Below, one piece after another: positions 1-36,052 of a stretch of 36,052 nucleotides of DNA (position 1 is the first letter of the stretch; the number at the start of each line of letters is the position of its first letter). Below the pieces are notes generated by a model that was not told where the DNA came from, made no database searches, and saw only the letters and a list, made by a program, of their open reading frames with translations. Source of the DNA: an uncultured Gemmiger sp. (GTDB taxonomy: Bacteria; Bacillota; Clostridia; Oscillospirales; Ruminococcaceae). A program made the translations under genes and the position numbers. The stretch is from positions 1 through 36,052 of the forward strand of contig CALXHQ010000026.1 of the NCBI GenBank assembly GCA_944388145.1, in the 5' to 3' direction.

Positions 1-49
1 GACGTGACGCGTGCGCTAGTAATCCAGGGTTTCACCCGTCTGTGCAAAA

Positions 50-68
50 CCCCCGGCTTCGCCGGGGG
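50..68 (-). terminator. intrinsic terminator after the histidine kinase gene
   Basis: An 8-bp perfect GC stem (CCCCCGGC / GCCGGGGG) with a 3-nt loop. On the minus strand it is followed by four T, and it lies about 55 bp past the kinase stop codon. The plus-strand side is also T-rich (atatttattt), so it may serve convergent transcripts. Positions 1-49 show no recognisable gene. Confidence 0.8.
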
Positions 69-123
69 ATATTTATTTGTTTCTGGCACCGATTTCTTTG
101 TTGCATATTGCGTCATTTCAAGC

Positions 124-1419
124 CTATCCGGTCCGCCTTCTGCATGGCAGCTCCGCGCAGAAAGTTGCACCGCCGCCGGGGGTGTCCTGCACCCAGATTC
201 TGCCGCCATGCAGCAATACCAACTCCCGGGCGACGGCCAGTCCGAGCCCATAATGGTGATGATCCTCATAGAGAGGGCTGCTGTAAAAGCGCTCAAAAAT
301 CCGCTTCCGGTCAGCGGGGGCTACGCCGGGGCCCTGGTCAACAACCCGGAACTGAACGCGGCCGTTGATCTGTAAAATCTGCAGCCGGATTGTTGTGTGT
401 TCCGGGGCAAACCGCAGTGCGTTGTCCACCAGGATAGTCAGCAGCTGACGCAGCCGATAACTGTCGCATGGCAGAGGAGAAACCTCCCCGTTCGGCAACT
501 CCGCCTGAATGCTGTGCCCGGACTGTGTGGCCAGCGGCTCCATGCTCTCGGCAAAATCCAGCAGGAAAGTATCCGGCGCCAATGTCTCCAGCTGCAGCCT
601 GCGGCGTGCACTGGCACCTGCACTCAACAAAAGCAGTTCGTCCACCAGGGTGCCCATCCGCTTGGCCTCGGAATCGATGGTGTGCAGCGATCTGTCCGCC
701 CTGTCCGGTTGTTGGAGCGCCGCCCCCACATTGGCGCGGATTACAGCCAGCGGGGTGCGCAGCTCATGCCCGGCGACACTCAAGAATTGCTGCTGCCGGT
801 CCATCGCCTCGCCCACCGGCCGGATGGCCCGGCCTGCCACAAACCAACAGATCAGGCAAATCATCAGCCAGGCGGCAACGCCCACCAGCACAAACAACAA
901 GATCAGACGGGCCAGATATGCCTGTTCCACGGCCAAATCTTGTGCAGCCAGCAGGGCGGTCCATCGGTCTTCCTCCATATGCAAACGCATTGTACAGCGA
1001 TAATTTCGCCCGTCCGCAGCCGTCAGGGAAAAGGCCGGCGCTGATGTATTGAGTTCCCACATGGGGCAGCTGTCCAGGTCCACCGTGTAATACTGCTCTG
1101 CCTCATCGCGGACAGCCTGCAGCAAGGTTTGGTCTGCGGCACTGCGACGGCTGCTGTACAATAGCGGAACGCCGTTCTCTTCCAGGCGAACCAAAACATC
1201 GCTTCCTGTTTCCAACTGCTGTAGCCAGCCGTCCTCCAGCTGGTTGAATTGCTCCCACTGGTATTGCAGCTGGTCCACCACGCCGTCAAATGCATCCTGC
1301 CGGGCGGATGTGTACTGTTCGCCGGCAATCCGACAGTCAAACCCCAGCACAACAGCCAGCACCGCACCGGTGAGCAGTGCCGCCAGCAATGTGATACGCA
1401 GGCGCAGATTTCTCAGCAT
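124..1419 (-). CDS. sensor histidine kinase of a two-component system
   Basis: A membrane histidine kinase of 431 residues that would phosphorylate the response regulator encoded just upstream. Visible parts are TM1 (about 9-27), an extracytoplasmic sensor of about 140 residues with no recognised fold, TM2 (about 171-194), the H-box AGHELRTPLA with phospho-acceptor His218, the N-box with Asn333, the G1 motif DQGPGV (361-366) and the G2 motif GLGL (391-394). All catalytic motifs are intact. The start chosen is the ATG at 1419, with GGAGG 7-8 nt upstream; a longer reading from a TTG at 1437 lacks a ribosome-binding site. It overlaps the regulator gene by 7 bp, which implies translational coupling. 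There is no HAMP signature beyond a short linker. The signal sensed is unknown. The gene's position suggests it controls the divergent transporter-like operon. Confidence 0.93.
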   Translation of the reverse strand: MLRNLRLRITLLAALLTGAVLAVVLGFDCRIAGEQYTSARQDAFDGVVDQLQYQWEQFNQLEDGWLQQLETGSDVLVRLEENGVPLLYSSRRSAADQTLLQAVRDEAEQYYTVDLDSCPMWELNTSAPAFSLTAADGRNYRCTMRLHMEEDRWTALLAAQDLAVEQAYLARLILLFVLVGVAAWLMICLICWFVAGRAIRPVGEAMDRQQQFLSVAGHELRTPLAVIRANVGAALQQPDRADRSLHTIDSEAKRMGTLVDELLLLSAGASARRRLQLETLAPDTFLLDFAESMEPLATQSGHSIQAELPNGEVSPLPCDSYRLRQLLTILVDNALRFAPEHTTIRLQILQINGRVQFRVVDQGPGVAPADRKRIFERFYSSPLYEDHHHYGLGLAVARELVLLHGGRIWVQDTPGGGATFCAELPCRRRTG

Positions 1420-2093
1420 ACCGGTACCTCCAGGCAATAGCCGGCGCCTCGCCGCGTTTGCAGAACTGTGTGGCTGCCCACCAGTTTCAGCCGGCGTCGC
1501 ACCAGATGGATATAATTGTCGATATTACCACTCTCCACCTCACTATCGGGTCCCCACACATGCAGCAGGATCCGCTCCCGAGAAACGACACTGCCGGCAT
1601 TGCGCATCAGAAGTTCCAGCATGGCGCACTCCCGGCCGGAAAGACTGTGGGTACCTGCCGGTCCGGTCAACAGCCGCAGCTTTGGCTGTAAGGTCAGATC
1701 GCCCCGGCACAGACTTTCATTTGGCTCCAATTCGGCCGGACGGCGGCACAATGCCCGAATACGGGCCAGCAGTTCCTCTGTGGCAAAGGGTTTGGGCAGG
1801 TAATCGTCGGCGCCGGCATCCAGACCGGCAACCCGGTCACCCACTGCGTCCAATGCGGTCAGCATCAGGACCGGGGTATGCACCCCGGCATCCCGGGCCT
1901 GACGAAGCACCGACAACCCGTCCAAGCCGGGCAGCATCCGGTCAAGAAGCACCAGATCATAGCTGCCGCTGCACATCAGATCCAGCGCATCCGTGCCGGT
2001 TTCACAGCAATCCACTGTATAGCGGTTGGCATTCAAGATGTCCCGCAGCGCTTCCTGCAAAGCGGTCTCATCCTCCACAAGCAGAACCCGCAT
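1413..2093 (-). CDS. OmpR/PhoB-family response regulator
   Basis: A 226-residue transcription factor. The N-terminal receiver domain (1-115) has the acidic pair E7/D8, phospho-acceptor Asp51 in DLVLLDRMLPG, the conserved Thr79 region and Lys101 in LPKPF. The C-terminal winged-helix DNA-binding domain (about 130-226) ends with the typical RRRL...RRGAGY pattern. It is the first gene of a two-gene minus-strand operon with the kinase, and it is divergent from the operon starting at 2239. Direct repeats and a palindrome between the two are well placed as its binding site, over its own -35 and upstream of the divergent -10. This suggests autoregulation plus activation of the divergent operon, which is an inference. 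Confidence 0.95.
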   Translation of the reverse strand: MRVLLVEDETALQEALRDILNANRYTVDCCETGTDALDLMCSGSYDLVLLDRMLPGLDGLSVLRQARDAGVHTPVLMLTALDAVGDRVAGLDAGADDYLPKPFATEELLARIRALCRRPAELEPNESLCRGDLTLQPKLRLLTGPAGTHSLSGRECAMLELLMRNAGSVVSRERILLHVWGPDSEVESGNIDNYIHLVRRRLKLVGSHTVLQTRRGAGYCLEVPVC

Positions 2094-2129
2094 GGTCTCA
2101 CCGTCCTTTTCCCTATACTTTTACTCATC

Positions 2130-2159
2130 ATTATAATACCGGAACATCACTCTAAACAA
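2130..2159 (-). promoter_or_regulatory. sigma-A-type promoter for the two-component operon
   Basis: On the minus strand, TTGTTT (2159-2154) and TATAAT (2135-2130) are separated by 18 bp. The start codon of the regulator lies about 37 bp downstream. The -35 overlaps the CTCTAAA direct repeat, consistent with autoregulation. Confidence 0.55.
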
Positions 2160-2177
2160 TCTCTAAATGATTTAGAG
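2150..2177. promoter_or_regulatory. putative response-regulator binding site
   Basis: CTCTAAA occurs at 2150-2156 and again at 2161-2167, an 11-bp phase (one helix turn) typical of OmpR-family dimer sites. The second copy is also the left arm of the perfect palindrome CTCTAAATGATTTAGAG (2161-2177). It sits in the 145-bp divergent promoter region between the regulator gene and the transporter-like operon. The assignment to this regulator is inferred from position. Confidence 0.6.
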
Positions 2178-2198
2178 CCACTTTACAGGTCCGGGCGC

Positions 2199-2204
2199 TA
2201 CAAT
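2199..2204 (+). promoter_or_regulatory. probable -10 element of the transporter-like operon
   Basis: TACAAT, 35 bp before the ATG at 2239. No good -35 lies 16-18 bp upstream. The phased repeats end about 20-30 bp upstream, which fits an activator-dependent promoter. Confidence 0.4.
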
Positions 2205-2238
2205 AGGCCCAGAAAAACTACAAAGGAGGAACGGCGAC

Positions 2239-4356
2239 ATGAGACAGCTTAAGAAATGGTGTGCAGGCATTTTGGCCGGTCTGTTTGCTGTCACGCTGGC
2301 AGGCTGCGCTGCTGTGCCGGGGCAGCAGGAAACCACGGGTGACAACACGGTACAATCCTTGACCGGTGGTTATCTGGAGGAGGATATTTCTCCCGACCAC
2401 AATGACAACGTGGGACTGTATGCGGTGGGAGATGTCCTGCACGCGGTTACCATCGAAAATGCTGCTGCTCCGCTTCAGCAGCAAATTGCTCACTGGTACA
2501 CCATGGGGCCGGACGGCAGCTGGCAAGAAAATGAAGCCAATGGATTTGCCGATGCCGCCGCGCAGGTTCCGGAGGCTTCCGCGGCATTGTGCAACGCCTA
2601 TCTGGCCCAGGATGGCAGCCTGTACTGGCGCATCACTGTTATTCGCGAAGAACCGGAAAAAACCAGCCAGAGCTATCTTTTTGCGGTTCAGGACGGCAAG
2701 GCCCGGCTGCTGGACACCCCGCCCGTCGGGGAAGTCTCCCTCTGGATGGATGACACCACCACAGCGCTGGCTGTTTGCGGCGACACCATCCTCGTCACAG
2801 ACAATACCATGGAACCACACGCCTACGATAACCAGGGCAACCCGGCTCCGATGAAATTTCCGGACATACAGGGACGGCTTCTCTGCGGCAATGCGACAGG
2901 GTACTACTGGTTGGACGCCCAAAGCAACCTCCAGTATTGCCTGGTGGGTGGAACTACCGTCGAGACGGTCCTGGATGGCAGCCGCTATGCACTCACCAGT
3001 CCCGGGATGCACGTCCGATCCGCCGCTGCCATTGATGATGATACAATCTATATTCAGATGTCGGACGGCAACATATCCAGTCAAAATCAGGAGCTCTATC
3101 GTTATCGCTGGGACGAAACTCTGGAGGTTGTGCAAGGCGGGGAACTGACGGTATTCAGTCTGTATCAATCCCGTACAGTGGAGGCAGCCGTGGATGAGAT
3201 GATCAAGCAAACCGGTGCCGGCGTGACCTATACCTATGCACTGGGGGAATCCACTGAAAACGGTCAAGCAGTGGTTACCGGCAGCCGGGAGGATGCACTG
3301 ACACAGCTGAATACCCAGCTGCTGGCCGGCAGCGGTCCCGATGTGATTATCCTGGATGATATGCCGGTACAGAGTATGATCGAAAAAGGGGTGCTGGCTG
3401 ACCTGACCGGCATAATCAACACTGACGGCTTGCTGAGCAATATGGCCGGGGTTTGGCAGACAGATGCGGGGCTCTACGCCGTACCGGCTCGATGCGTACC
3501 GCTCCTGTTCGGCGGCATCGACACGGTCATGGCCGACATTCCGGATGCCGAAACGTTGGCGCAGCGGCTTGCAGCGGAACCGAACATCAACGAGGCAGAA
3601 TATAACTGGCAGACTGATCCTATCCCGCTGATGGCTTTCCGCAATACCGAGCAGCTGTTTGACACCTTCTATCCGCTGTATGCCGGGGAAATTTGGCAGA
3701 ACAATGAACTGAATGCAGCTGCCTGCCGCACGTTCCTTGAAATGCTGAACCGGATCTGCCAGGGCGGAGGGCGCAGCCTGAACATCGCAGATGCTGCAGC
3801 CTCCGTTTACAGCGGCACATCCTACTACACCCCTTCAAACGGTACAAGCGGCAGCTTTATGAACGCCGGCAGCAACGCTTTTTGCGATCTGGAATACTCC
3901 TTGAGCGGGTTGGGCAGCTACTTCCAATATTACACTGAGATCTCCGGCAACCCAACCACTGCCACAGTACGGGCCATGACCACGGCCGCAGGGCAAAGCT
4001 GCATCCAGCCATCTTGCGTAGCGGGCATCAACGCATCGTCACAAAATCCGGAAGGCGCTGCGCAGTTTTTACAGATCCTGCTGGGCCAGACTGTGCAGGA
4101 ACAGGACACGTACGACGGATATCCTACACTGGCCACTGCCGTACAGGCACAGTGGCAGGCGGGGCTGTCCAACTCTGGCGTCCAAAGCAACACTGATATG
4201 GCTGCCGTTCTCCAGGAAATGGACGTGGTACAGCCCTCCACCGTACTGCGCAGTGCCATGCTGCAGGCCATGCAATGTTACCTGGAAAGCGGCAGCGCGG
4301 AAGAAGCGATTCAGACCGCCCGGGATACCGCAGTCCTTTGGCTGGCAGAGCAATGA
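2239..4356 (+). CDS. lipoprotein with propeller-like N-terminus fused to an extracellular solute-binding domain
   Basis: A 705-residue exported lipoprotein and first gene of a five-gene overlapping operon. The signal peptide ends in the lipobox LAGC (Cys23). Residues about 45-300 contain about five short repeats of beta-strand character, such as DTILVTDN, GYYWLDAQSNLQY and DTIYIQMSDGN followed by polar turns, resembling blades of a beta-propeller. Residues about 302-705 resemble an extracellular solute-binding protein of the sugar/oligopeptide family 1 type (LTVFSLYQSRTVEAAV near 303-318; LNTQLLAGSGPDVIILDD near 357-374). Typical family-1 binding proteins are 400-450 residues, so the extra N-terminal module is unusual. 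The start is supported by AAAGGAGG 10 nt upstream. The stop overlaps the next ATG (ATGA). By context it would present a ligand to the following MalF/MalG-like permeases; the ligand is unknown. Confidence 0.8.
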   Translation: MRQLKKWCAGILAGLFAVTLAGCAAVPGQQETTGDNTVQSLTGGYLEEDISPDHNDNVGLYAVGDVLHAVTIENAAAPLQQQIAHWYTMGPDGSWQENEANGFADAAAQVPEASAALCNAYLAQDGSLYWRITVIREEPEKTSQSYLFAVQDGKARLLDTPPVGEVSLWMDDTTTALAVCGDTILVTDNTMEPHAYDNQGNPAPMKFPDIQGRLLCGNATGYYWLDAQSNLQYCLVGGTTVETVLDGSRYALTSPGMHVRSAAAIDDDTIYIQMSDGNISSQNQELYRYRWDETLEVVQGGELTVFSLYQSRTVEAAVDEMIKQTGAGVTYTYALGESTENGQAVVTGSREDALTQLNTQLLAGSGPDVIILDDMPVQSMIEKGVLADLTGIINTDGLLSNMAGVWQTDAGLYAVPARCVPLLFGGIDTVMADIPDAETLAQRLAAEPNINEAEYNWQTDPIPLMAFRNTEQLFDTFYPLYAGEIWQNNELNAAACRTFLEMLNRICQGGGRSLNIADAAASVYSGTSYYTPSNGTSGSFMNAGSNAFCDLEYSLSGLGSYFQYYTEISGNPTTATVRAMTTAAGQSCIQPSCVAGINASSQNPEGAAQFLQILLGQTVQEQDTYDGYPTLATAVQAQWQAGLSNSGVQSNTDMAAVLQEMDVVQPSTVLRSAMLQAMQCYLESGSAEEAIQTARDTAVLWLAEQ

Positions 4357-5261
4357 TCCGCCATATCCGGGAACGCCGCTGGTGCCGGCGCCCAATGCCA
4401 TTCTGCAAGCGGCAGAACCGCCGGGCCGCCGCTCTGCTGCTGGCCCCCAGCCTGGCGGGCGTGGCAGTGTTTTACCTGCTGCCATTTGCCGAGGTTTTGC
4501 GCCGCAGTTTTACCGATGCTATGGGTCGCCGATTTGTCGGTCTGACCAACTATCAAACCGTACTGAACAATGATGCCTTTCGCCTTGCCGCGGCCAATAC
4601 GGCAAAATTTGTGGGCATCTGCATCCCGTTGCTGCTGGCACTTAGCCTGATACTGGCCCTGCTGGTCCGGGCAACGGGGCCGCAGCGCGGCAAAGGTTTT
4701 CGGAGCTTGTTTTTGCTGCCGATGGTCATTCCGGTGGCAAGCATCGTTCTTTTGTGGAAGGTACTGTTTGCCGACTCTGGCCTGATGAATACAGCGCTGG
4801 GGGCGGCAGGTATCCCCCCGATAGACTTTATGGGCAGTGATGCAGCGTTCTGGATATTGATTGTCACTTATCTGTGGAAGAACAGTGGCTATGATATGAT
4901 CCTATGGATCGCAGGTCTCGACCGCATCCCGGCCGCACAGTATGAGGCAGCTGCGGTGGACGGCGCCAATGCCTGGCAGATGTTTAGAGCCATCACCTGG
5001 CCTGGATTGCGCCCGACGTTGGGGATTACCGCACTGCTCAGCCTGATCAACAGTTTCAAAGTCTTTCGGGAAGCCTACCTGGTGGCAGGTGCTTATCCCC
5101 ATCCAAGTATGTATCTTTTACAGCATCTGTTCAACAACTGGTTTTTGAATTTGGAGCTGGGCCGTATTACAGCCGCCGCAATCCTGGTTGTGCTGGCCTT
5201 GCTGGCTTGCGGGAGCATTGGGCTGGCTGTAAGGCGGTTCCAGAGAAGGAATCAACCATGA
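4353..5261 (+). CDS. ABC transporter permease, MalF/UgpA-like
   Basis: A 302-residue polytopic inner-membrane protein with about six hydrophobic segments and the cytoplasmic EAA loop EAAAVDGANAWQMFRAITWP near residues 193-212, where an ATPase would dock. The family imports sugars or other organic solutes as a heterodimer with a MalG-like partner, which is the next gene. The ATG at 4353 overlaps the stop of the lipoprotein gene by 4 bp (ATGA); a longer in-frame reading from 4275 would overlap much more and is not preferred. The N-terminus is short and very basic (RHIRERRWCRR). No ATPase gene lies in this operon, so coupling must come from elsewhere or be absent. Confidence 0.88.
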   Translation: MIRHIRERRWCRRPMPFCKRQNRRAAALLLAPSLAGVAVFYLLPFAEVLRRSFTDAMGRRFVGLTNYQTVLNNDAFRLAAANTAKFVGICIPLLLALSLILALLVRATGPQRGKGFRSLFLLPMVIPVASIVLLWKVLFADSGLMNTALGAAGIPPIDFMGSDAAFWILIVTYLWKNSGYDMILWIAGLDRIPAAQYEAAAVDGANAWQMFRAITWPGLRPTLGITALLSLINSFKVFREAYLVAGAYPHPSMYLLQHLFNNWFLNLELGRITAAAILVVLALLACGSIGLAVRRFQRRNQP

Positions 5262-6112
5262 AACGCTGCCATCTGCCCTGTATCCTGATTTTGTTTCTGC
5301 TGTCTCTGTTTACCCTGTGGGTGCTCTGGTTCATGGCTATGGGGGCACTCACGCCGGAAGATGAGCTGATTGCCACTATCGGCCCGGCTCTTCAGGGAGA
5401 GGAACACTCTGCCACCTGGTGCTTGCTGCCCAGCTGGCCCACTTTGCAGCCGATGGCAGAGCTGTTGCTGGATACCCCCATCTTTTTCACCATGTTTTGG
5501 AATGGATGCAAACTGGTGTTTCCACAGGTTCTGGGCCAGCTGGTGGTGGCAGCGCCCGCTGCCTGGGCCTTCAGCAAACTGCCATTTCCAGGGCGGAAAA
5601 TACTCTATGCCATTTATCTGCTTTTGATGGTATTGCCGTTTCAGATCACCATGGTTCCCAATTATCTGGTGCTGGACAATCTTGGCCTGATGGACACCTC
5701 GTTGGCCGTAATTCTGCCGGGAATTTTTTCGGCCTTCCCGGTATTGATTATGAAAAAAGGATTTGATGCAATCCCGGACGTCCTTTTGGATGCTGCCGCC
5801 CTGGACGGCGCCGGGCCATTGCGCAGCTTTGCTGCGATCGGCCTGCCGTTGGGCTTTCCGGGCATCCTCAGCGCTTTACTGCTGGACGGCATCGAGGCCT
5901 GGAACGCCATTGAGCAGCCGATGATGTTTTTGAGGGATCGGGCAGACTGGCCCCTGAGCCTGTACCTTTCCGATGTTACGGTGGAGGGGCTTGGACTTGC
6001 CATGGCTGCCAGCCTAATTTTGCTGGCTCCGCCACCTTTGCTGTTTGCGGCGGGGCAAAAGTATTTGGAACGGGGAATTGGGCTGTCCGTGTCTACAGGG
6101 GAGAATGTATAA
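5258..6112 (+). CDS. ABC transporter permease, MalG-like
   Basis: A 284-residue membrane protein with about six hydrophobic segments and a clear MalG-type EAA loop (DAAALDGAGPLRSFAAIGLP near residues 180-199), pairing with the preceding permease. The start at 5258 overlaps the upstream stop by 4 bp (ATGA) and is preceded by GAGAAGGA. The first extracytoplasmic loop, between TM1 and TM2 (about residues 32-80), is larger than a bare loop but within the range of the family. Known family function is solute import powered by a MsmK/MalK-like ATPase, which is not encoded here. Confidence 0.88.
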   Translation: MKRCHLPCILILFLLSLFTLWVLWFMAMGALTPEDELIATIGPALQGEEHSATWCLLPSWPTLQPMAELLLDTPIFFTMFWNGCKLVFPQVLGQLVVAAPAAWAFSKLPFPGRKILYAIYLLLMVLPFQITMVPNYLVLDNLGLMDTSLAVILPGIFSAFPVLIMKKGFDAIPDVLLDAAALDGAGPLRSFAAIGLPLGFPGILSALLLDGIEAWNAIEQPMMFLRDRADWPLSLYLSDVTVEGLGLAMAASLILLAPPPLLFAAGQKYLERGIGLSVSTGENV

Positions 6113-7674
6113 TGAATGAGATCCCACGCAAAAAGCCGCTGCGGCAAACCACAATATCTCAGCAGGCTGGCCGGTTGAGGCTCGCAACCAGCCGTCTGCG
6201 GAAATTCCTGCATCGAAAGAAACGGGCAGCGTCGGCTGCAAACAGCAAAGCCGTACGGTATACCCTCCGCTTCTTTGCGGTCATGCTGATCTTGACCTTG
6301 TTGGCGCGGGGGACATCCGGTGTCAACATGCCGCGGGTCAAACTGCAGTCACCAACCTCCGGGGTGATCCTTCAGCAGACAACCGTTCCGGCGAGCATTA
6401 CAGCTCGGCAGGGCGAGGATGTTCCTCTGCCCGCTGACGTTACAGTGGAATACCTGGCTGTCTCTAAAGGGCAAAGCCTGAAAAAGGGGGACGTCATCCT
6501 TCAGCTGGACAGTGAGGAGCTTGCGGATACTCTGGCCGCGGCAAAAGTACAGCTCAGCCAGCAGCAGGCACAATATGCAAGTCTGACGGCTTCCCATCCA
6601 GTGGATGCCAGTGGCGTGTCCGGGGCGCAGACAGCGCTGACACAAGCACAGCAGGATTACGAGCGGGCGGCGCTTCGGGCGCAGATTGCGGTGGACGACG
6701 CCTCCGTTCAGCAGCAGAAGGCACAGCGGGAGTATGATACAGCAACGCAAACGCTTGACACCCTGCAAAACCAGGCTCAGACAATGGCTACCCCGGAGCA
6801 GGCGCAGGTAGACCAGGCTCAGCAGCAAGTCGATGCCGCTGCTGCTGCCCTGGAGGCAGCCGAAAGAGCGCTGCGTGACGCAAAGCTCTCCCAGGAAGAT
6901 GCCCTGTTGTCTGCTCAGCGTACGGTAGACAATGCTGAAACCGCGCTGGCACAGGCCGGCAGTTCCTACGATCAGGCAAAACAGGATGCCGGGCTTGCAG
7001 TCCAATCCAATTCGGCGGATGCTGCCGCACTGAATCTGCAAATTCAGGATACGGAAACGCAGATTGTGCAGCTGGAGCAGCTGCTGCAAACGGACGGGAA
7101 AGTAACTGCTGCCTATGACACCCAGGTCCTTCTATGCAATCTTCAGCAGGGAGCTCCCTGCCCGGCGGGCGCGGCGCTTCAGCTGTCAGCCCCGGACACC
7201 AGTCTTGCCGCACAGTTTACGCTGCCCGAGGAAGAAGCGGGTCGTTTGACGGCAGGCCACCCGGTGACCATCCGTCAGGGCCAATCCAATGTGCAGACAA
7301 CGGTCCAGATGGTTTCCCCAGCGGACGGAGACGGCAATTGCCAGGTTACGGACGAATTGCCGCAGAATATCGCCGGCAGCATTGTGCCGGATTCCGCCGC
7401 TCAGGCGGAAATTACATTTTCCCGCAATGAATACCGTGTCTGCCTGCCTACATCTGCCATTCGGCAGGACAGCAGCGGCAATTTTGTGTTGACGGTGCAA
7501 CAGCGACAGTCGACCTTCGGGATTACAAATCTCGCGATGCGGATACCGGTGACGGTGGTGGAAACGGACAGCACCGGCCAGTACACTGCAATCGAGGAGG
7601 TGGTGGAGGGGCCGGTGATTGTCTCCGCTGACCGTGCAGTCCGCGAAGGCGCAGCGGTGAGGATTGAATCATGA
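6112..7674 (+). CDS. HlyD/MacA-like membrane-fusion (adaptor) protein
   Basis: A 520-residue single-span membrane protein. Residues 1-47 are a long, very basic cytoplasmic tail. TM is about 49-66. A first biotinyl-lipoyl-like half follows (about 107-135, with VSKGQSLKKGDVILQLDSEEL), then a long Ala/Gln-rich coiled-coil hairpin (about 136-328), a second lipoyl half (about 329-360), and beta-barrel and membrane-proximal regions (about 365-520). In Gram-positives such adaptors (e.g. the YknX type) work with a MacB-like permease and an ATPase in export or in defence against toxins. Here it follows MalF/MalG-like permeases and precedes a MacB-ectodomain-like protein. TAATG overlaps the previous gene by 1 bp; GGGGAG is a good ribosome-binding site. 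Confidence 0.85.
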   Translation: MNEIPRKKPLRQTTISQQAGRLRLATSRLRKFLHRKKRAASAANSKAVRYTLRFFAVMLILTLLARGTSGVNMPRVKLQSPTSGVILQQTTVPASITARQGEDVPLPADVTVEYLAVSKGQSLKKGDVILQLDSEELADTLAAAKVQLSQQQAQYASLTASHPVDASGVSGAQTALTQAQQDYERAALRAQIAVDDASVQQQKAQREYDTATQTLDTLQNQAQTMATPEQAQVDQAQQQVDAAAAALEAAERALRDAKLSQEDALLSAQRTVDNAETALAQAGSSYDQAKQDAGLAVQSNSADAAALNLQIQDTETQIVQLEQLLQTDGKVTAAYDTQVLLCNLQQGAPCPAGAALQLSAPDTSLAAQFTLPEEEAGRLTAGHPVTIRQGQSNVQTTVQMVSPADGDGNCQVTDELPQNIAGSIVPDSAAQAEITFSRNEYRVCLPTSAIRQDSSGNFVLTVQQRQSTFGITNLAMRIPVTVVETDSTGQYTAIEEVVEGPVIVSADRAVREGAAVRIES

Positions 7675-8699
7675 AAAGATGGAGCATCGTTTTGATGGCG
7701 GCCGCTCTGTTGTTGTTTGCCCGGGCAGGATGGCAAAATCAGAAAGAGATTGGCTGGTACTGCCAGGGGATCAGCCTGCGTTATGCAGAACCGTTGGCAC
7801 CCGGTGCGGCTGCGGCCGCACAGCAAAAGAACCCGGGGCTGACTTTCTGGTGCCAACAGAAAACCGTGCTCTCCGCCGGGAACACTACCGTAGAAGTTGC
7901 GGGCCTGTTCTATCTGGGGGATGCCGTACTGGTTTGGGGGCAGCCCTGCATCAAAGGAGCAATGCCCGGGCCGCTGGAATGCCGTGGCTGCGCTTTGTCC
8001 ACCGCTGCGGCAGACAGCCTGTTTGGCAGCGAAAATGTTGTCGGGTTGGAACTGGTTTGCGAAGACACGTCCTATGTGGTGTGCGGTGTTTTTGAAAGCA
8101 GTGTGCCGATGGCCTTGCTGCCAAATGCTGGCGCCTCTTTTACAGCCGTGGAGCTGCCCGCCACAGAACAGGCACGGCAGAACCCGGATACATGGGCTGC
8201 CGCTGTCTTACGGGCAACGGGACTTCCCGAGCCGGATTGGCGGCTCTGTCCTTTTGAATGGCAAGGGCTCGCGCAGTTTGTCATCTGGCTGCCATTTTGC
8301 TTTGCGGCTCTTCTGCTGGTAAGGGCAACGTTTCAGGCGGCCGTGCGGCGATCCGCGGTCTGCCGGGATATTCTTCTATTCTTTGTACTGCTCACCCTGG
8401 TGATTGCCCTGCCGGTTCTTCTGCAAAGTTTGCCGCAGTGGCTGATCCCCACCCGTTGGAGCGACTTTGCCTGGTGGAAGCAAACTTTCACTCAGCTGAC
8501 GATACATCTCCTTGCCTGGCTACGTGTGCCGCCGGTCAACCGGGATGTGTGCGTCAAGACCTGCCTCCTGCTGCAATTGGGGATGGCAGCAATACAGGGT
8601 GCTTTGTGTGAGATGCTGCGTTGTTCTCTGACTCAACCGCCTGCAAATGGTGCAAATTTAGAACTTTTGGACAATGCAGCACAGGAGCAGCCCGATTGA
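7671..8699 (+). CDS. small membrane protein with MacB/FtsX-like extracytoplasmic domain
   Basis: 342 residues with one N-terminal hydrophobic segment (about 5-19), an extracytoplasmic domain (about 20-198), and three C-terminal hydrophobic segments (about 200-220, 233-254, 295-315). This 1+3 layout is that of MacB/FtsX-type permeases. Residues 108-142 (ALSTAAADSLFGSENVVG, then YVVCGVFES) match the usual MacB periplasmic-core pattern 'x-S-x-x-A-x-x-L-F-G-x-x-x-x-V-G...y-V-V-G-V'. The similarity is by eye and the rest is divergent. It is Cys-rich and has no ATPase domain. ATGA overlaps the adaptor gene, so the pair is translationally coupled and may form a MacAB-like complex. It is the last gene of the operon. 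Confidence 0.65.
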   Translation: MKRWSIVLMAAALLLFARAGWQNQKEIGWYCQGISLRYAEPLAPGAAAAAQQKNPGLTFWCQQKTVLSAGNTTVEVAGLFYLGDAVLVWGQPCIKGAMPGPLECRGCALSTAAADSLFGSENVVGLELVCEDTSYVVCGVFESSVPMALLPNAGASFTAVELPATEQARQNPDTWAAAVLRATGLPEPDWRLCPFEWQGLAQFVIWLPFCFAALLLVRATFQAAVRRSAVCRDILLFFVLLTLVIALPVLLQSLPQWLIPTRWSDFAWWKQTFTQLTIHLLAWLRVPPVNRDVCVKTCLLLQLGMAAIQGALCEMLRCSLTQPPANGANLELLDNAAQEQPD

Positions 8700-8743
8700 A
8701 ACCTGTATTCGTGTGGTCGAACATACAAGTTTCGACTTTTCTT
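8698..8743 (+). terminator. probable terminator of the transporter-like operon
   Basis: Stem GAAAC-TGTAT (8698-8708) pairs with ATACA-GTTTC (8723-8733) with one mismatch. A short inner TCG/CGA pairing and a following CTTTTCTT (8736-8743) complete it. It begins inside the stop codon of the last operon gene. Confidence 0.55.
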
Positions 8744-8771
8744 AAAGATTACAATTTTTTACAAAAAGGCC

Positions 8772-8800
8772 TTGACATTTGATGTCAAAACGGTTACAAT
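8772..8800 (+). promoter_or_regulatory. distal promoter upstream of guaB with a palindromic -35
   Basis: TTGACA (8772-8777) and TACAAT (8795-8800) at the optimal 17-bp spacing. The -35 lies inside the inverted repeat TTGACATTTGATGTCAA (8772-8788; 7-bp arms, 3-bp centre), a plausible operator. Transcription would start near 8807, about 320 bp before guaB. Confidence 0.75.
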
Positions 8801-8806
8801 TTAGTT

Positions 8807-8887
8807 GCAAGTTAATTACAACCACTTTTTCATGTGTTCTTCTCCTCCTTTCAGAAGCCCCTGCCTTTCCCTCAGGCGGGGGCTTCG
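8807..8887 (+). ncRNA. candidate small RNA or structured leader with an anti-Shine-Dalgarno tract
   Basis: Downstream of the strong promoter, a pyrimidine tract TTCTTCTCCTCCTTTCA (8836-8852) precedes a stable stem (8854-8865 with 8875-8886, 12 bp including one G-T). The tract is complementary to AGGAGG-type ribosome-binding sites, which is a feature of several Firmicute small RNAs. There is no U-run after the stem, so it may instead be part of a long guaB leader. No known RNA family was recognised. The rest of the intergenic stretch (8887-9019) shows no gene. Confidence 0.3.
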
Positions 8888-9019
8888 TCGTGTAAGGGCG
8901 CTTTGCGCGTGGTATCTGCACCGATTTCATGTCAGAAGTATTACTCTTATGACGTATCGTACGGCAAAATACACAACTTTTGCAATCAGCAGGCAAAAAA
9001 GATTCTACACCCAAAAATT

Positions 9020-9048
9020 TTGTTTTTTGTCCGTGAATATGATACAAT
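9020..9048 (+). promoter_or_regulatory. proximal guaB promoter
   Basis: TTGTTT (9020-9025), a 17-bp spacer and TACAAT (9043-9048) with an extended -10 TGA immediately upstream. The predicted leader of about 70 nt contains a stem GGCTGCC/GGCGGCC (9081-9099) just before the ribosome-binding site AAAAGGAG. Confidence 0.65.
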
Positions 9049-9126
9049 CATCGTTATACAGAATGTTCACGAGCCTGGAGGGCTGCCCTTTCGGCGGCCG
9101 GACATGATAAAGAAAAGGAGTAGCAA

Positions 9127-10629
9127 ATGGCATACTATTACAGCGAGCCTTCCCGTACTTTTGGTGAGTATCTTCTGGTTCCCGGTTATTCTTCTTCCGA
9201 GTGTATTCCTGACCGTGTCAGTCTCAAGACCCCCCTGGTCAAATACCGCAAAGGGGAGGAGGAGTGCCCTCTCTCCATGAACATCCCCATGGTGTCTGCC
9301 ATTATGCAGTCCGTCTCTGGTGAGAAGCTGGCTATTGCGCTGGCCAAGCAGGGAGGCATTTCCTTCATTTATGGCAGCCAGAGCATCGAAGCCGAAGCCG
9401 ACATGATCCGCCGCGTCAAGGCGTACAAGAAGGGATTTGTCACCTCCGACTCCAATCTTCCGCCGGAGGCCACCCTGGCGGATGTGCTGGACCTGAAGGT
9501 TCGCACCGGTCATTCCACCGTTGCCATCACCGATGACGGCAGTGCCCACGGCAAGCTGCTGGGACTGGTTGCCTCCCGCGATTATCGGCTTTCCCGCATG
9601 AGCCGTGACCTGAAGGTCACCGAGTTTATGACCCCGATCGACAAACTGGTGACTGCCCCGGCAACCACCAGCCTGCACGACTGCAACGACATTATCTGGG
9701 ACAACAAGATCAACACCCTGCCCCTGCTGGATGAGCAGGGCCGTCTGCAGTACATGGTGTTCCGCAAGGACTACGACAGCCACAAGGAAAACGTTAACGA
9801 ACTGCTGGACGCCAACAAGAGCTATGTGGTGGGTGCCGGCATCAATACCCGTGACTATGCTGAGCGGGTGCCCGCATTGGTGGATGCCGGTGTGGATGTG
9901 CTGTGCATCGATTCTTCCGAGGGCTATTCAGAGTGGCAGTCCCGCACGCTGTCCTGGATTCGGGAGCACTACGGTGATAAAGTCAAGGTTGGCGCCGGCA
10001 ATGTGGTTGACCGCGACGGCTTCCTGTTCCTGGCCAAGGCGGGTGCAGACTTTGTCAAGATCGGCATTGGCGGCGGCTCCATCTGCATTACCCGCGAGAC
10101 TAAGGGCATCGGCCGTGGTCAGGCCACTGCTGTCATTGAAGTTGCCAAGGCCCGCGACGAATACTATGAGCAGACAGGCATCTATGTGCCTATCTGCTCT
10201 GATGGTGGTATTGTACAGGATTACCACATTACCTTGGCATTAGCAATGGGGGCCGATTTTGTCATGCTGGGCCGCTATTTTGCCCGCTTTGATGAGAGCC
10301 CCACGAATCGCCTGCGCGTCAATGGCAACTATGTCAAAGAATATTGGGGTGAGGGGTCCAACCGTGCCCGCAACTGGCAGCGTTACGACTTGGGCGGCGC
10401 CCAGAAGCTGAGCTTTGAGGAAGGCGTGGACAGCTATGTGCCCTATGCCGGCCCGTTGGCGGACGGTGTCCAGACTACGCTGTATAAAGTACGCAGCACC
10501 ATGTGTAACTGCGGTGCGCTGACCATCCCTGAACTGCAGCAGAAAGCCCGGCTGACGGTTGTTTCTTCCACCTCCATTGTGGAAGGCGGCAGCCACGACG
10601 TTATCTTGAAAAACCGGGCGCAAAGCTGA
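9127..10629 (+). CDS. guaB: IMP dehydrogenase
   Basis: Oxidises IMP to XMP with NAD+, the committed step of GTP synthesis in the cytoplasm. The 500-residue protein has the split TIM barrel, a CBS pair (about 100-220), the catalytic loop [10 protein letters not shown] with nucleophile Cys320, the IMP-phosphate site region CSDGGI (358-362), and the flap dyad Arg419-Tyr420 in NWQRYD. The start has AAAAGGAG upstream. It lies alone between a long leader and a terminator, so it is probably monocistronic. The sequence is somewhat divergent from the common bacterial form (for example [18 protein letters not shown] in place of the usual L-x-V-G-A-A-V), but all key residues are present. Two promoters and a palindromic operator suggest purine- or stringent-type control, which is an inference. 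Confidence 0.93.
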
Positions 10630-10725
10630 TTGAGGGCCATGTTGTGTCGATCCAAACATACTTTGCATGCTCGGATCTGAAGTAAACCTGATAGATAATC
10701 TTCTCTCGAAAAAACGTTTAAGCAG

Positions 10726-10776
10726 CCGAAGGGGCTTGTTGTCTGTGGAGCACAGACGGCAGGTCCTTTCGTTTTG
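10726..10776 (+). terminator. guaB terminator
   Basis: A long hairpin with outer arms CGAAGG/CCTTTCG and a perfect inner stem GTCTGTG (10741-10747) / CACAGAC (10751-10757), followed by GTTTTG. The 10630-10725 stretch between guaB and the hairpin shows no gene. Confidence 0.7.
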
Positions 10777-10906
10777 CCTGAATACGCCGGTTATTGCGGA
10801 AATTTACATTTCTGTTTGTACTGGTGCGGCTGACCCTGGCCAATGTACCGGACAATAAGTGGGGCTCAGTTCGGCTTTCCCTGTGGATTTTTTTCGGCAA
10901 TCCCTG

Positions 10907-10912
10907 TATAAT
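10907..10912 (+). promoter_or_regulatory. probable -10 of the ispDF promoter
   Basis: TATAAT, 88 bp before the ispDF start. The upstream -35 region is weak. The 10777-10906 stretch holds no recognisable gene; an open frame reading through it into ispDF has no ribosome-binding site. Confidence 0.45.
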
Positions 10913-11000
10913 GAAAAACATGGAAGTGTTTGCCTGCGCACTGTTGATGGTGTGCGGATCGTTGCCTGTGATCGGTTTTGGAGTAAGGAGGTTGCAATTC

Positions 11001-12137
11001 ATGCAGACGGGAACCTGTGCCACTGTGACCGCCATACTGGTGGCAGCGGGGGCATCTCGCAGAATGGGGTTTGACAAGCTCAGCGTGCACCTGCCGGGGG
11101 GGCGTACTGTGCTGGAAACAAGCCTGGCGGCTTTTGACTCTCACCCGCAAATCACCCAGATTGTGCTGGTGGCCGGCCAAAACCTGGAAACCTGTCAGGC
11201 ACTGGCAGCCCGGTGCAGCACTCCGGCAGTGGTGGTTCTGGGTGGAGCCACCCGGGCGGACAGTGTAAAAGCCGGGTTGACTGTTGCCGACGGGGCACTG
11301 GTGGCGATCCATGACGCGGCCCGGCCCTTTGTAAGCGCCGAGCTTATCACTAAGACGCTGGAGGCGGCCCGCCGGTCCGGTGCAGCCGCCCCGGCTGTTG
11401 CGGTAAAAGATACGATCAAGGTGGCAGCACCTGATGGCACGGTCCAGACCACACCGGACCGCAACACGCTGTTTGCAGTGCAGACACCCCAGTGCTTTTC
11501 CCGCAGCAGGTATCTGGAGGCATTGCGCCTGGTACAGGGAAAACAGGCTTCCGCCGTGACGGACGACTGCAGCCTGTTTGAACTTGCCGGTTTCCCGGTT
11601 CGGCTGGTGGAAGGCGACTATGCCAATATCAAGATTACAACCAGGGAGGACTTGAAAGGAGAGGATCAAATGCGGATTGGCCACGGCTACGATGTGCACC
11701 GCCTGGTGGAAGGACGAAAACTGATCCTTGGTGGCGTAGAGATCCCGTATGAAAAAGGCCTGCTGGGACATTCCGATGCAGACGTACTGCTGCATGCCGT
11801 CTCGGATGCGCTGCTGGGGGCCGCAGCCCTGGGGGATATTGGCCAGCATTTTCCCGACAGCGATCCCCGCTATGAGGGGGCAGATTCGCTGGAGCTGTTG
11901 CGGCAGGTGGGGGAACTGCTGCGGCAGGCCGGCTATACTGTGGGCAATCTTGATGCCACCATCCTCTGCCAGGCCCCAAAACTAGCCTCCCATATTCCGG
12001 CAATGCGAGCCAATATTGCCCGGGCGCTGGGCGTGGATTCGAATGCGGTGAGTGTCAAGGCCACCACCGAGGAAAAATTGGGATTCACTGGTAGCGGTCA
12101 GGGCATTGCCGCACATGCGGTTGCACTGATTCTGTAA
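11001..12137 (+). CDS. ispDF: bifunctional IspD-IspF (MEP pathway)
   Basis: A 378-residue fusion of two non-consecutive MEP-pathway enzymes of isoprenoid synthesis. IspD (1-223) is the CTP:2-C-methyl-erythritol 4-phosphate cytidylyltransferase, with the nucleotide-binding start [15 protein letters not shown] and the AIHDAARPF motif. IspF (224-378) is the 2,4-cyclodiphosphate synthase, with metal ligands in GYDVH and [12 protein letters not shown] and the [10 protein letters not shown] end motif. The start at 11001 has TAAGGAGG 9 nt upstream; reading further upstream lacks any signal. No stop separates the domains, yet IspF has its own ribosome-binding site (see 11654). It is followed by cdaA, which has its own promoter. 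Confidence 0.95.
11654..11672 (+). promoter_or_regulatory. internal ribosome-binding site and ATG for stand-alone IspF
   Basis: GAAAGGAGAGG (11654-11664) stands 8 nt before an in-frame ATG (11670) that is exactly the first Met of the IspF domain ([10 protein letters not shown]). A product from this site would be 155 residues, the normal length of free IspF. Confidence 0.5.
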
Positions 12138-12181
12138 GCAAAACTGTTGCCGAGCCGGTACTTTTCGATTACTGGAAAATA

Positions 12182-12190
12182 TGCTATACT
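12182..12190 (+). promoter_or_regulatory. extended -10 promoter for cdaA
   Basis: TGCTATACT is an extended -10 (TGN + TATACT). The -35 region is TTTTCG, 17 bp upstream, and is poor. It lies 73 bp before the cdaA start. Confidence 0.45.
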
Positions 12191-12262
12191 TAAACGATAC
12201 CGGCTGTGCCGGACAAGCTGATCCCAATGGTGGACAGGCAGGGAGAGGAGGATCGCGCGCTG

Positions 12263-13156
12263 ATGAACAACGAGTTGACCAACATCATCAGCAATTTCCG
12301 TTCCTTTGATTGGACGCGTGACCTGATCGATGTGGTGATCATCGCGATCGCGTTTTATGAGTTGATTTTGTTCGCTCGGAAATCCCGTGCGGGCCAGCTG
12401 GTCAAAGGGCTGTTGCTGCTGATGGCTTTTTACGCCCTGGCCTATTATTTCCGCCTGCGTACGGTGCGCTGGCTGCTCAGCAACGTTATGCAGATCGGCT
12501 TTATTGCGGCGATCGTGCTGTTTCAGCCTGAGATTCGCCGCACATTGGAACGCCTTGGTCAAAGCACCAGCTGGGCAAGCAAGATTTTTTTCACCCGCAA
12601 AATGGAGCCGACCCTTCGCAGCCAATGGCAGAGCGCCATCGTGGCGATCTGTGATGCGGCAGAGCAGCTGTCTGATACGCATACCGGCGCCCTGATGGTT
12701 CTGGAGCGCAAAAACAATCTGGAAGAGATCATGCACACCGGCACCCAGTTCCATGCCAACGTGATTCCGGAGGTGCTTGGGACAATCTTTTATGAGGGTA
12801 CCCCCCTGCATGACGGCGCGGTGGTTATCCGTGACGGGCAGATTGTGGCTGCGGGCTGTGTTCTGCCGCTGTCCAACAATCTGGAAATGGGCAAGGACAT
12901 GGGCACCCGACATCGTGCCGGTCTGGGTATGAGCGAAAACTCAGACGCCATTGTGGTGGTGGTCAGCGAGGAGACTGGGATCATTTCGCTTGCTAAAAAT
13001 GGTGTGCTGATCCGTCGTCTGGACCGCCAAAACCTGTTCAGTCTCCTTCAGGAAGAGATTATTCCTCCTGAGGTGCGCACCGACAAGGACCCAGGCATCC
13101 TCAAACAGCTGTTTGGCAAAGGAGGAAAGGCTGCCCATGATTCGCAAAAAAAGTAA
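12263..13156 (+). CDS. cdaA: diadenylate cyclase CdaA
   Basis: Makes cyclic di-AMP from two ATP at the membrane; c-di-AMP controls potassium and osmolyte balance. The 297-residue protein has three N-terminal TM segments (about 21-38, 47-65, 73-88), a short coiled linker and the DAC domain with DGA (184-186) and RHR (216-218), both intact. The start at the ATG 12263 gives the usual CdaA N-terminus and has GAGGAGG 11 nt upstream; an in-frame GTG at 12206 is less likely. Its 3' end overlaps cdaR by 20 bp, as in the conserved cdaA-cdaR pair. Confidence 0.95.
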   Translation: MNNELTNIISNFRSFDWTRDLIDVVIIAIAFYELILFARKSRAGQLVKGLLLLMAFYALAYYFRLRTVRWLLSNVMQIGFIAAIVLFQPEIRRTLERLGQSTSWASKIFFTRKMEPTLRSQWQSAIVAICDAAEQLSDTHTGALMVLERKNNLEEIMHTGTQFHANVIPEVLGTIFYEGTPLHDGAVVIRDGQIVAAGCVLPLSNNLEMGKDMGTRHRAGLGMSENSDAIVVVVSEETGIISLAKNGVLIRRLDRQNLFSLLQEEIIPPEVRTDKDPGILKQLFGKGGKAAHDSQKK

Positions 13157-14447
13157 TCCGCCAGAACCGGACCAGGCGATTAAAAAGCGCTCCCTGATGG
13201 ACAACAAGCTGTTTCTACTTGTCATTTCGCTGCTGTGTGCCATCATTTCCTGGAGCATTGTCACGCTAACCTTTGATCCGGAAGGGGACCGTGAGTTTAC
13301 TGTCTCCGAAATCAATTACAGTTACAATTCCAATCTCTACACCGCCATGGGCCTGGATATTGTGGATGCGCCGCAAAATACCAGTGTGCGTGTGAAGGTG
13401 GAGGGCAGCGGCACCGTCATTGGGCAGCTGAGTGCCAGTGATCTGATGGTCTATCCCAATTATTCCACCGTCACTGGTTCAGGGGAGCAAACCCTTACCC
13501 TGCAGGCGCGTATTGCAAACAGTCAGTTTGCCAATAACGCAAGTAATATTGTCTTGACCGTTCTCACGCCCACTCAGGTTACTGTTGTTTTTGACCGTGT
13601 CAGCGAAAAGACACTGCCTGTCACCATCGAAACCTCCGGCCTGCGTATCGCGGAGGACTATATGCTCTATCGGTCCAGTGCTGTCCCAGCCGAGGTTACC
13701 ATCACCGGGCCCCAGTCTGAGCTGGATAGTATCGCCTCTGTGGTGGCGCCCGTTGCTATGGATGGAGAACTTTCTGACAGTACCAGCCAGACTGCCGCGC
13801 TGGAACTGCGGGATGAGGGCGGTAACGTTATCACGCCCGAGTACACCAGTATGGACAGCGAGAGCGCCAATGTCACTTTGACGGTGTATCAGGTCCGGGA
13901 GCTGCCGCTGGCCATCGACTTTATCAACACCCCCACCAATTTTGACACGTCAAGTTTGGATTATACCCTCAGCCAGGAAACCATGCTGGTGGCAGGGCCC
14001 ACACGCACGGTGAGTGCACTGTCGGAACTCAGCGTTATCAGCTTTGATTTGGGCCAGCAGTTTGCCTTTGACCGGGATTATCAGCTGCCGGTGGAGCTTC
14101 CCGGCGGTCTTGTCGCTCTGGATGATACTACCAGCGTCACATTGAGTTTTGATACATCGGGTATGTCCGCTGTTACGCTCAATGTTCCAAATATTCAGAC
14201 CATCAATATGCCCAGCAATTATGACATTGAAGTGATGACCGAGCGCGTTCCCCACGTGACGCTTTACGGCCCGCAGGATGAGATTGCACAGCTGTCGCCG
14301 GAAAGTGTCGTTGCCCAACTGGACTGCCAGAACTTGCAGATTGCTGCCGGGCAGCAGACACTGCCGGTTACGATCCAAATTCCATCCTCCAGCCGCGTTT
14401 TTGCGGTGGGCAGCTACTCGGTGCTGTGTCAGATCACAGCCCGGTGA
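13137..14447 (+). CDS. cdaR: CdaA regulator, YbbR-domain protein
   Basis: A membrane-anchored extracytoplasmic regulator of CdaA. The 436-residue protein has a basic cytoplasmic N-terminus, one TM (about 24-42) and about four YbbR repeats of beta-rich sequence (for example PVTIETSGL...YRSSAVPAEVTITGPQSELDSI). The ATG at 13137 has AAAGGAGG 11 nt upstream and overlaps cdaA. In many Firmicutes glmM follows; here a FAD-dependent protein follows instead, an order also seen in clostridia. Confidence 0.92.
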   Translation: MIRKKSNPPEPDQAIKKRSLMDNKLFLLVISLLCAIISWSIVTLTFDPEGDREFTVSEINYSYNSNLYTAMGLDIVDAPQNTSVRVKVEGSGTVIGQLSASDLMVYPNYSTVTGSGEQTLTLQARIANSQFANNASNIVLTVLTPTQVTVVFDRVSEKTLPVTIETSGLRIAEDYMLYRSSAVPAEVTITGPQSELDSIASVVAPVAMDGELSDSTSQTAALELRDEGGNVITPEYTSMDSESANVTLTVYQVRELPLAIDFINTPTNFDTSSLDYTLSQETMLVAGPTRTVSALSELSVISFDLGQQFAFDRDYQLPVELPGGLVALDDTTSVTLSFDTSGMSAVTLNVPNIQTINMPSNYDIEVMTERVPHVTLYGPQDEIAQLSPESVVAQLDCQNLQIAAGQQTLPVTIQIPSSSRVFAVGSYSVLCQITAR

Positions 14448-14486
14448 CAAAAAAATCATTCACACGATGAAAGGAGGTGTGCCGCC

Positions 14487-16082
14487 ATGCTTCTTGTCCG
14501 AAATATCCGCCTGCCGCTCTCCTGCGGCGAGGCAGAGGCAATCCACAAAGCGCGGAAGATCCTGCATTTGCCAGCGGGCGTTTCCGCCCGCTGTGGTGTG
14601 GCGCGGCTTTCTGTGGATGCGCGGCACGGCACACCGGTGCTTGTCTATACCATTGCGGTTACACTGCAGGACGAGGGTGAGGAATCAGCTTACGCCGGGG
14701 CCTCGCCCTGCGTCGCTGTCACCCGTCAGCCGCACTTTGCCTTCCCTGTGGGCGGGGCGGCGCTGGCACATCCGCCGGTGGTCTGCGGGCTTGGGCCTGC
14801 GGGTCTTTTTGCCGCCTTGCTGCTGGCAAAAAAGGGATACCGTCCCATTGTTTTGGAACGGGGCCCGGCGTTGGAACAGCGCGTTTTGGCCGTGGAGCAC
14901 TTTGAACAGACCGGAGAACTGGACAAAAATGCCAACCTGCAATTTGGAGAGGGCGGTGCCGGCACCTTCTCGGACGGCAAGCTGACCACCCGCGTAGGGG
15001 ACCCGCTCTGCGCTTTTGTGACACAGGCATTGCTGGACCATGGTGCTCCGGCGGATATTGCCTGGCGACAAAAGCCCCATGTGGGCACCGATCTTTTGCG
15101 GGGGGTGATCACCTCCATTCGTCAGGAAATCGAACGCCTGGGCGGCACCGTTCACTTTAACACCTGTCTCACCGGGCTGCGCACCGAGAATGGGCGAGTG
15201 GCTGCAGCGGTTACACCAGCGGGAGAGATCCCCTGTGAGCGGCTGATCCTGGCCGTTGGCCACAGTGCGCGAGACACCTTTGCTATGCTTCGCAGGCTGG
15301 AACTGCCCATGGAGTGCAAGCCTTTCTCAGTCGGGGTCCGTGTGGAACATTTGCAGTCAGAGATTGACCGCAGCCTGTATCACGCTGCCGCCGGGCATCC
15401 TGCACTTCCCAAAGGTGAGTATCAGCTCAGTCAACACGTGGGCGGGCGCTGCGTGTATACATTTTGCATGTGCCCGGGTGGCCGCGTTGTGGCGGCTGCC
15501 AGCGAAGAGGGCGGTGTGGTTACCAACGGTATGAGCTACCATGCGCGGGACGGGCAAAACGCCAACGCGGCCATGGTTGTCAGCGTAGACGGCCGCGATT
15601 TTGAAAATGATCCTGCCCGGGCTGTGGCCTTCCAGCGTGAGCTGGAACAGGCAGCCTACCGGGCGGGCAGCTGCCTTTCACCCTATGCAGCACCAGCTGA
15701 GACGGCAGGCAGTTTTCTGGAAGGGCGCGGCAAATTGGAACTGGACCGTGTGCGTCCCACCTATCCCTGCGGCGTGGTGCCCTGTGACCTCGGCAGCTTG
15801 CTGCCCGGTCATCTTGCTGAGACGATGCGTGCCGGTATGCGGGCTTTTGGCCGGAAACTGGCAGCCTACCGGGCGGCTGATGCAGTTTTGACTGGCTTGG
15901 AAACAAGAACATCCAGTCCGGTACGGCTGCTGCGGGGGCAAAGTTTGCAAAGTTTGGCGCTGGAGGGCCTTTATCCCTGCGGGGAAGGCGCCGGATATGC
16001 AGGCGGCATTATGACGGCGGCAGTGGACGGCGTTCGTTGTGCTGCCGCATTGATGGCTGAAAACGCCCCTGCCGGGGACTGA
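14487..16082 (+). CDS. FAD-dependent oxidoreductase of the COG2509 type
   Basis: A 531-residue cytoplasmic flavoprotein. Residues 1-90 form an N-terminal domain of the kind found before the FAD fold in this family. The dinucleotide-binding motif GLGPAGLFAALLLAKKGY begins near residue 101, with the acidic end of beta-2 in VLERG. A family motif NLQFGEGGAGTFSDGKL follows, and a C-terminal FAD contact is seen in LYPCGEGAGYAGGI. The substrate of this family is unknown. AAAGGAGGTG precedes the ATG. It is 39 bp behind cdaR and probably in the same transcript. Confidence 0.85.
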   Translation: MLLVRNIRLPLSCGEAEAIHKARKILHLPAGVSARCGVARLSVDARHGTPVLVYTIAVTLQDEGEESAYAGASPCVAVTRQPHFAFPVGGAALAHPPVVCGLGPAGLFAALLLAKKGYRPIVLERGPALEQRVLAVEHFEQTGELDKNANLQFGEGGAGTFSDGKLTTRVGDPLCAFVTQALLDHGAPADIAWRQKPHVGTDLLRGVITSIRQEIERLGGTVHFNTCLTGLRTENGRVAAAVTPAGEIPCERLILAVGHSARDTFAMLRRLELPMECKPFSVGVRVEHLQSEIDRSLYHAAAGHPALPKGEYQLSQHVGGRCVYTFCMCPGGRVVAAASEEGGVVTNGMSYHARDGQNANAAMVVSVDGRDFENDPARAVAFQRELEQAAYRAGSCLSPYAAPAETAGSFLEGRGKLELDRVRPTYPCGVVPCDLGSLLPGHLAETMRAGMRAFGRKLAAYRAADAVLTGLETRTSSPVRLLRGQSLQSLALEGLYPCGEGAGYAGGIMTAAVDGVRCAAALMAENAPAGD

Positions 16083-16197
16083 TCTGCTGTGACAAGCAGA
16101 AATACTTGATAGGAAAGATCGCCCGGTGATGTGCCGAGAACGTTCGCATTATCGAAGTACTTTGTCAGGCCAGAGAAACAATTCAGGAGCATGAAAC

Positions 16198-17478
16198 ATG
16201 CCATATTATCATCCTTACAGGCCAAACAGCGGTCAGCATGATGACCAAGGGCACCCCTATGGTCCAAATGAACGGCAACCGACGGACGGTATGGGCCATA
16301 ACTTTGAGGACAGGGCAAATCGTTTCAGCCATCGCATCAACGAAACGTTTGAAAAACGTGCCGAAGAGTGGAGCAAGCGCGCCGACAGCTCTCTGTCCGG
16401 GTTTGGCGCCAGTCTTATGGGAGTGCTATCAGATGCGCTGTCCAGTGCGGGAAACGCTGTCTCCCGCTGGGCCCGCGGTAGCCAGGATCTCACGTTTCCC
16501 GAGTGGCGGCAGCGGATGGATCGCAAACTGCAAAATGGCAGCCAGCTGGGGTATCTCTGCATGGCTATCGCCGGCGGCTGCCTGGCATTTGGCTTTGGCG
16601 TCACGGCACTTGTCATGTTTATTTTGTCTGCTATGGGACCAGAGGCTCTGCACCTCTCTTATAATGAATTTATGGTCTTTCCTATTTTGATGGGGATCTT
16701 TACCCCGTTCACAGCGGGGATGGGGATCATGACAGGGATAGGTGTCAAAAAGTTTCGATTGTTTGGCCGTATTCGCGGATATTTGCGTGCAGCCGGCGAT
16801 TGGGTTTGCAAGATTTCGTCCATCGCGCGGACCACTGGATATAAACCTGCGCAGATTCAGCGGGAGCTTTCCAGAGCAATTACAGACGGCAAACTGCCGG
16901 GGGCCTTTTTGGATCCGGACGGAAACACGCTCTATTTCAAGGAAGAATTGTTTGCCGCAGCGCAAACCAAAAAGGCCCAGGAGCAAACGCCCAGCTCCCA
17001 GCAGCAAGCCTCCGGCGTATCTGCACTGGATGAGTTTTTGCAGAACGGACGAAACTTTCTTGCATATCTGCAGTACTGCCATGGACGGCTGGAACCCAAC
17101 GCAGACGAGGAACTGACTGAAATGCATCGGAATTGCACGGTGATTCTGGAGTTCATTCAAAATCATCCGGAGCAACTGCCGCGTGTCCGCCGCTTTTCGG
17201 AATACTATTTGCCCACTACCCGTAAGCTGCTGGACACTGCACAGGGGCTTGGGCAGTCCGACGGTGAGAATGCACAGAATATCCGCCGGGATATCAACGG
17301 TATTTTGCACACGCTGAATACTGCCTATGCCAATCTTTATGATACCCTGTTGCAGGATGTTTCGCTGGATGTCTCCACAGAAATCGATACGCTGGAGGCA
17401 ATGCTGCGGCAGGATGGTCTGGCCGGCGGATTCTCCAGCGATTTTGGTGCCGGCCATACACAGACTACCGACACCTGA
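16198..17478 (+). CDS. XpaC-family (5-bromo-4-chloroindolyl phosphate hydrolysis-type) membrane protein
   Basis: 426 residues. A hydrophilic His/Asn/Pro-rich N-terminus is followed by a helical segment, two TM segments (about 117-144 and 157-183) and a cytoplasmic helical domain whose end, RVRRFSEYYLPTTRKLLDTAQGL, carries the family hallmark 'YYLPTT-x-K-L-L'. XpaC proteins often sit beside TelA (toxic-anion resistance), which is absent here; the true function of the family is unclear. CAGGAG precedes the ATG. The 115-bp gap upstream contains no clear promoter. Confidence 0.78.
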   Translation: MPYYHPYRPNSGQHDDQGHPYGPNERQPTDGMGHNFEDRANRFSHRINETFEKRAEEWSKRADSSLSGFGASLMGVLSDALSSAGNAVSRWARGSQDLTFPEWRQRMDRKLQNGSQLGYLCMAIAGGCLAFGFGVTALVMFILSAMGPEALHLSYNEFMVFPILMGIFTPFTAGMGIMTGIGVKKFRLFGRIRGYLRAAGDWVCKISSIARTTGYKPAQIQRELSRAITDGKLPGAFLDPDGNTLYFKEELFAAAQTKKAQEQTPSSQQQASGVSALDEFLQNGRNFLAYLQYCHGRLEPNADEELTEMHRNCTVILEFIQNHPEQLPRVRRFSEYYLPTTRKLLDTAQGLGQSDGENAQNIRRDINGILHTLNTAYANLYDTLLQDVSLDVSTEIDTLEAMLRQDGLAGGFSSDFGAGHTQTTDT

Positions 17479-17537
17479 TAACGGGAAAGATCCTGCCATG
17501 TGCAGGGATTTGGGAAAACAGAGGGGGATACGTGACA

Positions 17538-19580
17538 ATGGGGTATCGCATCTGGCAGTGCAAGCCACTGGATGATGCTGCGGCAATGGCGCTGCAACAG
17601 GCTGGATACAGCTCTTTGCTGGCGCGGGTACTGGCGGCGCGCGGGTGCCATACACCGGAACAGGCGGCGGCTTTGCTGGACAGCGGCACACCGCTGTCCG
17701 ATCCGTTTGCCATCAAGGACATGGATAAGGCGGTGGCACGTCTGCATCAGGCCGTGGAGCGCGGAGAGCCTATTGTTATTTACGGAGATTACGATGTGGA
17801 CGGCGTAACTGCCACAGCCATCCTATACGAGTATCTGTCCAATCTGGGGGCACAGGTCCGGTGCAAGCTGCCGCTGCGCAGCGAGGGCGGCTATGGCCTG
17901 AACCGGGATGCGCTGAAAAAATTGTCTGACAAGGGGTACCATCTGGTGGTCACGGTGGACAATGGCATCGCTGCTGTGGAGGAGGCCGCCTACGCCAAAG
18001 AGCTGGGGATGGACCTTGTGATCACCGACCACCATTTGCCGTCCGGTCCAATCCCGGATGCCGTGGCGGTGGTGGACCCCAATCGGGCAGATGATACCAG
18101 CAATTTCAAGCACCTGTGCGGCGCAGGGGTGGCGTTCAAGCTCTGTGCCGCGCTGGAGGGCTGCGACCCCGCCGAAATGCTGGATGTCTGCGGTGATCTG
18201 GCAGCCATCGGAACAGTGGCGGATGTGGTTCCGCTGGTGGGGGAAAACCGCACGCTGGTGCGGGAGGGGTTGACCCTTTTACAAGACACCATTCGTCCGG
18301 GGCTGGCCGCTCTGCTGGAGGCTTCGGGGTGTGCAGGCCGCCCGGTAACTTCTGATATGATCGGGTACAGCATTGCTCCACGCCTTAACGCGGCGGGTCG
18401 GATGGACACGGCGGCCACAGCATTGAAACTGCTTCTCTGCGAAAATGAGGAGCAGGCCGATGGTATTGCAGCCCGCCTTTCTGAGATCAATACAGTCCGG
18501 CAGCACACCGAACAGGAGGTTCTGGCTGCGGCACTGGCCCAGCTGGATGCCGACCCTGCCCGTGCCCATGACCGGGTGCTTGTGGTGGCCGGTGAAAACT
18601 GGCACCCCGGTGTTCTTGGTATTGTGGCCAGCCGCCTGACCGAACGCTTTGGGCGGCCGTCTATTGTAATCTCCATTTCCAGTGGCGAAGGGCGCGGCAG
18701 CGGCCGGGCTCCCCGCAGCTTCGACCTGCACGGTGCATTGGAAGGTTGTGCCAGCCTGCTGATACGTTTTGGCGGACATGCGGCAGCGGCCGGGCTGACC
18801 ATTGAGGAAGATCGGCTTCCCGCCTTTCGGAAGGTGATCAACCAGTGGGCAGTGGAGCATCAGCCCCAGCCGCAGCCGCCGATTCTGGAACTGGATGCTT
18901 CGGCTGTGGTGGCAGAATTGACGCTGGAACAGGTCCAGGCACTGGAGCGCTTGGCACCTTTTGGCGGTGGGAACCACCAGCCGCTCTTTCTTATCAGCAA
19001 CGTCATGGTCGATGGTATCTGGCCCATGGGGGCCGATAAGCGCCACAGCAGGCTGCGGCTGCGCCAGGAACAGGCTGCCTGCTTTGCCTCGCTGTTCAAT
19101 GTTTCGCCGGAAAACCTGCCCTACCGGCTGGGTGAAAGCGTTGATGTAGCCGTGGAGGCGACTGTTTTTCAAGGACGCAACGGCCCCGGCGTTTCGCTGC
19201 ATATCCGCGCCATCCGCCCGGCGGGTCTGGGGGAGGAACCTTGCCGTCAGGCAGCCTTGCTGGAAGATTTTTTGGCGGGCCGCACACTGACAGAGACGCA
19301 GGCCGCCGCCCTTGCGCCGTCACGGGCTGATACCGTGGCATTGTATCGGATGGTACAGTCCGGCAATGTGTTTGCCGATGACCTGCAACCGGTGCTGGCG
19401 GCACTTGGCCCGGATAACGCCGGTAAGACTTTGGTCAGTTTGGAAGCACTGCGGGAACTTGGGTTGGTGGAACACCGGGGGAGCCGTTGGATGCCTGCTG
19501 CTGTGACGGAGAAAAAAGACCTTGCCAGTGCGCCAGTCCTGCGGCGCATTGCTGCCATGGCCGGCAATACGGACAAATAA
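17538..19580 (+). CDS. recJ: single-stranded-DNA-specific exonuclease RecJ
   Basis: A 5'-3' ssDNA exonuclease in recombination and repair. 680 residues from the ATG at 17538 (GAGGGGG 10 nt upstream; a GTG at 17532 is too close to it). The DHH domain has DYDVDG (84-89), Asp141 and TDHH (163-166). The DHHA1 domain has VLVVAGENWHPGVLGIVASR and the GGHAAAAG motif. An OB-fold follows and a C-terminal tail of about 100 residues completes it, as in clostridial RecJ. It is followed by rel with almost no gap. The apt gene that often stands between them in clostridia is missing. Confidence 0.95.
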   Translation: MGYRIWQCKPLDDAAAMALQQAGYSSLLARVLAARGCHTPEQAAALLDSGTPLSDPFAIKDMDKAVARLHQAVERGEPIVIYGDYDVDGVTATAILYEYLSNLGAQVRCKLPLRSEGGYGLNRDALKKLSDKGYHLVVTVDNGIAAVEEAAYAKELGMDLVITDHHLPSGPIPDAVAVVDPNRADDTSNFKHLCGAGVAFKLCAALEGCDPAEMLDVCGDLAAIGTVADVVPLVGENRTLVREGLTLLQDTIRPGLAALLEASGCAGRPVTSDMIGYSIAPRLNAAGRMDTAATALKLLLCENEEQADGIAARLSEINTVRQHTEQEVLAAALAQLDADPARAHDRVLVVAGENWHPGVLGIVASRLTERFGRPSIVISISSGEGRGSGRAPRSFDLHGALEGCASLLIRFGGHAAAAGLTIEEDRLPAFRKVINQWAVEHQPQPQPPILELDASAVVAELTLEQVQALERLAPFGGGNHQPLFLISNVMVDGIWPMGADKRHSRLRLRQEQAACFASLFNVSPENLPYRLGESVDVAVEATVFQGRNGPGVSLHIRAIRPAGLGEEPCRQAALLEDFLAGRTLTETQAAALAPSRADTVALYRMVQSGNVFADDLQPVLAALGPDNAGKTLVSLEALRELGLVEHRGSRWMPAAVTEKKDLASAPVLRRIAAMAGNTDK

Positions 19581-19606
19581 TGTATCAGGAGAGGGGAGAT
19601 GATCCC

Positions 19607-21814
19607 GTGGCGGAAATGATTGAAAAAAGCCAGGAACAACAGGAAAAAAAGGAAGTCAAGATGCCCATCACCTACGAGGAACTGCGCAAGGACCTCAAGG
19701 ACAGTGGCCGGCCGTATAACTTTGATATGATTGACCGTGCCTATGCACTGGCGGCAAAAGCTCATGCATCCCAATTCCGCCGCAGCGGTGAGCCTTATAT
19801 TTGCCATCCGCTGAGCGTTGCCCGGATCCTGATCGATCTGGGAATGGACAGCGAGAGCATAGCAGCGGCCCTGATGCACGACGTGGCGGAGGATACCGAT
19901 GTTACAGTGGATGACATCCGCGCGCAGTTTGGCCCTGAGGTGGCCCTGCTGGTAGACGGCGTCACCAAGCTGACTCAGATTCGTTTTTCCAATGTGGAGG
20001 ACCGCCAGGCGGAGAACCTGCGCAAAATGCTGCTGGCCATGAGCCAGGATGTGCGGGTCATGATTATTAAGCTCTGCGACCGGCTGCACAATATGCGCAC
20101 CGGTGATGCCTGGCCTGAACAGAAACGTCGGGATAAGGCGAAGGAGACTATGGAGGTCTATGCCCCCATCGCCCACAGGCTGGGGATTTCCAACATCAAG
20201 GAGGAGCTGGAGGACCGAAGCCTGCGCTATCTGGACCCCATCGGATACGCCACCATCCAGGGGCTTTTGGATGAGCATGGGGACGACTTTCTGAACGATG
20301 TCTGCAACACCGTCCAGGAGCATTTGAAGGAGAACGGCATCACCAACGCCAAAATCAAGCACCGTGTCAAGAGCGTCTATGGCATCTACCGCAAAATGTT
20401 TGTGCAGAACAAGGTGTTTGAGGAAATCTATGATGTGTATGCCGTCCGTATTATTCTGGATACGGTGGCCGAGTGCTACACCGCTCTGGGCCTGATCCAT
20501 GATATGTATCACCCGCTGCCCAACCGGTTCAAGGACTATATTTCAACCCCCAAACCCAACGGTTACCAGAGCCTGCATACTACCGTGATTGGCCACGAGG
20601 CTCTGCCCTTTGAAGTGCAGATTCGCACCCGGGATATGGACCGCCAAGCGGAATACGGCATCGCTGCCCACTGGAAGTACAAAGCCGGCCTGACTTCCGG
20701 CTCCAGCGACAAGCTGGATGAACGACTGGCCTGGGTGCGCCAGCTTTTGGAAAGCCAGCGCTCCAGCGCTGACGCCACTGACCTTCTCAGCGATATCAAA
20801 AGCGATCTGCTGCCGGAAGAAGTGTTTGCTTTCACCCCGCGCGGTGATGTAATCAATCTGCCGGCGGGTGCCACCGCAATCGACTTTGCCTACGCCATCC
20901 ATTCCGCTGTGGGCAATCGCATGATCGGCGCTAAAGTAAACAATCGTATTGTCCCCATTGATCATCAGGTGGTTACCGGCGAGATCATCGAGATTATTAC
21001 CGGCCCTGAAAACCGCGGTCCCAGCCGCGACTGGCTGAATATCGTCAAAACCAGCGAGGCCAAAAACAAGATTCGCAACTGGTTTAAAAAGGAGCGCCGT
21101 GAGGAGAATATCGCTGAGGGCAAGGATGCTCTCGAACGGGAGATGCGGCGCAATCTGATTAACGTTCCGCCGGAACAATACGATGAGTTTATGGCCAATC
21201 TGGCCCGCCGCAACCGTTGCAATACAGTGGATGAGCTGTACGCGGCGTTAGGATACGGCGGTTTGCAGATGTCCCGCGTGCTGCCAAAACTGAAGGACGA
21301 GTATGCCCGCCTGAAACCGGCTGAGCCGAAACAGGTTCCGCTGGGATTAAAGCGGATTCACTCTTCCGAGGGCGTTGTGGTGGAAGGAATTGACAATTGC
21401 CCCGTCAAGTTCGCCAAGTGCTGTTCGCCGCTTCCGGGGGATGATATCGTCGGCTTTGTCACCCGGGGATTCGGCGTATCCATCCACAAGAAGGACTGTA
21501 AGAACGTACGCGAGAGCATGCGCCATCCTGAAAACGCGGAACGCTGGGTTCGCGCTTACTGGGACGACGGCTCCAAGGAACAGTACAGTGCAACGCTGGA
21601 ACTCACTTGTATGGACCGTGCCAATTTGGTTTCGGACATTGCGCTGGCGCTGGGCGATATGCGCGTTCCTATCTACTCACTGGCAGCCCGCGCTGCGGAG
21701 CAGGGCCGTGCCCATATGAGTGTCACCGTAGGCATTGCCAACACCGAACACTTGAACAATGTAGTTGCCAAGCTGAAAAAGGTCAAGGATGTGATCAGTG
21801 TCACTCGCAGCTAA
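19607..21814 (+). CDS. rel: bifunctional (p)ppGpp synthetase/hydrolase, RelA/SpoT family
   Basis: Makes and degrades the stringent-response alarmone. 735 residues from a GTG at 19607, chosen because AGGAGAGGGGAG lies 8 nt upstream; ATGs at 19616, 19661 and 19580 are alternatives. The HD hydrolase domain has His91-Asp92 and the Glu95-Asp96 pair (HDVAEDT). The synthetase has KPNGYQSLHTTV and FEVQIRTRDMD. TGS (about 404-465), a Cys-containing zinc-finger region (CPVKFAKCCSPLPGD) and a C-terminal ACT domain (about 660-735) follow. Both catalytic halves look intact, so this is a full-length bifunctional Rel. Confidence 0.95.
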   Translation: MAEMIEKSQEQQEKKEVKMPITYEELRKDLKDSGRPYNFDMIDRAYALAAKAHASQFRRSGEPYICHPLSVARILIDLGMDSESIAAALMHDVAEDTDVTVDDIRAQFGPEVALLVDGVTKLTQIRFSNVEDRQAENLRKMLLAMSQDVRVMIIKLCDRLHNMRTGDAWPEQKRRDKAKETMEVYAPIAHRLGISNIKEELEDRSLRYLDPIGYATIQGLLDEHGDDFLNDVCNTVQEHLKENGITNAKIKHRVKSVYGIYRKMFVQNKVFEEIYDVYAVRIILDTVAECYTALGLIHDMYHPLPNRFKDYISTPKPNGYQSLHTTVIGHEALPFEVQIRTRDMDRQAEYGIAAHWKYKAGLTSGSSDKLDERLAWVRQLLESQRSSADATDLLSDIKSDLLPEEVFAFTPRGDVINLPAGATAIDFAYAIHSAVGNRMIGAKVNNRIVPIDHQVVTGEIIEIITGPENRGPSRDWLNIVKTSEAKNKIRNWFKKERREENIAEGKDALEREMRRNLINVPPEQYDEFMANLARRNRCNTVDELYAALGYGGLQMSRVLPKLKDEYARLKPAEPKQVPLGLKRIHSSEGVVVEGIDNCPVKFAKCCSPLPGDDIVGFVTRGFGVSIHKKDCKNVRESMRHPENAERWVRAYWDDGSKEQYSATLELTCMDRANLVSDIALALGDMRVPIYSLAARAAEQGRAHMSVTVGIANTEHLNNVVAKLKKVKDVISVTRS

Positions 21815-21840
21815 TTTCGGCCTGGATCACGTATTCTGCT

Positions 21841-23577
21841 ATGCATTTCACTTATCACAACACAATATTCAAAAAGACAGCAGCTGCACTGATTGGTGCG
21901 GCGGTGGGCGTTGCCGTTTTTCTGTGGCTTTTTGGGACGCAAACATTGCATGTCACTCAGGACGGCTGGATTCTCAACGGCTACGTGGAAACTGACATCC
22001 TGCAGCACTATGCCGGGTGGGTGTTGTTTCGCAATTCGCACTGGTCGCTGCCGCTGGGATTTTGTGATCTGCTGGCGGCGCCGGACGGCACCTTTATTTC
22101 CTACACAGACAGCTTGCCGTGGGTCAGCATCTTTTTCAAGCTGCTGCGCAGTGTTTTGCCGCCCACATTTCAATGGTTTGGCTGGTACGTGCTATTCTGT
22201 TTTGGTATGCAGGGGGCGGCCGGGGCATTGCTCAGCACCCGCAGCGGCGGTGAAATTCATTGGTCGGCCACAGTTTTGCTGGCCGCTCTGGGCGGGCTGC
22301 TGTTTGCCTGCCTGCCCACCCTTTGGGAACGGGCTTTCCGCCATGTTGCGCTAACTTCTCAGTACCTGATCCTATTTGCGTTGTACTTTTATCTGGAATA
22401 CCGGTCCGCCCTCGCGGCGGGCAGACAGGCCCGGTGGGGCTGGGTGTTTGTGTTTCTGCCTTTTGTTGCAGTGGGAATTCACCCGTATTTTCTGCCTCCG
22501 GTAATGCTGTGCACGTTACTGGCCGGGTTGGAACTTTGGCGCCAAAAGCACCGGCCTGTTGCAGGCATGGCGCTTTTCGGCGGCGGAGTACTTGGCGCGC
22601 TGGCGGGTGCTTTTCTGCTTGGTGCGCTGGGAACAGGGGTTTCGGCCTCCCGCTTCGGGTATGGTGACATCTCCATGAACCTGAACGCGATCTTTAATCC
22701 ATCCTCCCGGGGAGGCTTTCACTGGTCAAGAGCACTGCCGGTTCAGCAGCAATTTCCTGATCAGTACGACGGGTTTAACTATTTGGGCCTTGGGGTTTTG
22801 CTGCTGGTATGCGCGGCGTTGGGGTACAGCGTCTGGCAAAGCATCCGCAGCCCGATCACGGTACAGCACTGGTGGAAGCGCAATGGCCTGCTGTTCGGCG
22901 CCTGTGTGTTTCTTTCTCTCTTTGCCGTGACCAATCATATCACCTTGGGGCAGTGGTCGTTGGAAATTCCCCTGCCGCAGGTGTTAACAGATCTGTGCGG
23001 AATTTTTCGATCCAGCGGCAGAATGTTCTATCTGGTGGCGGTCTGTATGGTAGTGTTTGGTATCAATACCCTGCGCTGTATGTGCAGCAAACTGTCCGGC
23101 CGCCTGCTGCGGGATAGTATGCCCTGTTTGCTGCTGACTGCTGTCTGCGCGGTTCAGCTGTGGGATATTTCCCCCGCGGCCGCTGAGATGCGTGCGTTGT
23201 TAGAACGCCCCGCCCCGGAACATACGGCTGCCAGTGACTACGAAACAGAGCAGATCGGCGTGGGCAACACAAGGTTGTGGGCTGCCGGCCCGCTGCGGGA
23301 GGATCGCACACGGGAACTGGCCATTCTGGCCGGCAAACAGGGGTTGGCTACCAACATTTCTATTGCAGTTTCAGGAGAGTATCCGCAGGCGCAGGCATCG
23401 ATCCTGCAGGCTGATGCGCAGCTGGAAAGTGGCAGCTACGACTCGCAGACTGTCTATGTCACCACCGAAGAATCGCAATATCAGCAATGGCAGCAGATTT
23501 TTGGCAATGATCCCAATGTGGGCTTTTGCGTGGTGAATTCCTGCTATTTTATGGTACCGCTGCACACAATCCAATAA
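21841..23577 (+). CDS. polytopic membrane protein, DUF6311-like
   Basis: 578 residues with about ten hydrophobic segments and a final extracytoplasmic domain of about 130 residues. The N-terminal stretch (GYVETDILQHYAGWVLFRNS, then LPLGFCDLLAAPDGTFISYTDSLPWVSIFFKLL) follows the pattern of DUF6311 proteins, which resemble membrane glycosyltransferases of the GT-C kind but have no assigned reaction. The start at 21841 has no clear ribosome-binding site and lies 26 bp after rel, so expression may depend on coupling. It interrupts the common rel-dtd neighbourhood. Family assignment is by memory of the pattern. Confidence 0.65.
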   Translation: MHFTYHNTIFKKTAAALIGAAVGVAVFLWLFGTQTLHVTQDGWILNGYVETDILQHYAGWVLFRNSHWSLPLGFCDLLAAPDGTFISYTDSLPWVSIFFKLLRSVLPPTFQWFGWYVLFCFGMQGAAGALLSTRSGGEIHWSATVLLAALGGLLFACLPTLWERAFRHVALTSQYLILFALYFYLEYRSALAAGRQARWGWVFVFLPFVAVGIHPYFLPPVMLCTLLAGLELWRQKHRPVAGMALFGGGVLGALAGAFLLGALGTGVSASRFGYGDISMNLNAIFNPSSRGGFHWSRALPVQQQFPDQYDGFNYLGLGVLLLVCAALGYSVWQSIRSPITVQHWWKRNGLLFGACVFLSLFAVTNHITLGQWSLEIPLPQVLTDLCGIFRSSGRMFYLVAVCMVVFGINTLRCMCSKLSGRLLRDSMPCLLLTAVCAVQLWDISPAAAEMRALLERPAPEHTAASDYETEQIGVGNTRLWAAGPLREDRTRELAILAGKQGLATNISIAVSGEYPQAQASILQADAQLESGSYDSQTVYVTTEESQYQQWQQIFGNDPNVGFCVVNSCYFMVPLHTIQ

Positions 23578-23599
23578 CAAACAGGGAAAGGAATCTATC

Positions 23600-24058
23600 A
23601 TGCGCGCAGTCATTCAACGTGTCTCCCAGGCATCTGTCACGGTTGACGGCGGGGAGCCCCGCACGATTGGACGCGGGATTGTAATTCTGCTTGGTGTTGG
23701 AGAGCACGACACCCTGGCCGTCATTCCAAAATTGGCAGAAAAGTGCGCGCAACTGCGCATTTTTGAGGATGATGCCGGAAAGCTCAACCGCAGTGCCGCG
23801 GAGCTTGGTTATTCGGCGCTGGTGGTCAGCAACTTCACCTTGTATGGTGATACCGCCCGTGGGCGCCGCCCCAGTTTTATCCGCGCGGCAAAACCACCGC
23901 TTTCCATTGATGCTTACCAGGCGTTTCTGCAGGCGATGAGCCGACAGGGGCTGGCCAATGTGCAGCACGGCGAGTTCGGCGCAGATATGCAAGTATCACT
24001 GGTGAACGATGGCCCCGTGACAATTGTAATTGATACCGACGAGTGGACGCGGCATTGA
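23600..24058 (+). CDS. dtd: D-aminoacyl-tRNA deacylase
   Basis: Removes D-amino acids (and glycine) mischarged onto tRNA. 152 residues, the usual length, starting MRAVIQRVSQASVTVDG. The active-site motif is S77-N78-F79-T80 (usually SQFT), so the common Gln is replaced by Asn. The second motif NDGPVTI with the Gly-cisPro pair is intact. AAAGGAA precedes the ATG. Confidence 0.95.
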   Translation: MRAVIQRVSQASVTVDGGEPRTIGRGIVILLGVGEHDTLAVIPKLAEKCAQLRIFEDDAGKLNRSAAELGYSALVVSNFTLYGDTARGRRPSFIRAAKPPLSIDAYQAFLQAMSRQGLANVQHGEFGADMQVSLVNDGPVTIVIDTDEWTRH

Positions 24059-24126
24059 CATCAAAGGCTGTCAGCGCCTGATAACTTTTCAGACAGCAGT
24101 CGCCCGTACAGGGGGGAGGAGCATTC

Positions 24127-24726
24127 ATGGAGCTTATTCACATTCTTGGCCCAGCTATGTTGTACACCAACACCTTTTTGATATTTACCAGGGCGGGTCA
24201 TGCCATTGCCATTGACCCGGCGGCTGACCCACAGAAATATCTGGACGAGCTGGAAAAGCGTCATGCGATACTGACCCATATCCTGCTGACCCACGGCCAT
24301 TATGACCACGTGGGTGCAGTGAACGCACTGAAAGCAAAAACCGGTGCCCTGGTGTATCTGGAACCCGGCGACCGCCAGGGAAACCAGATGTATCCGTTGA
24401 GCACTGCCGACGCAGCGTACCCAGCCGACGGTAGGCTGGCGATTGATGACCTGACCTTTACCATCTGGCGCACACCGGGGCATACCCCCGGCAGTGTCTG
24501 CCTTTTTTGTGATGGCCTTCTGTTCAGCGGTGACACTTTGTTTGCCGGCAGCTGCGGTCGTACCGACCTGCCTGGCGGCAGCACTGCTGATATGCGCAGC
24601 AGCCTGAAAAAGCTGGCTGAACTGCCCTTGCCGGATGCCACGCAAGTCCTGCCCGGTCATGGCCTTGATAGCACTATGGCTGAGGAAAAACGGCAGAATC
24701 CTTATTTGATGGGAGCGTGGTTCTGA
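24127..24726 (+). CDS. metallo-beta-lactamase-fold hydrolase, glyoxalase II-like
   Basis: 199 residues with the zinc-binding motif THGHYDH (His56, His58, Asp60, His61), the later His in TPGHTPGS, Asp in FSGDTLF and the final His in LPGHG. Proteins of this size next to hemZ are common in Firmicutes and are usually annotated as hydroxyacylglutathione hydrolase-like, but the substrate is not known. GGGGGGAGGAG lies upstream of the ATG. The stop overlaps the hemZ start (TGATG). Confidence 0.9.
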   Translation: MELIHILGPAMLYTNTFLIFTRAGHAIAIDPAADPQKYLDELEKRHAILTHILLTHGHYDHVGAVNALKAKTGALVYLEPGDRQGNQMYPLSTADAAYPADGRLAIDDLTFTIWRTPGHTPGSVCLFCDGLLFSGDTLFAGSCGRTDLPGGSTADMRSSLKKLAELPLPDATQVLPGHGLDSTMAEEKRQNPYLMGAWF

Positions 24727-26222
24727 TGGTGGAAGAACGTGGAGTAGTTCGGCTGATTCTCTGTGGCAATGCCGGATACGAGGCCGAACACACAGCGCGA
24801 ATGTTTTTTGACCGTATGCAGCGGGTCGATCTGGTTCCCGAAGAGGGAGATTATCTTCTTGTGTCGGCCAAGCCTTATGCGCTGTTTGTTCTGCTGCACC
24901 GGGCAAAATGTTCCCATTGGCAGGCGCTGCCAACGGTTCCGAACTGCGGCACTGCGGAAAAGGAATATGATCTGTGCCGGATGCTCTATCAGTTTTTGCA
25001 GCGAGAGACGGGCATCCGTCCCCCATGGGGTATGATGACCGGTGTGCGCCCTGTGCGCATCATCCATGATATGCGAGCGGCAGGCGCTACGGAGCAGGAA
25101 ATTGAGGACCGCTTTATCCAACACTTTGACTGCACCCAAAAGCGGTTTGAGATGGCCCGGCGTATCGCCGACCTGCAGCGTCCGGTTTTAGAGGCCGCAG
25201 AGCCGATGGACTGCAGTTTGTATGCGGGCATTCCGTTTTGCCCCTCGCGTTGCAGCTATTGCAGCTTTGTTTCCCGAACGGTGGGGGACAAATCCACCCG
25301 TGCACTGGTGCAACCTTATGTAGATTGCCTGTGCAGGGAGCTGACTGCCATGCACCAGCTGGTGGAGGACTGCCGCCTGAACCTGAAAACACTGTATATC
25401 GGCGGCGGTACGCCCACCAGCCTTTCAGCCGGCCAGCTGAGGCAATTGATGGGACACCTTTCAGAGCTGTTTGATCTGAGCCGTTTGCAGGAGTACACGG
25501 TGGAGGCGGGCCGCCCTGACTGTACTGACTATGAGAAACTCTGCGTGCTGAAAGAGTACGGGGCCACTCGGATCTCCATCAATCCGCAGACCTTCTCGGA
25601 CCAGGTGCTGAAGAATATCGGCCGCAGACACACGGCCCAGGACATTCTGGACTGTTTTGCTGCCGCCCGCAAGGCCGGACATCAAAACATCAATATGGAC
25701 CTGATTGCGGGTCTGCCCGGGGATACGGTGGAGGGCTTTCGCCGCAGTCTGGAAACTGTCATTTCACTGGAACCGGAGAATGTTACCGTACATACCCTCA
25801 CACTGAAACGGGCCTCCAACCTGGTGGTGGAACATCGTGCCGCCGCATACGATGATGTGGCGCGCATGCTGGAAAGCTGTGTCCTGCTGGAACAGGCCGG
25901 CTACCAACCCTATTATCTCTACCGCCAGAAAGGAACCCTCCAAAACCTGGAGAACATCGGCTGGTGTAAACCTGGGTATGAAGGGCTGTACAATATCTAT
26001 ATCATGGAAGAGGTTCACACCATCCTCTCGGCCGGTGCGGGTGGTTCCACCAAGATGGTGCAGCCGGGGGTGCGCCATGCGCGCATCGACCGCATCTTCA
26101 ATTACAAATATCCCACCGAGTACATTGACCACTTTGATACCATTCTCTCCCGCAAGGAAGGAGTGAAAAAGTTTTATGCCGAATTCACCAGTTCAAATTC
26201 CCAAACGGTTGGTCAGCAGTAA
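24726..26222 (+). CDS. hemZ: oxygen-independent coproporphyrinogen III oxidase-like HemZ (radical SAM)
   Basis: 498 residues. A non-radical-SAM N-terminal domain (about 1-160) is followed by the radical-SAM core with the [4Fe-4S] ligands Cys172, Cys176 and Cys179 (CPSRCSYC) and the SAM-binding GGGTPT motif, then a HemN-type C-terminal region with the ENIGWCKPG and GAGGSTKM patterns. HemZ-type proteins are annotated as coproporphyrinogen dehydrogenases; in heme-deficient anaerobes the actual role may differ. The start at 24726 overlaps the upstream stop by 1 bp. Its 3' end overlaps the next gene by 47 bp. Confidence 0.9.
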   Translation: MVEERGVVRLILCGNAGYEAEHTARMFFDRMQRVDLVPEEGDYLLVSAKPYALFVLLHRAKCSHWQALPTVPNCGTAEKEYDLCRMLYQFLQRETGIRPPWGMMTGVRPVRIIHDMRAAGATEQEIEDRFIQHFDCTQKRFEMARRIADLQRPVLEAAEPMDCSLYAGIPFCPSRCSYCSFVSRTVGDKSTRALVQPYVDCLCRELTAMHQLVEDCRLNLKTLYIGGGTPTSLSAGQLRQLMGHLSELFDLSRLQEYTVEAGRPDCTDYEKLCVLKEYGATRISINPQTFSDQVLKNIGRRHTAQDILDCFAAARKAGHQNINMDLIAGLPGDTVEGFRRSLETVISLEPENVTVHTLTLKRASNLVVEHRAAAYDDVARMLESCVLLEQAGYQPYYLYRQKGTLQNLENIGWCKPGYEGLYNIYIMEEVHTILSAGAGGSTKMVQPGVRHARIDRIFNYKYPTEYIDHFDTILSRKEGVKKFYAEFTSSNSQTVGQQ

Positions 26223-27120
26223 TCTGATCAATTTTGCTGCCGCCCGGCCGGAAGGCTTCGTTTCTCTGTGCGAGACAGAATACGATGCCCGCATTGCCCG
26301 GATTGCGTCAGCGGTGTTGGAGTCCGGCTGTGCCATGGTTCTGTTGACAGGTCCTTCCAGCTCTGGCAAAACAACCTCGGCAAACCGTGTGGCGGCGGCC
26401 ATCCGCGGTGCAGGCCTGCGCAGTGAAGTGATCAGTCTGGATGATTTCTTTGTGGGCGAGGGGCGTTATCCCAAACGCCCGGACGGCGGAGACGACTACG
26501 AGTGCGTGGAGGCGCTGGATATTCCAGTCCTGCGCGATTGCCTGCGTGACCAGGCCGAGACCGGCGAATGCGATATGCCACAGTTCGATTTTCTCACCCA
26601 GCGTCCTAAGGCACAGCTGCGCCATGTGGACTGCCGGGATGGCGTGGCCGTCATTGAAGGGCTGCATGCTTTTAATCCGGTATTGACAGATCATTTGCCC
26701 GGTGGGGTAGCCCTGCTGGTTTATGCCGGTATGCGGGAAGAATATTGTGATGCCGCAGGTGCGCGGGTACTGGCCACACGGGACCTGCGCCTGGCCCGTC
26801 GAATTACCCGGGACGCGCGCTTCCGCGGTCACGATGCGGATTTTACCCTCAATCTCTGGCCGCATGTTATCCACTCGGAAAACAAATATATCAAGGTGTT
26901 CAAAAATCGAGCCGACCTGGTGCTGGACACCTCTTTCAGCTATGAGCCTGGCCTTTGGCACGAGGTTCTTCTTCCACTGGTGCGTAATATGCCTGCAGAC
27001 AGCCCGCATGCCGCGCGCTTGGCCTCTCTGTGTGCGCAGCTGCAGCCGTTTGTGCCAATCATGCAGGAGCTGGTGCCGGAACGCAGCATTTTGCGGGAAT
27101 TTATCGGTCAGGCACGCTGA
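26176..27120 (+). CDS. uridine-kinase-like nucleoside kinase (P-loop)
   Basis: 314 residues. Walker A is GPSSSGKTT; DDFF follows with the usual spacing of uridine kinase/phosphoribulokinase proteins, then VIEGLHAFNP (Walker B-like) and RRITRDARFRG, which contributes substrate and ATP contacts. The clostridial relatives are often about 550 residues with a TGS-like N-terminal region; this one lacks that module and has only about 50 residues before the P-loop. AAGGAAGGAG lies 11 nt before the ATG, inside hemZ, so the two are coupled. The precise nucleoside is not shown by the sequence. Confidence 0.85.
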   Translation: MPNSPVQIPKRLVSSNLINFAAARPEGFVSLCETEYDARIARIASAVLESGCAMVLLTGPSSSGKTTSANRVAAAIRGAGLRSEVISLDDFFVGEGRYPKRPDGGDDYECVEALDIPVLRDCLRDQAETGECDMPQFDFLTQRPKAQLRHVDCRDGVAVIEGLHAFNPVLTDHLPGGVALLVYAGMREEYCDAAGARVLATRDLRLARRITRDARFRGHDADFTLNLWPHVIHSENKYIKVFKNRADLVLDTSFSYEPGLWHEVLLPLVRNMPADSPHAARLASLCAQLQPFVPIMQELVPERSILREFIGQAR

Positions 27121-27179
27121 AATCATGTCCGGAAAGCCAAGAATTAACGAAACGTACACATATTCCACCCCGGAAACGA

Positions 27180-27208
27180 TTGAAAACCAGCAGGGGATAG
27201 GCTATAAT
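27180..27208 (+). promoter_or_regulatory. strong sigma-A-type promoter
   Basis: TTGAAA (27180-27185), exactly 17 bp, TATAAT (27203-27208). It drives the zinc-ribbon protein and mazG, with a leader of about 63 nt. Confidence 0.8.
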
Positions 27209-27277
27209 GCAAGTACGATGGCAATAAAACTGTGGGGTTGCTTCAATCCCGATTTTGCCAAGAAAGAGGTGTAACCT

Positions 27278-27748
27278 ATGTTTGAAGTGGATATTGAAAT
27301 GCTGAAAGAACAGGGCCTTCAGTTGGTGGATACCGCAAAGAAGACTGCGCTGGATCTGGCCGATAAAGGCAAGAATCAGTTGGAACTGCTCAATCAGCAG
27401 GCACGTCTGTCCAAGGCACAGCGCCAGCTGGGTGCACTGGTTTACAGCCTGCACAAGGCTGGCGAGGAAAACAAGCCTCTTGTGGATAAGTACATTGAGG
27501 CAATTGCCGGGATCGAGAACAATATTGAGGAGATCAAGGCCCGTATGACCCCCGCTGAACGGGAAGAAACCGAAGCCTGCGAAGAGGCACAGGCAACCGA
27601 AGAATCTGCCGAGGAAGAACCGGTTGAGGAGGAAGAAATCGAGGAGGAACCAATCCGCCCCCGTGGCGAGACCAAGGTCTGCCCGGTTTGCCATTCCGAG
27701 GTGGATGCCGAGGCACTGTTCTGCAACCATTGCGGTGCCCAGCTGTGA
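27278..27748 (+). CDS. coiled-coil zinc-ribbon protein, function unknown
   Basis: 156 residues: a helical, coiled-coil-prone N-terminal part (1-95), a strongly acidic Glu-rich linker (about 96-127) and a C-terminal zinc ribbon with Cys135, Cys138, Cys149 and Cys152 (CPVC...CNHC). It has no signal peptide or membrane segment. AAAGAGGTG precedes the ATG. Its stop overlaps the mazG start codon (GTGA), so the two are co-translated. No enzyme motif is visible; a binding or scaffolding role is possible but unproven. Confidence 0.85.
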   Translation: MFEVDIEMLKEQGLQLVDTAKKTALDLADKGKNQLELLNQQARLSKAQRQLGALVYSLHKAGEENKPLVDKYIEAIAGIENNIEEIKARMTPAEREETEACEEAQATEESAEEEPVEEEEIEEEPIRPRGETKVCPVCHSEVDAEALFCNHCGAQL

Positions 27749-28443
27749 TAGACTTCATCAGAAAAGAGCACTATACAGCCGATGATCTGGTGATGATTCT
27801 CCAGATTTTGCGTGATCCCCAAAACGGATGTCCCTGGGACAAAGTCCAGACGCATATGTCCATCCGCATGAACTTTCTGGAGGAGGCATATGAGGCCGTG
27901 GACGCTCTGGATGCTGGCGATCCGGAACTTCTCTGTGAGGAGCTGGGCGACGTTCTGATGCAGGTGGCGTTCCATGCTGAAATGGAACAGGAAACCGGAA
28001 ATTTCACCTGGCAGGATGTATGTGATGGTGTGTGCCGAAAGCTTATTTACCGTCACCCGCACATTTTTGGCGCCACGCCCGGCACGGAAGGCATAAATGA
28101 TTGGGATTCGCTCAAAAATAAGGAAAAGGGTCGGGTGACCCTGGCGGATGAACTGAATAGTGTCCCAAGGGCGATGCCCGCCCTGATGCGAGCCGCCAAA
28201 CTGCAAAAACGGGCAGATCGCTGCTTGGGCAGTCAGCCGGTAGACTGCAATACCATGGAAGCGGCGATCCGGCAGTTGAGCGTACCGGACCCCGATCCCC
28301 GTGATGCAGAGCAGGCATTGGGCCGGCTGTTGTTTGAGACAGTACGCCTGGCCCGTGCCGCCGGGCTTGACCCGGAACAGGCACTTGAGCGCTACAACCT
28401 TCAGTTTGTTCAGGAGCATTGCGGCTTGGACAACACCGACTGA
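27745..28443 (+). CDS. mazG: nucleoside triphosphate pyrophosphohydrolase MazG
   Basis: Hydrolyses (d)NTPs to the monophosphates. 232 residues from a GTG overlapping the preceding stop by 4 bp. The N-terminal MazG domain is complete: CPWDKVQTHMSI, then EEAYEAVDALD and EELGDVLMQVAFHA supply the acidic magnesium ligands. The second MazG-like half (about 140-232) is shortened and lacks the Glu-Glu pair (ALGRLLFETVRLARAAGLDP stands where EELGDLLF is usual), so only the first half is likely catalytic. It stands where yabN (mazG) stands in the mazG-rqcP-yabP-yabQ-divIC order of Firmicutes. Confidence 0.92.
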   Translation: MIDFIRKEHYTADDLVMILQILRDPQNGCPWDKVQTHMSIRMNFLEEAYEAVDALDAGDPELLCEELGDVLMQVAFHAEMEQETGNFTWQDVCDGVCRKLIYRHPHIFGATPGTEGINDWDSLKNKEKGRVTLADELNSVPRAMPALMRAAKLQKRADRCLGSQPVDCNTMEAAIRQLSVPDPDPRDAEQALGRLLFETVRLARAAGLDPEQALERYNLQFVQEHCGLDNTD

Positions 28444-28559
28444 ATCGGACGCATAGGGTGCCAAACAAATCGTACCAGTCAAAAAGCAAAACCTGCGGCT
28501 CGGTATCTGCGCCGCTGTGATGACTTTTTGCAGATAAATTACTTGGAGGTATAAAAAAC

Positions 28560-28832
28560 ATGACCAAAGTAGAACTGATTGCCGCGGTTGCCGCAGATGC
28601 CGGCCTGACCAAGAAGGATGCTGAAAAGGCAGTCAACAGTGTTGTCAACGCCATCACCGAGGCACTGAAGCAGGGCGACAAGGTTTCGCTGGTCGGCTTC
28701 GGCACCTTTGAGGTGCGCGAGCGCCCTGAGCGCAAAGGCCGCAATCCTCAGACCAAACAGGAAATCGTCATTCCTGCTTCCAAGCTGCCTGCTTTCAAGG
28801 CTGGCAAGGCACTGAAGGACTCGGTTCAGTAA
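28560..28832 (+). CDS. hup: DNA-binding protein HU
   Basis: A 90-residue histone-like protein that bends and compacts DNA as a dimer. The family signature [18 protein letters not shown] and the DNA-clasping beta-arm are present. TTGGAGG precedes the ATG. The 116-bp gap after mazG shows a small GCGGC/GCCGC hairpin but no clear promoter. A strong terminator follows, so it is probably a separate, highly expressed unit. Confidence 0.97.
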
Positions 28833-28840
28833 CACACCTA

Positions 28841-28905
28841 CCGCAGCAGTCAATGCTGCGGTCTGCCCGCCGCTTTTGCGATGCAAGGCGGCGGGCATTT
28901 TATTT
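28841..28905 (+). terminator. double-hairpin terminator after hup
   Basis: Stem CCGCAGCA/TGCTGCGG (28841-28861), then the stronger stem GCCCGCCGC (28865-28873) / GCGGCGGGC (28888-28896) followed by ATTTTATTT. The second hairpin is the likely terminator. Confidence 0.85.
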
Positions 28906-28927
28906 ACTGTCTAATAAGGAGGAACCC

Positions 28928-29173
28928 ATGCGTCTGGATAAGTATCTGAAAGTCAGCCGCCTGATTAAGCGGCGTACGCTGGCAAACGATGTGGCGGATG
29001 CCGGCCGGGTCATCGTCAACGGAAAAACCGCCAAGGCCAGCTATGCGGTAAAGGTTGGCGATGAGATTGAAATTACATTCGGCAACAATCCTGTCAAGGT
29101 CAGGGTGCTTTCGGTGGACGAACCGCGGGGAAAGGATGTTGCCCGGGAGCTTTACGAGGTCCTTCCCCTGTAA
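28928..29173 (+). CDS. rqcP: S4-domain RNA-binding protein RqcP
   Basis: 81 residues, essentially one S4 domain (MRLDKYLKVSRLIKRRTLAN...AGRVIVNGKTAKASYAVKVGDEIEI). In Firmicutes this YabO-type protein works with RqcH in alanine tailing of stalled nascent chains on the 50S subunit. AAGGAGG lies 5 nt before the ATG. The order with mazG upstream and yabP downstream matches the B. subtilis yabN-yabO-yabP region. Confidence 0.92.
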   Translation: MRLDKYLKVSRLIKRRTLANDVADAGRVIVNGKTAKASYAVKVGDEIEITFGNNPVKVRVLSVDEPRGKDVARELYEVLPL

Positions 29174-29180
29174 GAGGTAC

Positions 29181-29208
29181 ATATTTCCGCGTTGCTGTGC
29201 ATATAGAT
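29181..29208 (+). promoter_or_regulatory. possible sigma-E-like promoter upstream of yabP
   Basis: ATATT (29181-29185), a 14-bp spacer and CATATAGAT (29200-29208) resemble the sporulation sigma-E layout (ATATT - N13-15 - CATACAAT), though the -10 matches only partly. In B. subtilis yabP and yabQ are sigma-E genes. This is a by-eye match. Confidence 0.3.
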
Positions 29209-29288
29209 GAAACTGTACCAGGCACCGAAAACTCCGGTACTTGTGTTTCAGGCTTACATCTGATGCCAGAAGGGAAGGTGGCTACCCC

Positions 29289-29588
29289 ATGCAGGGCAAA
29301 AAGACCGAAGTGTCACCGGTGGAGTTACCGGCCCAGACCCACATCATCACGTTGGAAAATCGCCATACCCTGACGGCAACCGGTGTAACCCGCATTGTCA
29401 GCTGTGATGACACAGGTGCTGCATTGGATACTGCCCAAGGGCGCCTGACCATCGGTGGCCAGGACATCCAGGTGGGGGAGCTTTCAGTGCGCACCGGGGA
29501 GGTTCGCCTGACTGGAACAATCGAGTTTTTGCAGTATACCGAAAATCGAGAAAGTGCGGGCGGCCTGTTCAGGCGCCTGTTTGGGTGA
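29289..29588 (+). CDS. yabP: YabP-type spore-coat assembly family protein
   Basis: 99 residues with the YabP pattern HIITLENRHTLTATGVTRIVSCDD, then GRLTIGGQDIQVGELSVRTGEVRLTGTIEFLQY. In spore formers this protein is made in the mother cell and is needed for spore assembly. The ATG at 29289 has AAGGGAAGGTGG upstream. It is followed by a YabQ-like gene 6 bp downstream, as in the conserved pair. Confidence 0.85.
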   Translation: MQGKKTEVSPVELPAQTHIITLENRHTLTATGVTRIVSCDDTGAALDTAQGRLTIGGQDIQVGELSVRTGEVRLTGTIEFLQYTENRESAGGLFRRLFG

Positions 29589-29594
29589 TCGCCC

Positions 29595-30071
29595 GTGGCC
29601 GCAGCTCCGCCATTGTGGGCGGTTTGGACGGATGTGCTCTGGTGCCTTGGCCTGGGGCTTCTGCTAGCGGGCATTCGCAGCCTTGCTGGCCTTCTTTTGG
29701 GCGAAAGCCGCTTGATCTGTGCGGCGCTGGACCTGCTGGCGTTTGTCGCTGCTGCCGTGGCGGTGTGCGGGTTTGCCGCCGGGCTGTCTGCCAGTGGGGT
29801 GGTGCGGTGGTATATGCCGGCGGCCATGGCGCTGGGCGCCTTTGGTTGGCAGCAAACAGTGTTCCCCGTGCTGCGGCACCTGTGCACGAACTGCGTGCAT
29901 ATTGCTGTACTACCGCTTTGCTGGATGGAAAACACAGTGTTATTGCCGATCATCTGTCGGATCCGAACTGCCGCTGTCTCACTCCTGCAACGAAAATTCG
30001 CAGGAAAACGGCAAAAAAAGCAAAAAAAAGAGCAAATTAAGCTTGCAAAAACGGCGGAGGGTATTATATAA
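29595..30071 (+). CDS. yabQ: YabQ-like membrane protein
   Basis: 158 residues from a GTG 6 bp after yabP. It has three to four hydrophobic segments (about 10-30, 38-60, 68-88, and possibly about 95-110), a further weakly hydrophobic part and a Lys-rich tail (GKRQKKQKKEQ). Size, topology and position between yabP and divIC identify it as YabQ; sequence conservation in this family is low. An overlapping frame (29585-30040) encodes a low-complexity Cys/Arg-rich peptide and was not chosen. The gene's last bases contain the divIC promoter. Confidence 0.7.
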   Translation: MAAAPPLWAVWTDVLWCLGLGLLLAGIRSLAGLLLGESRLICAALDLLAFVAAAVAVCGFAAGLSASGVVRWYMPAAMALGAFGWQQTVFPVLRHLCTNCVHIAVLPLCWMENTVLLPIICRIRTAAVSLLQRKFAGKRQKKQKKEQIKLAKTAEGII

Positions 30072-30072
30072 T
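30043..30072 (+). promoter_or_regulatory. divIC promoter inside the end of yabQ
   Basis: TTGCAA (30043-30048), an 18-bp spacer, TATAAT (30067-30072). It allows divIC and the S1 gene to be expressed independently of yabPQ. Confidence 0.65.
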
Positions 30073-30137
30073 TAAACATACGCAAGCGTAGCCATACGCG
30101 TGCCGCCAACGGCAGGAAAGGAGGTCTGAGCCCGGCA

Positions 30138-30419
30138 ATGAAACATCACAAAGTTATACCAAAATGGGTGGGCCCAGTGATTATCGCTGCCCTTTGCGGA
30201 TACCTGTTTATCAATGTTCTTCAGTGCCAGATGACGATCAGCACCAAGCGTCAGGAACTTGCTGCGATTGAAACGGAGCTGTCCGAGCAGCAGGCTCAGA
30301 ACGAGGAACTGTCTCGCTCGCTTTCCGATGGTGAGGATGCAATCATTGAGCGCATTGCCCGTGAACAGGGTTATGCACGCCCAAATGAGCGTATTTTTTA
30401 CGACGTCGGCGGTAAGTAA
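30138..30419 (+). CDS. divIC: septum formation initiator, DivIC/FtsB family
   Basis: A 93-residue bitopic divisome protein: a short cytoplasmic N-terminus, TM (about 10-28), a coiled coil (about 32-63, ELAAIETELSEQQAQNEELS) and a conserved end (IERIAREQGYARPNERIFYDV). It partners FtsL/DivIB in septum assembly. AAAGGAGG lies 13 nt before the ATG. It sits in the usual place after yabQ and before the S1 protein. Confidence 0.9.
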   Translation: MKHHKVIPKWVGPVIIAALCGYLFINVLQCQMTISTKRQELAAIETELSEQQAQNEELSRSLSDGEDAIIERIAREQGYARPNERIFYDVGGK

Positions 30420-30425
30420 ACCGCA

Positions 30426-30453
30426 TCAGCCAGCACATTGCGGAGCTGGCTGA
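30426..30453 (+). other. stem-loop between divIC and the S1 gene
   Basis: A perfect 9-bp stem TCAGCCAGC/GCTGGCTGA with a 10-nt loop and no T-run, so it is not a standard terminator. It may protect or separate the two messages. Confidence 0.5.
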
Positions 30454-30481
30454 ACAAACAGAGAAAAAGGGGTATCACAGT

Positions 30482-30988
30482 TTGGCATTTCAGGTAGGGG
30501 ACATCGTCGAAGGAAAAATTACCGGCATCAAACCGTTTGGCGCTTTTGTGACGCTGCCGGATCACAAGAATGGCCTTGTCCACATCTCGGAGGTTTCGTA
30601 CGAGTTTGTTCAGGACCTGTCCACTGTTTTGTCTGAGGGACAGACAGTACAGGTAAAGGTTATGAATATTGCCCCGGACGGCAAGATCGCGCTGTCGATT
30701 AAGCGCACACAGCCTGCGCCGGAGCGCAGCAGCCGTCCGCCGCGGCGCGAGCATGGCGGCCAGGGGCAGCACACCGCGCACCAGGGCGGCGGCAATCCTC
30801 GCGGTCAGCGACCTCCCCGCAAAGAACCCGCACCCCGCGTGTGGCAGCCCAAACCGGTGCAGCCCAAAGGGGATATGAGCTTTGAGGATATGATGTCCCG
30901 CTTTAAGTCTCAGAGTGAGGAGAAAATCGCGGATCTCAAGCGTGTTACGGAAAATCGCCGCGGTGGATACTCCCGTCGTCGGGGTTGA
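30482..30988 (+). CDS. S1-domain RNA-binding protein (YabR type)
   Basis: 168 residues. A single S1 domain (about 3-72: GDIVEGKITGIKPFGAFVTL...GLVHISEVS...KIALSIKRT) is followed by a long Pro/Arg/Gly/Gln-rich disordered linker and a short helical end (FEDMMSRFKSQSEEKIADLKR) common in this family. The start is a TTG with AAAAAGGGG upstream; the family normally starts just before this position. It probably binds RNA or ribosomes. It is co-transcribed with divIC. Confidence 0.87.
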   Translation: MAFQVGDIVEGKITGIKPFGAFVTLPDHKNGLVHISEVSYEFVQDLSTVLSEGQTVQVKVMNIAPDGKIALSIKRTQPAPERSSRPPRREHGGQGQHTAHQGGGNPRGQRPPRKEPAPRVWQPKPVQPKGDMSFEDMMSRFKSQSEEKIADLKRVTENRRGGYSRRRG

Positions 30989-31030
30989 GATCCCTGTGGA
31001 TGGTTTGTACAGCAAACGATAGGTAAATGA

Positions 31031-31071
31031 AAGGCTCTGTCAAGGCAGCTGTGTCGGCGCAGGGCCTTTTT
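31031..31071 (+). terminator. terminator of the divIC-S1 unit
   Basis: AAGGCTCTG (31031-31039) pairs with CAGGGCCTT (31060-31068), and a T5 run (31067-31071) overlaps the 3' arm. Confidence 0.7.
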
Positions 31072-31119
31072 GCCTTGTCTGGGCACAAAATTGAGAATGA
31101 AATTCAGAAAGGACAAGCT

Positions 31120-32298
31120 ATGCCCCAACATTATACCTTGGTTGCCCCCTGTTTTTTTGGAACGGAATCCACCCTGGCGTTTGAGGTACGCCGGCTGGGT
31201 GCGGAAAACGTTAAGGTCACGGATGGGCGTGTCACCTTTGAGGGCGGTCCCACCATCATCGCTGCAGCAAATCTGAACCTGCGCACTGCTGAACGGGTTC
31301 TGCTATTGCTGGGCACAGCCCGTGTCACTACCTTCGATGAACTGTTTGATGCGGTGTACGACATTGCCTGGGAGGAGCTGCTCCCGCCGGATGCCGAGTT
31401 CCCCGTCAAAGGGTCCAGTCTGTCCAGCCAACTGTCCAGTGTGCCTGCCTGCCAGAGCATCGTCAAGAAGGCCGTGGTCAAGCGCTTGATGGCAGGGCAT
31501 CATGTTTCCGCTTTGCCTGAAACAGGAGCCCTGTATAAGCTGCGTTTTGCCCTGCGTAAGGACGTGGTCGAGATTTATCTGGACACTTCCGGCGATGGTC
31601 TGCATAAGCGCGGCTATCGCCGCAATGCCACATTGGCGCCCATCAAAGAAACGCTCGCTGCCGCAATTGCCGACCTTGGCCATGTGCGGCGTGACACCAC
31701 CGTGCAGGACCCGTTCTGCGGTTCCGGCACCTTGGTGATCGAGGCTGCTCAAAAGGCGCTGAACATTGCACCGGGGCTGCATCGCCGTTTTGCAGCAGAA
31801 GCGTTCCAATTTTTGCCCCGCTCTGTCTGGGCGGAGGAGCGCGCCAAGGCGATTGCCGCTGCCCGGCCAGATGCGGCGTTTGAGGGGGTTGGCTATGACA
31901 TCGACCCTGCCGCCGTTGCGCTGGCCAACGCCAATGCAAGGCTGGCTGGCGTGGGGGATCGCTGCCGGTTTCAAGTTGCAGACGTAAAGAATTTTGCTGC
32001 ACAGAAGGACGCTATTGTGCTGACTAACCCCCCTTATGGAGAACGCCTGGGCGATGCGGAAGAAGCTGCCAAACTGGCAGGCACCTTGGGTGAGGTCTGG
32101 CGTGCACAGCAGGGGGCAGGCCTTTATGTCATCACAGCGGATGCCGCCTTTGAGACACATTTTGGCCAGCGTGCAGTTAAGCGACGCAAGATCTATAACG
32201 GCATGATCCCCTGCCAGCTGTATATGTATTTTACGCCGCGGGCGGGAAGAAACTCGTCCAAGCAGCCCTCGGACAAAGCCCGCGGCTTTCACCGATAA
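31120..32298 (+). CDS. THUMP-domain class I rRNA methyltransferase (RlmL/YpsC type)
   Basis: 392 residues. An N-terminal ferredoxin-like and THUMP RNA-binding part (about 1-160) is followed by a Rossmann methyltransferase with the SAM motif DPFCGSGTLVIEAA and the catalytic TNPPYGERL, characteristic of N2-guanine methylation of 23S rRNA. The ATG at 31120 (AAAGGAC upstream) is chosen; an open frame from 31027 runs through the preceding terminator and is not real. The NYN gene follows 12 bp later. Confidence 0.92.
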   Translation: MPQHYTLVAPCFFGTESTLAFEVRRLGAENVKVTDGRVTFEGGPTIIAAANLNLRTAERVLLLLGTARVTTFDELFDAVYDIAWEELLPPDAEFPVKGSSLSSQLSSVPACQSIVKKAVVKRLMAGHHVSALPETGALYKLRFALRKDVVEIYLDTSGDGLHKRGYRRNATLAPIKETLAAAIADLGHVRRDTTVQDPFCGSGTLVIEAAQKALNIAPGLHRRFAAEAFQFLPRSVWAEERAKAIAAARPDAAFEGVGYDIDPAAVALANANARLAGVGDRCRFQVADVKNFAAQKDAIVLTNPPYGERLGDAEEAAKLAGTLGEVWRAQQGAGLYVITADAAFETHFGQRAVKRRKIYNGMIPCQLYMYFTPRAGRNSSKQPSDKARGFHR

Positions 32299-32310
32299 AA
32301 GGAGATCGCA

Positions 32311-33147
32311 ATGGAAGATTTGAAACTCGCGGTGTTGATCGACGCGGATAACATATCGCCCAAATATGTCAAGGTGATCCTGGATGAAGCGGCTTCCTTC
32401 GGCGTGGCTGCCTGTAAACGCATCTATGGTGACTGGAGCGATGTTCGCCTGAAAAGCTGGAAGGATGCCTTGCTGAACAATTCCATCATCCCCATTCAGC
32501 AGTACAGCTACACCACCGGCAAGAATGCCACTGACTCTGCCATGATTATTGACGCCATGGACCTGCTGTACTCGGGGAATTTGGACGGGTTCTGCATTGT
32601 CTCATCGGACAGTGATTTCACCCGCCTTGCGGCGCGCCTGCGCGAAGCGGGAAAACTTGTGATTGGCATGGGGGAAAGCAAGGCGCTGGGGCCTTTTGTC
32701 AAGGCTTGTGATCAATTTAAGTATCTGGACCTGATTCTGGACAGCAACAATGCAGAGCCGGCTGCTGAGGATCCGCTGCCGGACAATACCGGTTCGTCAG
32801 CGGTCAACGACGATACAGCTACCAATCGGGATTCGATTGAGCGGCTGGTTCGCGGCATGATCGACGAGATGGATGACGGCACCGGCTGGGTGCGTACCAG
32901 CCGCATTGGAGACCAGTTGATCAAACGCTATCCGGATTTTGATGTGCGCAATTTTGGCAGCAAGAGCCTGAACAAATTTCTGGCCTCTCTGCCTGGTATG
33001 GAGGTTGAGGAGCGACTGTTGGCGAATGGCAACCCGATCCAGTTTGTTCGCATTCAACCAAAGCCCGCCCCCAAAAAGGCGTCCCGCAAGGTTGCAGCCC
33101 GCGCTGGCGGGAAAAAACGTGCGGTTCGCAAGAAACAGAATGGATAA
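32311..33147 (+). CDS. NYN (PIN-like) ribonuclease-type protein with OST-HTH/LOTUS domain
   Basis: 278 residues. The N-terminal NYN domain (1-145) carries the acidic residues of LIDADNI (Asp11, Asp13), ATDSAMIIDAMDLL and SSDSDF, typical of a metal-dependent RNase fold. A helical OST-HTH/LOTUS-like RNA-binding domain follows (about 172-250: IERLVRGMIDEM...GWVRTSRIGDQLIKRYPDF). The Lys/Arg-rich tail (about 252-278) should bind nucleic acid. AAAGGAGAT precedes the ATG. It is coupled to the rRNA methyltransferase gene, so a role in RNA processing or quality control is plausible. Confidence 0.88.
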   Translation: MEDLKLAVLIDADNISPKYVKVILDEAASFGVAACKRIYGDWSDVRLKSWKDALLNNSIIPIQQYSYTTGKNATDSAMIIDAMDLLYSGNLDGFCIVSSDSDFTRLAARLREAGKLVIGMGESKALGPFVKACDQFKYLDLILDSNNAEPAAEDPLPDNTGSSAVNDDTATNRDSIERLVRGMIDEMDDGTGWVRTSRIGDQLIKRYPDFDVRNFGSKSLNKFLASLPGMEVEERLLANGNPIQFVRIQPKPAPKKASRKVAARAGGKKRAVRKKQNG

Positions 33148-33173
33148 CTGTTTCGCAGTGATACCCCAATCGG

Positions 33174-33204
33174 AAAGAGGCACAGAGTGATTCTGTGCCT
33201 CTTT
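33174..33204 (+). terminator. terminator after the NYN gene
   Basis: A perfect 13-bp stem (AAAGAGGCACAGA / TCTGTGCCTCTTT) with a 5-nt loop (33187-33191). The T-run is only three, so termination may be partial. The 33205-33327 stretch shows no gene. Confidence 0.7.
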
Positions 33205-33327
33205 GTGCTCGGCGAGGAATCAGGCGTCTTTGCACAGAGCACAGTCTGCGCGTGAATTCTCCGCCAAATTGCATAAAGCCCGCATGGTGTTGCCGCATTG
33301 CAGCGACCAAAATGGCTAAAATTTCCG

Positions 33328-33358
33328 TTGAACCTTGCGAAATAAACCAAAGTATAGT
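33328..33358 (+). promoter_or_regulatory. probable promoter of the amino-acid ABC operon
   Basis: TTGAAC (33328-33333), a 19-bp spacer, TATAGT (33353-33358). The -10 lies in the 12-bp palindrome TATAGTACTATA (33353-33364), a possible repressor site. The ATG is 77 bp downstream. Confidence 0.45.
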
Positions 33359-33434
33359 ACTATAAATAAGTATTACCGGTTTAATGTGCAAAAGTGTCTG
33401 GTGACCGGTAACACCAAGAGGAGGAGAATGCAAT

Positions 33435-34286
33435 ATGAAACGTATCATCAGTATGGCTCTAACCGCGGCCCTGGCGCTGAGCCTGGCTGCCTGCGGCGGT
33501 ACGACAAGCGCGGCACCATCGGGCAGCACTTCATCCACATCCGCGACCTCCGAGGCCGCGAGTGCAGATCCTGCCGAGGAGGACAGCGACCTGGCCAAAA
33601 TTCAGTCTAGCGGCGTGATGCACATCGGAATCACTCTCTATGAGCCAATGAATTACTATGACGAGAACGGTGAGCTCACCGGCTTTGATACCGAATTGGC
33701 CAAGGCGGTTTGCGAGAAGCTGGGCGTGGAACCGGATTTTCAGGAGATCAACTGGGATACCAAGATTGTTGAGCTGGATGCCGGCAGCATTGACTGCATT
33801 TGGAACGGCATGACACTGACCGATGATATCCTGGCTACCACGTCTTGCACGGAACCCTACGCCAAAAATGCACAGGTCATCGTGATGAAGAAAGATGCTG
33901 CATACAGCAGTACCGCCGATTTGGCCGGTGCGGTCATCACTGCCGAGGCAGGTTCTGCCGGTGAAGCGGCAATCCAGGGCGATGATTCTCTTTCTCAGGC
34001 CGAGTACGTTTCCAAGACGGTGCAGACCGAATGCCTGATGGAGGTGGAGGCCGGCACCGCAGATGCCGCTGTTTTGGACCTGACCCTGGCCAGCGCCATG
34101 ATCGGTGAGGGAACCGATTATGATGATCTGGAGATCAAGGATGAACTGAATGTGGAAGAATACGGCGTCGCGTTCCGTCAGGGCAGCGATGCTGCGGCTG
34201 CCGTCAATGCGGCTTTTGACGCGCTGCGTCAGGACGGCACCATGCAGGAGTTGGCTGACAAGTATAATCTGGAACTGGCAGACTGA
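33435..34286 (+). CDS. polar amino-acid ABC transporter substrate-binding lipoprotein
   Basis: 283 residues. The signal peptide ends at lipobox LAAC (Cys20), followed by a Ser/Thr/Ala linker (21-52) and a type-3 solute-binding fold (LAKIQSSGVMHIGITLYEPMNYYDENGELTGFDTELAKAV pattern, then VELDAGSIDCIWNGMTLTDD). It binds an amino acid such as cystine, glutamine or arginine outside the membrane; the exact ligand cannot be read. AGAGGAGGAG precedes the ATG. It is first of three genes with its permease and ATPase. Confidence 0.92.
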   Translation: MKRIISMALTAALALSLAACGGTTSAAPSGSTSSTSATSEAASADPAEEDSDLAKIQSSGVMHIGITLYEPMNYYDENGELTGFDTELAKAVCEKLGVEPDFQEINWDTKIVELDAGSIDCIWNGMTLTDDILATTSCTEPYAKNAQVIVMKKDAAYSSTADLAGAVITAEAGSAGEAAIQGDDSLSQAEYVSKTVQTECLMEVEAGTADAAVLDLTLASAMIGEGTDYDDLEIKDELNVEEYGVAFRQGSDAAAAVNAAFDALRQDGTMQELADKYNLELAD

Positions 34287-34299
34287 TCCCAAAAGATGC

Positions 34300-34343
34300 A
34301 GCAGCACCCGCACATTGCACTTATCCGGCAGTGTGCGGGCTGC
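34300..34343 (+). terminator. attenuator-like hairpin between binding protein and permease genes
   Basis: CCCGCACA (34307-34314) pairs with TGTGCGGG (34332-34339), extended by GCAG/CTGC outside and TGC/GCA inside, followed by CTTGTT. Such hairpins typically lower permease and ATPase message relative to the binding protein. Confidence 0.6.
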
Positions 34344-34406
34344 CTTGTTACAGGCATACAATTGGGCACGATGTGCCGGGACTACCGGCAGGAAAGTGGG
34401 AATAAC

Positions 34407-35066
34407 ATGAGTGAAGCCATGGTGATTTGGAGCCGCCTGACAGAAAGCTTTTGTCTGAATGTCGAACTGTTTGCTCTGACGTTGGTCTTTGCGTTGCCAC
34501 TGGGATTGCTGGTGGCATTTGGCTCCATGAGCCGGTTCGCACCGCTGCGCGCTGTGGTACGAACATTTGTCTGGGTTATCCGCGGAACGCCATTAATGCT
34601 GCAGATCATCGTCATTTATCTTGGACCCGGCTTGTTGGGGTGGGGAACCCCGTGGCCGGCCGGAAGCCTTGGCCGCCTGACTGCTGCGGTTGTGGCGTTC
34701 GTCATCAACTACGCCTGTTACTTTTCCGAGATCTACCGCGGTGGTATTGAAAGTGTGCCCCGCGGCCAAACCGAGGCTGGGCAGGTGCTGGGTATGACCC
34801 GCCCGCAGATTTTTTTCCGGGTGACGCTGCTTCAGGTAATTAAGCGCATTTTGCCTCCCATGGGCAATGAGGTTATCACTCTTGTCAAGGATACTTCTCT
34901 GGCCAACATCATCTCCTGCAAGGAGGTCATTATGATGGCCAAAGAATACAGTGCCAAGGGATTGATTTGGCCGTTGTTTTCCACCGCCATCTTTTTCCTG
35001 GTTTTTGTTGGTGTTCTGACCATTGTCTTCGGCGCGCTGGAAAAGAAGCTGGATTATTTCAAATAA
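34407..35066 (+). CDS. polar amino-acid ABC transporter permease (HisM/GlnP type)
   Basis: 219 residues with about five TM segments, the start 'SFCLNVELFALTLVFALPLGLL', the FVWVIRGTPLMLQ family motif and the EAA loop PRGQTEAGQVLGMTRPQIFFR. The ATG at 34407 is chosen (AGGAAAGTGGG upstream); an open frame from 34296 runs through the intergenic hairpin. It probably acts as a homodimer because only one permease is present. Confidence 0.92.
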   Translation: MSEAMVIWSRLTESFCLNVELFALTLVFALPLGLLVAFGSMSRFAPLRAVVRTFVWVIRGTPLMLQIIVIYLGPGLLGWGTPWPAGSLGRLTAAVVAFVINYACYFSEIYRGGIESVPRGQTEAGQVLGMTRPQIFFRVTLLQVIKRILPPMGNEVITLVKDTSLANIISCKEVIMMAKEYSAKGLIWPLFSTAIFFLVFVGVLTIVFGALEKKLDYFK

Positions 35067-35080
35067 CAGGAGGGGCTACC

Positions 35081-35863
35081 ATGGCATTGTTGGAAGCAAC
35101 TGGGATCGGCAAGCGGTTTGGCAGCACCCGTGTGCTGGAAGATATTTCTCTCTCACTGGAAAAGGGGGAGGTGCTTGCCATTATCGGGTCCTCCGGCTCG
35201 GGCAAAACGACGCTGCTGCGCTGCCTGAACTTTCTGGAAACCCCCGACACCGGCCGCATTGTGGTGGATGGGGAGACGCTCTGGGATGCCGCAGATCCTG
35301 CCACCCACAGGGAAAGCGAAAAGCGAAAAAAGCGGCTGCATTTTGGGCTGGTATTCCAAAATTTCAACCTGTTTCCCCAGTATACCGCACTGCGAAACAT
35401 TACACTGGCAGGGGAGCTGCTGGCCAGGGAACGGCCTGATTACAAGGCGAACCGCAAACAGATCCACGCCCAGCTGGAAGAACAGGCACATCGCCTTTTG
35501 GCTCAAATGGGGCTGAGCGATCGTGCCAGTCATTATCCGCATCAGCTTTCCGGCGGGCAGCAGCAGCGGGTAGCTATTGCCCGTGCTCTGGCCTTGGAGC
35601 CGGACATCCTTTGCTTCGACGAACCCACTTCTGCCCTTGACCCGGAACTGACCGGCGAAGTCCTGCGTGTATTGAGAGATCTGGCAGCGCACAAGACCAC
35701 TATGATTATCGTCACGCACGAGATGACCTTTGCCCGCGATGTGGCTGACCGTATTCTGTTCATGGACGGCGGTGTGGTAGTGGAAGAAGGTCCGGCCCAC
35801 CAGATCATTGAGCACCCGCGTGAGGAACGCCTCTGCCGATTTCTGGCCAATTACAGTACTTAA
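35081..35863 (+). CDS. polar amino-acid ABC transporter ATP-binding protein (GlnQ/HisP type)
   Basis: 260 residues: Walker A GSSGSGKTT (about 37-45), Q-loop VFQNFNLFPQYT, ABC signature LSGGQQQR, Walker B ILCFDEPTSALD and H-loop VTHEM. All catalytic motifs are intact. An insert near residues 68-90 (GMPQ-like region with KRKKRLHFG) is typical of the family. AGGAGGGG lies 6 nt before the ATG. It completes a binding protein-permease-ATPase operon. Confidence 0.95.
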   Translation: MALLEATGIGKRFGSTRVLEDISLSLEKGEVLAIIGSSGSGKTTLLRCLNFLETPDTGRIVVDGETLWDAADPATHRESEKRKKRLHFGLVFQNFNLFPQYTALRNITLAGELLARERPDYKANRKQIHAQLEEQAHRLLAQMGLSDRASHYPHQLSGGQQQRVAIARALALEPDILCFDEPTSALDPELTGEVLRVLRDLAAHKTTMIIVTHEMTFARDVADRILFMDGGVVVEEGPAHQIIEHPREERLCRFLANYST

Positions 35864-35938
35864 CAGGGATTTCTTTCGTTTCCTGTTTTCCAATATGTTT
35901 GTGGGATCAGTTCCACTCCGATTTCTCTGAATCTGCCA

Positions 35939-35981
35939 CCGGCATTCTCTGCAAGGGTATTGCAGGGAATGCCGGTTTTTT
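35939..35981 (+). terminator. terminator of the amino-acid ABC operon
   Basis: CCGGCATTCTCTGCAA (35939-35954) pairs with TTGCAGGGAATGCCGG (35960-35975), 16 bp with one mismatch, then TTTTTT. This is a strong intrinsic terminator. Confidence 0.9.
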
Positions 35982-35991
35982 GTATATCGAA

Positions 35992-36014
35992 AACCACTCG
36001 CTAGGCGAGTGGTT
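35992..36014. repeat. perfect hairpin repeat at the window edge
   Basis: AACCACTCGC (35992-36001) and GCGAGTGGTT (36005-36014) form a perfect 10-bp stem with a TAG loop, and a CGAAAAAA run follows. It lies just past a complete terminator, so a second terminator has no obvious gene to serve. It resembles the end hairpins of IS200/IS605-type or REP elements. No transposase is visible in the remaining 38 bp. Confidence 0.5.
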
Positions 36015-36052
36015 CGAAAAAAGACTTATGTCGATCATGAAGAAATAAAAAC

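Follow-up and report, generated by a model that had tools for sequence, protein, structure and literature searches.

A conserved clostridial operon combining MalFG-type importer genes with MacA- and MacB-like genes

The window analysed here is a stretch of 36,052 nt from an uncultured Gemmiger sp. (assembly GCA_944388145.1, contig CALXHQ010000026.1, forward strand, positions 1-36,052). It carries a five-gene operon at 2239-8699 on the plus strand, encoding a solute-binding lipoprotein (SBP), two permeases (permF and permG), a MacA/HlyD-like adaptor (MFP) and a MacB-like membrane protein, and, divergent from it, an OmpR-type two-component system. Successive genes overlap by 4, 4, 1 and 4 bp, and the coordinates re-derived for the five genes agree with the positions and the 1-4 bp overlaps first noted. 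The identities originally given to the parts, i.e. a solute-binding half, permeases with EAA loops and an adaptor, were upheld by Pfam and motif checks. As had also been noted, Walker motifs are absent: the Walker A pattern was found in none of seven proteins (the five operon products and the two-component pair). No ABC_tran match was obtained at the module, the sole one within the window lying at 35135-35632. The module is beyond chance, since many genomes carry this combination of genes.

The two-component system consists of a sensor histidine kinase (124..1437, minus strand; HisKA 5.6e-14, HATPase_c 8.9e-26) and an OmpR/PhoB-type response regulator (1413..2093, minus strand; Response_reg 2.3e-28, Trans_reg_C 4e-18). 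The kinase reading frame starts from TTG at 1437, the likely true start being the ATG at 1419, and hydropathy shows an ectodomain flanked by two hydrophobic segments. The region between regulator and SBP contains a direct repeat of CTCTAAA with 11-bp spacing (2150-2167), followed by a mirrored TTTAGAG (2171-2177). The 18-mer of this box is identical in three orthologous SBP/regulator intergenic regions and the CTCTAAA box in 4 of 4, and an exact repeat of any 7-mer at 11-bp spacing occurred in 11 of 2000 shuffles of the intergenic region. The whole element (2150..2177) is likely a site to which the response regulator would bind. A scan for sigma-70 promoters was uninformative, with 5 found against 4.3 expected.

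The SBP (2239..4356, plus strand) matches SBP_bac_8 (5.1e-7) and SBP_bac_1 (1.1e-6), both above the Pfam cut-off, in its C-terminal half, and SBP_bac_1 was matched by all 25 aligned homologues. An extracytoplasmic solute-binding protein, as belongs to a type I (CUT1/MalFG) importer, is therefore present. The fold of the N-terminal domain of about 300 amino acids is uncertain. Among the 25 aligned SBPs, BNR_2 was matched in two and BNR in one, and one Asp-box-like motif occurred in 17 (shuffled mean 0.02), the SBP of the window having none; the domain is possibly a beta-propeller, which is a guess from these motifs. Nothing points to the substrate, because the flanking genes show no common pathway: no recurring pathway was seen in the 105 of 153 candidate flanking reading frames that were scanned, and the commonest family, ABC_tran, had 3 members among the 105 (among the 25 of 121 families listed).

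Both permeases, the MalF-type permF (4353..5261, plus strand) and the MalG-type permG (5258..6112, plus strand), contain BPD_transp_1, and the EAA..DGA motifs are present in both; for each permease, 18 of 18 homologues also have them. The locus thus has the two BPD_transp_1 permeases with EAA loops expected of a type I importer, and their nearest families are GlcT, UgpA, UgpE and MalG. The permF of the module forms a clade of its own, which a 100/100 branch sets apart from the ordinary permF proteins.

The adaptor (6112..7674, plus strand) matches HlyD_3 above the cut-off (3.1e-5) and RND_mfp with 9e-17, which is below the cut-off of that family; HlyD_3 was matched by 15 of 18 MFP homologues. 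It has the barrel-sandwich, hairpin and C-terminal domain of the HlyD/MacA-type members of the MFP family; along the chain lie an N-terminal transmembrane (TM) segment, a long alpha-hairpin and a membrane-proximal C-terminal domain. The mean pLDDT of its structure model was 49.9, the confidence being fair to high solely in the hairpin, at about residues 134-326. In four reduced MFPs of 122-252 amino acids (L114, L115, L148, L151) the match to the MFP profile is confined to the anchor and the C-terminal part. Passages in PMC4338810 and PMC5985334 name the anchor and the membrane-proximal C-terminal parts of adaptors as transporter contacts. The presence of such reduced MFPs beside some permeases supports the proposed docking of the adaptor on the permeases.

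The MacB-like protein (7671..8699, plus strand) was identified by homologue and profile matches. A Pfam scan of the window's protein alone gave no match above the cut-off, but of 19 aligned homologues 12 matched MacB_PCD at E<=1, the best with 1.1e-5. In a profile comparison the ectodomain alone aligned, with a probability of 98.3, and the protein thus possesses the periplasmic core domain of that family (type VII ABC). The FtsX domain with the coupling helix between TM2 and TM3 and a nucleotide-binding domain, whether in the same chain or in an adjacent MacB/LolD-type ATPase, are both missing at the window locus. FtsX was not among the nine families listed for the 19 aligned homologues, nor was it matched in five further module proteins scanned. 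None of 59 MacB-like proteins of the module has the FtsX coupling motif, whereas 2 of 2 classical controls (L110, L111) do; the controls also contain FtsX and lie beside a gene for a MacB/LolD-type ATPase. The topology of one plus three TM segments originally proposed was recovered at the relaxed hydropathy threshold of 1.4 (segments starting at 4, 199, 223/242 and 293), but at 1.6 only two segments remained. A structure model of the protein with one distant relative was too poor to show its fold (mean pLDDT 38.3), and the adaptor model was likewise poor overall. A WSD motif following TM3 was considered as a hallmark of the protein and dropped, because of 62 matched proteins, the controls among them, only 23 had it.

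Conservation was assessed by searching 391 genomes of the window's class with a permF profile (A3), the best few candidates per genome being scored. The 110 permF matches comprised 45 strong (at least 267 bits), 6 intermediate and 59 weak (below 190 bits) ones. An MFP and a MacB-like protein were encoded on the same strand within 6.5 kb of 40 of the 45 strong matches; among the other five, L120 and L149 are cut by contig ends and L114-L116 have no MacB-like protein. With a uniform MFP search (E<=1e-20, within 10 kb) an adaptor was found at 38 of 45 strong versus 0 of 59 weak matches. The linkage persists despite rearranged gene order (L097, L098, L128). The original prediction had been staked on the adaptor and the last protein not always occurring apart from the permeases, and their adjoining 40 of the 45 strong matches in this permease-side search settles that point in its favour. 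The description of the locus as a hybrid that joins MacAB-like parts to a MalFG-type importer held as well, the whole being inherited together with the two-component system, and on sequence grounds the module is conserved and linked across classes. Distance-matrix (Mantel) correlations were discarded as linkage evidence, since every pair of genes gave high values, also those with SBP or regulator, and the core does not stand out.

Some relatives deviate. L114 and L115 lack, besides the MacB-like protein, a full MFP, so that neither part is essential to every relative; L116 lacks the MacB-like protein. MFP and MacB-like genes occur without adjacent same-strand permeases in L038 and, for one of its strands, in L044; the MFP is broken there. 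A scan of genome contigs with the last protein of the operon gave one distant locus (L031), a 5.3 kb contig that encodes a distant MacB-like protein but neither an MFP nor permeases. Among viral contigs the MacB-like profile had no relative, and the permF profile gave one match (L154), which carries the whole module.

No MalK/UgpC-type ATPase is encoded at the window locus. The claim that the system is without an ATPase was thus correct for this locus, but the system is not motorless by nature. Outside the window's class, ten loci had a strong permF (L155-L160, L168-L171). Nine of them encode a full-length ATPase in the operon, all nine passing the NCBIfam UgpC cut-off, and in the tenth (L171) the sequence ends inside the MFP. 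Within the class, the operon ATPases of L119 and L122 are above this cut-off, and that of L115 is UgpC-like but below it (387 of 432 bits); the ATPase of L117, cut by a contig end, and ABC-type frames near L115 (228 aa) and L135 (223 aa) were left out of the classification. The window's own genome has one ATPase above the UgpC cut-off, an orphan MsmK located away from permeases, and 18 of its 33 permease domains (nine pairs) lie at least 5.5 kb from any ATPase, the other 15 being within 2.5 kb of one. At the four multitask residues tested in MsmX (D77, R104, E110 and K154 in MsmX numbering; PMC7658222) this MsmK has D, R, E and A, i.e. three of four are kept, with A at position 154. Among the three options offered in the original prediction, the operon-encoded UgpC/MsmK-family ATPases of the relatives outside the class favour a shared ATPase, of MsmK type rather than YknY/MacB type, and the window's copy would use the orphan MsmK. 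Sensing of antimicrobial peptides, or detoxification, received no direct support from these observations. A MacB- or BceA-type partner was rejected because of the lack of FtsX and coupling motif in the MacB-like proteins and the UgpC-type ATPases of the relatives.

As the operons of relatives carry a sugar-importer ATPase, the module looks like an undescribed importer with export-pump parts. We consider it probable, though well short of certain, that the module works as a type I ABC importer with a shared MsmK as its engine and a motorless extracellular assembly derived from MacA and MacB. We infer complex formation, and import as the direction of transport, from the gene set and its relatives. 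The lipoprotein would bind a solute, perhaps a glycan, and hand it over to the permF/permG heterodimer, driven through the EAA loops by the shared MsmK-type ATPase of the genome. The adaptor would dock on the permeases by its membrane anchor and membrane-proximal domain, and with the MacB-like protein, which would have lost its ATPase and coupling region, might form a collar reaching into the cell wall that supports or activates capture and transfer of the ligand. The divergent two-component system would turn the operon on. A more far-reaching version, a new class of ABC importer whose MalFGK-type engine mechanically drives the collar, is tentative and we would sooner doubt than assume it; here the adaptor on the permeases would couple the import stroke to collar movements, and these would pull large ligands through the cell wall or gate their passage. 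In this version an adaptor family known from export would serve uptake.

The operon could also hold two co-regulated machines answering to the same compound: an ordinary importer of the MalFG-MsmK kind, and beside it a MacA-MacB-like pump for export or detoxification that borrows a MacB/LolD-type ATPase encoded elsewhere in the genome. The genome is rich in other ABC ATPase matches (80 ABC_tran), and classical sets of MFP, ATPase and MacB occur in the class (L110, L111), but we regard this as unlikely, given MacB-like proteins devoid of FtsX and coupling motif, the UgpC type of the in-operon ATPase in 9 of 10 outside-class loci and the reduced MFPs retained next to permeases even in loci without the MacB-like protein (L114, L115). 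That the permeases were recruited for export, the MFP being an ordinary efflux adaptor, would agree with the export or secretion for which MFPs are discussed in passages of PMC4338810, PMC4446572 and PMC5985334. We hold it to be very improbable, as a solute-binding lipoprotein is present in 17 of 20 family regions, and the EAA loops, the UgpC-type ATPases and the nearest permease families fit import.

The proposed MsmK-powered importer with a collar can be compared with known systems. With the CUT1/MalFGK2-type importers that share MsmX or MsmK in B. subtilis and streptococci, the module has in common an SBP, two permeases with EAA loops, an operon without ATPase and an orphan UgpC/MsmK-family ATPase in the genome; it differs in the adaptor and MacB-like protein, the separate permease clade and the extra N-terminal domain of the SBP. 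With YknWXYZ of Bacillus and MacAB/SpMacAB (type VII) it shares an MFP made up of an anchor, a hairpin and a C-terminal domain, the next gene encoding a membrane protein that has a MacB_PCD-type ectodomain. Unlike these, it has no adjacent YknY/MacB-type ATPase and no FtsX domain or coupling motif, and is grouped with importer permeases and an SBP. A literature search found no description of such a system. If the proposal is true, a conserved importer family depending on adaptors would give a wider role to proteins treated as parts of export or secretion. According to passages in PMC4338810, what MFPs do in the envelopes of Gram-positive bacteria is a significant knowledge gap. The anchor and membrane-proximal domain would then be a minimal natural adaptor for testing adaptor-transporter contact. 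It would also explain the clostridial operons with SBP, permeases and an 'efflux adaptor', which have probably been annotated piecemeal.

Bce-type detoxification modules combine two-component systems with a MacB-superfamily ectodomain, a large FtsX permease and a BceA-type ATPase. The divergent OmpR-type two-component system and the MacB-superfamily ectodomain are common to them and the present module, whereas the large FtsX permease and the BceA-type ATPase are absent from its gene set. As in Bce-type modules, the lipoprotein, the adaptor and the MacB-like ectodomain might detect a ligand, for example a glycan or an antimicrobial peptide, and pass the signal to the divergent histidine kinase, with transport as a secondary role. 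Of 20 family regions, 16 have a regulator gene at the locus, and SBP and regulator shift as one cassette relative to the core (L035-L037), as might be expected of a sensor. Even so, this seems to us an improbable main role: a response regulator is absent nearby in L039, L044, L046 and L047, and the EAA loops, intact in 18 of 18, together with the UgpC ATPases of relatives fit working transport by an importer. As a separate observation, the second copy of the module (L032) is adjoined by a Bce-like set of an ATPase, an 865-aa protein with eight TM segments and a kinase/regulator pair, encoded by separate genes on the other strand.

At the window locus, on a contig of 36,052 bases (C26) in an assembly totalling 2.73 Mb, five translationally overlapping frames (2239-8699) encode a solute-binding lipoprotein (SBP) with its solute-binding domain in the C-terminal half, the MalF- and MalG-type permeases permF and permG, a MacA/HlyD-like adaptor (MFP) and a membrane protein with a MacB-like ectodomain, and the genes for a response regulator and a histidine kinase are divergent from this set. 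The original prediction of five overlapping genes of these kinds, with intact EAA loops in both permeases and no Walker motif, was borne out. The Walker A pattern was found in none of the seven proteins of the locus, and a genome search gave no ABC ATPase match in the region of the five-gene set. The EAA loop is present in permF and permG and is kept in all 18 homologues aligned for each, and both permeases are thus built to meet an ATPase. Elsewhere in the window, a single frame at 10794-12137 was recognised by eye as resembling a fused IspD-IspF enzyme, and a further ABC set (33435-35863) has a permease at 34491-35051 and its own ATPase at 35135-35632.

When 247 genomes of the family were searched with the MFP, 38 matched at E ≤ 1e-10, and 20 regions were taken, two belonging to the window's own genome and the other 18 picked by score from further genomes. 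PermF, permG, the MFP and the MacB-like protein occur jointly on one strand in 18 of the 20 regions, the SBP in 17 and a response regulator in 16. The exceptions are L038, which is without the permeases, and L044, where they lie on the opposite strand, accompanied by a short MFP and a MacB-like match of their own, both weak. The second copy in the own genome (L032, on contig C6) is 62 % identical to the window copy in permF, 60 % in permG, 31 % in the MFP and 27 % in the MacB-like protein.

As these loci had been found via the MFP, the linkage was retested from the permease side. A permF profile search of 391 genomes of the class, in which only the best candidates per genome were scored, gave 110 matches, 45 strong (≥267 bits), 6 intermediate (191-240 bits) and 59 weak (<190 bits). 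The MFP and the MacB-like protein were on the same strand within 6.5 kb at 40 of the 45 strong matches, including a second copy in L105 which only a short MFP of 146 aa adjoins. Two strong matches were truncated by contig ends, and three had no MacB-like protein, namely L116, whose MFP is complete, and L114 and L115, whose MFPs are short. An identical MFP test (E ≤ 1e-20, within 10 kb) was positive for 38 of the 45 strong matches compared to 0 of the 59 weak ones. In reverse, a strong permF was near 37 of 48 MFP genes (fragments merged), and two of the other 11 were on the far side of contig breaks. Of the six intermediate matches, one was accompanied by both the MFP and the MacB-like protein, a second by a full MFP and two more by a short one; the remaining two lie on small contigs and showed neither. 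The gene order is not fixed: it differs in L097, L098 and L128, with the set still together. When 91 permF proteins were placed in a tree, the 11 ordinary ones stood behind a branch with 100/100 support; the tree carries a warning of long branches. The gene set is a module and not a chance neighbourhood. No title or abstract in the open-access literature described such a gene set, subscription papers and preprints being outside the search. The module is real and conserved, it is undescribed within the literature searched, and it is best filed among type I importers; the surprise is the stable union of an importer with motorless MacA/MacB parts.

The short MFPs of L114 (142 aa, own genome, contig C5), L115 (122 aa), L148 (252 aa) and L151 (177 aa) match the profile at the N-terminal anchor and the C-terminal end only, the hairpin being absent, and that of the second copy in L105 (L105:13142-13579) at the anchor only. 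Passages in reviews credit the adaptor's anchor and C-terminal parts with transporter contact and stimulation (PMC4338810, PMC4446572, PMC5985334), and since four of the short MFPs keep these parts, the adaptor would dock on the permeases. The MFP is interrupted or split where same-strand permeases are missing, in L038 and on one strand of L044, which fits dependence on the permeases, though these are two loci of one genus.

In MacB, according to a review (PMC5985334), the major coupling helix lies between TM2 and TM3. The classical MFP-ATPase-MacB sets of the class (L110, L111), in which a MacB/LolD-like ATPase adjoins MacB, match both MacB_PCD and FtsX. MacB_PCD without FtsX was found in 12 of 19 module members in one set and in all five of a second (E 4.8e-14 to 0.0022), and the profile alignment covered the ectodomain only. 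The coupling motif was present in 0 of 59 module proteins (loci L154-L171 excluded) compared to both classical controls (L110, L111). Judged by these features, the MacB-like protein is without a motor of its own.

A search of 398 genomes of the phylum and of the families of two matches (45 and 10 genomes) gave, outside the class, ten strong permF loci (L155-L160, L168-L171) and one weaker permF (L161, 203 bits) with neither MFP nor MacB-like protein. An ATPase of 360-433 aa is in the operon at nine of the ten, 3' of the MacB-like gene in eight and 3' of the SBP in L170, and all nine pass the NCBIfam UgpC cut-off; in the tenth, L171, the contig stops within the MFP. Within the class, L119 and L122 have a UgpC ATPase in the same position after the MacB-like gene, and L115 a UgpC-like ATPase of 322 aa below the cut-off. 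L117 has a putative ATPase fragment at the contig end, and two further ABC-type frames lie upstream, within 6.5 kb, in L115 (228 aa) and L135 (223 aa).

In the genome of the window a single ATPase, of the MsmK type, scores above the UgpC cut-off, and it is not next to permeases; its neighbours, named by eye, are presumably an AraC-type regulator and glycosyltransferase-like genes. Eighteen of the 33 BPD_transp_1 domains of this genome (nine pairs) are at least 5.5 kb from any ATPase match and the other 15 within 2.5 kb of one, and absence of the ATPase from the operon is ordinary. Four residues were tested in PMC7658222 as the signature of multitask ATPases, and the own-genome MsmK has three of them. 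The simplest reading is that a shared MsmK would power the window copy.

At 2150-2167 the intergenic region between the SBP and the regulator contains CTCTAAACAATCTCTAAA, a repeat with 11-bp spacing that is accompanied by a mirrored half-site; the sequence is identical in the orthologous regions of L035-L037. The second SBP/regulator pair of these three loci, adjoining the core, has another repeat, TCTTGAA in two and a mirrored form in L037; of the 16 intergenic regions examined, the remaining nine contained no exact repeat. The window SBP scored 740-753 bits against the L035-L037 pair away from the core compared to 106-117 against the pair at the core, and the regulator 344-352 compared to 210-228. 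With its best matches away from the core, the SBP appears to form, together with the sensor, a cassette that can be exchanged on a constant core.

Some loci differ in gene content. L032 (9018-9614) and L040 (11751-12269), a same-genus relative, have an extra lipoprotein-like gene (172-198 aa) between permF and permG, the two proteins being 44 % identical. In family f31 (L100, L102, L106, L127, L130) a 301-aa frame and a protein of 724-752 aa with 9-10 TM, named by eye, are directly upstream of the module; in L102 the 301-aa frame is ATPase-like and a GntR-like gene precedes both, also named by eye. In L031, which has neither MFP nor permeases, a distant MacB-like protein adjoins a frame named by eye as beta-galactosidase-like. 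The entire module with its two-component system is also found in L154, a contig of a viral collection that is perhaps host DNA.
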